From Rhodospirillaceae bacterium (lineage in GTDB: Bacteria > Pseudomonadota > Alphaproteobacteria > Rhodospirillales > Rhodospirillaceae): 64,000 nt of DNA. The stretch lies in assembly GCA_947476925.1 (NCBI GenBank), contig CANJSF010000004.1, positions 1-64,000 on the forward strand, given 5' to 3'. How positions within the stretch are numbered: position 1 is the first letter of the stretch; every line of letters starts with the position of its first letter. Below, piece by piece: positions 1-64,000 of this stretch. Under the pieces are notes generated by a model, which did not search any database, was not told where the DNA came from, and worked only from the letters and a program-made list of their open reading frames with translations. A program made the translations under genes and the position numbers.

Positions 1-92
1 CCGGGCGGCTGTCTAGGTATCTTGCCCTTTGGCGGGACGAGTCTTATGGTCCGGCGCATTGCGCCCCAGGGCGCATGCCTGTCAGGCCCGGC
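1..92. other. Leader upstream of tRNA-Thr, no gene seen
   Basis: No coding frame or clear promoter could be assigned. The stretch is G+C rich, with a GCGCC/GGCGC-type inverted segment around 61-75. It may hold the end of an upstream transcription unit and the tRNA promoter, but neither is demonstrable from this fragment. Confidence 0.3.
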
Positions 93-167
93 GCCGGATT
101 AGCTCAGGGGTAGAGCAACCGCCTTGTAAGCGGTAGGTCAAGTGTTCGAATCACTTATCCGGCACCA
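93..167 (+). tRNA. tRNA-Thr (anticodon TGT)
   Basis: The acceptor stem pairs GCCGGAT (93-99) with ATCCGGC (157-163). It is followed by discriminator A and an encoded CCA end (165-167). The anticodon loop CTTGTAA lies between ACCGC and GCGGT stems, giving anticodon TGT, which reads ACA threonine codons. The T arm contains the standard GTTCGAATC. The 3' end of this gene recurs in degenerate form about 3.2 kb downstream, as expected when a tRNA gene has served as an integration target. Confidence 0.95.
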
Positions 168-172
168 TTATT
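126..172 (+). repeat. Attachment-site-like direct repeat, copy 1 (tRNA-Thr 3' end)
   Basis: This is the anticodon-loop-to-CCA part of the tRNA-Thr gene plus five following bases. It matches 3305-3351 at 42 of 47 positions in direct orientation; the differences in this copy are at 127, 131, 141, 156 and 160. A tRNA 3' end repeated at the far side of a low-G+C segment is the usual footprint of integrase-mediated insertion, with this copy being the functional tRNA side. No integrase gene lies between the repeats, so any island is non-autonomous or decayed. Confidence 0.7.
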
Positions 173-495
173 TATCAATGAACTAGGCCGCCACTCCCCC
201 GAGCAGTCATTTTGCCTGGGAGACGCGGGGCGATCATCAAAACACGATCCCTCGCAGCTCGCACGTGACGAGCCGCTGTTTCACCAACGAGCTAACTTTC
301 CATCCCGGACAAAGGTTCGGTGTGGCATTGAGTAAAATTGAACGGCTTAGAAAGCTCAGCGATAGGCAACCCTGCACAGCAGGTGGGATTGATTTGATAA
401 CTCTCGTTTCGCTTTATGGATTTTCCGCATCTAGATTGCTCTTATATTTCATCCGTATTCTCAAGCGGGACGCAAAATAACGAGCCCATATAAAT
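168..495. other. Gap after tRNA-Thr, no confident gene
   Basis: The segment is relatively A+T rich compared with the rest of the window. A 71-codon frame from a GTG at 265 to 480 exists, but it has no convincing ribosome binding site, no recognisable domain and no integrase similarity. I regard it as chance. The promoter of the downstream TPR gene should lie here, but no strong consensus was identified. Confidence 0.35.
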
Positions 496-2208
496 ATGAC
501 GGATCATCTTAAACGAGCATTCAAACTCAATGAGCAAGGGCGCTGGGCAAGAGCCGAGGTGGCTTGTCGAGACGCGGTCGCCGCTGATTCTGGGAACGCG
601 ATTGCTTGGCAGTTGCTAGGAACACTTTGCCTCAGAAATGCTCGCATTACTCAGTCAGTATACGCGTTCTCAAAAGCTCACGCGCTGACGCCAAACGATC
701 CAAACCTAGCAGTGAATTTCGCATCAGCATTGCGCATCGCCGCGAGATACGACGAAGCCATAACTTTGTTGGAATTCGCTCTATCGCAGAAGCCGAACAC
801 GCCCGAAGCGCACCTCACACTGGCTCAATGCCTTACTGGGTTAAATCAGCACGCAAACGCTGATGAATCCTATCAGAGCGCATTAACTCTTCGACCGGCT
901 TGGCCACAGGCTCTCGAGGAGCGTGCTTTCTGCCTGCGCCGCCTTGGGCGAAACGACGACGCTTTGGACCTTGCGAAGCAAGCTTTGCGTCTCGATGGAA
1001 ATCGAGCCTCCTGTCTTCGCCTCGTTGCAGACTATTTGCAGGAATCTGGTCAGCTAGCCGATGCGGTCGAACACTATGAGCGTTCTATTCAATTTGATTC
1101 CAATGACGGCCACACGCACAACAACCTCGGTCTGACATTGATGAAACTTGGCGAGTGTGAGCGGGCTGCTCAGTCGCATCGCCGAGCCGTTGAATTGATT
1201 GGCAACGATCCAGTGATTCAATATGACTTAAGCTTAGCGCTGCTAGCATTGGGTCGGCTCGCTGACGGCTGGCCGCTATATTCGGCACGACACGCATTAC
1301 CTGGCAACTTGCTCGGCCAGCGAAAACATCGCGTCGCGCGTCTGTCGGGGCATGCTGTAAAGGATCTCTCTCTTTTTGCCTGGACCGATCAAGGAGTCGG
1401 CGAGGAGATTATGTTCGCCCAGCTTGTCCCGGATCTCATCAGTCGGGGCGCGAAGTTAACGTTAGAGTGTGAACCTAGGCTTGTTTCCCTGTTTGCACGC
1501 TCTTTTCCCGAGGTGAAGGTTGTATCGCGAGAACTGGGGCCCAACTTGGATAATGAATTGGGGTGCGCCGCTCAGCTTGCGTTGGCCGACACCGCGGCGT
1601 GGTTACGACCAAGCCTGGCATCCTTCCCCAATCACATGGGCTACCTTGTCGTTGACCGCGCGCTTCTTGCCTCACTGAAGGCCCGATATCGAAAGACAAC
1701 GACAAAACTCACCGTTGGTTTGGCCTGGAGAACCGCTGCTGCGGCAAAACTCGCTGAACATAAATCTGTTGCTTTGGATCAATGGGGGCCCATCCTCAGC
1801 CAACCAAATGGCTCATTTGTGAGTTTACAATACGGGGACGTTGCACAGGAAATTGATCAAGCAAACGAAAAGTTCCGCGTCTCGATTTTTCACGATCGTG
1901 AAGTTGATCCGATGGCCGATCTCGACTCATTTGCAGCACAAGTGGCTGCAATGGATCTTGTCATCACCACGAGCAATGCCACAGCTCATATGGCCGGGGC
2001 CTTAGGCATTCCGTGCTGGGTTGTGTTACCCAGCGGCGCAGGTCGGTTGTGGCATTGGTTTGTCGAACGAAACGACAGCCCCTGGTACCCTTCTGTTAAA
2101 CTTTATCGGCATTCGTGGGGTAATGATTGGACGGCAGTTCTCAGCCAAATCGGCACAGCTTTGGCGGGCATCGTGAAGCCCGCGCAAACCGACGAGCATA
2201 ACAAATGA
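496..2208 (+). CDS. TPR-repeat protein with C-terminal glycosyltransferase-like domain
   Basis: The 570-residue protein has about seven tetratricopeptide repeats over residues 1-245. It then has a C-terminal glycosyltransferase-B-like region (about 285-560). That region contains GVGEEIMFAQL and, later, DLVITTSNATAHMAGALG with PCWVVLP, a combination typical of TPR glycosyltransferases related to family 9/41 enzymes. Such proteins are usually cytoplasmic and act on surface polysaccharide or protein glycosylation; the substrate cannot be read from the sequence. It lies between the two tRNA-Thr repeats and just upstream of a PEP-CTERM gene, and exosortase/PEP-CTERM systems often accompany exopolysaccharide genes. 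The ribosome site before ATG 496 is weak. By eye, base composition is lower in G+C than in genes after 3.5 kb, which suggests transfer. Confidence 0.75.
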   Translation: MTDHLKRAFKLNEQGRWARAEVACRDAVAADSGNAIAWQLLGTLCLRNARITQSVYAFSKAHALTPNDPNLAVNFASALRIAARYDEAITLLEFALSQKPNTPEAHLTLAQCLTGLNQHANADESYQSALTLRPAWPQALEERAFCLRRLGRNDDALDLAKQALRLDGNRASCLRLVADYLQESGQLADAVEHYERSIQFDSNDGHTHNNLGLTLMKLGECERAAQSHRRAVELIGNDPVIQYDLSLALLALGRLADGWPLYSARHALPGNLLGQRKHRVARLSGHAVKDLSLFAWTDQGVGEEIMFAQLVPDLISRGAKLTLECEPRLVSLFARSFPEVKVVSRELGPNLDNELGCAAQLALADTAAWLRPSLASFPNHMGYLVVDRALLASLKARYRKTTTKLTVGLAWRTAAAAKLAEHKSVALDQWGPILSQPNGSFVSLQYGDVAQEIDQANEKFRVSIFHDREVDPMADLDSFAAQVAAMDLVITTSNATAHMAGALGIPCWVVLPSGAGRLWHWFVERNDSPWYPSVKLYRHSWGNDWTAVLSQIGTALAGIVKPAQTDEHNK

Positions 2209-2260
2209 GCACACTTCCCATTCGTCAGCCCATAGAAAAAAGGCCATTTCTTGAGTGTGG

Positions 2261-2371
2261 AGTGTAAAATTTTCCGACACCTATTTCGTTTCACGGACTC
2301 TAGGAAACCCAATGCCTTTGCGGGTTCTACTACTATTGCGCGTTGTTCAGAGTGTCGGAAAATTTTACACT
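2261..2371. promoter_or_regulatory. Paired 20-bp inverted sites, probable activator-binding enhancer
   Basis: AGTGTAAAATTTTCCGACAC at 2261-2280 is the exact reverse complement of 2351-2370 apart from the terminal base. Each copy is itself a dyad of the form GTGT-N11-ACAC around an A/T core, as expected for a dimeric regulator. The copies end about 140 and 50 bp upstream of the -24 element of the sigma-54 promoter, the usual range for NtrC-family activator sites. The regulator might be PrsR-like, as is known for PEP-CTERM genes in other bacteria, but no such gene lies in the window. A small inverted-repeat mobile element is the alternative, though no target duplication is visible. Confidence 0.55.
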
Positions 2372-2421
2372 TCTGCAGAGTCCGATTCTCTAAGCTTTTG
2401 ATTATTCACATAAAAAAAATC

Positions 2422-2438
2422 TGGCATGAAAATTGCTT
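2422..2438 (+). promoter_or_regulatory. Sigma-54 (RpoN) -24/-12 promoter of the PEP-CTERM gene
   Basis: TGGCATGAAAATTGCTT matches the RpoN consensus TGGCAYR-N4-TTGCW. GG at 2423-2424 and GC at 2435-2436 are separated by exactly ten bases. The expected start of transcription near 2448 leaves a leader of about 22 bases to ATG 2470, with an AGGAG ribosome site at 2459-2463. RpoN promoters need an upstream AAA+ activator, consistent with the paired sites at 2261-2371. Confidence 0.8.
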
Positions 2439-2469
2439 GTTTTGCCGGTATTAGCCCCAGGAGTTCTCC

Positions 2470-3152
2470 ATGAAGTTTACGTTTCTGGCCACCACCGCAA
2501 TTGCCACGGCAGCGCTTACTGGTGTCGCGTCGGCCGCTCCCATTACGTTTTATTACACTGGAACAATTAGCAGTGTGAGCAATCTTTCGGCAACGTTCTC
2601 AACTGGCCAAGCCGTCAGCGGAAGTTTTACTTTTGACGGTTCTGTGCCGGTTTATGTTTCAAGCGTCGCCTTTTCGTTATACCAATCGCCGACTTCTGGA
2701 ACATTGAATTTGGCCGGTGTCACTGGCGGTGTTCAATCACCTAATACATTTATCGGTGTTCGCAATTCAGCGCCCGGTAGCGTACGGACGATTTCAGCCT
2801 GGGCAGCCTAACCGGAACTTTGTCTGGCCAGATCAGCGTTTCGAATGTGCTCACGCCCGTGCTGCTTAATGTCGCAAACGTAGGCATCAATCTCAATGAC
2901 CCGACCGGAACAGCGTTTTCGACAACCAACCTGCCGCTCACCCCTCCAAATCTTGCAAATTTTTCAAATTCCACTGGATTTGCCCAACTTTTTGAATCCG
3001 TCGGACCGGACCAAGGTAGATTTGGGTTCGTCAACTTCAATCTTACTACTTTGACATCGAGTCCTGACCCAGTGCCTGCACCTGGAGCTCTCGCGCTCTT
3101 GGGCCTCGGCCTGCTCGGCGTCGGCGGTCTGCGCCGCAAGAAAGTCACCTAA
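2470..3152 (+). pseudogene. PEP-CTERM sorting-domain protein, split by a -1 frameshift
   Basis: The N-terminal frame (2470-2811) starts with signal peptide MKFTFLATTAIATAALTGVASA. It encodes a serine/threonine-rich secreted domain up to about residue 105. The C-terminal part is in another frame: open from about 2781, it begins RTDDFSLGSLTGTLSGQ and runs to 3152. It ends in the short sorting signal VPAPG, a glycine/leucine membrane segment and RRKK, the alphaproteobacterial form of the PEP-CTERM tripartite tail recognised by exosortase. A missing base near 2781-2790 explains the break; restored, the product would be about 227 residues. Promoter, ribosome site and terminator are intact, so the lesion may be recent or a sequencing error. 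No exosortase gene is in the window. Confidence 0.75.
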
Positions 3153-3180
3153 CCAAATCTGAGAAATCGCGAAACAATTT

Positions 3181-3209
3181 AAAGGCCCCGCAGAAATGCG
3201 GGGCCTTTT
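3181..3209 (+). terminator. Rho-independent terminator after the PEP-CTERM gene
   Basis: AAAGGCCCCGCA and TGCGGGGCCTTT form a perfect 12-bp stem closed by a GAAA tetraloop and followed by T residues, 29 bases after the stop codon. This is the same architecture as the terminator after ctaE. Confidence 0.9.
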
Positions 3210-3304
3210 GCATTGATGGCGACATGAATTAGTACGTTAGTTTCTCAATCGTCACGGCTCAGTACGGCGCAGCGCGGTTTGGAAGGTTCGGCAGCAGCTA
3301 ACCT

Positions 3305-3351
3305 GCAAGTGGTAGGTCAGGTGTTCGAATCACTGATCGGGCACCATTATT
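3305..3351 (+). repeat. Attachment-site-like direct repeat, copy 2 (degenerate tRNA-Thr 3' end)
   Basis: Positions 3305-3351 repeat 126-172 with five substitutions. They keep GGTAGGTCA, GTGTTCGAATCACT and GGCACCATTATT. The upstream half does not fold into a normal D arm, and U33 of the anticodon loop is lost, so this is not a functional tRNA. It marks the probable distal junction of a ~3.2-kb insertion in tRNA-Thr. Confidence 0.7.
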
Positions 3352-3539
3352 CCTTATTTTACAAGTGGATATCGCCCGTAGGTTCGCAAATCGGGCATAG
3401 ATCGTGTCTGCGCATCTATGGGTTGTGCGCCCCGCCGTTCCCCAAGATAATATAGCCGCAGAAAAATTGAGACGTTGCGGTCATAAGCGACGATCACTTT
3501 CAAAGCATGTTGGTTGTTGGGGTCTGTTTTTCATTGAGC
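3352..3539. other. Spacer between islet junction and response regulator
   Basis: There is no gene here. It presumably holds the promoter of the downstream regulator, but no strong consensus or terminator was identified. Confidence 0.3.
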
Positions 3540-4271
3540 ATGCGCGCTCCGCATATACTCGTGGTCGAAGATGATCGCTTCGTACGCGAACTGGTCGAGA
3601 TTTATCTCGCGGCCGACGGTTATCGCGTCTCAGCGGTGGCCGATGGCGCAGCCATGCGCGACGCATTGGCGAAAGACCGTGCCGACTTGGTCGTCATGGA
3701 TCTCAAACTTCCCGGCGAAGATGGCCTAACCCTCACGCGTTATTTGCGCAGCCACTATCAAATTGGCATTGTCATTCTCACCACACGCAATGATGCAGTC
3801 GATCGCGTGGTGGGTCTTGATAGCGGCGCCGATGATTACGTCACCAAGCCCTTTGATCAACGCGAGTTGTTGGCCCGTATTCGCAGCGTGTTGCGGCGCG
3901 TGGCAACAGCAGGCGGTCAAGCCCGTCCAGCTCCGACAGGTGCCGATAGTCGTGATGTGATCTTCCAAGGGTTCCGGCTCGACGTCGACAACAATGTCCT
4001 CGTCTCGCCGACAGGGCATCACATCGAGCTAACCACGAAGGAAGCTCTCCTTCTCGCCCACTTGGCCCGCAACTCAGGCAAGGTCATGTCGCGAGATATG
4101 TTGATGGATTTAGTGCTGCAGCGCTCGCGAGATCCGCTTGACCGCAGTATCGATATTTTGGTCACGCGCGTTCGGCGCAAGATTGAGACGGACCCGAAAA
4201 AACCATCATTGATCAAAACAATTCGCGGCTCAGGCTACGTGCTGGCCAACACCGCGGCTGAATCAATCTAA
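3540..4271 (+). CDS. Orphan OmpR/PhoB-family response regulator
   Basis: A receiver domain starts at HILVVEDDRFVREL, with acidic pocket ED, phospho-acceptor Asp in VVMDLKLPGEDG, the Thr of ILTTRN and Lys in DYVTKPFD. A C-terminal winged-helix DNA-binding domain follows (LTTKEALLLAHLARNSG to IRGSGYVL). The product is a cytoplasmic phosphorylation-dependent transcription regulator. I chose ATG 3540 because it is directly followed by the receiver; an earlier in-frame ATG at 3507 would add eleven hydrophobic residues that do not belong to the fold. No histidine kinase is adjacent. The neighbour chrR converges 5 bp away, so partner and targets are unknown. Confidence 0.88.
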   Translation: MRAPHILVVEDDRFVRELVEIYLAADGYRVSAVADGAAMRDALAKDRADLVVMDLKLPGEDGLTLTRYLRSHYQIGIVILTTRNDAVDRVVGLDSGADDYVTKPFDQRELLARIRSVLRRVATAGGQARPAPTGADSRDVIFQGFRLDVDNNVLVSPTGHHIELTTKEALLLAHLARNSGKVMSRDMLMDLVLQRSRDPLDRSIDILVTRVRRKIETDPKKPSLIKTIRGSGYVLANTAAESI

Positions 4272-4276
4272 GCGGC

Positions 4277-4966
4277 TTACATCCGCATTAATGGCTGCAA
4301 GACGCGGGCAAAAAGGCCCGTGGGCTTAAGCTCGCCACGTGTGACAACCAAACAAATGCAATCACCCTGGTCTTCGGCCACGGGTTGATGCTGTATCTCT
4401 GTGTTGGCGGTCTCAACATCACCGCGGCGGTAAATGCCAAACGAGTCGCGATAGCTGCCCGACAACACCATGGTGAACTCTTCGTCCTCATGGCCATGGT
4501 GCGGCATGCGTGTGCCTGACGCGATACGCATCAAGCCAACTTTGGCTCCACTTTTGTCGTTTAAGATTCGGGCGTAGCGAACGCCGGGCCCCATCCATTG
4601 CCATTTCAATGACTCAACGCCGCCAGGCACATAGGCCCGCAGCGGCTGTGGCAACAATGGGTCGGCCATATTGCTATTGGCGGCAGGATCAAAGCGAATG
4701 TCACTGCGCACTTTGGTTGTTTCAATCGAAGGCTTGTTCCCGGCAATCATCAGCAGCAAATCATCTGCCGTGACCGACACTGGCACTGTGGGGCGCATCG
4801 CATCCATCAACTCGCCGCCAATCGCTTCAGCAGCCTGCACGGTTGCACGGCATTGGGGGCAAAGGGCTAAGTGGGTTGCCACTAAAACCGAAGTGGGCTC
4901 ATCAAGCGTGCCTGCCGCATAAGCCAGCAGTGCGTCTTCGCTTGGATGGTGCAAGAGATTGCTCAT
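4277..4966 (-). CDS. chrR: Anti-sigma factor ChrR, cupin type
   Basis: The 229-residue zinc-binding anti-sigma factor holds its ECF sigma partner inactive until singlet oxygen or a similar oxidant releases it. The N-terminal anti-sigma domain contains H32, C36 and C39 of HLALCPQC plus an early His pair, matching the zinc ligands known in Rhodobacter ChrR. The C-terminal cupin (about 105-220) has PHHGHEDEEF, the His/Glu metal motif. It overlaps the end of rpoE by 4 bp, indicating translational coupling, and both would be transcribed from the promoter upstream of rpoE. The neighbouring lipid operon fits the known regulon. Confidence 0.92.
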   Translation of the reverse strand: MSNLLHHPSEDALLAYAAGTLDEPTSVLVATHLALCPQCRATVQAAEAIGGELMDAMRPTVPVSVTADDLLLMIAGNKPSIETTKVRSDIRFDPAANSNMADPLLPQPLRAYVPGGVESLKWQWMGPGVRYARILNDKSGAKVGLMRIASGTRMPHHGHEDEEFTMVLSGSYRDSFGIYRRGDVETANTEIQHQPVAEDQGDCICLVVTRGELKPTGLFARVLQPLMRM

Positions 4967-5637
4967 TCTTCTTTTTCTCCGAGTGCCGTACGAATGCGGC
5001 GCATAGCTAATCGTAAACGTGACTTCACTGTTCCTAATGGCAAATCCAGCTGCTTGGCGATTTCGCCATGCGGCTTGTCTTCAAAAAACGACAACTTCAC
5101 CACCTCAGCCTGTTCTTCGGGGAGGCTGTCCAGCGCACCGCGCACACGAACGCTCATTTCGCCGGCTTCCATCGAGTCATCAGCCGCTTGCTCGCGATCG
5201 GGAACAAAAGCCGGATCATCCGGGTCAAACTCGGGACGGCGACTTTTGCGAATAGCGTCGATGCGCAAATTACGCGCAATCGTAAAAATCCAAGTTCCGG
5301 CCGATGCTTTGCTAGGATCGAACATGCCTGCTTTGCGCCATAGCGACAGCATTGTTTCTTGGGCAATTTCTTCGGCTTGCCCGTCGTCGGCCCCATGTCG
5401 CATCAGGTAGCTTTTGACGCGTGGCGCGTAATGGCCGAATAGCTGAGCAAACGCTTGCTTGTCTTGGCGTTGGGCGACAGCCAAAACTAGGCCAGAAAAA
5501 TCTGGGCTGAGAACGGCGTTGGCCTCGGGTGCGGCAATTGGAATCATGGCTTTGGGCAAGCGCTGAGGAGCCGGGCTTGATCGGAAGCCAAAACCCGCCA
5601 AACTTGGCGAGTTGTCCAATGTGAGCGATTGCAGCAA
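4963..5637 (-). CDS. rpoE: ECF sigma factor RpoE, ChrR-associated (ECF11 type)
   Basis: Sigma region 2 is seen in QLFGHYAPRVKSYLMRHG...AEEIAQETMLSLWRKA, with the core-binding and -10-recognition helices ending at TIARNLRIDAIRKSRR. Region 4 is LPEEQAEVVKLSFFEDKPHGEIAKQLDLPLGTVKSRLRLAMRRIR. It directs RNA polymerase to oxidative-stress promoters. I chose TTG 5637: AGGAG lies seven bases upstream and the TGATCC/TAATAA promoter sits just before it, giving a leader near 27 bases. The alternative ATG 30 codons later lacks this. It forms an operon with chrR. Confidence 0.92.
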   Translation of the reverse strand: MLQSLTLDNSPSLAGFGFRSSPAPQRLPKAMIPIAAPEANAVLSPDFSGLVLAVAQRQDKQAFAQLFGHYAPRVKSYLMRHGADDGQAEEIAQETMLSLWRKAGMFDPSKASAGTWIFTIARNLRIDAIRKSRRPEFDPDDPAFVPDREQAADDSMEAGEMSVRVRGALDSLPEEQAEVVKLSFFEDKPHGEIAKQLDLPLGTVKSRLRLAMRRIRTALGEKEE

Positions 5638-5670
5638 AGGCGGTCTCCTGGAGAGCGTGCTGTTACCGCT

Positions 5671-5700
5671 TTATTACGGGCCTGCCAGCGTCTTGGATCA
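5671..5700 (-). promoter_or_regulatory. RpoE-dependent autoregulatory promoter of rpoE-chrR
   Basis: On the minus strand TGATCC (5695-5700) is followed after exactly 18 bases by TAATAA (5671-5676). The binding sequence known for Rhodobacter RpoE is TGATCC at -35 and TAAGA-like at -10 with this spacing. Transcription would start near 5664, just before the AGGAG ribosome site of rpoE, so the sigma factor probably activates its own operon. Confidence 0.75.
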
Positions 5701-5945
5701 GCCGTCCGCAACACCGGGTGAACCGGGGCCCTGCTTTGTGCGTACAAAAACAAAGAAAAGTGTGGTTTCGCGTGCATCCGACTGTCACAGAAAAACGTTG
5801 AATCTCAGTGCTTTCGGCATATTAACTGATTCTGGTTTAGGCACGAAAGCGTTGTTTTCTGAAAGTTAAGTAGGGCTCTAAAAACATCGGCACAAGCCGG
5901 TGTAACCTTTAAGATAATAGTGGCGTGACGATTGTAAGGTATTCA

Positions 5946-7292
5946 ATGCGAGACAGCGAACGTTTAAACATTGCCATTATCGGCACAGGGGTTTCTGGCC
6001 TGTCGGCCGCGTGGCTGCTCAACCAACACCACAATATTACGGTTTATGAGAAGGACCAATGGGTTGGCGGTCATTGTAACACTGTGGATGTGCCGTTTCT
6101 GAGTCAGGACCGCGAGAGCATTATCCCGGTTGATACTGGCTTTATCGTTTATAACCACAAAACCTATCCAAACCTCACCGCCCTATTCGAAACGATGGGG
6201 GTCGCGACCGAGGCCAGCGAGATGTCGTTTTCGGCCTCGCTCAATAGCGGCAAGTTCGAATATTCCGGCAATACAATCTGGTCGATGCTGGCCCAGAAAC
6301 GCAACCTGATCCGCCCTCGCTTCTGGCACATGGTAATGGATATCATGCGGTTTTACCGCGATTGCGTGGCCGATGCCGCCAACACAAAAAACGCCGGCCT
6401 GAGCCTGGGGGAATACTTATCGTCGCACAGCTATACCGATGCATTTTTGCGCGACCATCTGTTGCCCATGGGCAGCGCCATTTGGTCATCGTCGCTCAAA
6501 GACATGCGCGCCTACCCGCTTGCCTCGTTTGTCCGGTTTTTCAAGAACCACGGCCTATTAGAACTCCAAGACAAAAAGCGCCCGCAATGGCGCACCGTGA
6601 CGGGCGGAAGTCGCGCCTATGTAAAAAAACTCACGGCCTCATTTGTCGACAAGATTAAGTTGAACTGCCCTGTTCGCGCAGTCACTCGCACGTCAAATGG
6701 CGTGAACGTCACAGCGGCTGACGGATCGGTTGCAACATACGATCATGTCGTTATGGCCGCGCACTCCGACCAGTCGCTGCGATTGCTGACAGATGCCAGC
6801 GCACTGGAACGCAAGTTGCTGGGTGATATTCGCTACGAGAAAAACCAGGCAATTCTGCATAAAGATGAAACCATGATGCCCAAACGCCGCCGCGCGTGGG
6901 CCAGCTGGAATTACATTTCAGAATCCGGCGACAGTGATGCGCGGTTGGTGTGCCTGACCTACTGGATGAACCGCCTGCAAAACATCGACGAGAAATTGCC
7001 TGTTTTTGTCACCCTTAACCCGCACCGCATGCCAAAATCAGAAACGGTGATCGCGCGTTTTGATTACGAACACCCCATCTTCGACCAGGCTGCACTTGAA
7101 GCTCAAAAGCAGCTTTGGAGTATTCAAGGGACAAACCGCACTTGGTTTTGTGGCGCTTACTTCGGCCACGGCTTCCACGAAGATGGCTTGCAGTCTGGCC
7201 TTGCCGTCGCTGAGGCTTTGGGCGGCGCACGCAGGCCCTGGACCGTGAGCGACGAATCAGGGCGTATCTATTTGCAGGCCACAGCGGCGTGA
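5946..7292 (+). CDS. FAD-dependent amine-oxidase-like flavoprotein of the RpoE lipid operon
   Basis: The N-terminal dinucleotide-binding motif is IAIIGTGVSGLSAAWLL followed by VYEKDQWVGGHCNTVDV. A conserved C-terminal FAD segment is FCGAYFGHGFHEDGLQSGLAVAEAL. These are the marks of the NAD(P)/FAD-binding proteins that accompany CFA-like methyltransferases. In Rhodobacter, RpoE-controlled homologues act with a methyltransferase in making methylated, furan-type fatty acids. ATG 5946 is preferred because GTAAGG lies six bases before it; a GTG at 5925 has no such site. It is the first gene of a plus-strand run to 11366 and overlaps the next gene by 4 bp (GTGA). Confidence 0.85.
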   Translation: MRDSERLNIAIIGTGVSGLSAAWLLNQHHNITVYEKDQWVGGHCNTVDVPFLSQDRESIIPVDTGFIVYNHKTYPNLTALFETMGVATEASEMSFSASLNSGKFEYSGNTIWSMLAQKRNLIRPRFWHMVMDIMRFYRDCVADAANTKNAGLSLGEYLSSHSYTDAFLRDHLLPMGSAIWSSSLKDMRAYPLASFVRFFKNHGLLELQDKKRPQWRTVTGGSRAYVKKLTASFVDKIKLNCPVRAVTRTSNGVNVTAADGSVATYDHVVMAAHSDQSLRLLTDASALERKLLGDIRYEKNQAILHKDETMMPKRRRAWASWNYISESGDSDARLVCLTYWMNRLQNIDEKLPVFVTLNPHRMPKSETVIARFDYEHPIFDQAALEAQKQLWSIQGTNRTWFCGAYFGHGFHEDGLQSGLAVAEALGGARRPWTVSDESGRIYLQATAA

Positions 7293-8080
7293 CAACCTCC
7301 GCCGAACGCTCATTCGCGTCATGTTTTTACACCGGCCAAGTGATGCACCGCCGGGTGCGTCCGCGCAAACACAAGCTATCGTACCGAGTCTTTTCGATGT
7401 TGGTGGATCTTGACGAATTGCCAACGCTTGATCGCGACGTCGCGAAATTCGGATACAACCGATTCAATCTTTTCAGCTTTTATGACCGCGATCACGGCAC
7501 ATGCGGCAACGAGCCATTAAAGCCTTGGGTGCTGGGCGAGTTGGCAAAGGCGGGCATCGACACAAACAATGGCCCAGTCCGTCTACTGTGCTATCCGCGC
7601 ATTCTGGGTTACGCGTTCAATCCACTGAGCGTCTATTTTTGCTATCGCCCGAACGGTGAGCTTGCCGCGATATTGCATCAGGTCAACAACACGTTCCATC
7701 AGCGCCACTCGTACCTGTTCCCGGTCAACGCAACGGCCGGTGAGATTGTTCGGCAAACCTGCGTCAAAGAATTATACGTTTCGCCATTCATCAAAATGGG
7801 CATGACCTACAACTTCCGCATTCAGCCGCCGACCGAGAATATCGCGGTGGCAATCCACGAATCCGACGCTGACGGCGCTCTGTTATTTGCGTCTTTTTCG
7901 GGCGACCGAAAACCCTTCTCGGCCAAGGTTCTTTGGCAATTATTTTGGTCGTACCCATTAATGACGCTGAAGGTTATTGGCGGAATCCATTGGGAAGCAT
8001 TAAGGTTATGGATCAAAGGGGTACCGCTGGTTCAACGACCAGCACCGCCCCCAGAGCCGGTGACCGTGATTCATGGGTAA
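7289..8080 (+). CDS. DUF1365 family protein
   Basis: The 263-residue protein begins SFASCFYTGQVMHRRVRPRKHKLSYRVF. It contains PVRLLCYPRILGYAFNPLSVYFCYRPNG and HSYLFPV, hallmark segments of DUF1365. The family is almost always encoded between an FAD-dependent oxidase and a CFA-like methyltransferase, as here, and belongs to the RpoE-ChrR regulon in related bacteria. Its biochemical role is not established; a part in membrane fatty-acid modification is inferred from context. The start is GTG, overlapping the preceding stop codon, which suggests coupled translation. Confidence 0.85.
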   Translation: MTTSAERSFASCFYTGQVMHRRVRPRKHKLSYRVFSMLVDLDELPTLDRDVAKFGYNRFNLFSFYDRDHGTCGNEPLKPWVLGELAKAGIDTNNGPVRLLCYPRILGYAFNPLSVYFCYRPNGELAAILHQVNNTFHQRHSYLFPVNATAGEIVRQTCVKELYVSPFIKMGMTYNFRIQPPTENIAVAIHESDADGALLFASFSGDRKPFSAKVLWQLFWSYPLMTLKVIGGIHWEALRLWIKGVPLVQRPAPPPEPVTVIHG

Positions 8081-8104
8081 AGCCGGACATAGAGGGAGCA
8101 TCCG

Positions 8105-9334
8105 ATGAGTGAGGCGACAGCGCGCAGCACTGCCGCAAACCGCGACGTTTTTCATCGCGGCAATCCGCTGATTCAAAAAGCCATCAACGTGGTCAGCCGC
8201 CTGGAAACCGGACGGCTGAGCATCACCATGCCCGATGGCAGCGAATACGAGATGTCGAGCAACACCAATCACGGCCCCCACGCCGTGGTGCACATTCGCC
8301 GGTGGCGCGCTCTGCGCCGATTCTGGAGCCAAGGCGATACGGGCTTTGTTGAATCCTACATGGATGGCGATTGGGATAGCCCTGAGCTTTCCAACATTAT
8401 CGAATTGGCGACGCTGAATGCGGACTCTTGGAACGCCAGCGCCCTCGAGAACTTTTTCACCCGCCTGTGGCATCGCGTCGCCCACGTGATGCGGGCCAAC
8501 ACCAAGACCGGTTCGAAACGCAACATCGCCGCGCACTACGATTTGGGGAACGATTTTTATCAGCAATGGCTGGACCCGACGATGACCTACTCGTCGGCGT
8601 ACTTTGAAAGCGACAATCAACCCATCTCTGAAGCGCAGCTGCGCAAATACCGGCGCATTGCCGACATGCTGGAGCTGAAACCCGGACACCGGGTGCTGGA
8701 AGTGGGGTTCGGTTGGGGCGGATTTGCGGAAGTGGCTGTGAAAGAATACGGCGCACACCTGACAGGACTTACGCTGTCAAAAGAGCAGCACAAGTTTGCG
8801 TCTGAACGTATGCAAAAATTGGGGTTGTCCGACAAAGTCGACTTCCGGATGCAAGATTACCGCGATACGCAAGGAACATTCGACCGCATCGCCTCTATCG
8901 AAATGTTCGAGGCCGTGGGAGAAGCCAACTGGCCGCGCTATTTCCAAATGATCCGCGATCGGTTGGTGTCGGGCGGCAGTGCGGCGCTGCAAATTATCAC
9001 CATCGCCGAAAATCGCTTTGAGTCCTATCGCAAGGGCTCAGACTTCATTCAGCGATATATCTTCCCTGGTGGCATGCTGCCGACGGTGGAGATTCTCAAG
9101 CAACAGTTCAGCCATGCCAAACTGCAGTTGGCCGACACCGATATGTTTGGCATGAGCTACGCCAAAACCTTGCGGGTGTGGCGCGATAAGTTTTTGGGCT
9201 CGTGGTCGTCGATCCAACCACTGGGCTTTGACGAACGCTTCCGCCGCATGTGGGAAATGTACCTCGCCTATTGCGAAGGCGGCTTTCGCGCCAAAAGCAT
9301 CGACGTGGGGCAATTTAAACTGGTGAAGAGCTAA
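8105..9334 (+). CDS. Cyclopropane-fatty-acid-synthase-like SAM methyltransferase (UfaM-like candidate)
   Basis: The 409-residue protein of the CFA synthase family methylates unsaturated acyl chains of phospholipids using S-adenosylmethionine. The SAM-binding loop is VLEVGFGWGGFAEV (about 197-210), and the substrate-domain signature HYDLGNDFYQQWLD is present. Two residues important in E. coli Cfa differ. The bicarbonate-site Cys of YSCAYW is Ser164 in YSSAYF, and the LLHTIG His segment reads LQIITIA. The catalytic Glu of SIEMFEAVG remains. This pattern fits the RpoE-regulated methyltransferases that give methyl-branched or furan lipids better than a classical cyclopropane synthase. GGGAG lies eight bases before ATG. 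Confidence 0.85.
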   Translation: MSEATARSTAANRDVFHRGNPLIQKAINVVSRLETGRLSITMPDGSEYEMSSNTNHGPHAVVHIRRWRALRRFWSQGDTGFVESYMDGDWDSPELSNIIELATLNADSWNASALENFFTRLWHRVAHVMRANTKTGSKRNIAAHYDLGNDFYQQWLDPTMTYSSAYFESDNQPISEAQLRKYRRIADMLELKPGHRVLEVGFGWGGFAEVAVKEYGAHLTGLTLSKEQHKFASERMQKLGLSDKVDFRMQDYRDTQGTFDRIASIEMFEAVGEANWPRYFQMIRDRLVSGGSAALQIITIAENRFESYRKGSDFIQRYIFPGGMLPTVEILKQQFSHAKLQLADTDMFGMSYAKTLRVWRDKFLGSWSSIQPLGFDERFRRMWEMYLAYCEGGFRAKSIDVGQFKLVKS

Positions 9335-9379
9335 TCATCGTTTGAAATCCTTGCGCGCGGTCTTAACGTACAAACCATC

Positions 9380-10729
9380 ATGACCGCACCGTCTGTTCCC
9401 ACTTCGCGCATCGCGCTGTATGCCCTGCCCGGCTTTGCGCTGGCCATGCCGACGATTCCCGCGGCGGTGTTCTTGCCATCGGTTTACGGCACCGAACTCG
9501 GTTTGGCTGCAGCGGGCGCGGCGCTGCTGCTGGCCCGTACCACCGATGTGATCACCGACCCCTTGGTGGGCGCGCTCAGCGACCGCTGGCGTTCAAAATT
9601 CGGCCGTCGCAAGCCCTGGATTTTGCTGGGCGCACTTTTGGCTGGCTATGCATTGATTATGCTGTTTCAGCCGCCCCAGGGCGTGACCACAGGTTACGTC
9701 ACCCTGTGGGCGGTTCTGCTGTACCTGGGCTGGACCATGATCAACGTGCCCTACACCGCCTGGGGTGCTGAGATGAGCGGCGAATACAACGAACGTGTGC
9801 GCATCACCTCGGCGCGCGAGGGCGTGATGCTGCTAGGTATTTTTGCGGCTGGAACCGTGCCGGTATGGGCGGCCAGCGCGGGCTACAGCGAGCGCGACGC
9901 CCTGGCTATGATTAGCTGGATGGCCGTGATTGCTGGCGGTCCATTTATATTGGCCATGCTGTGGCGCGTGCCCGACCCTCTGCCGCGCGAAGCTGCCGAC
10001 ACCACGCCCTGGACGATTAAGGGCATCATTTCGGGCACCCAAGGGCTGTCAAACAACAAGCCGTTCCTGCGGCTGTTGGCGGCTTGGTTAATCAACGGGT
10101 TTGCCAACGGCATTCCATCCACGCTTTTTTTGCTGTTCCTCGAGTTTCGCCTGCAGGCCGATCAAACCGAGCGCGGCATTTTGATCTTGGTCTATTTCCT
10201 GGCCGCCGTGCTGGCGATCCCGCTATGGAGCGCTGTCAGCCTCAAGGTTGGCAAGCACCGCGCCTGGTGCTTTGCCATGATGCTCACCTGTGCGGCGTTT
10301 ATTTGGGTGCCCCTGCTGCCACCAGGGGCCATGATCGCCTTTGGCCTGGTGTGCGTGGTGACCGGCGTGGGCCTTGGCGCAGACCTAGCCCTGCCGCCCG
10401 CTTTGCAGGCCGATGTCATCGATTTCGACACTTTGCGCAACAGGCAGCAGCGCGCCGGGCTGTTCTTCGCGTTGTGGAGCATGGCCACCAAACTGGCTCT
10501 GGCCCTAGCCGTGGGACTAACCTTCCCACTGCTTGATAGCCTGGGTTTCGACCCCAAAGCGGCGGTCAACAGCCCGTCCGCATTGTGGTCGCTGGCGGTG
10601 ATCTATGCCTGGGTCCCTGTCGTACTAAAGCTGGTAGCGATTGCGTTGGTTTGGGCATTTCCCCTGACAGCCGCGCGCCAGCGTCTGATGCGGAAACGTT
10701 TAGATACGCTGGCGGCGCGAACAGTCTAA
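9380..10729 (+). CDS. MFS transporter, GPH (glycoside-pentoside-hexuronide)-like
   Basis: The 449-residue integral membrane protein has about twelve hydrophobic segments. The loop 2-3 motif is TDVITDPLVGALSDRWRSKFGRRKPWILLG, characteristic of the sugar:cation symporter (MelB-like) branch. An equivalent sugar/cation symporter gene accompanies the RpoE-regulated lipid genes in Rhodobacter, so the link is with membrane stress rather than demonstrated sugar uptake; the true substrate may be a lipid product. The ribosome site before ATG 9380 is weak. Eleven bases separate it from the following lipoprotein gene. Confidence 0.85.
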   Translation: MTAPSVPTSRIALYALPGFALAMPTIPAAVFLPSVYGTELGLAAAGAALLLARTTDVITDPLVGALSDRWRSKFGRRKPWILLGALLAGYALIMLFQPPQGVTTGYVTLWAVLLYLGWTMINVPYTAWGAEMSGEYNERVRITSAREGVMLLGIFAAGTVPVWAASAGYSERDALAMISWMAVIAGGPFILAMLWRVPDPLPREAADTTPWTIKGIISGTQGLSNNKPFLRLLAAWLINGFANGIPSTLFLLFLEFRLQADQTERGILILVYFLAAVLAIPLWSAVSLKVGKHRAWCFAMMLTCAAFIWVPLLPPGAMIAFGLVCVVTGVGLGADLALPPALQADVIDFDTLRNRQQRAGLFFALWSMATKLALALAVGLTFPLLDSLGFDPKAAVNSPSALWSLAVIYAWVPVVLKLVAIALVWAFPLTAARQRLMRKRLDTLAARTV

Positions 10730-10739
10730 GGAGATAAAA

Positions 10740-11366
10740 ATGTTCAAAACTATTGCTTCTTTCGCAGCGCAAAAACTGCCCGCGACCATCGTATTGGCGA
10801 TGGCCGTAGCGCTTTCAGGATGCAGCTCGTCGATGAAGCCCGAAGATTTCGCCAACAAACAGCCCCGATTTGTGATCGAGGACTATTTCACAGGCAAAAC
10901 CAAGGCCTGGGGAATATTCCAGGACAGATTTGGCAATCTCAAACGCGAGTTTGTGGTCGACATCACCGGCTCGTGGGATGGCAAGCAACTCATTCTCGAT
11001 GAACGCTTCCTGTACTCAGACGGCGAAAAAGAACAGCGCGTCTGGACGATCAGCAAACAGGACGAGAACAATTATACCGGAACGGCTGGCGGCGTGGTCG
11101 GCATCGCCAAGGGCAAAAGCTTCGGCAATGCATTGAACTGGGCTTACGACTTTGACCTCAAGGTCGGGGATGGCACGTTGCGCGTTCACTTCAACGACTG
11201 GATGTTCCTGCAGCCCGACGGCATGATGCTGAACAAAGCCGAAGTCTCGAAGTTCGGCATTCACTTGGGCACCGTTACCTTGGCGTTCCGTCAGGTCGGC
11301 AAAGAAGCACTAGCCAGCGCAGCCGCCCCGCAAATCGTCGAAGGCATGCGAAACGCGGCGGAATAA
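10740..11366 (+). CDS. DUF3833 family lipoprotein
   Basis: The 208-residue protein has a lipoprotein signal ending LSGC at Cys28, so it is predicted to be lipid-anchored in the periplasm. The mature part contains DYFTGKTKAWGIFQDRFG and FVVDITGSWDG, typical of DUF3833. The family lies in RpoE/CFA-type clusters and has no proven activity; a lipocalin-like beta fold is plausible. AAGGAGATAAAA gives a strong ribosome site before ATG. It is the last gene of the plus-strand operon and converges on the SDR gene 13 bp away. Confidence 0.85.
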   Translation: MFKTIASFAAQKLPATIVLAMAVALSGCSSSMKPEDFANKQPRFVIEDYFTGKTKAWGIFQDRFGNLKREFVVDITGSWDGKQLILDERFLYSDGEKEQRVWTISKQDENNYTGTAGGVVGIAKGKSFGNALNWAYDFDLKVGDGTLRVHFNDWMFLQPDGMMLNKAEVSKFGIHLGTVTLAFRQVGKEALASAAAPQIVEGMRNAAE

Positions 11367-11379
11367 GGCTGCCGCGTCG

Positions 11380-12156
11380 CTACACGCCTGTCGTCTTTTT
11401 CACCACCCAGAAATATGCGCTGTAGGGCAGCATCCTGAGAATCTTCAGGATCAGCACAAATGGCGTGGGGAACGCGATTTCGAATTTGCGTTTATTCATA
11501 CCGTCGAAAATCGCTTTGGCAGCGTCTTCGGGTTCCATCAGGAACGGCATCGGGAAATCGTTTTTGTCCGTCAGGGGCGTGCGCACAAAGCCCGGATTGA
11601 TCACCGACATCGTTACACCCGCCGCTGCTAACTCCGGCTTTAAGCCTTCGCACATATTGATCAGCGCAGCTTTGGTAGCGCCATAAGCCGACGCTTTGGG
11701 CAGACCGCGATAGCCCGCCACCGACGAGACAACCGCAATGTGCCCGCGGCGGCGATCCATGAACGCCGGTATCACAGCCGACAGCCCGTTGATCGACCCG
11801 AGGTAATTGATCTCCATCAGCGTGCGAAAGGGCGCCACCGAGAACGTGCGCGCTTCGTTGGGGATATGCGCGCCCGCATTGAAGATCACTTGGTCGAGCG
11901 GGCCAATGGTATTCTCGACCTCTTTGAACGCTTGTTTGACGGCGTCTTGGTCGGTGACATCGCACACAAACGGCGAAATTTTACCGGGCAGTTTGGCATC
12001 AATAGCCGCACGCGACACTTCGTTTAGGTCGGCCGCCGTGCGTGCGCTAACAGCCACGCCCCAGCCGCGCGCGGCGTATTCCAGCGCAACCGACCGCCCA
12101 ATGCCCTTTCCCGCCCCGGTAATCCACAGCCGACCAGGCAGTGATGATGGTTCCAT
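11380..12156 (-). CDS. Short-chain dehydrogenase/reductase (SDR)
   Basis: The classical SDR has cofactor-binding TGAGKGIGRSVA, NAG in FNAGAHIPNE, a catalytic Ser in SSVAGYRG and YGATKAAL as the YxxxK motif. The C-terminus is hydrophobic. The start ATG at 12156 overlaps the stop of the upstream gene (TAATG); earlier codons in this frame lie inside that gene and encode arginine-rich sequence. An SDR also belongs to the RpoE-linked lipid cluster of Rhodobacter, which suggests a lipid or carbonyl substrate. Here it is on the opposite strand and co-transcribed with the DUF6134 gene. Confidence 0.87.
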   Translation of the reverse strand: MEPSSLPGRLWITGAGKGIGRSVALEYAARGWGVAVSARTAADLNEVSRAAIDAKLPGKISPFVCDVTDQDAVKQAFKEVENTIGPLDQVIFNAGAHIPNEARTFSVAPFRTLMEINYLGSINGLSAVIPAFMDRRRGHIAVVSSVAGYRGLPKASAYGATKAALINMCEGLKPELAAAGVTMSVINPGFVRTPLTDKNDFPMPFLMEPEDAAKAIFDGMNKRKFEIAFPTPFVLILKILRMLPYSAYFWVVKKTTGV

Positions 12157-12998
12157 TAACTCGGTCCTTTGAGGGGTTGCGTTGCAGGCTCGTCGCCTGC
12201 CACTGCGTTGGCCGGGCCGGCGGCCAAGCCGCACTCGCGACAGCGGTATTCGATAGGCGTGCCATCGCGCGCTTTGAAACGCATTTTGACCCAACGATTA
12301 TTGGCGTCGTACCACACTTCGGTATCGCGCAATTGGCCGGTATATTCGAAGTGATCGGCATCGACCGAGCCTTGCGCCGTCTCGACGCGCTCGATGCCGC
12401 GATTGACAATCACAACCTGATCAAGCTTGCCCGTAAGCGTATTCAAAATGGTTTTGGAATTTACTTGGCCACGATGCCAATGGTTGGTGGGAAACACCCA
12501 CGACGACGCAATGAACGAGCCCTTGGGGCCATCAACTTTAAAAAGATCATCTTCCAGCCGCGCGGTCACTTTAGACACTTTGCCGTTGTCATCGACATTC
12601 ACAGCAAGCGCCTGCAACTGGCCTTTGCGCCACACGTCGGTGGAGTTGTACTCAAAGCTGTAAGCATTAAAAAACAACACATCGACGGCGATGGTCATTT
12701 TTGACACAACCGTGAGATCATCGCCCGTGCGGGTAAAGCTGGTGCGATGTTCGCCCACCTTGCTGTTCTTGCGGTAGATATCGAACACAATATCACCGCC
12801 GTACAACGCAATTGGGTCCACATCTGGAATTTCCGCTGGCGGTGGTGGACTGACGTTCTGCACGTCGAGCAGCATTTTGTCAGGCGCTGACACATTGCTC
12901 GGCGGTGCGTCTTGGGCCTGCGCAAAGGCGGCGCAACACAGCAACAGGCCAGCAAAAGCGAGGGGTTGGAAAAGTCGGAGGGCGCGTGGGGGCGTCAT
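12156..12998 (-). CDS. DUF6134-type secreted protein
   Basis: Signal peptide (MTPPRALRLFQPLAFAGLLLC, ending AFAQAQ) precedes a proline-rich linker and a beta-rich domain. That domain begins YGGDIVFDIYRKNSKVGEHRTSF and continues through FNAYSFEYNSTDVWRKGQL to TEVWYDANNRWVKMRFKA, recalling DUF6134/DUF3108 periplasmic proteins. A Cys pair lies in YRCREC near the C-terminus. ATG 12998 is chosen because GGAAAG lies close upstream and the signal peptide starts there. Function is unknown; a periplasmic or envelope role is inferred. It is translationally coupled to the SDR. Confidence 0.75.
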   Translation of the reverse strand: MTPPRALRLFQPLAFAGLLLCCAAFAQAQDAPPSNVSAPDKMLLDVQNVSPPPPAEIPDVDPIALYGGDIVFDIYRKNSKVGEHRTSFTRTGDDLTVVSKMTIAVDVLFFNAYSFEYNSTDVWRKGQLQALAVNVDDNGKVSKVTARLEDDLFKVDGPKGSFIASSWVFPTNHWHRGQVNSKTILNTLTGKLDQVVIVNRGIERVETAQGSVDADHFEYTGQLRDTEVWYDANNRWVKMRFKARDGTPIEYRCRECGLAAGPANAVAGDEPATQPLKGPS

Positions 12999-13076
12999 GG
13001 CTTTCCGATTTTTGACGTTACTGACAGTAATACTACCACATACGCATCTGATAGGCATATGGATGCCTTGATCAGA

Positions 13077-14591
13077 TCACTTTGGCGCGATATCCAAGGC
13101 CTCGTATACCGGCACGCGCAGTTTCACTGCATAATTCTTAATTCGTGCTGCAACCACCGATAGATCCGTCACTTCGTACAGAAACAGGCTGGGCGCAGAA
13201 TCGCGCACTTTGGCGGCCAGTTCCTGCATCATCGCGCGACGCTTTTCGACGTCGAACTCCAGGCCCGTGGCCGCCATTAAGGGCATCCATGACGGATCGC
13301 AGAAAAATGCGCTGGGTTTGTCGCACGAATGATACGAAATCGAGCGAATGGCATCGTAATACGGCGCGCTATTCCACGACAGGCCGAAAAGCTCGGTATC
13401 AAAGGTGTTCGTATTATATTTGCGAAGCCAATCGCCAAACAATGTTGAGCGCATTTCCAACTCGACGCCGACTGCGCGCAAATCTTGCTGCACTAAGGGC
13501 AAAAAACCCACATCGCCCGGCAGCCCGCTGGTGACAATTTCAGAACTAAGTTTCAAACCTTTGGCATAGCCCGCCTCAGCTAACAACGCTTTGGCTTTGG
13601 CGGGGTCGTACGGATAGGGTTTGAGTTTAGGGTTGTAGCCAAACGTCGTTGGTGTTGCGCCCTGCCCGGCCGGCTTCATTGTGCCGCGCATAACGACGGT
13701 GGTGATCACGTCCTTGTTCACGGCATAATTCAACGCTTGGCGCACGCGCAGGTCTTGGACGGCCTTATTCTTGGCCTGGGTTGTTACAAAGCCAAACCCG
13801 TAAACTTGCGATGTCGGTGAGACAACGGTTTGAAAATCTGTGCCTTCGAACTGCGAGGCTTGTTCGGGCGAGATAGCGATCACCACATCGATTTGACCTG
13901 ACATCAGCGATTGAATTCGCGACGTTGGGTCAGGGATGACGGTAAAGACAATTCGATCAATGTTGGGTTTGCGCCAGGACGAACGGTTGGCCTCGACAAC
14001 AATTCGACCGCCACCTTCTTTCCACGTCTTGAGTGTAAACGGCCCCGTGCCCACAGGTGTGAGCGTAAACTTCTCAGCCCCGAGTTCAGTAAAGGCTTTG
14101 GGGGCCAGGATAGCCGCAGCCGTGAGACGCTTGGGCAAGACCGCGTCGGGCTTGTCGGTCAGCACATCAACCGTCATGTCATCAACGCTGCGGACATCGA
14201 CAATATTTGCGACTTCGCCGCCAACAACTGTGCGTCGACCCGCTTCGCTGATCAGCCACTTCAGCGTCGTTACGACGGCGGTCGCATCCACTAGTTCGCC
14301 GTTGGAGAATTTAATATTGGGCCGCAAAACGAACCGCCAGCGCGTGGGCTCGACCGCCTTCCACGACAGCGCCAGGGCTGGCTCAAGCTCGCCGGTTTCG
14401 CCAGGCGTGATCAACGTGTCGAATAGCGCATTCCACACGAAGCTCGACGGCGGGCCAACGCCGCCAAATGGAAGGCCGAGGGTCGGCGGCGCGGCGATCA
14501 ATGCCATACGCAGCTCTTTGTCGGCAGCCTGGGCAGCGCCAAAAAAGAACAGCGCCGCCGCGAACCAAAATGCTAGCGCTCCTTGCCTCAT
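13077..14591 (-). CDS. Orphan ABC-transporter solute-binding protein, family 5 (peptide/nickel type)
   Basis: The 504-residue periplasmic protein has signal peptide FWFAAALFFFGAAQAAD and the family-5 layout: PALALSWKAVEPTRWRFVLRPNIKFSNGE, VGTGPFTLKTW and VRQALNYAVNKDVI. It would bind an oligopeptide or similar organic solute for import. No permease or ATPase gene is adjacent, so it must share a transporter or act otherwise. It is clearly paralogous to 44298-45839: both contain APPTLG, GPP(S/A)S, DAVLPKRL and FGYNP.LKPYPYDPAKAKALL.EAGY. It is transcribed away from the DUF2237 gene. Confidence 0.88.
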   Translation of the reverse strand: MRQGALAFWFAAALFFFGAAQAADKELRMALIAAPPTLGLPFGGVGPPSSFVWNALFDTLITPGETGELEPALALSWKAVEPTRWRFVLRPNIKFSNGELVDATAVVTTLKWLISEAGRRTVVGGEVANIVDVRSVDDMTVDVLTDKPDAVLPKRLTAAAILAPKAFTELGAEKFTLTPVGTGPFTLKTWKEGGGRIVVEANRSSWRKPNIDRIVFTVIPDPTSRIQSLMSGQIDVVIAISPEQASQFEGTDFQTVVSPTSQVYGFGFVTTQAKNKAVQDLRVRQALNYAVNKDVITTVVMRGTMKPAGQGATPTTFGYNPKLKPYPYDPAKAKALLAEAGYAKGLKLSSEIVTSGLPGDVGFLPLVQQDLRAVGVELEMRSTLFGDWLRKYNTNTFDTELFGLSWNSAPYYDAIRSISYHSCDKPSAFFCDPSWMPLMAATGLEFDVEKRRAMMQELAAKVRDSAPSLFLYEVTDLSVVAARIKNYAVKLRVPVYEALDIAPK

Positions 14592-14672
14592 AACCGACCC
14601 CTTAAAATTCGCTGAGGGAGACTATCGGGCATGCTAAGATGAATCCACGGATTTTGCCGGGAGAAATGATAG

Positions 14673-15083
14673 ATGCGCGACATGGGCGACGAAGAGGCGA
14701 GGCGGTTTCAGCAACGCCCGTCGAAAAATGTGCTGGGCGGAAAGTTGACGTCATGCTCGATGAAGCCGCTGACAGGTTTTTTTCGCGACGGCTGCTGCAA
14801 TACCAGTGCGCAAGACGTGGGCTCACACACTGTTTGCATCCTCGCCACCGCAGAATTTTTAGCTTTCTCCAAAGCACGCGGCAACGACCTCAGCACACCA
14901 CACCCGGAATTTGGTTTTGATGGCCTCAAGCCCGGCGACCGGTGGTGCCTATGCGCGCCGCGTTGGGCAGAGGCCCTGGCAGCCAAAGCTGCACCGAAGG
15001 TGGTGCTGGCAGCCACGCACGAAGGCGCACTGCAATATTGCGAACTCGCCGACCTCAAAAGGCACGCGGTGGACTTGAACTAA
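14673..15083 (+). CDS. DUF2237 family protein
   Basis: The 136-residue soluble protein has SKNVLGGKLTSCSMKPLTGFFRDGCCNT, HTVCILATAEFLAFSKARGNDLSTP and PGDRWCLCAPRWAEAL, the conserved segments of DUF2237. Several conserved cysteines could bind metal. No function is established for the family. GGGAGA lies about 8 bases before ATG 14673. The gene stands alone on the plus strand, ending directly against the stop of the convergent SnoaL-like gene. Confidence 0.85.
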   Translation: MRDMGDEEARRFQQRPSKNVLGGKLTSCSMKPLTGFFRDGCCNTSAQDVGSHTVCILATAEFLAFSKARGNDLSTPHPEFGFDGLKPGDRWCLCAPRWAEALAAKAAPKVVLAATHEGALQYCELADLKRHAVDLN

Positions 15084-15605
15084 CTACTTCGCCTCAGCCG
15101 TGGGCGGTGTCAGTTTAAAGCCCATCTGCGTCATCATGCCCAAGGCGTCGCCTGCACCCCAGCGTTCCACGACTTTGCCGTCTTTGAAGCGGTAGATATC
15201 GATCCACTTGAAATTAAACGACTTGCCCGTGGGCGGCATGCCGCCGAACAGCGGCCCATCGTTAGTGCCTTCGACGGTCTGATAGGCCACAACCAAATCG
15301 CCGCTGCAAATAATCAAGTCATTCGTGAGGTGGCGCTTGGGGAATGACTTGGCCATGTTCGTCACGAGCAATCGAATAGCCTCGTGGCCCTTGGGCGTGC
15401 CTGGCGCGGAATCGTGGGGCTGAAAATCCTCGGAGGTATATTCGGCAATGCGATCAAGTTTGCGCCCGTTGAAGACCTCGTCAAACATGCCGATGTAGCG
15501 CGCCAGCATGGCCTCGCTGCCTTTGCACTGAATTTCAGTGGCTGAAGCAGATGTAGCTACAAGCACAGACAAAATGCCGATCGCAAGACCTTGAAGCCGC
15601 TTCAT
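15084..15605 (-). CDS. Secreted SnoaL-like (NTF2-fold) protein, paralogue 1
   Basis: Signal peptide MKRLQGLAIGILSVLVATSASA is followed by a SnoaL-like/NTF2 domain with HEAIRLLVTNMAKSFPKRHLTNDLI, DLVVAYQTVEGT and WIDIYRFKDGKVVERWGAGDALGMM. The fold makes a hydrophobic pocket used by polyketide cyclases and isomerases, but many secreted members are uncharacterised. ATG 15605 is chosen because the signal peptide begins there and a purine-rich site precedes it; upstream codons overlap the other paralogue. It sits 14 bp after paralogue 2, with which it shares TEIQCKG/TETQCKG and YRFKDGKVVERWG. Confidence 0.8.
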   Translation of the reverse strand: MKRLQGLAIGILSVLVATSASATEIQCKGSEAMLARYIGMFDEVFNGRKLDRIAEYTSEDFQPHDSAPGTPKGHEAIRLLVTNMAKSFPKRHLTNDLIICSGDLVVAYQTVEGTNDGPLFGGMPPTGKSFNFKWIDIYRFKDGKVVERWGAGDALGMMTQMGFKLTPPTAEAK

Positions 15606-15619
15606 TTCACCCTCCCCGG

Positions 15620-16156
15620 TTACTTCTTTTCTTCGCGCGCGGCTTGCATTTGCGCAAACGGCAGCAACAAGCCCAACTGGCTGAGCATACCAATGCCGTC
15701 GTTGTTGCCCCAACGCTCGACCACCTTTCCGTCTTTGAAGCGATAAATATCGGTGGCCGTGGTGCTGTATTTTTTATTGGTGGCGGGCATGCCAAACAAC
15801 GGGCCAGTTTGCGTTCCCTGCATCGTGACGCGCGCAATCACCAAGTCACCCGCGCACAAAATAAGTTCGTTAATCATGATGCGGTCGGGCTGGTTCTTCT
15901 TCGAATCAATCCACATCGGCTTCATGCTTTCAGCAGTGCGTGTCTCAGCACCGGCGCCGCCGGCATCGTTGTTGTGACTGACAAATTGCGGGGCATAAAA
16001 TTCAAGCACCCGAGAAGAATCGCGCTGCATAAACAGCACGTCGTGCATTTTCAAATACGTCTCAAGGTTTTTCTCGTTGCCCTTGCACTGCGTTTCTGTG
16101 GCCGAAACCCCGCCTGCAACCAAACACAACGCCGCAGCAAAAATGAACGAACGCAT
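15620..16156 (-). CDS. Secreted SnoaL-like (NTF2-fold) protein, paralogue 2
   Basis: Signal peptide MRSFIFAAALCLVAGGVSA is followed by TETQCKGNEKNLETYLKMHDVLFMQRDSSRVLEFYAPQFV-type N-terminal SnoaL sequence. It ends with DIYRFKDGKVVERWGNNDGIGMLSQLG. The middle carries a longer insertion (NNDAGGAGAETRTAES) than paralogue 1. Both are probably periplasmic. The pair is a tandem duplication transcribed together; substrates cannot be inferred. AGGA lies close to ATG 16156. Confidence 0.8.
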   Translation of the reverse strand: MRSFIFAAALCLVAGGVSATETQCKGNEKNLETYLKMHDVLFMQRDSSRVLEFYAPQFVSHNNDAGGAGAETRTAESMKPMWIDSKKNQPDRIMINELILCAGDLVIARVTMQGTQTGPLFGMPATNKKYSTTATDIYRFKDGKVVERWGNNDGIGMLSQLGLLLPFAQMQAAREEKK

Positions 16157-16225
16157 GAGAATCCTCCCGGTGATGATAGCGGGAAGTGTACGCCTGATAT
16201 TTAGGAGTGGGCTAGAGCGAGTTGG

Positions 16226-17101
16226 CTAGCTCAACCACTGCGCAAACGGAACATGCCGGTCGATGACGATGGCGAGGAACACGCCCGCCAAGTATTGCAT
16301 CGAGAATAAGAAGTTTTTGCGAGCCAGAACAAGCGAGGGATCTTTGACCAGCAGCCAATTGAGCCACAGGAATCGGGCGCCAAAGACCAGCGCCATCACG
16401 CCGTAAACGGCACCCAGTTCGCCAAAGGCCCACGGCAAGGCAGCCGAAATGACGAGGGCAATGGTATTGCCTAAAATCCATCGCGCGCAGGCCGCATCGC
16501 CCTTCACCACGGGCAGCATGGGCACGCCTGCGGCGGCGTAGTCGTCTTTAATCAAAATCGCCAACGCCCAAAAATGCGACGGCGTCCACAAGAACAAGAT
16601 AATCGCCATCAACCATGGCAACAGCCATTGCGTTGGGTCAACGGCAGCCGCACCGGCCAGAATCGCAAAGCTGCCCGCGGCACCACCGATAATGATGTTG
16701 GTCCAGTGATAGCGCTTCAGCCAAATCGTGTAGACGATGCCATACACGAAAGCGCCCAGCGCCAGGTGCGTTGCAACCAACCAGTTAAAGGCCAGTACTG
16801 AGATGACACAACTGGCCAACACCAACGCGCCGGCAAGCCAAACGGTATGCGTCGGATCGCCAAGCGTGCCTGCCGCTAACGGACGTTTGGCGGTGCGTGG
16901 CATCAATCGGTCAATGTCGCGGTCCCAGTACTGATTAAAAACCGCAGAACCGAACGAACCCAGAAGGGCTGCGATGAAGATCAATGCCAACGGCACAGCT
17001 TCGACATCTTTGGCCATCGCCGCATAGCCCGCCATGGCGGTGAGTGCGATAAGGAAGCCGATGCGTGGCTTACACAATTCAATGTAGCTGCGGATTTGCA
17101 T
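16226..17101 (-). CDS. ctaB: Protoheme IX farnesyltransferase (heme O synthase)
   Basis: The 291-residue UbiA-family membrane prenyltransferase attaches a farnesyl group to heme b, giving heme O, the precursor of heme A for aa3 oxidases. The prenyl-diphosphate motif is NQYWDRDIDRLMPRTAKRPLAAG, and the second conserved region, YTIWLKRYHWTNIIIGGAAGSFA, is present. About eight or nine hydrophobic segments are visible. Length is normal for the family. The gene follows the subunit-I-like gene by 11 bp on the minus strand and is back-to-back with ctaCDGE, so it serves that oxidase. No ctaA (heme A synthase) lies in the window. Confidence 0.95.
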   Translation of the reverse strand: MQIRSYIELCKPRIGFLIALTAMAGYAAMAKDVEAVPLALIFIAALLGSFGSAVFNQYWDRDIDRLMPRTAKRPLAAGTLGDPTHTVWLAGALVLASCVISVLAFNWLVATHLALGAFVYGIVYTIWLKRYHWTNIIIGGAAGSFAILAGAAAVDPTQWLLPWLMAIILFLWTPSHFWALAILIKDDYAAAGVPMLPVVKGDAACARWILGNTIALVISAALPWAFGELGAVYGVMALVFGARFLWLNWLLVKDPSLVLARKNFLFSMQYLAGVFLAIVIDRHVPFAQWLS

Positions 17102-17112
17102 TGGATTACTGT

Positions 17113-18606
17113 CTATTCCGCCGGACGAGCGCTGTTGCCCGTCACGGCCATGGATGCGGTAACACCTTCACGACCATGGGCCAACAGCAATTTGCCCACC
17201 AAAACCACGAAGATGACCCCACCGATCACAGCAATCAGACCACCCACGCCCATCACCGACAGCGACACAATTTTTGGCGTGCTGTCTAGGCCCTGGCCTG
17301 CCCCCGCAGTTTTGCGGGCCACGCCCATGGAGCCCGCTACAAATAGTGCGAGCGAGTGCAAAAACTGCCCGCCGCCCAGCAAGCAGTACATCCATGTCCG
17401 CAATTTCCGCCGCCCGGTCCGCAAACCCAGCAACGGCAAAAACAGTGCGAAATAAAGCGCCATAAACGCCAAAGTGACGGCAATCAGGGCGGCATGATAG
17501 TGCGCCGGCGTGCGCGTATCGACCGAGCTTTCAAAAAAGCCAATGGCACCGCCAAAACCAAACAGCGCCAGTGAGACCAACATACCCACGACTTCAGGAG
17601 CGCCGGCCAGAACATCTTTCCAGCGCCGGGCCAGCAAACCCAGAATGCCAAAAATAATGACCGTCGTGGGTAGCGGCAGGACGTACCAATACAAGTGCGT
17701 GAACATCAGCCGCTGGGCTGGGTCGCCTGCACTATACGTGAGGTACAACAACGGTCCCATGGCAGCACCCGCGACCATCAGCAACATCATCCACGAGAAC
17801 ACCCGACCCGAGACTGGCGTTTCACCCAGTGTAATGCGCGTGAGCAGGTAAAACGCGCACAGCATCAGGGCCGTATTCGTGAACTGCAGCACGTGGCCGC
17901 CGCCCCAAATCACAAAATCATTCAGCGCGTCGATCTCGAGATTGCCGGGCCTGAGCAACCACGCAATAAGAATGCACCCCAGCGCGATCAGGTAAATCAC
18001 GCCTGCTGCCGCAACACCTAATGTCACGGGCTCAACATCGCGACGCGCACGCAAAATTGTCAGCAATCGTAAAATCGGCAATGCCAAACTTACGGCCAGC
18101 AACGTCAGGCCAGCGTAGTAAAGCGGATGCACAAGCACCGGGATGTAGTTATTGGGCGATGGCACGCCCAAATCACCCAGCACTGGAATAAGCAGCAAAA
18201 TGAGGCTGAGGCCCGCACCATACAAACCCGTGCGTCCAATCAGAATACCTGCGCCCGTTAGTTCTGAATTTGATGGCCCTAATGTCTGCGCCGTGACCAA
18301 AACAGTCAGCGCGCCGTGCACGCCCATGTACCAAATCACAAATGCAAAGGTGACGTGCCCCACCAGCGCCTTTTCAAAAAACGTCTGGCTCGACCACGGC
18401 AGCACAGCCTCGGCGCCCGGCACGCGCAATAGCGCGATGAGTAATGCCAACAAGCCCGCGACACCCAACGACACCAACGGCAGGGCAGCCCAGCCAAACA
18501 GTTCGTGCTTAAAGTGGGGCGTGAGCACGCCTGCAAAACGGCCATCGACAGCGACATCAAGAGGTGCTGCCCTGGAACGCTCAGAAATGTCGATATCGTC
18601 AATCAC
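17113..18606 (-). CDS. Divergent heme-copper oxidase subunit I-like membrane protein
   Basis: The 497-residue protein has about twelve membrane helices and resembles cbb3/NO-reductase-type subunit I. Likely heme ligands are H84 (GHVTFAF) and the pair H369/H371 in PAHYHAAL, equivalent to AHFHY of CtaD. H238 in WGGGHVLQF corresponds to the first CuB ligand, but the position of the cross-linking Tyr in HPEVY is Phe242. The usual HH pair has only one His, H304 in FTHLYWYV. A complete CuB site is therefore doubtful. It may be an assembly or regulatory homologue, or an unusual oxidase or reductase. It lies between ctaB and a DUF420 gene. Confidence 0.75.
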   Translation of the reverse strand: MIDDIDISERSRAAPLDVAVDGRFAGVLTPHFKHELFGWAALPLVSLGVAGLLALLIALLRVPGAEAVLPWSSQTFFEKALVGHVTFAFVIWYMGVHGALTVLVTAQTLGPSNSELTGAGILIGRTGLYGAGLSLILLLIPVLGDLGVPSPNNYIPVLVHPLYYAGLTLLAVSLALPILRLLTILRARRDVEPVTLGVAAAGVIYLIALGCILIAWLLRPGNLEIDALNDFVIWGGGHVLQFTNTALMLCAFYLLTRITLGETPVSGRVFSWMMLLMVAGAAMGPLLYLTYSAGDPAQRLMFTHLYWYVLPLPTTVIIFGILGLLARRWKDVLAGAPEVVGMLVSLALFGFGGAIGFFESSVDTRTPAHYHAALIAVTLAFMALYFALFLPLLGLRTGRRKLRTWMYCLLGGGQFLHSLALFVAGSMGVARKTAGAGQGLDSTPKIVSLSVMGVGGLIAVIGGVIFVVLVGKLLLAHGREGVTASMAVTGNSARPAE

Positions 18607-18670
18607 ATGAACACTCGACGAGGCCGCACATAATACAAATTATCCCGACACTTCAACGGCTTGCGAGAGC

Positions 18671-19135
18671 TCACGTCGGGGCCGGATAGACATGGTACAA
18701 GATGACATAGATTAGCACGCCGGTCACGGTCACATAAATCCAGACCGGCCAGGTCAGCCGGGCAATTTGGCGATGCTGGCTAAATGCGCCTGGCGCAAAC
18801 AGGTCGCCTGTGGTTTTCCAAGCCTGAAATGCCCGCCACAGGGTGACAAACACCATCGGCGTAACAGCAGCCGCCAGAATGACATGGCTGACCAAGAGCG
18901 TAAAATAAGCCGGGCGTTCCCACCCCGTGCCGGGAAATACAAATATCGGCGCGGTGAAATGGTACCAAAGATAACAGATCAAAAACACCGCTGAGACGGC
19001 TGTTGCGGCCAACATGACCTTGCGGTGCTGATCGCGCCGACCCGCTTTGATCAAAACAAAACCGATGATCAGCAAGATGGTCGAGATTGTGTTCAGCGCC
19101 GCATTTACGTGCGGCAGGATGGCGGAGGTGTCCAT
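18671..19135 (-). CDS. DUF420 (CtaM/YozB-like) membrane protein
   Basis: The 154-residue protein has four or five helices and contains LPHVNAALNTIS, HRKVMLAATAVSAVFLICYLWYHF and HVILAAAVTPMVFVTLWRAF, typical of DUF420. The Gram-positive homologue CtaM is needed for active aa3 oxidase. The conserved histidines could bind heme or copper. Its position beside ctaB and the oxidase operon supports an assembly role. It lies between the subunit-I-like gene (64 bp) and the 47-residue membrane protein (44 bp), so the four minus-strand genes probably form one operon. Confidence 0.85.
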   Translation of the reverse strand: MDTSAILPHVNAALNTISTILLIIGFVLIKAGRRDQHRKVMLAATAVSAVFLICYLWYHFTAPIFVFPGTGWERPAYFTLLVSHVILAAAVTPMVFVTLWRAFQAWKTTGDLFAPGAFSQHRQIARLTWPVWIYVTVTGVLIYVILYHVYPAPT

Positions 19136-19179
19136 GTGGCTTTAACGCTCGGGTGGTTAAACTTCGCAGCGAGGCGACT

Positions 19180-19323
19180 TTAAGGCCCCATCACGGCAGT
19201 TTTGATGATGATACTGACGTACATACCCAACGAGACAATCGCCAAACAAATGGCAAACAACACCAGTTTTTTGCGACTCATCGGCTGCGGGGACTGAGCT
19301 TTGTCTTGGGGCAGATTGGTCAT
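19180..19323 (-). CDS. 47-residue single-span membrane protein, CoxF-like
   Basis: ATG at 19323 to TAA at 19180 encodes a polar start (MTNLPQDKAQSPQPMSRKK). One membrane segment (LVLFAICLAIVSLGMYVSII) and a short IKTAVMGP tail follow. The RKK cluster just before the helix would hold the N-terminus in the cytoplasm. Very small proteins with a comparable MYV..I.K ending occur in alphaproteobacterial cox operons (CoxF-type). It is the first gene of the minus-strand oxidase accessory operon. Confidence 0.65.
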   Translation of the reverse strand: MTNLPQDKAQSPQPMSRKKLVLFAICLAIVSLGMYVSIIIKTAVMGP

Positions 19324-19696
19324 CGCCGTATTGCTTCAATCGTCGGAGGGCATTCTGTAACGCTTCTATAGCCTAACCCCACACGCTGTCAAACCGAGCT
19401 TGCGAAGGGTTAATCGGGCTCTATGGCCGAAGAAAATGCGACTCAGTTGCAAAAGCGAGCAATAACCCTACACCCAGCAATCTTGTCGACTAAAGGTTGG
19501 GGTTTTACCCTCAGGATTGCTTTACGCCCACCCCACCCCTGGGATACGCTGCAACGCAACGAGGGGTCTGGCCGAAGGGGATTTCGACGGTCGCTCCGAG
19601 GGGTGCTAAAAATCGAATTCGTTAAAAAAATCAGTTGAATGGCCGTGTCGCGGCGCTTAAACCGGCGCACACCACGTCCTGATATGGAGACCTTCT
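19324..19696. other. Divergent promoter region between oxidase operons
   Basis: No confident gene lies in these 373 bases. A 71-codon frame (19423-19638) lacks a recognisable domain and crosses a C-rich tract near 19530, so I do not call it. The segment must contain the promoters of ctaCDGE and of the minus-strand accessory genes; no clear FNR or RpoE-type site was found. Confidence 0.4.
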
Positions 19697-20542
19697 GTGA
19701 CCGGTAAGATCTTGGGCTTTATTTCCCTCATTTCAACCACCCTCTTTGCTTGGGCAGCCGCCGCACAAGAAGGCACGCAAATGCCGACGCCTTCCTTCCC
19801 GAAGGAATGGCAACTGAACCTGCAAACGCCGGTCAGCCCCATGGCGCACATGATGTATGACTTCCATACCGAGCTGTTGTGGATGTGCACCCTCATCTCG
19901 CTGTTTGTTCTGGCTCTGCTGCTCATTTGCATTTTCCGTTACAACGAAAAAGCCAATCCGGTCCCGTCTAAGACCGCGCACAACACCACCATTGAAGTGA
20001 TTTGGACGGTTCTGCCAATCGTGATTTTGGTGATTATCGCCATCCCGTCATATCGCTTGTTGTACTTTATCGACCGCACCAATGATGCCGAAATGACCAT
20101 GAAGGTGATTGGTAACCAATGGTTCTGGTCTTACGAATACCCCGACCAAGAGATTTCCTTTGACTCGATCGCCAAGCCAGAGGCGGAAATCGACACGGCA
20201 AAGGGCGAACATCGCTTGTTAGAAGTTGACCGCCATGTCGTGCTGCCCGTCGACACCAACATCCGTTTGCTGTTCACGGCTAATGACGTCATCCACGCCT
20301 GGACCATTCCAGCATTCGGCGTGAAGCTAGACGCCATGCCCGGCCGCATCAACGAAACCTGGGTGCGGGTCGAAAAAGAAGGCCGCTATTATGGCCAATG
20401 CTCTGAATTGTGCGGCGTCGACCACTCGTTCATGCCCATCGTTGTTGACATCGTCAGCAAGGAAAAATTCAAAGAGTGGGCTGATAAATCCAAGCAGTCC
20501 GCTCAAATCCCTGCCACGACTCAGCTTGCATCCGCACAATAA
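19697..20542 (+). CDS. ctaC: Cytochrome c oxidase subunit II
   Basis: The 281-residue protein has a signal peptide (MTGKILGFISLISTTLFAWAAAAQ) and two helices (about 45-65 and 90-110, the latter IEVIWTVLPIVILVIIAIPSY). A periplasmic cupredoxin domain follows. The CuA-binding motif CSELCGVDHSFMPI, the upstream HAW and the aromatic cluster NQWFWSYEYPD, which takes electrons from cytochrome c, are all present. The start is GTG, preceded by GGAGA; no ATG fits better. It is the first gene of the ctaCDGE operon, 46 bp before ctaD. Confidence 0.96.
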   Translation: MTGKILGFISLISTTLFAWAAAAQEGTQMPTPSFPKEWQLNLQTPVSPMAHMMYDFHTELLWMCTLISLFVLALLLICIFRYNEKANPVPSKTAHNTTIEVIWTVLPIVILVIIAIPSYRLLYFIDRTNDAEMTMKVIGNQWFWSYEYPDQEISFDSIAKPEAEIDTAKGEHRLLEVDRHVVLPVDTNIRLLFTANDVIHAWTIPAFGVKLDAMPGRINETWVRVEKEGRYYGQCSELCGVDHSFMPIVVDIVSKEKFKEWADKSKQSAQIPATTQLASAQ

Positions 20543-20561
20543 GACCAACGGCTTCGCTTAA

Positions 20562-22232
<1,671 letters not shown>

Positions 22233-22250
22233 TCAGATCAAACGGGCGAT

Positions 22251-22859
22251 ATGAACACGCCGAACCTTCGAGCCAAGAACATCCGCCTTGCCGCGATTTC
22301 GTTATCGGTCGTGGCAGGGATGATTGGCTTGGCTTTTGCATCGGCACCAATCTATCGCTTGGTTTGCCGCGCGCTCGGCGTGGATGGCTCTCCGCAGGTG
22401 GCAACCGTTGCGCCCGACCATGTCGGCACCGCCATGATGACGGTTCGATTTGATGCTAACACTGACCGCGACCTGCCTTGGGAATTCAGACCCAATCAAA
22501 AGCAAGTTTCGATGAAAATTGGCGAGCCGGTGACCGTCAGCTATCATGTCCGCAACACCAGCGATCAGCCCACGACAGGCATTGCAACGTTCAACGTGAC
22601 ACCCGAAAAAACCGGCCAGTACTTCAACAAGTTGCAGTGCTTCTGCTTTTCATTGCAAACGCTTCAACCAGGCCAGACGGCTGATATGCCTGTGACACTG
22701 TTTGTCGATCCGGCCATGCTGGACGATACGACAACCGCGGAAGTGCGAACCATCACACTCTCGTACACATTCTTTAAGGCCGACGAGGGCATGTTGCCCG
22801 AAAAGGCTGCCAATACCGAAGTCTCGCTGGCGCCATTGCCAGCGGTTAGCGTCAATTAA
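22251..22859 (+). CDS. ctaG: Cytochrome c oxidase assembly protein CtaG/Cox11
   Basis: The 202-residue copper chaperone delivers Cu to the CuB site of CtaD. There is one N-terminal membrane helix ([20 protein letters not shown], about 10-30) and a periplasmic domain with the copper motif CFCF in [17 protein letters not shown]. The conserved PVTLFVDP and ITLSYTFF follow. Position between ctaD and ctaE is the classical alphaproteobacterial order. Confidence 0.95.
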
Positions 22860-22885
22860 ATATCGCGTAGTAAGGAAGGGCTTCC

Positions 22886-23716
22886 ATGAGCGCCGTCACC
22901 AAACATCCCTATCACATGGTCAACCCCAGTCCGTGGCCGGCTATGGGCGCGTTTTCTGCGCTGGTCTTGGCCATTGGCGCCGTGCTGATGTTCCATAAAG
23001 TTCCAATTATGGGCGTGCAGCTGGGCATCTGGAAAGTAGTGCCGGGTCTGCTGATGGTTTTGCTGACCATGCGCTTCTGGTGGCGCGACGTAACGCACGA
23101 ATCGCGCGTCGAGCACGCACATACCGCAGAAGTCAGCCATGGCCTGCGCATGGGCATGGCACTGTTCATCGCTTCGGAAGTGATGTTCTTCGCAGCCTTC
23201 TTCTGGGCGTTCTTCCACAGCAGCTTGGGCTTTAGCACTTCGGTTGTGCAGTGGCCGCCAGAGGGAATTTTGACGCTGGATGCCTGGGAACTGCCCTTCT
23301 ACAACACCATCATCCTGCTGACGTCGGGCGGAACCGTAACGCGCGCGCACCTGTTTGTTGAACGTGGCGACAACAAGAGCGCTGCCCTGTGGCTGTTCAT
23401 CACGGCCGGATTGGGTGCCTCATTCTTGGGCCTGCAAATCTTCGAATACGGCCATGCGGTATTCAAACTCACTGATGGCATTTATCCCTCGACGTTCTAC
23501 CTCGCCACTGGTTTCCATGGATTCCATGTGTTCGTGGGAACAATCTTCCTCATTGTTTGCGGCATTCGCGCCCTCAAGAACCAGTTCGAACCCCACAAGC
23601 ATATCGGCTTCCAGGCTGCCGCTTGGTATTGGCACTTCGTCGACGTGGTGTGGCTGTTCCTGTTTGTGTGGGTCTATTGGCTGCTGGGCGAGCCCGTCCG
23701 CACCTTCATCCACTAA
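22886..23716 (+). CDS. ctaE: Cytochrome c oxidase subunit III
   Basis: The 276-residue subunit has seven predicted helices. It starts KHPYHMVNPSPWPAMGAFSAL and contains GMALFIASEVMFFAAFFWAFFHSSL, the DCCD-site Glu region, and ATGFHGFHVFVGTIFLIV. Its C-terminus is WHFVDVVWLFLFVWVYW. It stabilises the catalytic core and its proton uptake. AAGGAAGGGC precedes ATG. A strong terminator follows 21 bp after the stop. Confidence 0.96.
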   Translation: MSAVTKHPYHMVNPSPWPAMGAFSALVLAIGAVLMFHKVPIMGVQLGIWKVVPGLLMVLLTMRFWWRDVTHESRVEHAHTAEVSHGLRMGMALFIASEVMFFAAFFWAFFHSSLGFSTSVVQWPPEGILTLDAWELPFYNTIILLTSGGTVTRAHLFVERGDNKSAALWLFITAGLGASFLGLQIFEYGHAVFKLTDGIYPSTFYLATGFHGFHVFVGTIFLIVCGIRALKNQFEPHKHIGFQAAAWYWHFVDVVWLFLFVWVYWLLGEPVRTFIH

Positions 23717-23740
23717 TCCACGAGAAGTACTTTCCCGAAA

Positions 23741-23768
23741 AAAAGGGCCAGCGAAAGCTGGCCCTTTT
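23741..23768 (+). terminator. Rho-independent terminator after ctaE
   Basis: AAAAGGGCCAGC pairs perfectly with GCTGGCCCTTTT across a GAAA tetraloop. The A-rich left flank and T run mean it may work in both directions. It separates ctaE from the DUF983 gene, which would then need its own promoter or read-through. Confidence 0.9.
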
Positions 23769-23798
23769 GCTTTGGGGTCAGGCGCGCTAAACAAAGCC

Positions 23799-24182
23799 AT
23801 GTCCCCTCACACCTCGCCCCCTGCCCCAATCTTGACCGTTGCCCTGCATGGTCGGTGCCCGCGATGTGGCACTGGCAGCTTGTTTGACGGCTTCATCAAA
23901 ATTGCAGAAAAATGCAATTCGTGTGGCCTCAGCTTTGCCGGTCACGATACCGGCGATGGTCCAGCGTTTTTCATCATTCTTCCATTGTGTTTGATTGTGG
24001 CCGGATCAGCGCTTTGGGTTGACCTGACATTCGCCCCACCCATGTGGGTCCACATGATTATCTGGCCGATCTTCATTATGGGCGTCACGGCATTGGTGAT
24101 GCGCCCCATCAAGTCGATCATGGTTGCCTTGCAATACCGTCATCGCGACGTCGAAACCTACGACGACAGCGCCCAGCAATAG
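23799..24182 (+). CDS. DUF983 family membrane protein
   Basis: The 127-residue protein begins with a zinc-ribbon-like segment, CPRCGTGSLFDGFIKIAEKCNSCG, followed by GDGPAFFIILPLCLIVAGSALWVDL. Two membrane helices and a short polar tail follow. DUF983 genes commonly follow ctaE in Alphaproteobacteria and probably help in oxidase biogenesis, although no function is proven. Usually surf1 follows, but it is absent here. The start ATG 23799 is chosen because upstream codons of the same frame run back through the terminator. Confidence 0.88.
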   Translation: MSPHTSPPAPILTVALHGRCPRCGTGSLFDGFIKIAEKCNSCGLSFAGHDTGDGPAFFIILPLCLIVAGSALWVDLTFAPPMWVHMIIWPIFIMGVTALVMRPIKSIMVALQYRHRDVETYDDSAQQ

Positions 24183-24358
24183 CGATTCGACGACAAACTT
24201 GCCGGTACGGCCGATGGCGCCAAATAGGGCGACCGTCAGATTTGGCAATTCTTGCGGCGCTGCGGGTGGAGATTTCAAAACCCTCAACGCAATTGCGCCA
24301 AAATCAAACGGGCGCACATCGCAACGTGTGGCCTTGGTCAGACGTCATTCACTTCAAC

Positions 24359-25573
24359 TTATCGCCGGGAGATATCCTCATCCGGCGTGGAGCCGATTTT
24401 ATGAATGGCCAAATCAGCACCATCGTATTCGTCTTCTTCCGACAGGCGAATCCCGACAGCGCTGCGCAGGGCACCATATAAAATAAAACCACTCACCAGC
24501 GCGATGACGACGCCGATCGCGGTGCCAACAAGTTGCGACATGAACGTCACACCCCCCATACCGCCCAGGGCCTCAAGTCCAAACACGCCGCACAGAACTC
24601 CGCCGAGCGCACCGCATAATCCGTGCAGGGGCCATACGCCCAGCACATCGTCGATGCGCAGTTTGTTTTGACACAGGTTAAATGCATAGACAAACAACCC
24701 GCCCGCCAAGCACCCGGTCGCCAGCGCCCCGATCGGGTGCATCACATCCGAGCCAGCACAAATGGCCACCAGGCCAGCCAGCGCGCCATTGTGCACAAAG
24801 CCGGGATCGTTCTTACCCATCAACAATGCCGCCAGCACACCGCCAACCATGGCCATCAATGAATTAATCGCCACCAGGCCCGTCACAGCCTCCAATTTTT
24901 GCGCGCTCATGACATTGAAACCAAACCAACCCACCGACAGCACCCACGCCCCAAGCGCCAGCCAAACAATATTAGACGGCGGAATGCCAACGGGCGAACC
25001 ATCCGCCTTGTAGCGGCCTTTCCGTGGGCCCAACACAATCACCGCGCCCAGCGCGATCCACCCGCCCATGGCGTGCACGACCACCGAGCCCGCGAAGTCG
25101 TGGAATTTCGCACCAAACATGCCTTCCATCAGCACTTGGAAACCAAGGTTACCGTTCCACGCTAGGCCTTCGAAAAATGGATAGACCAAAGCCACGATGA
25201 TAAACGTAGCAATCAGTTGCGGCGCAAACTTGGCGCGCTCGGCAATGCCACCCGAAATGATGGCTGGAATCGCGGCGGCGAACGTGAGCAGGAAGAAAAA
25301 TTTCACCAGGTCATAGCCTTGCGGGGCAAAACTACCGCCCGCGCCGCCAGAAATAATTTGCGCGCTCTGCAAAAAGCTCACGCCGTAAGCGAGCGAGTAG
25401 CCGACAAAGAAATACGCGATGGTGGACATGGAAAAATCCACCAAAATTTTCACCAGCGCGTTGACCTGGTTTTTCTTGCGGACAGTGCCAACTTCCAAGA
25501 ACGCAAAACCAGCGTGCATGGCGAGCACCATCACGGCCCCCATCAAAATAAATAAAACGTCCGCCCCAGCCAT
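24359..25573 (-). CDS. amt: Ammonium transporter (Amt family), copy without signal sequence
   Basis: The 404-residue transporter has eleven helices. It contains ADVLFILMGAVMVLAMHAGFAFLEVG, DFAGSVVVHAMGGWIALGAVIVLGPRKGRY (first pore His) and PLHGLCGALGGVLCGVFG (second pore His region), and WNGNLGF in place of the Phe gate segment. It conducts ammonium or ammonia across the inner membrane. It is 132 bp downstream of the second amt gene, separated from it by a terminator. It lacks a linked glnK gene, which normally encodes the PII regulator of Amt. The ribosome site GGGGAGGGATTCA precedes ATG. Confidence 0.93.
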   Translation of the reverse strand: MAGADVLFILMGAVMVLAMHAGFAFLEVGTVRKKNQVNALVKILVDFSMSTIAYFFVGYSLAYGVSFLQSAQIISGGAGGSFAPQGYDLVKFFFLLTFAAAIPAIISGGIAERAKFAPQLIATFIIVALVYPFFEGLAWNGNLGFQVLMEGMFGAKFHDFAGSVVVHAMGGWIALGAVIVLGPRKGRYKADGSPVGIPPSNIVWLALGAWVLSVGWFGFNVMSAQKLEAVTGLVAINSLMAMVGGVLAALLMGKNDPGFVHNGALAGLVAICAGSDVMHPIGALATGCLAGGLFVYAFNLCQNKLRIDDVLGVWPLHGLCGALGGVLCGVFGLEALGGMGGVTFMSQLVGTAIGVVIALVSGFILYGALRSAVGIRLSEEDEYDGADLAIHKIGSTPDEDISRR

Positions 25574-25610
25574 TGAATCCCTCCCCAGAGAAAGGAAATA
25601 CGAATAGCCG

Positions 25611-25648
25611 AAAAACCAAAGCCGGTCACCTCGTACGAGATGACCGGC
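25611..25648 (-). terminator. Terminator between the two ammonium transporter genes
   Basis: On the minus strand GCCGGTCA-CTCG pairs with CGAG-TGACCGGC across one mismatch, followed by TTTGGTTTTT. This would end the transcript of the gene at 25706-27088 before the second amt gene. Confidence 0.75.
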
Positions 25649-25705
25649 CTGGCCGAAAGTTGGACGTAAGCTTACCGATCCTGGGGAGGAGCGGCGAGGT
25701 AGAAA

Positions 25706-27088
25706 TTACAGCACTGCCTCGCCATGGAGATTTACGTCCAGGCCTTCGCGTTCGACATCTTTATCCACACGCAGTCCGATGATGAGGTCGACGACCTTGG
25801 CGATGATGAACGTCGCCACCGCGCAATAAACGATGACAACGCCGCAGCCATAAAGTTGGGTCAGCACTTGGCCAGCGTTACCGTCGATCAAGCCCGCCTT
25901 GCCTTGGCCACCCACGGCTTGCACTGCAAACACGCCCGTCAGCACCGCACCGACGAAGCCGCCCACACCGTGCACGCCGAAGGCATCGAGCGCGTCGTCA
26001 TAGCCGAACATTTTCTTCAGCGATGTGGCCGCCCACCAGCAGACGACACCGGCGACCAGACCGATAAGCAATGCGCCCATGGGGTCGACGAAGCCCGAAG
26101 CCGGTGTAATGGCAACCAAACCTGCGACGGCGCCCGAGATAATTCCAAGCACGCTGGGTTTGCCCTTCACGGCCCATTCGACAGACATCCATGACAGGCC
26201 AGCAGCAGCCGTTGCGATTTGTGTCACAGCCATGGCCATACCAGCCAAGCCATTTGCGGCAACCGCGGAACCGGCGTTAAAGCCAAACCAGCCAACCCAC
26301 AGCAATGATGCGCCAACCAAGCTGAGTGTCAGGTTATGCGGAGGGAATGGCTCTTTGCCATAGCCCGTGCGCTTGCCCAACATGATGGAAAGCACCAAGC
26401 CTGCGACGCCGGCGTTGATGTGCACGACGGTTCCGCCGGCGAAATCAAGCACGCCCGCTGTGCCCAAAAAGCCGCCGCCCCAAACCGCGTGGGCCACGGG
26501 TGCATAAACCACCAGCGACCAGATGCCGATAAACCACAACATGGCCGAGAATTTCATGCGATCGACAAACGCCCCGGCAATGAGCGCCGGAGTAATGATG
26601 GCAAAGGTCATCTGGAAGGTCATGAAGACCGTTTCAGGAATGGTGTAGGAAATGGCCTCAACACCGACGCCCTTCAAAAAGGCTTTGCTGAGGTCGCCGA
26701 TGTACGCGTTGCCCGCCGTGAACGACAGGCTGTAGCCGGCAACCATCCACAAAATGGTGACCAAGCAGGTGATGGCAAACGAATGCATCACTGTCGACAG
26801 CACGTTCATTTTGCGAACCATGCCGCCGTAAAACAGCGCCAGACCCGGAATTGTCATGAGCAACACAAGCGCGGTGGATGTCAGCATCCACGCGGTATCG
26901 CCGCTATTGAGCGTCGGCACCGGCGCTGCAGCTGCAGCTGCAACTTCCGCTACGGCCTCGGTTGCGGCGGCAGCGGCCTCGGCGACGGCGGGGGCGGCTT
27001 GGCTGGCAGCTTCTTGGGCCCAAGCTGATGCGGCGGCCAGCAGTGCCGCTGTGCCTGATACCGCTGCGGCAATCCCTGATTTCTTCAT
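25706..27088 (-). CDS. amtB: Ammonium transporter AmtB with signal peptide and Ala-rich periplasmic leader
   Basis: Signal peptide MKKSGIAAAVSGTAALLAAASAWAQ is followed by an Ala/Val/Glu-rich segment of about 45 residues. The Amt core then has NSGDTAWMLTSTALVLLMTIPGLALFYGGMVR, DFAGGTVVHINAGVAGL and FGVHGVGGFVGAVLTGV, which hold the twin pore histidines. The 460-residue chain ends DKDVEREGLDVNLHGEAVL, the PII-interacting tail type. ATG 27088 is preferred because the signal peptide starts there and the sigma-54 promoter lies 36 bp upstream. Regulation by nitrogen status through NtrC/RpoN is indicated by sites at 27121-27138 and 27278-27294. Confidence 0.94.
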   Translation of the reverse strand: MKKSGIAAAVSGTAALLAAASAWAQEAASQAAPAVAEAAAAATEAVAEVAAAAAAPVPTLNSGDTAWMLTSTALVLLMTIPGLALFYGGMVRKMNVLSTVMHSFAITCLVTILWMVAGYSLSFTAGNAYIGDLSKAFLKGVGVEAISYTIPETVFMTFQMTFAIITPALIAGAFVDRMKFSAMLWFIGIWSLVVYAPVAHAVWGGGFLGTAGVLDFAGGTVVHINAGVAGLVLSIMLGKRTGYGKEPFPPHNLTLSLVGASLLWVGWFGFNAGSAVAANGLAGMAMAVTQIATAAAGLSWMSVEWAVKGKPSVLGIISGAVAGLVAITPASGFVDPMGALLIGLVAGVVCWWAATSLKKMFGYDDALDAFGVHGVGGFVGAVLTGVFAVQAVGGQGKAGLIDGNAGQVLTQLYGCGVVIVYCAVATFIIAKVVDLIIGLRVDKDVEREGLDVNLHGEAVL

Positions 27089-27120
27089 GTTCGGTCCTCT
27101 GATGATGACGTATTGCGGGC

Positions 27121-27138
27121 ACGGCAAACCCCATGCCG
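27121..27138 (-). promoter_or_regulatory. Sigma-54 promoter of amtB
   Basis: On the minus strand CGGCATGGGGTTTGCC gives GG (27137-27136) and GC (27125-27124) separated by exactly ten bases, close to TGGCAYR-N4-TTGC. The expected start near 27112 leaves a short leader to ATG 27088. An NtrC-type box lies about 140-155 bp upstream. Confidence 0.7.
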
Positions 27139-27277
27139 CGCCATTCCAGAGGACTACTATTCAAGTTTCGTGCCGGAATCTGGGGATAACTTAAGTGATG
27201 AAAAACAATGGGTTAGATTCAAATCACACGTCGTGGGGCCAAATAGTGCCTGCGAATTATACAGGGGCAAACTGGCC

Positions 27278-27294
27278 TGCACAAAAATAGTGCA
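27278..27294 (-). promoter_or_regulatory. NtrC-type enhancer box upstream of amtB
   Basis: The minus strand reads TGCACTATTTTTGTGCA, a 17-bp dyad TGCAC-N7-GTGCA. It equals the enterobacterial NtrC consensus TGCAC(C)-N5-(G)GTGCA in outline. Position relative to the sigma-54 promoter is typical of NtrC enhancers. Only one clear copy was found. Confidence 0.7.
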
Positions 27295-27322
27295 GCGCAG
27301 CAAAGCTGCTAGCGAATTGTCC

Positions 27323-27772
27323 TTAGGCGTCCTTCAATTTCCCCACCAGCGACAGGATATTCCCCGCTGGGTCGCGGAAGTGGGCAATTCCGCCGCCCCA
27401 TTGCTGTTTTTGCGGCGGCGCCATGAACTCGACACCCTTGCTCACCAGCTCGTCATAGATCGCGCTGAGATCGGACACCTTGAAACTGAGGGCGGCAAAG
27501 CGGCCCACAAGTTCGCCGTACGCTGGATGGTTGGGCGCGATGCGCTCTAAGGCAAGCTGGGTGCCACCCGTGTCGAAGAATGCATACGGTCCGGCTGCGG
27601 TGCCATCGACCAAATGCAGGCCCAAAGTTGTGCCATAAAACGTAAAGGCCGCCGCAAAATCACCCACATAAATTTTCGCCGCTTGAAGCTTAAACTTCGG
27701 GTCATGATGGTGGTGGTGATCGTGCCCATGGTCGTGGTCATGATCGTGGTCGTGCGGATGGTCGTGGGGCAT
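27323..27772 (-). CDS. VOC (glyoxalase/dioxygenase superfamily) protein with His-rich N-terminus
   Basis: One VOC module (about 27-148) contains AAKIYVGDFAAAFTFYGTTLGLHLV, PYAFFDTGGTQLALE and IAHFRDPAGNILSLVGK. Before it is a run HPHDHDHDHDHGHDHHHHHD of alternating His and Asp, unusual for the family and suggestive of Zn or Ni binding or storage. VOC proteins use a divalent metal for glyoxalase, isomerase, resistance or ring-cleavage chemistry; the substrate here is unknown. Upstream in-frame codons were excluded because they lack a ribosome site. It is divergent from the rhodanese gene. Confidence 0.8.
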   Translation of the reverse strand: MPHDHPHDHDHDHDHGHDHHHHHDPKFKLQAAKIYVGDFAAAFTFYGTTLGLHLVDGTAAGPYAFFDTGGTQLALERIAPNHPAYGELVGRFAALSFKVSDLSAIYDELVSKGVEFMAPPQKQQWGGGIAHFRDPAGNILSLVGKLKDA

Positions 27773-27861
27773 GAAAAGCTCGCGGTTGAAAAGCCTGAAG
27801 TGCTGGAATGACAAGAGAAGATGTAGCGAATAGTATTCCAACCTTCAATTCAGGAGTCGTC

Positions 27862-28197
27862 ATGTCCCTGCCGCCCGAACAAGTGTTTTACGTCAGCCCG
27901 GCCCAGATCAACGAATGGCGCGCTGCCAACCAAGCCGTGATTGTCGATGTGCGCGAAGACAACGAATGGGCTGAGGCTCATGTGCCAGGCGCAATTTTGA
28001 TGCCACTGTCGACCTTCGACCCGGCCAAAATCCCCGACCATCAAGGCAAGCACTTGGTGTTTCATTGCCGCAGCGGTCGGCGTTGCGGCATGGCTGCCGA
28101 GAAGGCCGTGGCCGCGGGCTACAAAGGCGTGATTAAGCGCATGGAGGGCGGATTTTTGGCCTGGAGTGCAGCAGGCTTCGACAGCGAGCCAAGCTAA
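27862..28197 (+). CDS. Rhodanese-like sulfurtransferase
   Basis: The 111-residue single-domain rhodanese has VIVDVREDNEWAEAHVPGAILMPLSTFD and active-site loop HCRSGRRC with the persulfide-forming Cys. The end is KRMEGGFLAWSAAG. It would transfer sulfane sulfur in the cytoplasm. CAGGAG lies close before ATG 27862. It is 4 bp before the universal stress gene and is the first gene of a run into soeABC, consistent with a role in sulfur oxidation or sulfite handling. Confidence 0.9.
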   Translation: MSLPPEQVFYVSPAQINEWRAANQAVIVDVREDNEWAEAHVPGAILMPLSTFDPAKIPDHQGKHLVFHCRSGRRCGMAAEKAVAAGYKGVIKRMEGGFLAWSAAGFDSEPS

Positions 28198-28201
28198 TCC
28201 C

Positions 28202-28732
28202 ATGACGCCTGACGCAACATCGGCGGCAACGCCATCGATGCGTGACCCGCGAATTGGCCACGAAGACAAACGCATGTTTTTGGTGGTGGTCGACGACAGC
28301 GAGGAGCTGAGTGCCGCCATTCGCTACACCTGTAATCGCGCCAAAATTACGGGCGGGCGCGTGGCGCTTTTATATGTTTATGATCTCGACAAAGATTTTC
28401 AGCAGTTCGCCGCAGTCGGCAACTTGATGGAAAAAGAAGCTCTTCACAACGCCGAAGACGCGCTGCAACGCCATGCCATGGTAATTCAGCAAGCGGTGGG
28501 ACGGGTGCCTGAAATGTTTGTGCGCAAAGGCAACTCGCGCGAGGAACTGTTCAAGCTTGTAGCCGAACATCCCGAGATTAGCATATTGGTTTTGGGCGCC
28601 GCGCCTGGCAAAAAACCAGGCCCTCTCGTCGAAGCCGTGACCGGCAAGTTCGCCGGCAAAATTGGTATTCCCGTGACGGTCGTGCCCGGAGACCTCAATG
28701 CTAACGACATCGACCGTTTGACTTCTGGCTGA
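28202..28732 (+). CDS. Universal stress protein (UspA family)
   Basis: The Usp domain starts at MFLVVVDDSEELSAAIRYTCNRAKITGG and ends in the nucleotide-binding pattern VLGAAPGKKPGPLVEAVTGKFAGKIGIPVTVVPG. The 176-residue length with a short polar N-terminal extension is typical. ATG 28202 follows the rhodanese stop by 4 bp, so the two are co-transcribed; internal Met residues at 28238 and 28268 are alternative starts. The link with a molybdoenzyme suggests a stress or redox signal role, not a catalytic one. Confidence 0.87.
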   Translation: MTPDATSAATPSMRDPRIGHEDKRMFLVVVDDSEELSAAIRYTCNRAKITGGRVALLYVYDLDKDFQQFAAVGNLMEKEALHNAEDALQRHAMVIQQAVGRVPEMFVRKGNSREELFKLVAEHPEISILVLGAAPGKKPGPLVEAVTGKFAGKIGIPVTVVPGDLNANDIDRLTSG

Positions 28733-28781
28733 AAGCCCATAGGTTTCGGAAAACGTAAATTCACCAGGGTGGGGGGCGCCC

Positions 28782-31640
28782 ATGGCGTTCACAGCGCCGC
28801 TAGAGAATGACGGCGTCAATACTTCGCCCCATGTTGCGGACGAAGTTAAAACCACGACCTGCTACATGTGCGCGTGCCGTTGTGGCATCAAAGTGCATTT
28901 GCAAAATGGCCAAGTGCGCTACATCCAAGGCAACCGCGATCACCCCGTCAACAAAGGCATTTTGTGCGGCAAGGGTGCGGCGGGCATTATGCAGCACTAC
29001 TCGCCGGCCCGGCTGCGCAAGCCGTTGAAACGTGTGGGCGAGCGCGGGGCCAGCGAGTATGCCGAAATCGAATGGGACGAAGCGCTGAGTATTGCCACCG
29101 GATGGCTGAGCAACATTCGCGCGACCGACCCCAAAAAACTGGCGTTCTTTACCGGACGCGATCAGTCGCAATCTCTCACCGGCTGGTGGGCCAACCAATT
29201 CGGCACGCCCAATTATGCCGCCCACGGCGGGTTTTGTTCCGTCAACATGGCGACGGCCGGCATTTACACCATTGGCGGATCATTCTGGGAGTTTGGCGAA
29301 CCCGACTGGGACCACACGAAATATTTCATGATGTTCGGTGTGGCCGAAGATCATGACTCGAACCCCATCAAAATTGGGTTGGGAAAGTTAAAAGCGCGCG
29401 GCGCAAAGTTTGTTTCAGTCAACCCGGCGCAAACCGGCTACTCGGCCATTGCCGATGAATGGGTGGGCTTACGCCCCGGCACCGACGGCCTGTTTGTCAT
29501 GGCCATCATCCACGAGTTATTGCAATCGGGTAGCGTCGATCTGGATTACTTGGTGCGCTACACCAACGCCCCGTGGCTGGTCATCCAAGCGCCGGGCACC
29601 GCCGACGACGGCATGATTGCCCGCGACCCCCAAGGCAATCCGCTGTGTTGGGACCAAAAAACCAAAACGCCAATCAACGCGCTGCTGGCTGAAGTCGCCC
29701 CTGTGTTACGCGGCAACTTTGATGTGAACGGCAAACGCGCGGTACCTGCGTTTGAACTGATGGCCCAAAGATATTTGGACAACGCTTACGCCCCGGATGC
29801 GGTGGCTGAACGCTGCGGCATTCCGGCAGCCACAATTAAACGCATTGCCGCTGAAGTGGCGCATGTTGCCTTCCAACAGCAAATCGAACTGCCCATCGCC
29901 TGGACCGATTGGGCCGGGCGCAAACACGACAAAATAATTGGGCGGCCGGTAGCCATGCATGCCATGCGCGGCATCTCGGCCCACACGAATGGCTTTCATA
30001 CGTGCCGCGCCATTCACTTGCTGCAAATGTTGCTGGGCAGCGTCGATGTGCCCGGTGGCTTTCGCTACAAGCCGCCCTACCCGCGCCCCATCCCACCTGG
30101 CCCCAAGCCCGCCGGTAAAAAAGGCGCGACGCCCAACCAACCGTTAGGCGGCATGCCATTGGGTTTTGTAACGGCTCCCGAAGATTTGTTGTTGGACGGA
30201 CAAGGCAAACCCATACGTATCGACAAAGCGTATTCATGGGATCACCCCATCGCCTCGCATGGCTTGATGCACATGGTGATTTCCAACGCCGTGAATGGGG
30301 ACCCCTACCCCATCGACACACTGTTTATGTACATGGCCAATATGGCCTGGAATTCGTCGATGAACACGCGCGGAACCATCGACATGCTGACGGCCAAAAA
30401 CACCGACGGCAGCTATAAAATCCCACACATTATTTATTCAGACGCCTACTTTTCCGAAACGGTTGCCTACGCCGATTTGATTTTGCCCGACACAACGTAT
30501 TTGGAGCGTTGGGATTGTATCTCGTTGTTGGACAGGCCCATCTCAGACGCCGATGCCGCGGGTGATGCCATACGCCAACCTGTGATCGCACCCGACCGCG
30601 ATGTGCGCGCGTTTCAAACCGTGCTGCTTGATCTCGGCGCGCGGTTGAAATTGCCGGGAATGGTCGATGAGGATGGCGACCCGAAATTCCCCGGCGGATA
30701 CCCCGACTATATTGTGAACCACGAGCGTGCGCCGGGCATCGGCCCGCTGGCGGGCTGGCGTGGCGACGGCACAGCTCAAGGGCACGGCGCCCCAAATGCC
30801 GCGCAGCTTGATAACTACATTGAAAATGGCTGCTTCTGGCGCGGCGAAATTCCACACGATGCGCGTTACATGAAAATGGCCAACGCCTCATACTTGGCAT
30901 GGTCCAAGCAGATGGGCTTTATTCCCAAAGCTGAACAGATCGTGTTGCAAATCTATTCCGAGCCTCTGCAGAAATTCCGAAATGCGGCGCGCGGGCATGG
31001 CCCAGTGCAACCACCTGATAAAGATCGCGCACGCATCGAGACCTACTTTGATCCGCTGCCGATGTGGTATGCGCCGTTTGAAGAAGCGGCCATCGACCCC
31101 CAGCAGTTTCCGCTGCATGCGCTGACGCAGCGCCCCATGCATCACTACCATTCGTGGGGATCGCAAAACGCATGGTTGCGCCAGATTACCTCGCAAAATC
31201 GATTGTTCATGAATCGCACTACAGCCACGGCGCAAAACATTGCCGACGACGATTGGGTGTGGATCACCAGCCATGCGGGCCGCGTGAAAGCGCAAGTGCG
31301 ACTGGTTGACGGCGTGAACAAGGATACCGTGTGGACTTGGAACGCCATTGGCAAACGCAAGGGCAGTTGGGCGCTCAACCCCAATGCGCCGGAATCCACC
31401 CGCGCGTTTTTGCTCAACCACGTGATCTCAGAGCGTTTGCCAAACTCGCAGCAATCCAACAGCGACCCGATTACCGGCCAAGCGGCGTGGTTTGATGTGC
31501 GGGTGCGTGTGGAACGCGCCGCTGATCACGAACAAAATGACGCTGGCCACAATTTTGGTGCGCTCTATCCGCCACCAGGAGTAACAACCGGCCCCGACGT
31601 CCTGCAATATGGCGCGCAGTTTTCCGAGGCCGCCGAATGA
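28782..31640 (+). CDS. soeA: Molybdopterin oxidoreductase, probable sulfite:quinone dehydrogenase large subunit SoeA
   Basis: The 952-residue enzyme belongs to the DMSO reductase family. An N-terminal [4Fe-4S] motif CYMCACRCG...ILCGKG is followed by the Mo-bis-MGD domains (GRDQSQSLTGWW, GGFCSVNMATAGIYTIGG, VAEDHDSNPIKIG) and the C-terminal molydopterin-dinucleotide domain (about 790-930). There is no Tat signal, so it should face the cytoplasm, as known for SoeABC but not for many relatives. Two membrane-linked partners follow in the same order as soeABC in Ruegeria and Allochromatium, where the complex oxidises sulfite to sulfate. Rhodanese upstream supports a sulfur role. Arsenate or polysulfide substrates remain possible. 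Confidence 0.8.
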   Translation: MAFTAPLENDGVNTSPHVADEVKTTTCYMCACRCGIKVHLQNGQVRYIQGNRDHPVNKGILCGKGAAGIMQHYSPARLRKPLKRVGERGASEYAEIEWDEALSIATGWLSNIRATDPKKLAFFTGRDQSQSLTGWWANQFGTPNYAAHGGFCSVNMATAGIYTIGGSFWEFGEPDWDHTKYFMMFGVAEDHDSNPIKIGLGKLKARGAKFVSVNPAQTGYSAIADEWVGLRPGTDGLFVMAIIHELLQSGSVDLDYLVRYTNAPWLVIQAPGTADDGMIARDPQGNPLCWDQKTKTPINALLAEVAPVLRGNFDVNGKRAVPAFELMAQRYLDNAYAPDAVAERCGIPAATIKRIAAEVAHVAFQQQIELPIAWTDWAGRKHDKIIGRPVAMHAMRGISAHTNGFHTCRAIHLLQMLLGSVDVPGGFRYKPPYPRPIPPGPKPAGKKGATPNQPLGGMPLGFVTAPEDLLLDGQGKPIRIDKAYSWDHPIASHGLMHMVISNAVNGDPYPIDTLFMYMANMAWNSSMNTRGTIDMLTAKNTDGSYKIPHIIYSDAYFSETVAYADLILPDTTYLERWDCISLLDRPISDADAAGDAIRQPVIAPDRDVRAFQTVLLDLGARLKLPGMVDEDGDPKFPGGYPDYIVNHERAPGIGPLAGWRGDGTAQGHGAPNAAQLDNYIENGCFWRGEIPHDARYMKMANASYLAWSKQMGFIPKAEQIVLQIYSEPLQKFRNAARGHGPVQPPDKDRARIETYFDPLPMWYAPFEEAAIDPQQFPLHALTQRPMHHYHSWGSQNAWLRQITSQNRLFMNRTTATAQNIADDDWVWITSHAGRVKAQVRLVDGVNKDTVWTWNAIGKRKGSWALNPNAPESTRAFLLNHVISERLPNSQQSNSDPITGQAAWFDVRVRVERAADHEQNDAGHNFGALYPPPGVTTGPDVLQYGAQFSEAAE

Positions 31641-32383
31641 CATCGCTCCCGGCAACGACCGACAAAAAACTTGGTTTGGTGATCGATCTCGACACCTGCG
31701 TGGGCTGCCAGGCGTGCGTGACCAACTGCAAAGAATGGAACACCGGTGGGCTAATGGCCCCGCTGACGGACTTAAAATCCTACGGCGCCGAGGCCGACGG
31801 CGTGTGGTTTAATCGCGTCCACACCTATGAAGTGACCGGCCACGAGGCCTGCGGCGCATCGGCCTCGCGCACCATGCACTTCCCACGTTCGTGCTTGCAT
31901 TGCGAAACGCCCGAATGCGTGACCGTGTGCCCCACCGGCGCATCTTACAAACGCACAACCGATGGCATTGTGTTGGTCAACGAAGATTTGTGTATTGGCT
32001 GCAAACTCTGCTCGTGGGCGTGCCCATACGGCGCCCGTGAATTCGACGTGTTCGAAGGTGTGATGAAAAAATGCACGCTGTGTGTTGATCGTATATATAA
32101 CGAAAACTTGGCGGAAGAAGATCGCGTGCCTGCGTGCGTGCTCACTTGCCCCACCAGCGCGCGGCATTTTGGCGATTTGGGCGATCCGAATTCGGACGTG
32201 TCGAAATTAGTGGCGTCGCGCGGCGGCGTCGATTTAATGCCCGAGCTTGGCTACAAACCCACCAACAAGTATCTTCCACCGCGCGCGCGCAAAGACAGCG
32301 CCGCCGCCAGGCCGACACCCGAACTGAAGCCCATCACTGCCGATGGTTTCCTCGGTTGGGTCGACAAGTTGTTGTCGCGGTAG
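31637..32383 (+). CDS. soeB: Four-cluster ferredoxin-like subunit SoeB
   Basis: The 248-residue electron-transfer subunit has four cysteine clusters: CVGCQACVTNCKEWN, CLHCETPECVTVCPTG, CIGCKLCSWACPYGARE and CTLCVDRIYNE...ACVLTCP. These would bind four [4Fe-4S] centres. The ATG overlaps the soeA stop codon (ATGA), showing tight coupling. A C-terminal segment rich in Pro/Arg would contact the membrane subunit. It passes electrons between SoeA and SoeC. Confidence 0.88.
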   Translation: MTSLPATTDKKLGLVIDLDTCVGCQACVTNCKEWNTGGLMAPLTDLKSYGAEADGVWFNRVHTYEVTGHEACGASASRTMHFPRSCLHCETPECVTVCPTGASYKRTTDGIVLVNEDLCIGCKLCSWACPYGAREFDVFEGVMKKCTLCVDRIYNENLAEEDRVPACVLTCPTSARHFGDLGDPNSDVSKLVASRGGVDLMPELGYKPTNKYLPPRARKDSAAARPTPELKPITADGFLGWVDKLLSR

Positions 32384-32389
32384 TCCGCC

Positions 32390-33337
32390 ATGAACCCGGC
32401 TCTTTCCGTTATTTTCTTCACGACAGCATCTGGCGCGGGCTACGGCATGCTTGTGACGCTGGGGCTTTACGCAGCCGTCGGCCGGCTCCCCAATGATTTG
32501 TGGTTTGCGCTGACCGCCATGGTCGTCTCGCTGGGCCTTATTACAGCGGGGTTGTTGTCATCGACATTTCACTTAGGCCACCCAGAGCGCGCTTGGCGGG
32601 CCTTCAGCCAGTGGCGCACGAGCTGGCTGTCGCGCGAAGGCATTATGGCGATTGCGACTTATGTTCCGGCGCTGCTCTTTGGTTTGGCCTGGGCGTTTCC
32701 GACCTATGTGCCATTGCCGCAAAGCTTGCTTGGCATTTTGTCAGCGGTGTTTGCACTGGGCACGATTTACACCACAGCAATGATTTACCGCAGCTTGAAA
32801 CCGATTCATCAGTGGCATAACAAACACGTCGTGCCATCGTATCTTATGTTGGGAGTGATGACCGGCGCGATGCTTGTGCTGGCGCTGACAACACTGTTCG
32901 GCGAACGCACGGCGTTCCTCACGCCTGTCTGCGGCATTTTATTTGCCGCGGGCCTCACTGTGAAATGGCTTTACTGGTCGTTCATCGACACCTCGGCTGG
33001 TGCCAGCACGCCTACAAGCGCTGTGGGCCTGTCGGGGCCCAACGTGAAAGTCACCAGCGTTGAGTGGCCGCACACCGAAGCCAATTACGTGCTGAAGGAA
33101 ATGGGCTTTCAGGTGGCGCGCAAACACGCCGCGAGGCTGCGCCACGTGGCAATCTGGGCCGGGTTTTTACTGCCTGCCGTCGCCCTTGAGGCATCGATTT
33201 TACTGCCGGCCATGGCGCCGCTGCTCCTCATGCCTGCGACTGTCCTGATGGCCATCGGCATTATCGCCGAGCGTTGGCTCTTCTTCGCCCAGGCTAAGCA
33301 TACAGTGACGCTGTATTATGGTAGTAGCAGCGCCTGA
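32390..33337 (+). CDS. soeC: DmsC/NrfD-like quinone-reactive membrane subunit SoeC
   Basis: The 315-residue integral membrane protein has about eight helices. It begins PALSVIFFTTASGAGYGMLVTLGLY, with LLSSTFHLGHPERAWRAFSQWRTSWLSREG, the conserved His and Arg loop of the DmsC family. It anchors SoeAB and exchanges electrons with the quinone pool. It starts 6 bp after soeB. The palindrome at 33341-33363 lies immediately behind its stop codon. Confidence 0.88.
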   Translation: MNPALSVIFFTTASGAGYGMLVTLGLYAAVGRLPNDLWFALTAMVVSLGLITAGLLSSTFHLGHPERAWRAFSQWRTSWLSREGIMAIATYVPALLFGLAWAFPTYVPLPQSLLGILSAVFALGTIYTTAMIYRSLKPIHQWHNKHVVPSYLMLGVMTGAMLVLALTTLFGERTAFLTPVCGILFAAGLTVKWLYWSFIDTSAGASTPTSAVGLSGPNVKVTSVEWPHTEANYVLKEMGFQVARKHAARLRHVAIWAGFLLPAVALEASILLPAMAPLLLMPATVLMAIGIIAERWLFFAQAKHTVTLYYGSSSA

Positions 33338-33340
33338 CCG

Positions 33341-33363
33341 ATTATGTTGCGGCGCAACATAAT
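33341..33363. promoter_or_regulatory. Perfect 11-bp inverted repeat behind soeC
   Basis: ATTATGTTGCG (33341-33351) and CGCAACATAAT (33353-33363) are reverse complements around one central base. The one-base centre cannot form a hairpin loop and no T tract follows, so it looks like an operator for a dimeric repressor, not a terminator. It is 130 bp upstream of the 117-residue gene. TGCG/CGCA-type dyads are used by PhaR and TetR-like regulators, but the owner is unknown. Confidence 0.55.
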
Positions 33364-33493
33364 GAGTTTAACATTAGCCGGACAACGTTTGTTACCAATT
33401 GCCCGTTGCTGGCATCAGCGTACGGGCAGTACAAATATCCACGACAATCACCGGCATTAGAAACTGATTTCATCGAGCAGAGGGAGCCAGATC

Positions 33494-33847
33494 ATGGCAG
33501 ACGACAAGAAGACGGGTGAGCGCACCAAAGCGGCATCCGACTACATCAAAGCCGACACCGATAACGCAGTGTTCTTGGGCAATGCGCATATCGACAACCT
33601 GATGACCATCGTCATCGCCATCGGTTCGGAGATTTGGGCCGACCGGCAGCGCAGCCGTATTATGGAACACCTGCTCAGCACCAAGGGCAAAGTGACCACC
33701 GAAATGATCGAACAATTTGTTCCGACCGACGCCCAAAAAACCGCCTGGGCCGCCGAGCGCGATGCCATGACAAAGCGGGTCTACAGCGTGCTGGCGCGCG
33801 ATACGAGCCAAGGCAAGCCGTTTGGTGAAGAACGTAAGTTTAACTAA
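33494..33847 (+). CDS. Uncharacterised 117-residue soluble protein paired with methyltransferase
   Basis: I do not recognise a family. The protein is mostly helical in appearance and hydrophilic, with HIDNLMTIVIAIGSEIWADRQRSRIMEHLLSTKGKVTTEMIEQFVP in the centre. The C-terminus ERDAMTKRVYSVLARD...EERKFN is charged. No signal peptide or membrane helix is seen. AGGGAG precedes ATG 33494, and the stop is 24 bp before the methyltransferase gene; the two are surely co-transcribed, and the palindrome upstream may control both. A partner or regulatory subunit role is inferred only from adjacency. Confidence 0.7.
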   Translation: MADDKKTGERTKAASDYIKADTDNAVFLGNAHIDNLMTIVIAIGSEIWADRQRSRIMEHLLSTKGKVTTEMIEQFVPTDAQKTAWAAERDAMTKRVYSVLARDTSQGKPFGEERKFN

Positions 33848-33871
33848 GCAACCGCAGTCGGGAGAAAAATC

Positions 33872-35071
33872 ATGATGGATCGTCGCACACTTGTGGGCGT
33901 CGGCGCTGCGGTGACAACCGCCGTTAGCTCGTTCTTCGGCGGGCGCAAGGCCGAGGCCAAAGCGAAAGACATGCCTTACCCCAAGGGCACGATGCAGCCC
34001 CGTGGACACATGGAGCGCCTGGAGCGCTTTGCCAACCTCGATATCGAAAGCCGTCAGGATTTCTTGATGAGCTACCGGGCGTTCATCAACACCGATTTGA
34101 GCCGCATGGCTAATATGCGCGCCGATGCGATATTGAAGGCCAAAGGCATTCCCCGCGATAAAGAACTGAGCCAAGAAGAAGCCATCTCGCTGCTGCAAGA
34201 CGACCCCGTGATTGCCATGAGCACACGCGGCTGGCTGAGCGCACAGCAGTTGATGTGGAATGGCCTGAAAGACGAATTCGAGGGAAACGCCGACCGCTAC
34301 CTGTCGGAAATGGAAGCGGCCGACAAAATGGGCCCCGGCAAGTTGGAGTTAAAGCCGGATCTGAAATTGCCCGATTATGTGAAGCACGAAATTCACATTC
34401 AGCCCGGCGGCTATGTCGGCAACGAATTCGCCGGCCATATGTACCACTACGGTACAAACGCGTTCTACACGGGCCGCAATTTCAACGACGAACTGCACGT
34501 GGGCAGCGCCAACAACATGCCCATCCCGAAAGACGGCAAAGTCTTGCGTATTCTCGATGTGGGCTGCGGCATCGGCCAATTGTCGATGGCGTTGAAAGAG
34601 CGTTTCCCCAAGGCTGAAGTCTGGGGCATCGATGTGGGTGGCCCGATGATTCGGTATGCACATTTGCGCTCGGTCGAACGTGGGTTGGACGTGAACTTCT
34701 CGCAACGCTTGGGCGAGGACACGCAGTTCCCGGATAACTACTTCGATATCGTGACCAGCTACATCATGTTCCACGAAGTCAGCCCCGAAGGCACAGCGGC
34801 GCACGTCAAAGAAGCCATGCGTATTGTGCGCCCCGGCGGCATTTATTATCCGCTGGACTTCAAACTCACTGGCGTGCCGCGCCGCACTGCCTATGGTCAG
34901 TATCGCGGCTGGATGGATCATCGCTGGAACAACGAAGTGTGGACTCAGAAATTCCGCACGAACGGTTTGCCCGACATGATCCGTAAAGCCGGATTTGAGC
35001 TGAACGAAAAAGAGCCCGAGTTGCTGCGTGGCTTTGGCATTTTGAATGCAACAAAGCCGATGAACGCTTAA
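33872..35071 (+). CDS. SAM-methyltransferase-fold protein with Tat-like N-terminus
   Basis: The 399-residue protein begins MMDRRTLVGVGAAVTTAVSSFFGGRKAEA: a twin-arginine pair, a modest hydrophobic stretch and an AEA cleavage-like site. The middle holds a class I SAM-binding domain with ILDVGCGIGQLSMAL (motif I), VWGIDVGGPMIRYA and LGEDTQFPDNYFDIVTSYIMFHEV. A preceding helical region (about 40-200) has no recognised domain. Export of a SAM-dependent enzyme would be odd because SAM is cytoplasmic; the twin-arginine signal may be non-functional or the domain may bind another ligand. It follows the 117-residue gene by 24 bp and ends before a strong terminator. Confidence 0.75.
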   Translation: MMDRRTLVGVGAAVTTAVSSFFGGRKAEAKAKDMPYPKGTMQPRGHMERLERFANLDIESRQDFLMSYRAFINTDLSRMANMRADAILKAKGIPRDKELSQEEAISLLQDDPVIAMSTRGWLSAQQLMWNGLKDEFEGNADRYLSEMEAADKMGPGKLELKPDLKLPDYVKHEIHIQPGGYVGNEFAGHMYHYGTNAFYTGRNFNDELHVGSANNMPIPKDGKVLRILDVGCGIGQLSMALKERFPKAEVWGIDVGGPMIRYAHLRSVERGLDVNFSQRLGEDTQFPDNYFDIVTSYIMFHEVSPEGTAAHVKEAMRIVRPGGIYYPLDFKLTGVPRRTAYGQYRGWMDHRWNNEVWTQKFRTNGLPDMIRKAGFELNEKEPELLRGFGILNATKPMNA

Positions 35072-35093
35072 GGCAGCGACACTCTCAAAATAC

Positions 35094-35123
35094 AAAAGGG
35101 CCGGTGCTTGCATCGGCCCTTTT
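35094..35123 (+). terminator. Rho-independent terminator after the methyltransferase gene
   Basis: AAAAGGGCCG pairs with CGGCCCTTTT, extended by TGC/GCA across a G-T wobble, with the T run at the end. The flanking A and T runs allow use from both strands. Confidence 0.85.
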
Positions 35124-35288
35124 GCTTTGTGTTGCATTCACCACTCCTATGGATGCGGGCATCCAGATCGCAATTTTCCCGCGCTGGAACACGGATCGCC
35201 GTTTTCATAGGGATCACAGGAGTGTTATTGATCTGCTGAGCGTGCTCAAATGCGACAATCGAAATAGTTAGGTCTTATTGAATTTTCC

Positions 35289-37907
35289 ATGCCCGATAGC
35301 CAACACACCGCTGCGCCCGCCACCGAAACGCCCAGAACCATTCGGCTGGCCGACTACACACCGCCGCCGTACCTGGCCACGCATATCGAACTGGCGTTCG
35401 ATCTGCACCCCACAGCCACGCGTGTCACAGCGATCACGCGCTATCAGGCCAATCACGACCGCGCCAAAGGCGTTAAGGCCCTCGTGCTCGATGGCGAGAA
35501 GATGGATTTGCTGTTCGTGCAAATGGATGATCGTGATTTGGTCGCGGGCCAGGACTATGTGCTGAATGATCACGCGCTGACCATAGCTGTGCCCCCTGCG
35601 ACATTCACCCTTAAAATCGTGACCCAAAACAACCCTGAGGCCAACAAAGCCCTTGAGGGCTTGTATGTATCGCGGGGAAAGTTCACCACACAATGCGAAG
35701 CCGAAGGTTTCCGGCGGATCACGTACTTTCAAGATCGGCCCGATGTGATGACGCGCTTTAAAGTCACACTCACCGCGCCGAAATCAACCTGCCCGGTGCT
35801 GCTTAGTAACGGCAACCCGGTTGAGTTTCGCGACGAAGCGAAAGACCGTCACAGTGCGGTTTGGGACGACCCTTTCCCCAAGCCCTGTTACTTGTTCGCA
35901 TTGGTGGCCGGGGACTTGGGGCATATCGCCGATACATTCACGACAGCCAGCGGGCGCAAGGTCGCGCTGAGAATCTACGTCGAACACGGCAAAGAATCGC
36001 GCGCGCTTTACGCGATGGACTCGCTGAAGCGCTCGATGCGCTGGGACGAGGAAAAATACGGCCGCGAGTACGACCTTGATGTGTTCAATATTGTGGCCGT
36101 CAGCGACTTCAACATGGGGGCTATGGAAAACAAAGGCCTGAACATCTTCAACGATAAATATGTTCTCGCCGACCCCGAAACAGCGACCGACACCGACTAT
36201 GAATTGATCGAGGGCATTGTCGCCCACGAGTACTTCCATAATTGGACGGGCGACCGCGTGACATGTCGCGAGTGGTTCCAACTCAGCCTCAAAGAAGGGT
36301 TAACCGTCTTTCGCGATCAGCAATTCTCGGAAGACATGCGCAATGCTGCTGTCCGGCGCATTGATGATGTCGATGCGTTGCGCGGCCGACAGTTTAGCGA
36401 GGATGCCGGGCCCTTGGCACACCCAGTGCGACCCGACAGCTACATCGAGATCAACAACTTCTACACCGCGACTGTCTATGAGAAAGGCGCGGAAGTGATT
36501 CGCATGCAGCACACCTTGCTGGGAGCGAAAAAATATCGCGAGGCGCTTGATCTCTACTTTAAGCGCCATGACGGCCAAGCGGTGACGTGCGAAGACTTTG
36601 TTGCATGCATGGAAGATGTCAGCGGACGCGACCTGACACAGTTCAAGCTGTGGTATCGTCAAGCCGGCACGCCAAACATTACTGCAACTGGTGCGCACGA
36701 TACCGCGTCGAACACCTATTCGCTGACACTCACGCAAGCTTTGGCCGCTACGCCGGGTCAGCCGACCAAAGCGCCAATGCATATTCCTTTTGCCGTTGGG
36801 TTTGTCGGGCGTAACGGGCAAGACATTCAACCAACGACAGTGCTTGAACTGCGCGAACCAACACAAACCTTCACATTCGACAACATCCCGGCGGGCGCGC
36901 TGCCATCTCTGAACCGCGGCTTTTCGGCTCCCGTAACAGTCAATTCGGCGCTCACCGATGCAGACCGCGCATTTTTAATGGCGCATGATTCTGACAGCTT
37001 CAACCGCTGGCAAGCCAAACAAGACTACGCCGCCAGCGAAATCTTGCGCGGACGTTCCGTCAACAACGAGTTTCTAAATGCCATGGGCGCAATCATCATC
37101 GACAACAGCATCGATGATGCCTACCGCGCCTGGCTGATGGACATGCCCGCATTTGACGATCTTGCCAACAAGATGGCGGTCGAAGACCCGTTGCAGTTGT
37201 TTGCCGCGCGCGAAGCAGCAACCAAGGCCATTGGCATGGCACATCGTGAAAAGCTAATGGCGTTGATCAATGCTAAGCGCTCGACTGGCGCCTTCTCGCC
37301 CGATGCCGTGAGCGCCGGACGCCGAGCACTGAAAAACACGGCGCTGTCGTACTTAGCGGCCCTTGAAACACCTGAGACCACGGCGCTGGTAAAAAACCAA
37401 TTTGATACCGCTGACAACATGACCGACCGCATGGCCGCGCTGGCAATGCTTGGCGATGTGCCCGGCCCTGAACGCGCCCAAGCGCTTGAGGCATTCCATG
37501 AGCGCTACCAGGGTGATGGCGTGGTGCTGGATAAATGGTTGAGCGTGCAAGCCGGCAGTTCGCTTCCCGGCACTTTGGCCCAGGTTCGCTCGCTGCTGAC
37601 GCACCCCAGCTACGAGCCGAAAAACCCCAACCGCATCCGCGCACTGGTGGGGGCGTTTGCGATGCGCAACCCCGTGCATTTTCATGCTGCCGATGGCTCG
37701 GGGTATAGCTTCGTGGCCGAGCAAATTGTCGCGATTGATAAATTCAACCCGCAAACAGCGGCACGGCTATTGCCGCCCCTGGGACGTTGGAAGCGCTTTG
37801 GCTCAGCGCGCCAGGCTCAAATGAAAGCAGCACTCAATAAAATCCTATCCGAACCGGGCCTGTCACGCGATGTGATGGAGCTGACCACCAAAAGCTTGGC
37901 GGACTAG
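35289..37907 (+). CDS. pepN: Aminopeptidase N (M1 family)
   Basis: The 872-residue zinc aminopeptidase removes N-terminal residues from peptides in the cytoplasm. The substrate-binding GAMENKGLNIFN and zinc motif VAHEYFHNWTGDR (HExxH with a downstream Glu in SLKEGLTVFRDQ) are intact. Length and the C-terminal helical domain match E. coli-type PepN. No signal peptide is seen. The upstream stretch 35124-35288 has no gene and should hold the promoter. The next gene begins 6 bp after the stop. Confidence 0.95.
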   Translation: MPDSQHTAAPATETPRTIRLADYTPPPYLATHIELAFDLHPTATRVTAITRYQANHDRAKGVKALVLDGEKMDLLFVQMDDRDLVAGQDYVLNDHALTIAVPPATFTLKIVTQNNPEANKALEGLYVSRGKFTTQCEAEGFRRITYFQDRPDVMTRFKVTLTAPKSTCPVLLSNGNPVEFRDEAKDRHSAVWDDPFPKPCYLFALVAGDLGHIADTFTTASGRKVALRIYVEHGKESRALYAMDSLKRSMRWDEEKYGREYDLDVFNIVAVSDFNMGAMENKGLNIFNDKYVLADPETATDTDYELIEGIVAHEYFHNWTGDRVTCREWFQLSLKEGLTVFRDQQFSEDMRNAAVRRIDDVDALRGRQFSEDAGPLAHPVRPDSYIEINNFYTATVYEKGAEVIRMQHTLLGAKKYREALDLYFKRHDGQAVTCEDFVACMEDVSGRDLTQFKLWYRQAGTPNITATGAHDTASNTYSLTLTQALAATPGQPTKAPMHIPFAVGFVGRNGQDIQPTTVLELREPTQTFTFDNIPAGALPSLNRGFSAPVTVNSALTDADRAFLMAHDSDSFNRWQAKQDYAASEILRGRSVNNEFLNAMGAIIIDNSIDDAYRAWLMDMPAFDDLANKMAVEDPLQLFAAREAATKAIGMAHREKLMALINAKRSTGAFSPDAVSAGRRALKNTALSYLAALETPETTALVKNQFDTADNMTDRMAALAMLGDVPGPERAQALEAFHERYQGDGVVLDKWLSVQAGSSLPGTLAQVRSLLTHPSYEPKNPNRIRALVGAFAMRNPVHFHAADGSGYSFVAEQIVAIDKFNPQTAARLLPPLGRWKRFGSARQAQMKAALNKILSEPGLSRDVMELTTKSLAD

Positions 37908-37913
37908 GCGCGC

Positions 37914-38594
37914 ATGAACCCACGCATCGCACGCGGCATGGAGTTGGGGCTGTCGAAAGCAGCGGCAACGCAGTTGAGCCGCCTTCACTCGCCGCAACAA
38001 GTGCAAGATTTTGTCACCGCCATTCCGATGAACTTCGAAATCGATGGCGGCACGGCGTTGTCGGTAGCGGAAGTCTTGAAGCAAAACCGCGCACATTGCA
38101 TCGAAGGTGCATTCGTTGCCGCCTGCGCATTTTGGATGGCAGGTGAACCGCCATTGCTGATGGATATGGGCGCCGATGTAGGCGACGACGACCACGTGAT
38201 TGCCTTGTTCAAGCGCGGCAAGTATTGGGGCGCTATTTCCAAAAGCAACGGCTATTACTTGCGCTATCGCGACCCGATTTACCGCACGTTACGCGAACTA
38301 GCATTGTCGTATTTTCATGAATACACCAAACGCGGCCGTAAAACGCTGCGCACATATTCCGTCGCCGTTGATTTGCGCCGCATCGATCCCAAACTATGGG
38401 TGACCAATCCAAATTTCTGCGAAGACATTGTTGATGTGCTGACCACTGCGCGCCACTTCAACTTGGTGCCGCGCGGTGTGGCCCAACACCTGCGGCCCAT
38501 CGACCGCGTCGAATCCATCGCCAACAAAGTTGACGAGCACGAAAGCCCAAAAAAGAAGCAAAAGAAAAAGCCGAAGCCACGCACAGCTTCTTAG
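37914..38594 (+). CDS. Hypothetical protein with transglutaminase-like Cys/His pattern and Lys-rich tail
   Basis: I do not recognise a named family. The segment QNRAHCIEGAFVAACAFWMAGEPPLLMDMG, followed by DDDHVIALFKRGKYWGAISKSNG, has the order Cys (helix start), His, Asn/Asp. That order is expected for the transglutaminase-like protease fold. Neither a signal peptide nor a membrane helix is seen. The C-terminal SPKKKQKKKPKPRTAS is strongly basic, as in proteins that touch nucleic acids or membranes. It lies 6 bp after pepN, so co-expression with a peptidase is likely. A catalytic role is inference. Confidence 0.6.
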   Translation: MNPRIARGMELGLSKAAATQLSRLHSPQQVQDFVTAIPMNFEIDGGTALSVAEVLKQNRAHCIEGAFVAACAFWMAGEPPLLMDMGADVGDDDHVIALFKRGKYWGAISKSNGYYLRYRDPIYRTLRELALSYFHEYTKRGRKTLRTYSVAVDLRRIDPKLWVTNPNFCEDIVDVLTTARHFNLVPRGVAQHLRPIDRVESIANKVDEHESPKKKQKKKPKPRTAS

Positions 38595-38653
38595 TTATTC
38601 CCGCAGGACCGGGATTTAAGGTGTGCAGGTTTACCGGCGCGACAAGATGTCTG

Positions 38654-39889
38654 TTAGGGCACAAACCGCGTTGCGAGTGCCGGCACATAGGACGGCGTGC
38701 GGTTGCGCACGATAGCTCCCGCCTTCTCACCTTCGGCCAGCAGATCATCCATATCGCCGTAGTATGACGTTAACTCCTCGGCGTAGTTGCGCTTCCAAAA
38801 CGCCGGATGCAGCCGGTGCGTGACCGCCATTTTGCTCATGTAGTCGTCTTCGTTGGCGTGACCCCAAGGTTTGGTGGCCTGGGCGAACGCCTGCCCATCG
38901 CAGCCATAAACGTCCACCGACTTCGAGATGGTGAACGCGACAGGCAGCACCAACATGGTGAATATGTTGGCTGTCGCAGTGCTAAAGAACGCCTCGGTCA
39001 AGTCGACATTAAACTGCCGTCCACGCTTATTACCAACACCAACAATGCGTGTGTGCGCTTCGGATGGAATGATGCATTTGAAGTACGGAACAAACCCCAG
39101 CTGCGTAATAAACACCCGCCGCTCATCGGCCATCAGCGCCTTGACCAGGCCCGCGCGAAACTGGCCGGCATACAGCGACATGCCGCAGTGCTGCACCGGA
39201 TCGCCCGCGAAAAGTAGCTCGGGCCTCAAGTGCTCTACCGCCCGCTCATCTGTGATGGTGGAGTTGCACACGGCGCGCAACGTGTCGCCGGGGTCGAACG
39301 AGCCCTTCGCGACTTGCGCCACCACCTCTTGCAATGACGGCCCATTGCCAAACACGCTCATGGGCTTGCCTTTCCAGCGTTTCAGGTGCTCGAAAAACAA
39401 GTAAACGGAATTCGACAACAACTTATCGATCTCAAGCTTAGGCAACAGCCCCAATGCCAGCGTGATCATGCCTAAGGTTTCTTGCTGCACCAGCTCATGA
39501 TCAAGCCAGCCGATTTCGCAACCCGTGCGCTCAACCATGGCATGCGCTTCGGCATTCAGTGCGGCGTGATCGGCGTTCCACACCACAATGCCGTACAACT
39601 GCAAACCGGCTTCGGTCTCTTTTTCGGGGTCATATGGCGCCAGCTTAATCTTGCCCTTAAAGCGCGGTGCATAAGTGGCAATGGCTGGGTCATAATCACG
39701 GCTGAGAAAAACGTTAGCCATATCCAGCGTTTGGTCGACATCAATCAGCGGGTAGTCCTCGCCCGCATAGGGAAACACGATATGGTCGATGCGATCGATA
39801 AACGGCAAAAAATGCCAGACCGCGCGAAACAACTGCGCATAAAAGCGCTCGCGGCTGGGAAATGGCGGCCAGAACAAAATATCGGCCAT
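38654..39889 (-). CDS. DUF115/MptE-like protein, possible glycosyltransferase-type enzyme
   Basis: The 411-residue cytoplasmic protein contains SVFGNGPSLQEVVAQ, then VCNSTITDERAVEHLRPELLFAGDPVQH, and later AFTISKSVDVYGCDGQAF. The GNGPSL and YGCDG pair is shared by DUF115/MptE-like proteins and by sialyltransferase-type folds. These often modify surface glycans or flagellin in bacteria. The N-terminal 170 residues are not assigned. It stands alone between pepN-linked genes and pirin and is transcribed on the minus strand; the function is unproven. Confidence 0.65.
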   Translation of the reverse strand: MADILFWPPFPSRERFYAQLFRAVWHFLPFIDRIDHIVFPYAGEDYPLIDVDQTLDMANVFLSRDYDPAIATYAPRFKGKIKLAPYDPEKETEAGLQLYGIVVWNADHAALNAEAHAMVERTGCEIGWLDHELVQQETLGMITLALGLLPKLEIDKLLSNSVYLFFEHLKRWKGKPMSVFGNGPSLQEVVAQVAKGSFDPGDTLRAVCNSTITDERAVEHLRPELLFAGDPVQHCGMSLYAGQFRAGLVKALMADERRVFITQLGFVPYFKCIIPSEAHTRIVGVGNKRGRQFNVDLTEAFFSTATANIFTMLVLPVAFTISKSVDVYGCDGQAFAQATKPWGHANEDDYMSKMAVTHRLHPAFWKRNYAEELTSYYGDMDDLLAEGEKAGAIVRNRTPSYVPALATRFVP

Positions 39890-39991
39890 AGATCAGGGGC
39901 ACCTAAGTCAGCGAAGCCCATATATTAGCGGCGCGGCGCTCAAATGAAAGCGCCGATGGCGGGCAGCCGAAGCCACCCGCCATTCAAGCAC

Positions 39992-40702
39992 TCAATTCCC
40001 CAAAGGCGGCAAGTCGAACACCAGCACCTCGGCGTCGGTGGTGGCCTTGAGTTCGAGCGCCGTTTCGTTCTTTACCGCTGCGCCATCGCCTGCAGACATG
40101 GCTGCTCCGTTCAGCGTGACAGCGCCGCGGGCCACTTGCACCCACGCGGTGCGGCTAGGGGCCAACGTCAGCGACGCGCCTTCGCCCGATTTAAATATGC
40201 CCGCATACAGCCCTGCATCTTGGTTGATGCTCACGCTGCCGTCGCGGCCATCGGGCGACGCCACCAATTTCAGTTTGCCGCTGCGGTCTGCTTCGGGCAC
40301 AAAAATTTGCTCGTAGCTGGGCGCAACACCACGCACCTTGGGCATCAGCCAAATTTGCAGCAATTTGGTGTCTGCATTGGGCTGCGGGTTAAACTCGCTA
40401 TGTTGGATGCCAGTACCGGCGCTCATGCGTTGAATATCGCCAGGCTTAATGACCGACCCGGTTCCTAACGAGTCTTTATGCTCCAGCGCGCCATCCAGAA
40501 TATAGGTGATGATTTCCATATCCTTATGACCATGTGTTGGAAAGCCGGCGCCCGCTTTGACGATATCTTCGTTAATCACCCGCAAGGCCGAGAAGCCCAA
40601 ATGCTGTGGGTCATAGTATTCGCCGAAGGAAAAGCTATGGCGGCTATCGAGCCAATAATTTTGGTAGTGGCCGCGCGCGGCACTATGACGAACTGTGATC
40701 AT
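39992..40702 (-). CDS. Pirin family bicupin protein
   Basis: The 236-residue protein has two cupin domains. The first, RHSFSFGEYYDPQHLGFSALRVINEDIV...FPTHGHKDMEIITYILDGALEHKDSLG, contains the metal-binding His/Glu set. GTGIQHSEFNP completes it. YhhW-type pirins can act as quercetin 2,3-dioxygenases or redox sensors. It is divergent from a LysR-type regulator, which commonly controls pirin genes. Confidence 0.92.
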   Translation of the reverse strand: MITVRHSAARGHYQNYWLDSRHSFSFGEYYDPQHLGFSALRVINEDIVKAGAGFPTHGHKDMEIITYILDGALEHKDSLGTGSVIKPGDIQRMSAGTGIQHSEFNPQPNADTKLLQIWLMPKVRGVAPSYEQIFVPEADRSGKLKLVASPDGRDGSVSINQDAGLYAGIFKSGEGASLTLAPSRTAWVQVARGAVTLNGAAMSAGDGAAVKNETALELKATTDAEVLVFDLPPLGN

Positions 40703-40763
40703 GGCAACCTCCTGTCGTGTCTTATCGCGTTCATGACGGGGAAGATATGCGCCGAGGTGCGTT

Positions 40764-40797
40764 GAAACAATAAGCTATTTGCGCATATAATTGTTTC
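40764..40797. promoter_or_regulatory. Inverted repeat in pirin/lysR divergent promoter
   Basis: GAAACAAT (40764-40771) and ATTGTTTC (40790-40797) are reverse complements separated by 18 bases. They lie between the divergent pirin (ATG 40702) and LysR (ATG 40825) genes. This is a plausible operator for the LysR protein, though it is not of strict T-N11-A form. Confidence 0.4.
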
Positions 40798-40824
40798 GAT
40801 AATAGACACAAAAATAGAGGCCCC

Positions 40825-41712
40825 ATGGACCGCATTGCCGCCTTACGTGCATTTCGCGCGGTTGCCGATGCCGAAAGCTTTTCGGCCGCTGCCACGCACT
40901 TAAAAACATCGAAATCGGCCATCAGCAAGCACGTGACCGCGCTGGAGAGCGACTTGGGTGTGAAACTCCTCAGCCGCACCACACGCCGCGTGAGCCTCAC
41001 GTCGGCGGGCGAAGTCTATATGCGTCGTGCCGAACGCATTTTGGACGAGATGGACGAAGCCGACCAAGCCGTGCGCCAACAGGCCGCCGTGCCCACCGGG
41101 CGCTTGCGCTTGGCCGCCCCCATGAGTTTTGGCATTCAGCACTTAGGCGATTTTGTCGCCGAATTCATCGCACTGCATCCGGGCGTCAGCGTCGACCTGA
41201 ACTTGAGTGATCGCTACGTTGACTTGGTCGAGGAGCGCATTGATTTGGCCATTCGAATTGGCAAGCTGAAGGACTCGTCGCTGCAAGCGCGCACTTTGGC
41301 GCCCTCGCGCACCGTCATGTGTGCGGCCCCGAAGTACATCAAAGCCCACGGCACACCGAAAAAGCCCAAAGACCTTCTGGCTCACAAGTGCCTCACGTAC
41401 ACTTATGCCGATGGCACAACGGGCTGGAAATTGAAAGACGGCGTGCTGAATGTGGCGGGCCCGGTGCACGCCAACAATGGCGACATCCTGCGCCAACTCG
41501 CCGTCAAGGGGTTGGGCATTGCGATCTTGCCCTCATTCATTGTCGGGCCCGACATCAAACGCGGCACGCTTGTGAGCTTGATGGAAGATCACATCCCGCA
41601 AGTGTCATCCATTCATGCGGTCTACCCGCCGGGGCGTTTCGTACCCGCCCCTGTGCGTGCGTTCATCGACTTTATGGTGGGCCGCTGCAATCCCAAGCCG
41701 AGTTGGGACTAA
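40825..41712 (+). CDS. LysR-family transcriptional regulator
   Basis: The 295-residue protein begins MDRIAALRAFRAVADAESFSAAATHLKTSKSAISKHVTALESDLGVKLLSRTTRRVSLT, the typical winged helix. A linker helix and an inducer-binding domain follow (RLRLAAPMSFG to GIAILPSFIVG). It probably regulates the divergent pirin gene and itself. It is followed after 5 bp by a membrane hydrolase gene on the same strand. Confidence 0.92.
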   Translation: MDRIAALRAFRAVADAESFSAAATHLKTSKSAISKHVTALESDLGVKLLSRTTRRVSLTSAGEVYMRRAERILDEMDEADQAVRQQAAVPTGRLRLAAPMSFGIQHLGDFVAEFIALHPGVSVDLNLSDRYVDLVEERIDLAIRIGKLKDSSLQARTLAPSRTVMCAAPKYIKAHGTPKKPKDLLAHKCLTYTYADGTTGWKLKDGVLNVAGPVHANNGDILRQLAVKGLGIAILPSFIVGPDIKRGTLVSLMEDHIPQVSSIHAVYPPGRFVPAPVRAFIDFMVGRCNPKPSWD

Positions 41713-41717
41713 GAACC

Positions 41718-42722
41718 GTGGACCCATTTACACAAGGCGCGTTGGGCGCTGCTTTCGTTCAAACAACGTCCACAAAAACACCACATCTTCGCATTGCTGC
41801 AGCCCTTGGCTTTCTATCTGGCATGGCCGCAGATTTAGACGTGCTGATCAGTTCGTCGACAGATCCCCTGACATTCCTTGAGTATCATCGTCATTTTACG
41901 CACGCGTTGGCGTTTATTCCCGTGGGCGGGCTGGCTTGTGCGTCCGCCATTCACTTATTTCTTGGCAAACGTTGGCGTCTGACGTTTCTGCAAACCTTCA
42001 TCTACTGCACGCTCGGCTACGCCACGCACGGACTGCTCGACGCCTCAACATCCTACGGTACGATGCTGCTGTGGCCGTTCAGTGACGAGCGCATTTCATG
42101 GAGCATCGTGCCAATTGTTGACCCGCTGTTCACGTTGCCGCTGGCGATCTTGATCTTCTACTCAGCGCTACGGGAGAAGCCTCTCTACGCGCGCATCGCC
42201 ATGACCTGGGTGGGTTTTTACCTCGCAATGGGCGCGCTCCAGCACAATGCCGCCCTTACCATGGGGAAAGAGATCGCAGCAAACCGAGGGCACGATCTGA
42301 TCAGGATTGAGGCCAAGCCCAGCTTTGCAAACATTTTGGTGTGGAAAACGATTTACGAGACATCGGACGAATTCCATGTCGATGCGGTACGCGCAGGGCT
42401 GGCGCCCCGCGTCTTTGAAGGCGCATCGGTGCCAAAACTCGATCTCAGCAGGGATTTACCATGGCTCGATCCCGGCTCGCAGCAAGCCAGCGATATCCAA
42501 CGGTTTAAGGTGTTCAGCGATAATTTCGTAGCGGAAGATCCTGACAACCCAAACCGGATTGTCGATATCCGCTACTCGTTCGTGCCGAATGAAGTCAGGC
42601 CGCTCTGGTCAATCGAAGTATCACCCGCAGCAAAGCACGACGCATATGCCGTTTACCTGACCCACCGCGGCGATGCCAACAAGGGCCTTGCCCAGCTTTG
42701 GCAGATGCTGACCGCTCGTTAG
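41718..42722 (+). CDS. YdjM-type membrane-bound metal-dependent hydrolase
   Basis: The 334-residue protein begins MDPFTQGALGAAFVQTTS, with MAADLDVLI, EYHRHFTHALAFIPVGG and GYATHGLLDASTSYGTMLLWPFS, the His/Asp pattern of LexA-binding, YdjM-like membrane hydrolases. Four or five helices are seen, then a soluble C-terminal domain of about 150 residues. GTG 41718 is the chosen start because it directly precedes the family N-terminus and lies 5 bp after lysR; longer in-frame starts run through that gene. It converges with the FAD oxidoreductase, overlapping by 4 bp. The substrate is unknown. Confidence 0.8.
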   Translation: MDPFTQGALGAAFVQTTSTKTPHLRIAAALGFLSGMAADLDVLISSSTDPLTFLEYHRHFTHALAFIPVGGLACASAIHLFLGKRWRLTFLQTFIYCTLGYATHGLLDASTSYGTMLLWPFSDERISWSIVPIVDPLFTLPLAILIFYSALREKPLYARIAMTWVGFYLAMGALQHNAALTMGKEIAANRGHDLIRIEAKPSFANILVWKTIYETSDEFHVDAVRAGLAPRVFEGASVPKLDLSRDLPWLDPGSQQASDIQRFKVFSDNFVAEDPDNPNRIVDIRYSFVPNEVRPLWSIEVSPAAKHDAYAVYLTHRGDANKGLAQLWQMLTAR

Positions 42723-44119
42723 GCAGGCCCCTTCGCGAGCTTCGCTGCGGCCATGCCAGCCAGCCGACCCAATGCGGTTGCAGCCAACAGCCCATTGCCT
42801 GCCAAATAACCGGAATTGCCGGGCCCTGAAATGCCGCGCGCGGCACCGCCGCCGGCGAATAAATTCGGCAGTGGCGTTTTATCGGCGCGCAGCACGCGTG
42901 CGTCTTGGTCGACAACCAAGCCGCCTTGCGTGTGAAACAACGCACCCGACACCTTCACAGCTTTATAAGGCGGCGTCAGCGCCCAGCCGGTGGTGAAGTT
43001 ACGACCCAGCGGATCTTGCTTTTGGCCAGCGACCATTTGCGCCACATCGGCCAGCGTTATTTTCAGTGCGTCGGGCAAACCTGTGACCTTGCACAATTCA
43101 TCGACTGATTCAGCATGGCGAATACAATCTGCTTTGATCGCATCTTGATAATCATCAAATTCTTTCATCGCATCGTGTATTTTCTGGTCGTATATGCTCC
43201 ACGCCCAATGGCCCGGCTGCGCCACGATATCCACCGCTTGCTCGGAATAGCCGCGCACTTCGTTTGAGAAGCGCACACCATGCGCATTCACTTGAAACCC
43301 GCCGCGCACAATGTGCGCCCACAAAATCGGAATGCCCTGCCCGTACGCCAAACCGCCATGGCCTTGATAAGAATGGATGTCGGCCACCGCCGCACCGAGC
43401 GCCCGCCCCCAAGCAATGGCATCACCTTTATTGCCGGGGTGACCAAAGAATGTGGCTTCTAAAATTTCAGGGATGTATTGCTGCAACATCTCGCGGCTGC
43501 CGGCAAAACCACAACACGCCAAAATCAGGGCTTGGCAACCGATGTCTTCGGTCGAGCCATCCGGGCGCATCAGGCGCACGCCATGAACACGCTGCGCCTC
43601 GTCGGCAAACACATCCGTGACCTGCGCTTCCAAAATAATGTCGATGCTTTCACGCTCGGCCGCTTGATGCAGCGCGCCCATCAACTCCGAGCCGGTGCGA
43701 TTGGGCGTACCGTGCATGCGCATTTTGGAATGGCCCGGATAAAGAAACGAATCCACCAGCGACAGCGGCACGTTGCAGTAGTCGGCCAGCCACTCCACCG
43801 TCGGCGCGCCTTCGCGCGCTAAATGCAAAGCCATAACGTAGTCAGTGGCATTCTTTGTTTTGGCCATCACGTCGGCTGCAAAAAGTTCAGCCGAATCATC
43901 AATGCCTTTGGCTTTTTGGAACCGACTTCCTGGTGCTGGAATCAAGCCCGTCGACATGGCCGTGGTGCCCAACGCGGTTTGGTCGCGTTCCAGCACCAGC
44001 ACTTCGGCGCCCGCCTGCTTGGCCGCCAGGGCCGCCGTCAGGCCACAACCACCACCGCCAACAATCAATACCGGAACGCTGCCCTGAAATTTTGCAGCAT
44101 GTGGAGACAAAATCGACAC
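42719..44119 (-). CDS. FAD-dependent oxidoreductase, fumarate reductase / ketosteroid dehydrogenase type
   Basis: The 466-residue flavoprotein has an N-terminal VPVLIVGGGGCGLTAALAAKQAGAEVLVLERD, the dinucleotide motif. TTAMSTGLIPAPG and C-terminal FAGGGAARGISGPGNSGYLAGNGLLAATALGRLAG follow, as in soluble fumarate reductases and 3-oxosteroid dehydrogenases. RFSNEVRG supplies the substrate-domain signature. I chose GTG 44119 because GGAGG lies five bases upstream; earlier starts add a leader with no ribosome site. No covalent-heme motif is seen. The substrate is unknown; the neighbours suggest degradation of organic compounds. Confidence 0.82.
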   Translation of the reverse strand: MSILSPHAAKFQGSVPVLIVGGGGCGLTAALAAKQAGAEVLVLERDQTALGTTAMSTGLIPAPGSRFQKAKGIDDSAELFAADVMAKTKNATDYVMALHLAREGAPTVEWLADYCNVPLSLVDSFLYPGHSKMRMHGTPNRTGSELMGALHQAAERESIDIILEAQVTDVFADEAQRVHGVRLMRPDGSTEDIGCQALILACCGFAGSREMLQQYIPEILEATFFGHPGNKGDAIAWGRALGAAVADIHSYQGHGGLAYGQGIPILWAHIVRGGFQVNAHGVRFSNEVRGYSEQAVDIVAQPGHWAWSIYDQKIHDAMKEFDDYQDAIKADCIRHAESVDELCKVTGLPDALKITLADVAQMVAGQKQDPLGRNFTTGWALTPPYKAVKVSGALFHTQGGLVVDQDARVLRADKTPLPNLFAGGGAARGISGPGNSGYLAGNGLLAATALGRLAGMAAAKLAKGPA

Positions 44120-44297
44120 AGCATCCTCCAAATAAACCAGCGTTACTTTACGGGGCCTGGCCGACCATTGGCTATAGGGGCGTGCGTTGGCTTGCACCTC
44201 GGGGGGCCAAGCCGGTAGGCTCCGGTATGAAGACCACACCAATTGTCAGCCCTGCGAAAGCAGCGGCCCCCCTACTTCGATGCGGACGTTTGAACTA

Positions 44298-45839
44298 ATG
44301 AAAAGCACCAGATGGATTCCTGCTGTCGCGGGAATCGCAACATTGTTTTTAGCACTCTTGCCCAGCCATGCCGAAACCCTTCGTGTCGGCGGAACGCAAG
44401 CCCCCCCGACGCTTGGCAATCCGTATTCGGCTGTCGGCCCGCCGGCCAGCACCGTATGGGCACCGATCTATGACGGCCTGACGGTGATCGACCTTGATGG
44501 AAAAATATCTCCGGCGCTGGCTGTTAGCTGGCGCAACACCGCACCAACGACGTGGGAGTTCAAATTGCGGCCGGGCGTTGTGTATCACAACGGTGCGGCT
44601 TTCAACGCGCAAAGCGTGGTCGACGTGATCACGATGTTAAAATCGCCCGAGATGCAACGCTTCTTGATTCCAAGCGAATTGCGCGGCGTCACCTCCGTCA
44701 AAGCCATCGATCCGATGACGGTCCAATTCACCACCGCCGAACCCGATGCCGTGCTGCCCAAGCGGCTGAACATTGTCATGATGATTGAGCCCAAAGCCTG
44801 GGCCGCGATGGGGGCCGACGCCTACGCCCTGAAGCCCATCGGCACCGGACCCTACCGGCTGACGGATTGGGGCAAAGGCAACGCGCGCATCAAGTTCGAA
44901 CTTGATCCGAAATCTTGGCGTGCGCCCAAGCCCGGCGGCCCGTCGCCGCTGATCGATAAAGTTGAGTTCATTACCATTTCCGAAACGGCATCGCGCGTTC
45001 AAGCCATTCTGTCAGGCCAAATCGATATTGCGCTCGCACCGGGCCCCGAAGACATCCAAATCCTCACTGACGCGGGCTTTACAGTCAAAAGTCAGCCGCT
45101 AGGCGTGGTGATGAGCTTAGCATTTCGAACGGAACGTCCCGAAGCTGCGCCTTTAAAGGACAAGCGCGTTCGCCAAGCGCTGAACTATGCGGTTAACCGG
45201 CAGTCAATGGCCACAGACATGCTGTCGGGGCGTGCGATCGCGGCCTCGCAAGGAGCGACGGCAGGAACTTTTGGCTACAACCCCGCGCTTAAGCCTTACC
45301 CGTATGACCCGGCCAAAGCCAAAGCATTGCTCACCGAAGCGGGCTACCCCAATGGATTTGCGCTGCGGGTTGAAGCGCTGACAAACCTGGGCAATTCCGA
45401 TACCGCACTTTATCAAAAGATGGCCGAGGATCTCGGCAAGGTCGGGGTCAAGGTCGAGCTACGCTCGACAACATTTGCCAGTTGGGTGCGCAAATATATG
45501 ACCAATGACTGGGGCGATATCGACGCCTTCTCGCTGACGTGGAATTCAGCGCCGTTTCAAGACGTCATTCGCCCCATTGAGTATTTCTCGTGCCTGAAAG
45601 CAGCGGCCTTTTTCTGCGACCCGACCCTGGTGCCACTGATTAAGCAAAGCAATCAGACCATGGACGAAGCCGTGCGTTTGAAAATGCTGCAAGATATCAT
45701 GGCCAAGCTGCAGGATTCTGCGCCGGCGCTGATTTTGGTCGATTTCCCAAATTTGACGGCATTATCTCCTCGCGTGAAGGAAGCACCGTTGCGTGTTGCC
45801 GGTATGGATTTTGATAAAGTGGTTCTGGTGAAGAAGTAA
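44298..45839 (+). CDS. ABC-transporter solute-binding protein, family 5, coupled to paraoxonase gene
   Basis: The signal peptide is KSTRWIPAVAGIATLFLALL, ending PSHAE. The family-5 fold is seen in ISPALAVSWRNTAPTTWEFKLRPGVVYHNG, IGTGPYRLTDWG and VRQALNYAVNRQSM. The 513-residue periplasmic protein is a paralogue of 13077-14591 and, like it, lacks neighbouring permease genes. ATG 44298 is chosen at the signal peptide. Its TAA shares a base with the next gene's ATG (TAATG), so translation is coupled to the paraoxonase homologue. This suggests it binds a substrate or product of that enzyme. Confidence 0.87.
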   Translation: MKSTRWIPAVAGIATLFLALLPSHAETLRVGGTQAPPTLGNPYSAVGPPASTVWAPIYDGLTVIDLDGKISPALAVSWRNTAPTTWEFKLRPGVVYHNGAAFNAQSVVDVITMLKSPEMQRFLIPSELRGVTSVKAIDPMTVQFTTAEPDAVLPKRLNIVMMIEPKAWAAMGADAYALKPIGTGPYRLTDWGKGNARIKFELDPKSWRAPKPGGPSPLIDKVEFITISETASRVQAILSGQIDIALAPGPEDIQILTDAGFTVKSQPLGVVMSLAFRTERPEAAPLKDKRVRQALNYAVNRQSMATDMLSGRAIAASQGATAGTFGYNPALKPYPYDPAKAKALLTEAGYPNGFALRVEALTNLGNSDTALYQKMAEDLGKVGVKVELRSTTFASWVRKYMTNDWGDIDAFSLTWNSAPFQDVIRPIEYFSCLKAAAFFCDPTLVPLIKQSNQTMDEAVRLKMLQDIMAKLQDSAPALILVDFPNLTALSPRVKEAPLRVAGMDFDKVVLVKK

Positions 45840-46900
45840 TGTCGAAAAACATGAAACCCGCGTTGAAAACCATTGGCGTCGTGATTGCGCTGATCGTTGT
45901 TTTGATTGGCGTGGTAACAACCGTATTCGTCGCACGGTCAGGCATGCTCACCGATCGTGGGCCCGATCAACTAACGGCATGCACATCCATTGATGGCCAG
46001 GGCAAAAGTGGCGAAGACATTCTGATCGACCGCGAACGCAGCCTCGCCCTGGTGTCATGGCTCGACCGCCGTACCCAGGGCCTAGGCACAGTGGGGCGCA
46101 TCGACCTCACAGCGCCTGATCCTAAAATTGAGAACGCTTTGCTGGCCGACCCGCCCGAGTTCCGGCCCCATGGCATGTCGCTTTTCGTGAGCCCGGAAGG
46201 GCAACGCACGCTCTTTGTGATCAGTCATCCGCCCGCCAAGCCACATCGCGTTGAGGTGTTTGAGGCCAATGCCGAGGGAATGTATGAGCACAAACAAACT
46301 ATTGCAGACCCGCTGCTGGTGCGGCCCAACGACATTCAGGCCGTTGGACCACGGTCGTTTTATATTGCCAATGATTCAGGTGCCAAAGGCGGCCTGGATA
46401 AAATGCGCGAGATGGTTTTTGGGGCCGCCATTTCTGCCATCACGTATTACGACGGCACAAAATTCTCGGTCGCCTTCGACGGCACTGCATCGCCAGGCGG
46501 AATCAATGCGTCGCCAGATTTGAGCACGATCTATGTGGCCGAAACCCAGGCCAGCAAGGTGACTGTCTTCAAGCGCGATGTTGCGACCGGCGTCCTCACG
46601 CGCACCGGCGCAGCCGACCTGCCCAGCTTGCCCGACAACATCGACGTGGCGGCCGACGGCAGTTTGTGGGTCACGGCTCACGCCAATGCCATCGCGCTGG
46701 TGCAACAATTTGCCGACCCCACCAAGGTTGCGCCCACGCAAGTATTCCGCATTCCAGCCGATACGCTGAAGGCCACGCAAGTGTTTTTCAGCAAGGGCGA
46801 TTTGATTTCCGCCGGCAGCATTGCCGCAACGCTCGGTGATAAAATGCTGCTCGGCTCGATCACCGATAAAAAAGTGATGCTCTGCAAGGCACCAGCTTGA
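45839..46900 (+). CDS. Paraoxonase (PON)-type calcium arylesterase/lactonase homologue
   Basis: The 353-residue protein has an N-terminal membrane anchor (about 10-32) and a six-bladed propeller. It keeps the residues known to matter in human PON1: Ca ligands E59-D60 (GEDI), N164-D165 (PNDI), N223 (GGINASPD) and D266-N267 (PDNI), and catalytic histidines H111 (PHGMS) and H130 (SHPPAK). Cys48 and Cys349 match the Cys42-Cys353 disulfide pair, and the C-terminus LLGSITDKKVMLC resembles LLIGTVFHKALYC. It should hydrolyse lactones or aryl esters outside the cytoplasm. It is operonic with a solute-binding protein and a hydrolase. Confidence 0.85.
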   Translation: MSKNMKPALKTIGVVIALIVVLIGVVTTVFVARSGMLTDRGPDQLTACTSIDGQGKSGEDILIDRERSLALVSWLDRRTQGLGTVGRIDLTAPDPKIENALLADPPEFRPHGMSLFVSPEGQRTLFVISHPPAKPHRVEVFEANAEGMYEHKQTIADPLLVRPNDIQAVGPRSFYIANDSGAKGGLDKMREMVFGAAISAITYYDGTKFSVAFDGTASPGGINASPDLSTIYVAETQASKVTVFKRDVATGVLTRTGAADLPSLPDNIDVAADGSLWVTAHANAIALVQQFADPTKVAPTQVFRIPADTLKATQVFFSKGDLISAGSIAATLGDKMLLGSITDKKVMLCKAPA

Positions 46901-46914
46901 AAGGAACATGATTC

Positions 46915-47904
46915 ATGAAAAAATTCTTTCGCATTCTGGGTTGGATTGTTGGCTCCATCGCGGTTGTTCTGGCCGTCGGATTGGCCATCGGCAGTGTCTA
47001 TTACCGCGATATTCCGGCCGCGGAGCTTGAAAAAAAATACGCCAACGCGGAATCAAAATTCATCATGCTCGACGGCGTGCGCATGCATTACCGCGACGAG
47101 GGTCCGCGCGATGCCCCAGTCATTGTGCTGGTCCACGCCCACTTCGATAGCCTGCTGATGTGGGACCCTTGGGTGGCTGCCTTGAAGGATAAATACCGCG
47201 TGGTGCGGTTTGACTTCACCAGTCACGGCCTCACGGGTCCCGATCCGTCAGGCGATTACACACTCAAGCGCACTGTCGATTTGGTCGACCTGCTCGTCAA
47301 AGAATTAAAGCTGCCGACGTTTGCCATGGGGGGAACGTCCATGGGCGGCACGATTTCCATGCACTACGCGACCCGCAACCCAGACAAAGTTTCGAAGCTC
47401 ATACTGCTAAGCCCAGGAGCGCTGAATACCCGCATCCGCGGACGCGATACGCCCCCGCCGCTGCCCCCCGGAATTGACCTGCTCAAGATCATCACGCCCA
47501 AAATGATGTTTGCGGGCTTACTGAACAATGGCTACGGCGACAAAAGCAAAGTCACCGACCAACTGGTTACTCAATGGTGGGAGATGATGCGCCGGGAAGG
47601 CCAGCGTGAGGCGGAAATCACACGAAACCGGCAATACGTTTCGGGCGACGTCGACGCCCTGATCCGCACCATTACGCAACCAACACTGATCATGTGGGGT
47701 GAGAAAAACCCGGTCGTATCGGTTGACCAGGCCAAGCAATTGGTCGACCTCATGACATCGGCTAAGTCTGTGCGCTTAATCGTGTACCCGGGCGTCGGAC
47801 ATATGGCTGTCCACGAGGCGCCAGAATTGACGGCCAAAGACGCTCGCGCGTTCTTCGATGAGGTCGTGGCAGAAGCCCCGGCAGCGGTCACGCCGCCGGG
47901 GTAA
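46915..47904 (+). CDS. Alpha/beta hydrolase, membrane-anchored
   Basis: The 329-residue protein has an N-terminal hydrophobic segment (about 8-30) followed by an alpha/beta hydrolase fold: HYRDEGPRDAPVIVLVHA, nucleophile elbow GGTSMGG, acid Asp/Glu region WGEKNPVVSVDQAK and His in GVGHMAVHEAP. It probably cleaves esters in the periplasm or at the membrane. AAAGGAACATGATTC precedes ATG 46915, 14 bp after the paraoxonase gene, so it completes the solute-binding protein-PON-hydrolase operon. Confidence 0.88.
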   Translation: MKKFFRILGWIVGSIAVVLAVGLAIGSVYYRDIPAAELEKKYANAESKFIMLDGVRMHYRDEGPRDAPVIVLVHAHFDSLLMWDPWVAALKDKYRVVRFDFTSHGLTGPDPSGDYTLKRTVDLVDLLVKELKLPTFAMGGTSMGGTISMHYATRNPDKVSKLILLSPGALNTRIRGRDTPPPLPPGIDLLKIITPKMMFAGLLNNGYGDKSKVTDQLVTQWWEMMRREGQREAEITRNRQYVSGDVDALIRTITQPTLIMWGEKNPVVSVDQAKQLVDLMTSAKSVRLIVYPGVGHMAVHEAPELTAKDARAFFDEVVAEAPAAVTPPG

Positions 47905-47910
47905 CACTGC

Positions 47911-48534
47911 CTAGCCGCGCGGCATGCTTGCGACTTTTTGCTGCGCCGGGCGTGACGTGCAGGCTTTCAGCCAACGCGCCAAGTTCGGGTACGGCGTAAA
48001 GTCGTAACGCAGCATATTGAGCGAATTGATCACGCAGGCACATTGCAAGTCGGCGATCGAGAAGTTGTTGCCCACTAACCAGTCTTTGCCCGCCAAGTCG
48101 GCATCGATGCGCTTGAGCGACGGGATAAAGAGCTCCTCAAACTGCTTTGCCGCTTCAGCGCTGCGCATGGCTTCGGGCTTGAAGAATTTTTCCACGATCA
48201 AGCCGACAATATGGCCTTCAGCTTCTGTCGCCGCCCAAAACGACCACTGCAAGCATTTCGCCTGCCCTGCTGGGTCAGAAGGCCACAGTTTGCCTGCGCC
48301 ATAGCGCTGGGCGAGATACAAGTTGATGGCAAAACTTTCCGACAGCGTTACGTTGCCATCGCTATCGCCCAACGCAGGCACTTTCCCCGAGGGATTGATG
48401 GCCAGGAACTCAGGCGTTTTGTTTTCGCCAGTCGTGAAGTTAATTTTCTTTTGCTCGTAAGGCAGGCCCAGCTCTTCAAGCACCCACAAGTTGCGTGTCG
48501 CGCGTGAATTGGTACCACCGTAAACTGTAATCAT
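47911..48534 (-). CDS. Glutathione S-transferase, paralogue A
   Basis: The 207-residue protein begins MITVYGGTNSRATRNLWVLEELGLPYEQKKINF, a thioredoxin-like N-domain with the catalytic Ser/Thr region, and contains NPSGKVPAL and TLSESFAINLYLAQ for glutathione binding. The C-domain is all helical, ending NFSIADLQCACVIN. It conjugates or transforms electrophiles with glutathione. ATG 48534 is chosen by homology with its neighbours. It closely resembles 48546-49181 and 52082-52702 (shared KCLQWSFWAA/KCMQWTLWAA/KCIQWTLWAA). Confidence 0.9.
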   Translation of the reverse strand: MITVYGGTNSRATRNLWVLEELGLPYEQKKINFTTGENKTPEFLAINPSGKVPALGDSDGNVTLSESFAINLYLAQRYGAGKLWPSDPAGQAKCLQWSFWAATEAEGHIVGLIVEKFFKPEAMRSAEAAKQFEELFIPSLKRIDADLAGKDWLVGNNFSIADLQCACVINSLNMLRYDFTPYPNLARWLKACTSRPAQQKVASMPRG

Positions 48535-48545
48535 AACGTCGCTCC

Positions 48546-49181
48546 TTAGGCTGCTGCTTTCATGGCCTGCGCGCGCATGTCTTGCACTTTCTTGTTGCCC
48601 GCGCGTTCCGAGCAAACCTTGTACCAGGCCGCAGTTTTGGGCCAGGGCGACAGGTCAAAGTTGCTGCGCACCATGTATTCCATCACACATGCAACATTCA
48701 AATCGGCCAAGGTAAACTGAGAGCCGCATATAAACGGCGCGCTTTGCAATACGGAATCTAGAATGCCAACAATGGGCTTACCGCGTTCGGCCAAATCAGC
48801 CAGCAATTTTTGGTCGCGCTCTTCTTCTTTTTTGAAAAGCACTTCACGCAAGCGGCCGTAGGCAACAGGCTCAAGCTCGGCGGCGGCCCACAACGTCCAT
48901 TGCATACATTTGGCTTGGCCTTTGTCATCGGCAGGCCACAGCCCGCCTTTGCCGTACTTTTGCGCGATGAACATGTTGATCGCCAGCGACTCAGCCATCA
49001 CCACATCGCCGTCGACAATCGAGGGCATTTTGCCCGCCGGATTGATTGCCAAATACGCAGGTTGCTTGTGTTCACCTTTGCGAAAGTCGAGCGACACCAA
49101 TTCATAGGGCGCTCCACATTCTTCAGCAGCCCAAATATTGCGCGAGGCGCGCGACATGACCGAACCGTAAATTTTTAGCAT
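48546..49181 (-). CDS. Glutathione S-transferase, paralogue B
   Basis: The 211-residue protein begins MLKIYGSVMSRASRNIWAAEECGAPYELVSLDF. NPAGKMPSIVDGD and VMAESLAINMFIAQKYG form the glutathione site, and FTLADLNVACVMEYM lies in the C-domain. AAGGTGAAAAT-type spacing before ATG 49181 is acceptable; the longer frame upstream to 49289 is divergent promoter sequence. It is 11 bp upstream of paralogue A, so both form a minus-strand operon diverging from the hybrid histidine kinase. Confidence 0.9.
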   Translation of the reverse strand: MLKIYGSVMSRASRNIWAAEECGAPYELVSLDFRKGEHKQPAYLAINPAGKMPSIVDGDVVMAESLAINMFIAQKYGKGGLWPADDKGQAKCMQWTLWAAAELEPVAYGRLREVLFKKEEERDQKLLADLAERGKPIVGILDSVLQSAPFICGSQFTLADLNVACVMEYMVRSNFDLSPWPKTAAWYKVCSERAGNKKVQDMRAQAMKAAA

Positions 49182-49404
49182 TTTAGCTTCTCCATTTTCA
49201 AAATCTGGGCCGAGCGTTTGGCCATGGGTGACAAGACGAATGGCCACATCGTTTTGCATCGAAACCGATACGTTTGCGCTGTCTCGCAATACTATTAGAC
49301 ACTGGTTTTTGGTACGCCTGTATTAGCCAATAGCTCTTCCGTTTCCTAGGCGGTATCGTGCGTTTGGTGACGCTATCTCGGGGCTTAGCACAGGCGTGTA
49401 TTGG

Positions 49405-52069
49405 ATGCCCGAACAGCATAACGAGTTACGTCGAGTGCCAACCCAGATCAACCACACCTCAGCTTCTGCGACACAACAAGGAGATTCGGGAAGCCGCGAC
49501 CGGTTACCCGCCTTATGGAACCTAGGCTTTGTTATCTTTTCGGTGGCTTGCGGAATTGCACTTTTTTCCGCATTTGCGACCTATGTTTCGTACCAACGAA
49601 ACACAACAGTCGTCGAACAGGCCGAAGCGGTCACGAGAAATCATGGGCTACTCAAGGATGCCATTCAGGCGCTTGAGCTCGCGCAGGAGGAGCAGGCCTT
49701 TAGTATCGTCACCTTCAATGGCCGGGTGGATCTAGCCATAGAATCAGACGCCGAGATCGCCGGCTTCCAGATCAAGTACAACGCCGCGCGAACCGAGGCC
49801 GCGGAACATCGCGATCTAATTGAGCAGTTATGGAAGCTGAATCCCAACCCATCGTCGGCCACCAACGGCTCGCTGTCTGCAACTCTGACAAGTTACGAGA
49901 CATTTGACGCATTCGCGACATCTGTGGCCGAGAAAATAAAATCAAAGCGTGTCCCCGTTGCTCTTGCAGACATCGACCAACTCGAAAACCTAGAGCGTGC
50001 CTTCCGCGAAGACACCGAGCGAACAAGAAGTCTGCTCAATCTCGATACGCGAGCAGAACTGCAAAACATTAAAGACTCGGCCATCAACGGGGCTTGGATT
50101 TCGGGTTTAACAGGCTTTGTTGGGCTGCTTCTTTTGGCAGCCGTTGGATCAGCAGTTGGCCATAACCGGCTTAAACAGCTCAAGGTAGCCGAGGCTACAC
50201 TGGCCAAGCAGACCTTTGTGATTGACCAAATGTCAGAGGCGGTGATTCTGACCGATCTGAGTGGCGTTGTGCATGGCTGCAATGCCACTGCAGCGCAACT
50301 CATTGGCCGCACGCGCGATGAACTATTGGGCAGCAACCTGGTTGGAATCATCGGCGACAATAATTTTCACAACAACGTTCGCCCCACCTTGCGCAAAACG
50401 GCAATTGAGGGTGGCAACGCCAAAGTCGAAATTGAGATTGTCGGACCAGCAGGCCAATCCGTGCTTTGTGAAATCACATCCAGCTGCTTGCGGAACTCTG
50501 ACGGCGAGATCACAGGCTTCGCATCAATCGTTCGCGATGTCGGTGAACAGCGCCGCCAAGACGATCTACTTCGGCGTCAGGCCGCCGTAATCGAGCAAAT
50601 GAATGAAGGCGTATTCATTACCGATCTCGAAGGCATAATCATTTACTGCAATCCGGCTCATGCGCAGATGACCGGGTACCCGCGTGAAAGTGTGCTTGGA
50701 AAGACGCCAAACTTTATGACCGCCGAGTCCGATTTCGAGGACCGACGTCAAGCCATTCTAGCAACACCGCGTGATCAAACTATTGACGTCGAAGTTCGCG
50801 GGCGTCACGCGACCGGCTTCGATTTCGTTGTCAGCGTTACGGGTCGCGGCTTAAAAGACGCCAACAACAATTATGTTGGCAGAGTTTGGCTTGTGCGAGA
50901 CATGACTGAAATTCGCACGAAGGAAGATCAGCTTCGCCAAGCGCAGAAAATGGAAGCCGTTGGGCATCTCACGGGCGGCATCGCACACGACTTCAACAAT
51001 TTGTTGGGTATTTTGCTTCTGAATTTGCAGATCATTGCCGATCGCGATTCGGACCCGACAGTGAAAAATCTTACAGCGCGCTCGTTGAACGCGGTTCGGC
51101 GCGGCGCAGCCCTCGTTCGTCAAATGCTCGCGTTTTTCACGCAAGCAGTCATTGCAGCCCGTTGCGCTTCGACTGCACGAAACACTGGCCAACATGCGCG
51201 ACATTCTGCGACGCTCGCTGCCAACCAACATTGAGATTGTCCTTGATACTCCCGCCACACTTTGGACCTGCGTGGCGGATGCGACGCAATTGGATAGCGC
51301 GATCCTGAACTTAGCCATCAATGCGCGCGATGCGATGCCACAGGGCGGCACGTTGACGATCCGCTGTGCCAATCAATCGGTTTCGTCGGATACCGCTGCG
51401 CGTGACTCCGAATTGATAGAGGGTGAATTCGTCTGCATTTCGGTCTCAGATTCCGGCGTGGGGATCGCGCCTGATGTTCTTCCTCGCGTGATCGATCCAT
51501 TCTTCACGACCAAGGAGGTCGGCCAAGGCTCTGGCCTGGGGCTGAGCATGGTGTACGGCTTTGTGAAGCAATCGAACGGGCTGTTCTTGATCCGCAGCGC
51601 CGTCAATGTTGGCACCACTGTTTCGATATCGTTGCCCCGAGGGCCGGACTTGCCGAGCCAAGACGCGACCGACATTGCTCGTTCGAACCCGGCGCAACAG
51701 CCCGCACGCGCGCGCGTGCTGCTGGTCGAAGACAACGAGGACATGCGCGATTCGACAGCCTGGACACTCACCTCCTTGGGCTACGACGTCGTAACGGCGA
51801 GCGATGGCGAGACGGCGAAGAAAATGATCGAGGACCGCGACGATATTATGATCCTGATTGCCGATGTTATGTTGACCGGCGCCATGAACGGCGTGGACCT
51901 GGCTGATTTCGCCCGCGCCCGCCGCCCGAAACTAAAAATACTGAATATCTCGGGCTATTCGGAAAAGGCACTGCGTGCAGGCGGAACCTTTCGCACCGAT
52001 ATCACAGTTCTGGCCAAACCCTTTAGCCGCGCTGATTTGATCGACGCGCTCGACAAAATGAAGGCCTAA
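49405..52069 (+). pseudogene. Hybrid sensor histidine kinase, frameshifted in a T run
   Basis: A helix (about 45-65), an extracytoplasmic helical sensor and a second helix (about 228-250) precede two PAS domains (about 265-380 and 390-505) and the HisKA motif GHLTGGIAHDFNNLLG. The reading frame then breaks. Five T residues at 51133-51137 replace the four needed to read MLAFSRKQSLQPVAL, and the rest continues in the +1 frame. It holds the ATPase domain (LNLAINARDAM, DSGVGIAP, GLGLSMVYGF) and a receiver (VLLVEDNEDMR, ADVML, LAKPF). Repaired, it would be about 890 residues. A homopolymer error is possible. An in-frame GTG at 49396 is an alternative start. Confidence 0.8.
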
Positions 52070-52081
52070 AACAATCTGAAA

Positions 52082-52702
52082 TTACGTCGCGACCTTCATG
52101 GCATTGACTTTCTGATTGGCAGGCCGCCCAAGGCATAGCGTGACCCAATTCTGAACCGCGGGCCAGGGCGTGAAGTCAAAGTTTGTTCGGGTGAGGTATT
52201 CGCACACGGCGGCCACGTTCAAATCTGCGATGGTAAAAGTCGGCCCGGCCAAATAGGCAGACCGCGACAAAGCTGCGTTCAGCGTATTGAGCGGAGCTTT
52301 AGTCCGCTCAACCAGCGCCGCAACATTTTTCAAATCGCGCTCGTGCTCTTTTTTGAAGACAAACTCGATCAATCGACCAACGGATGGCGGTTCCAATTCC
52401 GTCGCGGCCCACAATGTCCACTGAATGCACTTGGCGCGCGCCGCCTTGCCGGCGGGCCACAGCGTTCCCTCGCCGTAGTTGTGGGCGATGTACAGGTTCA
52501 TGCCCAAGGACTCGGTCATGATGACATCGTCGTCCACAAGCGCGGGCACTTTGCCGGCCGGATTGATGCTTAAAAACTCAGGTGTTTTGGTCTCGCCCTT
52601 TAGGTAGTCAGCCGGAACGTGCTTGTAAGCGATGCCGAGTTCCTCCAACGCCCACAAATTGCGTGAGGTGCGCGAGGCTGCTTTGCCGTACAGCGTGATC
52701 AT
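52082..52702 (-). CDS. Glutathione S-transferase, paralogue C
   Basis: The 206-residue protein begins MITLYGKAASRTSRNLWALEELGIAYKHVPADY, with NPAGKVPALVDDDVIMTESLGMNLYIA and FTIADLNVAAVCEYL. It is the third close relative in 5 kb. Conserved AASRTSRNLWA places the likely catalytic Ser. It starts 3 bp after the hydroxypyruvate isomerase stop, so the two form an operon; the pair may act on a shared carbonyl or enol substrate. Confidence 0.9.
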   Translation of the reverse strand: MITLYGKAASRTSRNLWALEELGIAYKHVPADYLKGETKTPEFLSINPAGKVPALVDDDVIMTESLGMNLYIAHNYGEGTLWPAGKAARAKCIQWTLWAATELEPPSVGRLIEFVFKKEHERDLKNVAALVERTKAPLNTLNAALSRSAYLAGPTFTIADLNVAAVCEYLTRTNFDFTPWPAVQNWVTLCLGRPANQKVNAMKVAT

Positions 52703-52705
52703 GCT

Positions 52706-53545
52706 TTAGGTCCCTTTTTTCGACTTCCCGCTGTTGGTTTTATAGCGGGGGCGCGACACGGTTTCCACCGGGGCGGCAATGCCCCAATCGCGGCCCCACT
52801 GCAAACCTTCCAGCGTTCCGTTGCGCGGCTTGTATTCCGCCCCAATCCAACCATCGTAGCCATGGGCGTCGAGCAGGTTCATCAGGTAGCCCCAGTTCAG
52901 TTCGCCCAAGCTATCGGGCTCGTCGCGGTTAGGCGCGCCGGCAATTTGAATGTGGCCGATAATGTCGAGATTGTTTTCAATAAATGCCGTAATGCCGCCT
53001 TCCAGCGTTTGGGCATGGAAGATGTCATATTGCAGCTTCACGTTTTTGTGGCCCACCGCGCGCACAATCATGGCGGCCTGGGCGGGGGTCTGCACCATGT
53101 AGCTCTCGAGGTTGATGTTTTCCACCAACACGCGCACGCCTTCTTTGAACAGCAGCGCACCTGCATATTCCAAATTTTTCACCAACACGTCGACGGCATC
53201 AACCTGCTCATCTTCAGGCACGACGCCCGCCAGAATGTGAACCTGCTTGCATTCGGTGTACTCGACATATTGCAGCACGGTATCCAGCGACGCTTTGAAC
53301 TCGGCCTCGCGGTTACGCAACGCCGCCAAACCACGCTCGCCTTTTTCAAAGTCACCCGGTGGCGCGTTAAACAACACTATTGGAACACCCGACATCGCCA
53401 CGATGTCGCCAAAAGCCCCCGCGTCGACCTCGTAGGGGAACATGCATTCGGTTCCCGCAAAGCCGCACTTGGCGGCTAGGGCAAAGCGCTCCAGGAACGG
53501 CACTTCGGTAAACAGCAAAGATGTGTTGGCGGCAAAACGGGGCAT
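52706..53545 (-). CDS. hyi: Hydroxypyruvate isomerase family protein
   Basis: The 279-residue TIM-barrel protein begins MPRFAANTSLLFTEVPFLERFALAAKCGFAGTECMFPYE. It has FNAPPGDFEKGERGLAALRNREAEF, HILAGVVP, LVENIN, QYDIFHAQ, HIQIAGAPNRDEPD and WIGAEYKP: the metal-binding Glu, Asp, His and Glu of the Hyi/OtnI family. It interconverts hydroxypyruvate and tartronate semialdehyde, or a related 2-oxo sugar acid. The C-terminal tail KTNSGKSKKGT is longer than usual. It is the first gene of a short operon with GST C. Confidence 0.88.
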   Translation of the reverse strand: MPRFAANTSLLFTEVPFLERFALAAKCGFAGTECMFPYEVDAGAFGDIVAMSGVPIVLFNAPPGDFEKGERGLAALRNREAEFKASLDTVLQYVEYTECKQVHILAGVVPEDEQVDAVDVLVKNLEYAGALLFKEGVRVLVENINLESYMVQTPAQAAMIVRAVGHKNVKLQYDIFHAQTLEGGITAFIENNLDIIGHIQIAGAPNRDEPDSLGELNWGYLMNLLDAHGYDGWIGAEYKPRNGTLEGLQWGRDWGIAAPVETVSRPRYKTNSGKSKKGT

Positions 53546-53602
53546 GGGCGCTTTATGGCCGATCCTAAGGGCCGCGTCACCCCATCTCGTGGGGCAAAGC
53601 GC

Positions 53603-55549
53603 CTACCCCAAATGCTTTGCCAGAAAGCCTTCGATGGCCTTTAGCATCTCGGTGCGGGTTTTTTCGGTCGACAACCAATGGTCCTCGCCATCCAATTTGA
53701 TGAGTTGAACCGGCTTTCCAGCAGCCTTGAGGGCATCGCGCATGAATTCACTTTGCTCATACGCGACAACTGTGTCGTCTTTTCCGTGGATCAACAGCAC
53801 ATCAGCCGTCACCTTGGCGGCAGAATTGACCGGCGAGCGCTCCGCAATTTTGGCCGCATCCTCAGCCGGATTGCCGATGCTTTCCAGCCAATATTCATAG
53901 GTTGAACTATCGCCGCCGTAGCGATTGCGCTGCCATCCCAAAAAGCGAGTCAAATCAGACACGCCCGCCACCGACACCGCGCATTTATAAAGCTCGGGCG
54001 TAAAGGCCGCTCCAGCCAGGGCCGCATAACCACCGTAACTACCGCCCACGATGCACACCTTGGATGCATCGGCGATACCTTCGTCGATCAGGTGCTTCAC
54101 ACCATCGGTGACATCATCTTGCATTTTGCCACCCCATTCACCTTCACCGGCCGTTTGAAAACGCGAGCCGTATCCTTCGGAGCCACGGAAATTCATTTGC
54201 ACCACGGCATAGCCGCGCGACGCCATGGCTTGGGCCCAATAGTCAAACCGTTGGATATCGCGTACGGCGGGGCCGCCATGGGGCAGCACCACCAACGGCA
54301 AATTCTTGGACTGCGCGCCGGCGGGCAGTGTCAGGTAGCCTTGAAGCGATAGGCCATCACGCGCCTTATAAACAAAGGGCTTCACGGGCGCGATGTCGGC
54401 CTTGTTCAGATCGGGTCGCATGCCCGAGAGGAATTCAAGCTTGCCTTGCGTACGGTCGAGAATGAAATAGTCGCCCGCACTTTTGCTGCCTTGTGCATAC
54501 AGCACAAACTTCGTGCGCGCCCGATCCCACGACACGACCTGTACCGTTTCCCAATCGCCCAAAGCTTTCTGTGCGCCCACCAGCACGGCTTGCAGGTCGT
54601 TCTGGAAGAAAATTTGTTCATACCGCACACGGTAGTAATGCGCGCCAACAATTGTGCCAGTGTAGGGGTCGGTGATCACGCCATCGATATCCACACCATT
54701 GGGCTCGAACAACGGCGTACCGATTTTGCCGTCGGTCAACGACATCTCAAACAACGAGTACAAATCTGTCTTTAGACTGGTGCCGATAATCAGCGCGGTT
54801 TCGTCGGCATTTGCGCCATAAACACTCATCTTGGGAATCTCGGTGTCTTCGCTGAACACCACCTTATAGTCGCCCAAGCGCTCTTGGTTGGTGGGAACCG
54901 CAACTCGATAGCGATTAGTTTTTTGCTGATGCTCGATGCGCGCAACGACGTAGCCTTTTGGCGACGTCACCCAATATCGCGTCGACTCTGTGCCGCGCGA
55001 AACAACTTTCCCACGACCCGTCGTGCCATCGACCAGGAAAACCGCTTCTTCACCCTGAATGTTGCCGCCGCGAAACGATCGCGCCGACATCAACACGTCG
55101 CCATTGTCGTTCCACAAGCGGCTTTCGATGCTGCACAGGCTGCTTTGCAGTGCCAAGTCACCGTTAGCGCCCAACAGTTGCTTTGGTGATGATTTGCCCC
55201 GTGTATCGATCGAGAACGCGCCACAGAATTCCACCAAAGACGAGCGATACTCCATGATGTTCGTGGTCTTGGAGGCATAAATCAAAACATGGTTGTCGCT
55301 ACTCCATTCGATATTGCGAACTTTCAAATTGCCGAGGTCATATTGCGCGGCTTTTCTTGTGGCGAGTTCAAAGACGAATAGCCCGGAATGGCCGTTGACG
55401 GCCTTACTCATGGCCACCTTTTTTCCGTCGGCGGAAATCTGAACGTCGGAAACCTCGGGGTCTTTGCCGTAAAGCTCGATGGGAGGCGCGGCGTGCGCAG
55501 CGCCGATGGACAAGAATGCTGCGATAAAACCGACGAGTGTGTGACGCAT
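53603..55549 (-). CDS. Secreted S9 family prolyl-oligopeptidase-type peptidase
   Basis: The 648-residue protein has a signal peptide (MRHTLVGFIAAFLSIGAAHA) and a beta-propeller of about 360 residues. The catalytic domain contains LVVLPHGGP, the Ser of CIVGGSYGGYAALAGA, Asp in HGKDDTVV and His in DGEDHWLS. It would cut peptides, probably after Pro or Ala, in the periplasm. GGGGAAG precedes ATG 55549. The gene is isolated from its neighbours by 57 and 80 bp. Confidence 0.92.
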   Translation of the reverse strand: MRHTLVGFIAAFLSIGAAHAAPPIELYGKDPEVSDVQISADGKKVAMSKAVNGHSGLFVFELATRKAAQYDLGNLKVRNIEWSSDNHVLIYASKTTNIMEYRSSLVEFCGAFSIDTRGKSSPKQLLGANGDLALQSSLCSIESRLWNDNGDVLMSARSFRGGNIQGEEAVFLVDGTTGRGKVVSRGTESTRYWVTSPKGYVVARIEHQQKTNRYRVAVPTNQERLGDYKVVFSEDTEIPKMSVYGANADETALIIGTSLKTDLYSLFEMSLTDGKIGTPLFEPNGVDIDGVITDPYTGTIVGAHYYRVRYEQIFFQNDLQAVLVGAQKALGDWETVQVVSWDRARTKFVLYAQGSKSAGDYFILDRTQGKLEFLSGMRPDLNKADIAPVKPFVYKARDGLSLQGYLTLPAGAQSKNLPLVVLPHGGPAVRDIQRFDYWAQAMASRGYAVVQMNFRGSEGYGSRFQTAGEGEWGGKMQDDVTDGVKHLIDEGIADASKVCIVGGSYGGYAALAGAAFTPELYKCAVSVAGVSDLTRFLGWQRNRYGGDSSTYEYWLESIGNPAEDAAKIAERSPVNSAAKVTADVLLIHGKDDTVVAYEQSEFMRDALKAAGKPVQLIKLDGEDHWLSTEKTRTEMLKAIEGFLAKHLG

Positions 55550-55629
55550 AACGTCTTCCCCCGAATGCTATCCCCGTCGAAATTAAACGACTGGGGCCGG
55601 GGCTAGTCAACCATAAATGGTGTAGCCGG

Positions 55630-56646
55630 CTATTTTCCCCCCGCCGCTAGAAGCCCTTCTATTCGTGTGGCGATATCGCCGGCCGCGTTCAAGGGGGCGT
55701 GGGTGAAGGCTTCGTGGCCAAAAAGCGGGGGCGTGCCGGTGAACGGCTTGGCGAGCCCGCGCTCGAACAGGTCGCGGTGCAGGCGCGCGTGTTTGGGGGC
55801 CACCATGTCGGGCGGCGCGTAAATATAGACACTGGCGGGGTTTGCGCAGGCCTCGCTGCACATGGATACGGAATCACCCGTCACCACCACGACATCCGCG
55901 AGTGCCAAAAACCCGCCGTAGGGGTTTTCAGCCGCACCGTCTTTCTCCTGGCCCCACAAGTAGGCGCGGTGCGGTGCATCCAGCGCGGCCAACAACGCCA
56001 CTTCACTTTCAACACCTGTGCGACGCGATGTGGACAACAACACCGATCCACCCAATTCCTTGGCAAGCGCATTCACTCGCGCGCCCACATCTTTGGCCAG
56101 CGCTACGGGGAATGGCCGTTGGTGCGTGGCTCCACCGACGAAAAGCGAAACATACGGGCGCGGCAAATCCTTCACACGCGGCGCCCACGCGGCAGCCTCG
56201 CGCTCCAGTTTGGCATTTGAATACCGATGCGGCGCGCCGGTGATGCGCACGACATTGGGAAGGTCGCCGTCGGGCCGGTCGCAGTCATGGCGCGGAATGG
56301 CAATCAGGTCGAAGTCGGCCGCACCAACGCGACCGGGGTTCATAATTTGCACAAGGGCAACGTTTTGCCCGGCCGTTCTTTTGATCCAGCGCGCCACGGG
56401 TGCGGTGCGACGGCCAGCGGCAATCACCAAATCAGGCCACGGTGCAACCAGCGCCGCCACACTGTCATCCGTCACGCCAATCAACGTCGAACCCCGCACG
56501 ATGTTGGGCAACTTCCCCAGCGAGCTATAGCGAATATTTTTTTGCACAAAAGGCTGGTTCAAAGCCTCGGCCACGCCCAAGGCCTGGCCGGCATTACCCG
56601 GCCGGTCGTCCGTCAGAACCCAGATGAGCGGTCGTGTGTTTGTCAT
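55630..56646 (-). CDS. DUF1022 / ELM1-like family protein
   Basis: The 338-residue protein begins TRPLIWVLTDDRPGNAGQALGVAEAL. It contains PDLVIAAGRRTAPVARWIKR, VQIMNPGRVGAADFDLIAIPRHD and VVVTGDSVSMCSEACANPASVYIY, as in the ELM1-like proteins found in plants and Alphaproteobacteria. The fold resembles a GT-B glycosyltransferase; a role in envelope glycolipid synthesis is possible. ATG 56646 is preferred over the upstream frame, whose extra 45 residues are promoter sequence. No partners are adjacent. Confidence 0.85.
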   Translation of the reverse strand: MTNTRPLIWVLTDDRPGNAGQALGVAEALNQPFVQKNIRYSSLGKLPNIVRGSTLIGVTDDSVAALVAPWPDLVIAAGRRTAPVARWIKRTAGQNVALVQIMNPGRVGAADFDLIAIPRHDCDRPDGDLPNVVRITGAPHRYSNAKLEREAAAWAPRVKDLPRPYVSLFVGGATHQRPFPVALAKDVGARVNALAKELGGSVLLSTSRRTGVESEVALLAALDAPHRAYLWGQEKDGAAENPYGGFLALADVVVVTGDSVSMCSEACANPASVYIYAPPDMVAPKHARLHRDLFERGLAKPFTGTPPLFGHEAFTHAPLNAAGDIATRIEGLLAAGGK

Positions 56647-56892
56647 GGGGCGGACCATACACCACCAGGCCCGGCAATCCATCGTCGTGCGTGGGATACG
56701 AGCAGCTGCGGCCGGGAATTGGTCATTGGCAAACCGCGCATAAGCAGCACCTTCCGGCCATCGGCGCGTTCTGAATTGCACAGCCTGGCCACGGAACTGG
56801 GGATGAGAGGGCGCTGATGCGCGAAATGATCAGCCTTGTACCCCCGGACTAATGCGCCCAGAGTGGCACTCTATGAAATGGGAGTGCAGCTT

Positions 56893-57108
56893 ATGATTAA
56901 GAACGTCGGTGATGTTGACCGCATGGCCCGTGCGCTGTTTGGCCTCGGGTTTCTTTCGCTGCCCATTATTATGACCATACCCGTAGGATTAACCTATTAC
57001 GCGCTTTCAGTCGCGGCTGTGTTGGTTGGTGTGTCGATGATTTGGTCGGCCGCAAAGGGCTACTGCTTCGTCTATGGGTTCCTGGGTTTCTCGACCTGCA
57101 AAACCTAG
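56893..57108 (+). CDS. DUF2892 small inner-membrane protein
   Basis: The 71-residue protein MIKNVGDVDRMARALFGLGF has two membrane helices and a C-terminal CKT, matching DUF2892 (YgaP C-terminal-like). In other proteins this module is fused to rhodanese. It might anchor or sense, but its function is unknown. GGGAG lies nine bases before ATG 56893. Confidence 0.85.
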   Translation: MIKNVGDVDRMARALFGLGFLSLPIIMTIPVGLTYYALSVAAVLVGVSMIWSAAKGYCFVYGFLGFSTCKT

Positions 57109-57224
57109 GAGTCCGTCACTTCCACGCGCATCCCGCCCGGGGCTGCGGCCTCGCACGAGAGGGTTGATCGCGTCCGGCGTCAGGCAGAAACTCCAGACCC
57201 ACGTTATCCTGGGGAGGAACCGCC

Positions 57225-58127
57225 ATGACCATCACCACACCGTCGCGCCGACATGCGCTTGGCGCGCTATCGTTGGCAGGGCTGGCCGCCGGCGTCGCCG
57301 CACCGGCGATGGCGGCCACCAAGCACCTCAACCTCGACGACCCGTGGGACAATCTCACCGCCTACCTGAAAGCCCGCAGCGACATTTCCGGCGCGATCTC
57401 GATGTCTTGGACGCAAGGGTTTGTGTACAGCAACATACCCGGGCAGCCCGCGCGCAAGCTGATGATGGGCCAAGGCGTCAAATGCACACGCTGCATTAAA
57501 GACGACAAAGGCTACGAGTTCCTGGAACGCGAGTGCGTGATTTTTTCCGATGCCGAAACGGGCGAGCCGTTAAAAACCTGGCGCAACCCATTTACCGAGC
57601 GCACCGTGGATGTATTCCACATCCAAAATGCATCGGCGGGCGGACACATTGATGCTGTGGGTTCGCGCGGGCAACATCACACGACGTATCTGGAAAACAC
57701 CGGCGACGTGACGTTCTTTATCGACTTGTTCTATTCGTCGCCTTCAAAGTTGTCGGTGAAGGATTACCCCGCCTACGCGGCCAGTGATGTGTACGAAGGT
57801 GCTGGCATTTATCATTTCCATGCCAAGCGTGCCGACCTGGACAATGCCGCCCTTGCATCCGCGCCCGTCACCACCTCGCATACGGGCGTGCGCCAATGGT
57901 TGCCGTGGATGGAGATGGGCCAATGGGCCGGCGGCGTGGTGATGCCCAGCCGCGGCAAAAAATTACCCAACGGCATTGCCGACTTGCCCAAACCCTTACG
58001 CGCCTGGATGGAAAAAAACGCACCCGAGTTCCTGACCGCGCCAACCCTGGCCGACAAAGACAAACAACGGTTCTTCTACGACCAGTTCAAGGACCACATT
58101 GATAAAAAGCGGAAGGGGATGGGGTAG
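57225..58127 (+). CDS. DUF1838 family protein with Tat signal
   Basis: The 300-residue protein begins MTITTPSRRHALGALSLAGLAAGVAAPAMA, a twin-arginine signal with cleavage at AMA. The mature part contains DDPWDNLTAYLKARSDISGAISMSW, CTRCIKDDKGYEFLERECVIFSD, HHTTYLENTGDVTFFIDLFYSSPSKLS and HTGVRQWLPWMEMGQWAGG, typical of DUF1838. It should be exported folded to the periplasm. Family function is not known. A GGGGAGG site precedes ATG 57225. Confidence 0.87.
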   Translation: MTITTPSRRHALGALSLAGLAAGVAAPAMAATKHLNLDDPWDNLTAYLKARSDISGAISMSWTQGFVYSNIPGQPARKLMMGQGVKCTRCIKDDKGYEFLERECVIFSDAETGEPLKTWRNPFTERTVDVFHIQNASAGGHIDAVGSRGQHHTTYLENTGDVTFFIDLFYSSPSKLSVKDYPAYAASDVYEGAGIYHFHAKRADLDNAALASAPVTTSHTGVRQWLPWMEMGQWAGGVVMPSRGKKLPNGIADLPKPLRAWMEKNAPEFLTAPTLADKDKQRFFYDQFKDHIDKKRKGMG

Positions 58128-58739
58128 AGGATTTTTCGTCCCTTGTCATAGGAGCGTGAACGGGTCCGCGTCATCTGCTTGATTGAACAACTCAAGATAA
58201 TGGCCAACGAACGCCACGAACCCAATCACTCGCTGATCACGGACCAGATGGCTGATGGCGCTGAGCATTTCTGACCATCAACTTGGTATAATTTTCATCT
58301 GGCGCAAACTCCGAACCCCTCTTAGCTTTTCTGTATTCGCCGACGCGAAAGCATGCACCGTCGCATCACAACGGCGCGCACGCTTGCGCAAAAAAAATCG
58401 GGAAAGTTTGAGATGAGCCCCACATTCATCGCGCCTCAGCAACCCTCGGCATCAACTTCCTCTCGCGTTGCGCGAAATGCAGCAGGAGCAATAGGTCGCC
58501 ATATGGACCTAAAAAACTCAATGTTTTCAATGGGCCATCAGTTAATAACCAGATATCAAAAAGTGGTCTTTGGGAAAATCAATGGCTTACGGACGTTTTC
58601 CACCAAATGCACCAGTAGATTCTCACTATTTACTGGTGGCGCCGTCCGGCGCTGCACATGCATTCCCCACTTCACGTTTTCGCCCGTTGGTTTAAACCTC
58701 GCAGCGGTTTTGAGTTTTGATGAATAGGTTTACCACTCC
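58128..58739. other. 0.6-kb gap without a confident gene
   Basis: The segment is A+T richer than its neighbours. A 124-codon frame at 58353-58727 (plus) has no recognisable domain. A 40-codon frame on the minus strand (58268-58146, MLSAISHLVRDQRVIGFVAF...) reads like protein and could be a gene remnant. An 8-bp inverted repeat (CACCAGTA 58610-58617 / TACTGGTG 58631-58638) is also present. It may be a decayed insertion; the pyrE promoter must lie at its right end. Confidence 0.35.
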
Positions 58740-59453
58740 ATGACGCACTCACCTTCTGCTTCTGCCGCCGCCCCCGCTCGCTCCGCCCGCCAAGTTGCTG
58801 CCGCACGCACGGTGGCCACCATTTTGCTGGATATCAAAGCCGTCAACTTCCGGCCCGAGGAGCCCTATAAACTCACCGCCGGGTGGGCAAGCCCCGTGTA
58901 CATCGACTGCCGCAAGCTGATCTCATTCTTGCCCGAGCGCCGCACGGCCATGGAACTGGCGCGCGCCGAGTTGGAAGAAAGCGTGGGCCGCGCCAACATT
59001 GAAAGTGTCGCGGGCGGCGAGACGGCAGGCATTCCGTATGCCGCCTGGATTTCCGAAGGCCTGTCGGTGCCCATGCAGTACGTGCGCAAAAAGCCCAAGG
59101 GCTTTGGTCGCAACGCGCAAATCGAAGGCGACTTTAAGGAAGGCCAACGCATTTTGTTGGTAGAAGATTTAGCCAGCGATGGCGGCTCGAAGCTGGTGTT
59201 CGCCAAAGCATTGCGAGATGCCGGTGCAGTCTGCGACCACGTGTTCGTGGTGTTTTTTTACGGCGCGTTCCCCGGTGCCCTGGAAACGTTAGCCGCCGAG
59301 GGTTTGACACTGCATTACCTGTGCACCTGGCGCGACGTGCTGGCGGTGGCGGAAGAAAAAAAATCGTTCTCGGCTGCCGCCATTGCCGGCGTGAAAGACT
59401 TTTTAGCCGACCCCGTGGCCTGGAGTGTCAAGCACGGGGGTAAGGGCGCGTGA
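58740..59453 (+). CDS. pyrE: Orotate phosphoribosyltransferase
   Basis: The 237-residue enzyme makes orotidine monophosphate from orotate and PRPP in pyrimidine synthesis. VNFRPEEPYKLTAGWASPVYIDCRKLISF is the orotate-site N-terminus, and QRILLVEDLASDGGSKLVFAKALRDAGA carries the PRPP-binding loop. PMQYVRKKPKGFGRNAQIEG is the flexible catalytic loop. The N-terminus is extended by about 15 Ala/Ser-rich residues. No pyrC or pyrF is nearby. The stop lies in the first copy of a 59-bp tandem repeat. Confidence 0.93.
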   Translation: MTHSPSASAAAPARSARQVAAARTVATILLDIKAVNFRPEEPYKLTAGWASPVYIDCRKLISFLPERRTAMELARAELEESVGRANIESVAGGETAGIPYAAWISEGLSVPMQYVRKKPKGFGRNAQIEGDFKEGQRILLVEDLASDGGSKLVFAKALRDAGAVCDHVFVVFFYGAFPGALETLAAEGLTLHYLCTWRDVLAVAEEKKSFSAAAIAGVKDFLADPVAWSVKHGGKGA

Positions 59454-59564
59454 CCCGGAAAAGTGGGAACCGGTTTTCCGATCAGGTCATGCGCGAAGGA
59501 AAAGCCGCGTGACCCGGAAAAGTGGAAACCGGTTTTCCGATCAGGTCATGCGCAAAGGAAAAGC
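59447..59564 (+). repeat. Two tandem copies of a 59-bp intergenic repeat
   Basis: 59447-59505 and 59506-59564 are identical apart from two substitutions, and the start of a third unit (CGCGTGA) follows. Each unit carries the GGAAAAGTGG/AACCGGTTTTCC palindrome followed by CGATCAGGTCATGCGC, a sequence widespread between genes in Alphaproteobacteria. The first unit contains the pyrE stop codon and the second ends with the AAAGGA/GTG start region of the next gene. Confidence 0.85.
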
Positions 59565-59567
59565 CGC

Positions 59568-60329
59568 GTGAAATTCTGCGGGCTTATTATGGCGCTGTTT
59601 TTGTGCTGTGCGCCCGCCCACGCCCAGTTTAGCGCCGACAAAACCGGGCCTGGGGCAGTGCAAAATGCCAACATCGTGCGCTGGGTCAAAGGCGAGTACG
59701 AATATCGTACTTTGAAAAGCCAAGCTGTGCGCGGCGGCGAGAACTTTTACCTCACGGTCCATCGCGATGGCTCGCGCACCATGCGCGCATTTACCGACAT
59801 CGCCACGCGCGATGTGCAAGCCAATGTTGTCCTGCGCGTGGCCGATAATTTCCGCCCGCTCGATGCCTTCGTCAGCATGTTCACGAAGGGCGGCTACAAG
59901 GGCGCCATCACCATTCATGTCGATGGCGATACGTTGCGGGCGACGACGACCGGCCCCACCGGCCAGCTCGATCAAATAACAAAAGTGCCTGCGCAATTTT
60001 CGCTGGTCGTTCATCCGCTGGCGCTGGACAGTTGGCACCCGTGGTACATCGCGCCGACCAAGGGCGTGCGGCAACCGGGCATGCAATACCTGCTCAACAC
60101 CGACGGCGATGTGGCCAAGGCCTTAAGCGGCCAAGTGCAGCCTGAAAGCTTTGAGTATATGGGCGAAGAAGACGTGAGCGTTCCCGCCGGCACGTTCAAA
60201 ACGACCCATGTGCGCATGGGCGGCCATTCCGATATTTGGGTCACGGGGCCCGACCGTATTTTGGTGCGTTACGTGTGGGCCGAGATTGACCGCGACTACG
60301 TGCTGAAAACGCTGGCAACCGGGCCGTAA
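59568..60329 (+). CDS. DUF3108-like secreted protein
   Basis: The signal peptide MKFCGLIMALFLCCAPAHAQ is followed by a beta-rich domain. That domain contains VKGEYEYRTLKSQAVRGGENFYLTVHRDGSRTMRAF, LDSWHPWYI and FEYMGEEDVSVPAGTFKTTHVRM...DIWVTGPDRILVRYVW, similar to periplasmic DUF3108 proteins. GTG 59568 is chosen since AAAGGA precedes it and the signal peptide starts there; upstream codons read through the tandem repeat. The 253-residue function is unknown. It converges with the histidine kinase gene 3 bp away. Confidence 0.75.
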   Translation: MKFCGLIMALFLCCAPAHAQFSADKTGPGAVQNANIVRWVKGEYEYRTLKSQAVRGGENFYLTVHRDGSRTMRAFTDIATRDVQANVVLRVADNFRPLDAFVSMFTKGGYKGAITIHVDGDTLRATTTGPTGQLDQITKVPAQFSLVVHPLALDSWHPWYIAPTKGVRQPGMQYLLNTDGDVAKALSGQVQPESFEYMGEEDVSVPAGTFKTTHVRMGGHSDIWVTGPDRILVRYVWAEIDRDYVLKTLATGP

Positions 60330-60332
60330 CGT

Positions 60333-61889
60333 TTAAGCGCGCGTTGTGGGCAGTGTGACCCTGGCTCGCAAGCCGCCCTCGGCACGCGTGAATAGGTCGA
60401 TGTCGCCCCCCATGCTGCGAATGGCGTTGCGGGTAATAGTAAGCCCTAAGCCCGTGCCGCCGGTTTCGCGCGAGCGTGATGACTCAAGCCGCACAAACGG
60501 CGCGAACACACGTTCCTTGTCGGCTGGCGCAATGCCCGGTCCGTCGTCGTCGACAAACACGTCGATGGTGTCGGCACCAGGGGCCAGCGTAATGCGCGCG
60601 CGCTTGCCGTACTTGATGGCGTTGTCGACCAAATTGCCGATGGCGCGCTTTAACGCCAGCGGGCGGGCGGTCATATCAAACGCGCTGGGCCCGGCGTACG
60701 ACACATGCTGACCGGTCGCGCGCCCATCTTCGGCAATGGTCGCAAGTAAGCGCGCGACATCAATGGTCGCGGTGGGTTCATTGGCCGCATCGTCCCGTGC
60801 GAACGCTAAAGTGGCGGCGATCATCGCCTCCATTTCGTCGAGGTCTGAAAGCATCTTGGTTCGTTGGGCGTCGTCGTCGACAAACTCGGCGCGCAACTTC
60901 ATGCGGGTGATGGGCGTGCGCAGATCATGACTAATCGCGGCCAGCATTTGAGTGCGGTCTTGGATGAAGCGCTTGAGGCGCATTTGCATCGTGTTAAAGG
61001 CACGCGCCGCGCGCCGCACTTCGCCGGGGCCTTTTTCATCCAGTGGGTCGGCGTTGACATCCACGCCTAACCGCTCGGCCGCACTGGCAAACAACGCCAA
61101 GGGTTTAGTGGCACGGCCCACACCCCACAACGCGACGACCGCAATGATCAGCGACAGAATACTCAGGAAGATAATAGGTTGGCTGCGCGAGGGGCTTTCA
61201 TCTACGGCCAACGAGATGCGCGCATTGAACCACGCCGTATCGGTGACACGCACCGAGACGCGAATGATCGCTTCAGGGCCTGGCAGCGGCAATCGCGGGC
61301 GGTTCATGAACCGCTCCATGCGTTGCTCGCGACGATCATCACGGCTTTGCAAGCCTTCAGGCGGCGCTGGTGGGCCGTTGACATCGTCCTCATCACGCAT
61401 GTGCTGGGCGATTTCCTCTTCCGAGGGGAAAGCAGCGGCGGGGTCAGACCCACGGTCAATGCGGCTGTCGACGTGGATCTCGGTGCCGGTGGGGAATTCG
61501 CGTTCAAGCCGGCGTTGAACCACGCGGCTGGAGAACTGGTCGTCGGATTGTTGCACGATGGGCCGGCGCGTGACCGCCATAGCCAAAGCCGGCGAATTCA
61601 TGCGGCGAATGATCAGTGCGCGTTCTGGGCCTTGCGCGCGGTCAACCAACCGGCGCACGGCGATGACTTGGTCCGCCGCTTGGCTGGCCGAGGCCGCCAC
61701 GGCGGCTTCTTCGCGGAAGACAAAGTAGAAAATGAGTGACGCACCGTTCAGCACGATGACAATCAGCATCACCACCGCAATGATAAACGTCGCTAAGTTA
61801 TCGAGGCCAAGGCGTTCGACCCAACGCGGCGGAACACGCCGCACTTTGGGTTCGTCGGGGATCGCGTGCGGGATAACGCTCTCAGCCAC
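60333..61889 (-). CDS. EnvZ-like sensor histidine kinase
   Basis: Helix 1 (about 32-55), a periplasmic domain of about 170 residues and helix 2 (about 232-254) are followed by a HAMP domain. HisKA contains AAISHDLRTPITRMKLRAEFVDD, and the ATPase domain contains AIGNLVDNAIKYG, DDGPGIAP and GGTGLGLTI. It phosphorylates the regulator encoded upstream, whose stop overlaps by 8 bp. The periplasmic part contains a Pro/Arg-rich insertion (VNGPPAPPEGLQSRDD). The signal is unknown; the neighbouring PepSY-like protein may contribute. Confidence 0.93.
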   Translation of the reverse strand: MAESVIPHAIPDEPKVRRVPPRWVERLGLDNLATFIIAVVMLIVIVLNGASLIFYFVFREEAAVAASASQAADQVIAVRRLVDRAQGPERALIIRRMNSPALAMAVTRRPIVQQSDDQFSSRVVQRRLEREFPTGTEIHVDSRIDRGSDPAAAFPSEEEIAQHMRDEDDVNGPPAPPEGLQSRDDRREQRMERFMNRPRLPLPGPEAIIRVSVRVTDTAWFNARISLAVDESPSRSQPIIFLSILSLIIAVVALWGVGRATKPLALFASAAERLGVDVNADPLDEKGPGEVRRAARAFNTMQMRLKRFIQDRTQMLAAISHDLRTPITRMKLRAEFVDDDAQRTKMLSDLDEMEAMIAATLAFARDDAANEPTATIDVARLLATIAEDGRATGQHVSYAGPSAFDMTARPLALKRAIGNLVDNAIKYGKRARITLAPGADTIDVFVDDDGPGIAPADKERVFAPFVRLESSRSRETGGTGLGLTITRNAIRSMGGDIDLFTRAEGGLRARVTLPTTRA

Positions 61890-62625
61890 GAATCACCTCG
61901 GGCGTAAACATGTAGCCACCGCCACGCACGGTTTTGATCAGCATCGGAATCTTGGCGTCGGGTTCGATCTTTTTGCGCAAGCGACCAACCTGAACATCAA
62001 TCGCACGATCAAACGGGATCGCCGCCCGACCGCGCGCCATATCCAGCAACTGATCGCGATTGAGGACGCGGCGTGGATGCTCAACAAACGCCACCAGCAA
62101 TTCGTATTCACCCGCCGTCAGCAAAATTGCTTCGCCATTCTTACGCAACGTGCGTGTCGCGGTTTCCAAAGAAAAATCTTCAAACCGAACAATCTCGCCG
62201 CTGCCTTCCGTAATTGGCACCACAGGACCAAGAGGTGCGACGGTTGTCCGGCGCAACACCGCTTTGATGCGTGCGGCCAATTCACGCGGGTTGAAAGGCT
62301 TGGGAATGTAGTCGTCCGCACCCACTTCCAGGCCAATGATGCGGTCGACATCCTCGCCCATGGCGGTGAGCATGATGATGGGAATGTCCGAATCGGCGCG
62401 CACCTGGCGGCACAGCGTCAAGCCATCATCGCCCGGCATCATCAAGTCCAAAACGATAAGGTCGATTTTCCAATCCTTCAGCGCCTGCTGCATATCGCGA
62501 CCATCTTTCGCCGTGGTCACGCGAAATTCGTGCTTGGTCAAAAAGCGGCTCAGCAATTCGCGAATCTCGGTGTCGTCGTCGACAATGAGGATATGCGGCT
62601 TGGCGGTTTCAGTTGCGGTGCTCAT
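61882..62625 (-). CDS. OmpR-family response regulator
   Basis: A receiver with ILIVDDDTEIRELL, acceptor Asp in LIVLDLMMPGDDG and KPFNPRELA is followed by a winged helix ending FDRAIDVQVGRLRKKIEPD...RGGGYMF. ATG 62625 is chosen at the receiver; an upstream in-frame GTG/ATG set to 62646 adds seven residues. It is operonic with the kinase and divergent from the PepSY-like gene. GTTACA boxes at 10-bp steps in the shared promoter are the likely binding sites. Confidence 0.93.
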   Translation of the reverse strand: MSTATETAKPHILIVDDDTEIRELLSRFLTKHEFRVTTAKDGRDMQQALKDWKIDLIVLDLMMPGDDGLTLCRQVRADSDIPIIMLTAMGEDVDRIIGLEVGADDYIPKPFNPRELAARIKAVLRRTTVAPLGPVVPITEGSGEIVRFEDFSLETATRTLRKNGEAILLTAGEYELLVAFVEHPRRVLNRDQLLDMARGRAAIPFDRAIDVQVGRLRKKIEPDAKIPMLIKTVRGGGYMFTPEVIRG

Positions 62626-62678
62626 GGGCGACAACTTATCGCGCAAAGCCGCAGAATTCCAAGGATTCCGGCAACTGC

Positions 62679-62747
62679 GTGTAACATCAAGGCCCCTGGT
62701 TACAACCCGTTACACTTTAATACAGGGCCAGACATCGGACTGTTACA
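62679..62747. promoter_or_regulatory. GTTACA boxes at 10-bp steps in the divergent promoter
   Basis: GTTACA occurs at 62699-62704 and 62709-62714, with AATACA at 62719-62724 continuing the 10-bp period. Further copies are at 62742-62747 and, inverted (TGTAACA), at 62679-62685. Direct half-sites one helical turn apart are the standard binding array of OmpR/PhoB-family dimers. The array lies between the regulator start (62625) and the plus-strand genes, so it may autoregulate and activate both. Confidence 0.6.
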
Positions 62748-62815
62748 GGATGGGATCATAAATGCTTCCACAAGCCGAGCGGAACCCCGAGCGGCACACA
62801 TAAAGGAAAACGAAA

Positions 62816-62908
62816 ATGGAAAGCATCTTTTTGAACACGATCATCAGCTTGATGGGCCTGAGCACCGCCTGGATGGGCATCAGCACGATCTTCTCGAAGT
62901 CAGCCTAA
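62816..62908 (+). CDS. 30-residue membrane peptide upstream of PepSY-like gene
   Basis: AAAGGAAAACGAAA precedes ATG 62816. The peptide MESIFLNTIISLMGLSTAWM, then GISTIFSKSA, is one amphipathic to hydrophobic helix. It lies between the GTTACA boxes and the PepSY-like gene, 50 bp before it. It could be a small membrane regulator or a leader peptide; no family is recognised. Confidence 0.45.
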   Translation: MESIFLNTIISLMGLSTAWMGISTIFSKSA

Positions 62909-62958
62909 AGCCGCCAGCATCGTCGCCTACCACATCACCCCAAATCGGAGTCACCCCC

Positions 62959-63693
62959 ATGACCTCTCGCGCGCTTAAGACCTCTCCCCTCGCCCTTATC
63001 ATCGGCTTGGGCCTTCTGGCACCTGTTGCTGCGTTTGCGGAAGCCCCGGGCATGGATGGCCCCCGAATGGGTGGCGACATGGGTGGGCCAGGCGGGCGCG
63101 GCATGGAACGCATGGCCGAGCGCATGAAAGAGCGCTGCGAGAAAATGGAAGCCCGTTTGGCCGACATGAACAAAAAGCTGACAGCCGAGCAAGTGCGCGA
63201 CATCGTTGCGGGCAACTTGGCCCAAGCGGGCAACCCCAACATCAAGGTCGGCAAGGTGCAAGCCAAAGGCGAAGGTGTTGTCGCAGTCGAGATTGTCACC
63301 AAAGACGGCGCGTTGGTAAACACGCGTGAGATCTCGACTAAAACCGGCATGCCGGTCGAAGCAGGCCAACGCTGCGACAAAATTGAAGAGCGCATTGAAA
63401 AGGCCAGCCAGCGCCGCGAGCAAGGTGGCCCCGGCAGACGCATGGGTGGTCGCATGGCCGAAGGTATGGCGTTAATGGGCGGTGGGCCCGATCGCGACCT
63501 CAACCTCAGCGCTGCCCAAGTGAAAACCTTAGCCGAAGCGCGCCTCATCATGATGGGCAATCCGAATTTAAAGGTCGGCGCTGTGAAGGAAAAAGACAAA
63601 AACACCTACACGGTCGACATTGTCGCGTCGAATAACTCGCTCGTCCTCCAACGCGAAGTCGACAAGCACACTGGCCGCACAGAGAAAAATTAA
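62959..63693 (+). CDS. Periplasmic protein with two PepSY-like repeats
   Basis: Signal peptide MTSRALKTSPLALIIGLGLLAPVAAFA is followed by a Met/Gly-rich stretch (GMDGPRMGGDMGGPGGRGMERM). Two related modules follow: LTAEQVRDIVAGNLAQAGNPNIKVGKVQ...VNTREISTKTGMP and LSAAQVKTLAEARLIMMGNPNLKVGAVKEKDKNTYTVDIV...LQREVDKHTGR. These have the strand-helix form of PepSY domains, which often bind peptidases or sensors. The Met- and Glu-rich linker could bind Cu or other metals. GGAG lies eight bases before ATG 62959. Control by the divergent two-component system is likely. Confidence 0.75.
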   Translation: MTSRALKTSPLALIIGLGLLAPVAAFAEAPGMDGPRMGGDMGGPGGRGMERMAERMKERCEKMEARLADMNKKLTAEQVRDIVAGNLAQAGNPNIKVGKVQAKGEGVVAVEIVTKDGALVNTREISTKTGMPVEAGQRCDKIEERIEKASQRREQGGPGRRMGGRMAEGMALMGGGPDRDLNLSAAQVKTLAEARLIMMGNPNLKVGAVKEKDKNTYTVDIVASNNSLVLQREVDKHTGRTEKN

Positions 63694-63769
63694 CCTTCAC
63701 GAATGCTGGTCGAGACACCCAAAGAGGCCCCCAGCCTTCTTTCGATCCGTCACTCTCGACCGACCCCAG

Positions 63770-63808
63770 CCCCGGCGGTGCCCCCCAGCCCGCCGGGGTT
63801 CATTTTTT
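63770..63808 (+). terminator. Terminator after the PepSY-like gene
   Basis: CCCCGGCGG (63770-63778) pairs perfectly with CCGCCGGGG (63790-63798) across an 11-base loop, followed by TTCATTTTTT, 76 bases after the stop codon. Confidence 0.85.
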
Positions 63809-64000
63809 CGCCTTATTGTAAGCCCCCCCCATTTGGGGATGACGGCGGCTACGCTTTAGTTGGTACCTCTCCTGCCACGACTTCTGATCCTAAGCAGCTT
63901 CGTGAAGCACCAGAAAAGTTGAGGCAACCATGCACATTCAAGATTCCTCAAATTTGAGGCCCAAGCCCTCCAATAACCAATCGTAAGGCTCACAACTGAG
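63809..64000. other. Window end, no gene recognised
   Basis: A Pro-rich 84-codon frame runs from 63703 to 63957 across the terminator and is not credible as a gene. No start of a further gene can be supported before the window ends. Confidence 0.35.

Follow-up and report, generated by a model that had tools for sequence, protein, structure and literature searches.

Which signals control the PEP-CTERM surface-protein gene near the beginning of a 64,000-nucleotide stretch of a Rhodospirillaceae genome (the window), and does the gene share them with others? Based on the whole of the evidence, we considered it probable that the window promoter depends on an enhancer and belongs to the sigma-54 promoters of the PEP-CTERM-box class, served by an activator of the PrsR kind and bent by IHF, with its boxes arranged in a rigid inverted pair that recurs at eight promoters. 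The genome of the window (G000) is a 3.8-Mb draft assembly of 81 contigs, and the window belongs to contig C4.

The window promoter and its surroundings

The region ahead of the gene contained an exact inverted repeat with 20-nt arms, AGTGTAAAATTTTCCGACAC and GTGTCGGAAAATTTTACACT, separated by a gap of 71 nt (Table 1). A 19-mer, allowed up to three mismatches, matched the window at two places only, both of them the arms (chance expectation, a mean of 0.02; two matches in 0/100 shuffles). The core of the box was asymmetric, with CGG on one side and TTT on the other; it was therefore an imperfect dyad, the orientation of which could be assigned.

A PEP-CTERM box combined with a sigma-54 promoter, with PrsR as the regulator, was already described by Haft 2006 (PMC1569441), and the idea of such a promoter is thus not new. 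In that description, the 17-nt motif 1 ends with TTTACA and is occasionally repeated, motif 2 has GG at -24 and GC at -12, and the spacer is 32-92 nt long, with a mean of 62.8. The sequence TGTCGGAAAATTTTACA, present in the window at 2353-2369 and 2263-2279, agreed with motif 1 as judged by the length and the TTTACA 3' end given in the text of that paper and not by its logo. The inner box was followed by the TGG of the -24 element after 52 nt, which is within the published motif 1-motif 2 range, the point at which motif 2 starts in the paper being possibly different.

The inverted pair of 20-bp sites and the sigma-54 element ahead of the PEP-CTERM start were both confirmed as the original prediction had placed them. 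The predicted gene was confirmed in part. The ATG at 2470 begins a signal-peptide-like sequence (by eye), and the tail matched PF07589 over the cut-off at 3069-3137 and also TIGR02595; however, the frame was not intact, and the frameshift had gone unremarked. It may be either a sequencing error or a mutation.

No family match was obtained for the C-terminal half of the TPR protein encoded upstream (496-2208). A homologue of this TPR/sugar transferase-like protein on C36 (L065 9071-10852) was 24% identical to it, and both genes adjoined a PEP-CTERM gene of the box regulon; a role of the two proteins in the glycosylation of surface proteins is possible.

A tRNA-Thr gene was located at 93-167, and its 3' part recurred at 3293-3351 in a copy 59 nt long and 83% identical. 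The two bracket the TPR and PEP-CTERM genes, as if a 3.2-kb cassette had been inserted at the tRNA gene. No integrase-like gene was seen between them when the ORF list was inspected by eye.

Table 1. Position and character of the features around the window promoter
Feature	Coordinates	Strand	Remarks
TPR protein gene, upstream of the PEP-CTERM gene	496-2208	+	C-terminal half sugar transferase-like (by eye)
Outer (distal) PEP-CTERM box	2261-2280	-	Inverted relative to the gene; same arrangement in 8/8 G000 pairs
Inner (proximal) PEP-CTERM box	2352-2371	+	Forward; outer to inner 90 bp, start to start
IHF-like site TAAGCTTTTGATT	2391-2403	-	Perfect match to YAANNNNTTGATW; then an A-tract at 2412-2419
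Sigma-54 -24/-12 element TGGCATGAAAATTGC	2422-2436	+	GG-N10-GC
PEP-CTERM surface-protein gene, frameshifted	2470-3152	+	Frame 1 stop at 2811; tail in another frame

One arrangement at eight promoters

The 17-nt core was searched in the G000 assembly. With up to three mismatches, 29 matches were obtained, compared with 8 for the reversed pattern; with up to two mismatches there were 18, of which 16 formed eight pairs and the other two lay within ORFs. In all eight pairs the outer box was inverted while the inner one ran forward, and the paired boxes agreed at 85-100%. The start-to-start distance was 90 bp in six pairs (that of the window on C4, one on C6 and four on C30), 88 bp on C36 and 101 bp on C12. 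The end of the inner box was 51-52 nt away from the TGG of the -24 element in 8/8 pairs, and each pair was followed by a PEP-CTERM gene. Hence, the genome-wide search for the box plus the -24/-12 element, proposed with the original prediction, gave the clustering it had foreseen, and rpoN, which it presupposed, was present once in G000.

The PF07589 search of G000 returned 15 rows and 13 PEP-CTERM domains over the cut-off. Nine of the 13 were situated behind box-pair promoters, the two consecutive PEP-CTERM genes on C6 being treated as a single unit, and a tenth domain (C6:74358) had a box of variant sequence, separated by 64 nt from a -24/-12 element. The matrix scan found no box for three domains (C17, C36:3416 and C73). 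The other PEP-CTERM ORFs listed for G000 read through to their tails, unlike the gene of the window.

On C36 (L065 252-3499), a boxless PEP-CTERM gene, assigned by eye to the VPLPA kind, was located behind genes resembling those of an ECF sigma factor and an anti-sigma factor; such a protein is perhaps also controlled in another, separate way. The 3.9-kb contig C73 (L123) carried an IS3-type integrase-like ORF and a boxless PEP-CTERM gene, a sign that parts of the PEP-CTERM gene set sit at assembly breaks.

The spacers between the paired boxes were also compared. All six comparisons among C4, C6, C12 and C36 gave z values of at most 1.9: the C4 and C6 spacers were 30% identical (z -0.1), yet both pairs measured 90 bp, while the values were 24% (z 0.7) for C4-C36 and 18% (z -1.5) for C4-C12. 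When C30 was included, z reached up to 1.9 in 16/22 between-contig comparisons and 2.1-4.6 in 6/22, the highest being C6-C30c with 53% identity. Within C30, copies a, b and c were related (z of 4.5 to 9.3), and copy d hardly so. Due to this relatedness and the six raised values, the eight promoters count as only about five independent cases. The distance was kept while the spacer sequence had mostly drifted, which argues for selection on the distance, with some shared descent, and against a mobile element. The 90- and 101-bp pairs differ by 11 bp, about one helical turn, which is no more than suggestive of a conserved helical phase.

Box promoters elsewhere and a candidate IHF site

The geometry was compared with that of G018 and G033, two genomes from the order of G000 in which both PrsR and PrsK scored over the cut-off. 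All 33 boxes listed for them (15 and 18) were covered with their surroundings, plus one longer stretch of each genome. The scan for a box plus a sigma-54 element, with spacers of up to 95 nt, yielded 24 sites, 18 of which had spacers of 63-65 nt; the others had 52, 54, 62, 75, 86 and 87 nt. A narrower scan (84 nt) saw 22 sites, without the G033 sites at 86 and 87 nt, and a PEP-CTERM-like ORF was recognized by a regular expression downstream of 10 of these 22. The sigma-54 test demanded both GG and GC and thus excluded one G033 site (L039; 64 nt, TAGC..., PEP-CTERM ORF), and the box matrix was built partly from sites to which it was then applied.

Second boxes in G018 and G033 (score of at least 9, within 320 bp) had the same direction at seven promoters and were inverted, weakly (11.0), at one. 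The difference in orientation from G000 gave a Fisher p of 0.0014 (6 same and 1 inverted against 0/8 same), or 0.015 with C30 counted once, both computed from the counts of the narrower scan and not the 7 and 1 of the wider one.

Nine promoters were collected from IMG/VR, three with a PEP-CTERM-like ORF behind them. Their second boxes had the same direction at 6/9 and were inverted with a score of at least 13 at two. Elioraea sp. Yellowstone had one inverted pair of 76 bp with a spacer of 52 nt ahead of a PEP-CTERM gene. Among stretches of five other PrsK-bearing genomes, those of G036, G006 and G024 contained no box plus sigma-54 site, that of G023 had a single one at 41 nt and that of G030 a single one at 94 nt; the 94-nt site had boxes in both directions, the inverted one at 122 bp with a score of 13.5. 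Of three PrsR-type plasmids, two (N. vulgaris and Photobacterium), each covered by a stretch of 49 kb, likewise yielded no such site. With at most one mismatch, the box was absent from four genomes of the same genus, except for one match in G004. The strict box, which misses variants, was found among 398 genomes of the phylum only in G000 and at one site in G419. A search of genome contigs for the inverted pair returned none with the strict pattern and one stretch, that of Elioraea, with the relaxed one, records close to G000 being possibly absent from the collection.

Two simple rules were tried and rejected. A tie between the inverted order and the short spacer of 51-52 nt fitted Elioraea and was contradicted by the IMG/VR set, in which a spacer of 51 nt went with a same-direction second box 68 bp away, and the inverted second boxes occurred at spacers of 57 and 64 nt. 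Inverted pairs were not unique to G000 either, given the looser IMG/VR cases (103 bp, score 15.5; 46 bp, score 21.3) and G030. Among the sequences compared, inverted boxes are a minority form; what is unusual in G000 is the use of one uniform, rigid inverted form eight times.

The original prediction overlooked a further element. A block matching YAANNNNTTGATW, which we take to be the reverse of the IHF consensus, was located in a common register between the inner box and the -24 element in 8/8 G000 promoters. Three matches were perfect, four had one mismatch and one (C30c) had two. The block started 21 nt past the inner box and ended 17-18 nt before -24. The best of 2000 shuffled sets had 5/8 promoters within one mismatch, and seven was reached in 0/2000.

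The 24 sites of G018 and G033 were picked without the use of the IHF motif. Eight of them had an IHF-like site in the same orientation with at most one mismatch, exactly 19 nt from -24 in seven cases and 20 nt in one. For 22 of the sites, no further match in that orientation was found over 1132 placements, and shuffles gave 0.01 on average and a maximum of 2 at that distance. The seven matches in the opposite orientation were scattered, at 7, 7, 18, 22, 22, 53 and 64 nt. In the IMG/VR set, 4/9 promoters had the site 18-19 nt from -24, one of them with a box-to-promoter distance of 55 nt. A PEP-CTERM promoter of Vibrio alfacsensis (spacer of 72 nt) was an exception to the 17-20 nt of these sets: its matches, each with one mismatch, were 28 and 8 nt away. 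As far as can be judged from these sequences, the IHF-like site probably occurs commonly, though not universally, in promoters with a PEP-CTERM box.

The sigma-54 polymerase stays closed at -24/-12 until an upstream AAA+ activator loops in, often with the aid of IHF (PMC4641369). As in the IHF-assisted class of such promoters, a candidate IHF site lies here between the enhancer and -24. A signature scan of selected G000 loci gave no match for the IHF subunit genes. In the collection searched, no literature joining PEP-CTERM, IHF and the promoter was found; PEP-CTERM and "integration host factor" co-occurred there in publications on Geobacter biofilms and on fruit-fly symbionts.

Compared with the class of Haft 2006 (PMC1569441), G000 shares the 17-nt TTTACA motif, a -24/-12 element within the published spacer range and the PEP-CTERM gene. 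It differs in that its boxes are inverted and held at a rigid 90 bp (88, 101) and 51-52 nt from -24 at eight promoters, that it has the IHF-like site, of which the section of the paper on the motif makes no mention, and that its assembly is without PrsR, PrsK or exosortase over the cut-off. On this comparison of sequences, the rigid inverted pair makes it a variant within the PEP-CTERM-box class.

The missing regulator and the possible explanations

Contrary to the original prediction, which had expected prsK/prsR and an exosortase, none of these genes gave a match over the cut-off in the G000 assembly, so that the prediction as a whole held, by sequence, for the promoter and the regulon and not for this machinery. 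The best PrsR (TIGR02915) score, 338 bits, fell short of the 502.6 cut-off, no PrsK (TIGR02916) was found among the 21/30 candidates scored, and the exosortase (PF09721), over the cut-off in 8/41 genomes searched, had 0 matches. By these searches, the XrtA/PrsK-PrsR/PEP-CTERM system was not complete in this assembly. The exosortase-linked sugar transferase TIGR03013 was likewise not found over the cut-off. An EPS/exosortase locus near the sugar transferases of C7 was considered and discarded, as TIGR03013 gave no match over the cut-off and no exosortase cluster was recognized in the 40-kb ORF list.

The completeness of G000 was estimated at 99.25%; this estimate counts core genes and is therefore blind to a missing island or plasmid. 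Vibrio alfacsensis and Nitratidesulfovibrio vulgaris each have a plasmid on which prsK is grouped with polysaccharide genes and with those of an exosortase and a PrsR-type regulator. The prs/exosortase locus is probably absent from the draft and not from the organism, and in our judgement a missing piece is clearly favored over loss or takeover.

It is unlikely, though not far-fetched, that the regulon is a relic in which PrsR, PrsK and the exosortase were recently lost, the promoters and genes being left as silent remnants. This would agree with the lack of all three genes over the cut-off in the assembly, with the frameshift in one PEP-CTERM gene, and with the four genomes of the same genus, none of which had an exosortase match and which had one near-match box in total. 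PrsK was over the cut-off in seven relatives, two of which (G006 and G030) had no exosortase match; separate losses are thus possible, and the same two cases speak against one lost or missing block. However, a silent set should decay, whereas the boxes, the spacing and the -24/-12 elements were intact at 8/8 promoters and the other listed PEP-CTERM ORFs were unbroken. The three absent genes also fit a single missing locus, and prs/xrt sets are known on plasmids. In G006, a member of the same family, prsK was present and prsR lost its C-terminal DNA-binding part through an apparent frameshift (L035, C1:69528-70739).

Quite unlikely, in our view, is an orphan regulon, that is, an inverted-pair, IHF-assisted switch operating without PrsR, PrsK and exosortase, with another activator such as FlbD and another anchoring route having taken over. 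Very unlikely is the narrower proposal that a resident enhancer-binding protein, most plausibly the flagellar FlbD, took over the boxes. PF00158 had seven matches in G000, and four were true enhancer-binding proteins, namely the NtrC-, NtrX-, FlbD- and PspF-like ones; two others look like Clp-type and MoxR-type ATPases, and the third is that of C22. NtrC, NtrX and PspF were over their own NCBIfam cut-offs, however, and FlbD, encoded in an apparent flagellar cluster, was just below its own (716.9 against 750). The C-terminal helix of PrsR, SRPTLYDLM in G018 and G033, was in none of the four proteins, and PrsR-bearing genomes have the box ahead of PEP-CTERM genes.

That the outer box serves a divergent sigma-54 promoter appears highly improbable: the Elioraea pair does show on its mirror side, again 52 nt away, a weaker site of the -24/-12 type with 2 mismatches, but 7/8 outer boxes of G000 were followed by none over 110 nt when up to two mismatches were allowed, the one of C30b being at 83 nt. 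The chance of a small MITE-like mobile element with 20-bp ends, named with the original prediction as a finding that would overturn it, is negligible, since the exactly inverted ends and the several copies in G000 are outweighed by the dissimilar interiors on different contigs and by the restriction of the eight pairs to positions ahead of PEP-CTERM genes at a fixed distance from -24.

The promoter of the PrsR-controlled, PEP-CTERM-box class was therefore retained as the best explanation. Against it we counted the lack of PrsR, PrsK and exosortase matches over the cut-off despite the high completeness, the assignment of the resident enhancer-binding proteins to other families, the minority status of the inverted pair elsewhere, the scarcity of box plus sigma-54 sites in the stretches of the other PrsK-bearing genomes and their lack in those of two PrsR-type plasmids, the reduction of the eight promoters to about five independent cases and the frameshift in the PEP-CTERM gene of the window itself.

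Related systems agree with it in part. Transcription of pepA in Aquincola was found by experiment to be RpoN-dependent, with a predicted enhancer (PMC9850573), and G000 resembles it in the PEP-CTERM gene and the sigma-54-type promoter. Unlike the G000 assembly, Aquincola has prsK/prsR; plasmid-borne prsK-prsR did not rescue floc formation of its prsK mutant, and the terms "inverted" and "integration host" are absent from the main text of that paper. In D. vulgaris, five predicted PEP-CTERM targets of the regulator DVUA0057 were enriched in DAP-chip (PMC3333781), the legend of which gives no validated binding motif for DVUA0057, and one motif was predicted to be common to DVUA0057 and a second regulator, DVU0110 (PMC4641369, 2015). 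The likeness lies in a regulator predicted for PEP-CTERM genes, DVUA0057 binding upstream of them by DAP-chip; the difference is that in D. vulgaris the plasmid-borne regulator is present.

We propose that a PrsR-kind activator, composed of response regulator, AAA+ and Fis-type DNA-binding domains, and presumably encoded on an unassembled island or plasmid, would bind both boxes as dimers. The two boxes may act together, the dimers raising the local concentration of the activator and nucleating its hexamer. IHF, provided that it exists and binds in G000, would bend the DNA at its site, past the inner box and ahead of the promoter, thereby bringing the activator onto the RNA polymerase-sigma-54 at -24/-12. 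The promoter would then be opened by ATP hydrolysis and the PEP-CTERM gene transcribed. The enhancer appears to have been standardized in G000 into the rigid inverted pair of the eight promoters.

In the published work cited here, the motif given as the activator site of the widespread PEP-CTERM system was obtained by computation. Eight near-identical enhancers, with their spacing kept against a mostly drifted sequence, allow the roles of box orientation, helical phase and IHF to be tested directly. The IHF-like site and the absent machinery deserve the most attention, and the former would extend the published promoter model by one element and make regulon searches more precise. For the organism itself, at least eight surface-protein gene sets are apparently placed under one stereotyped switch.
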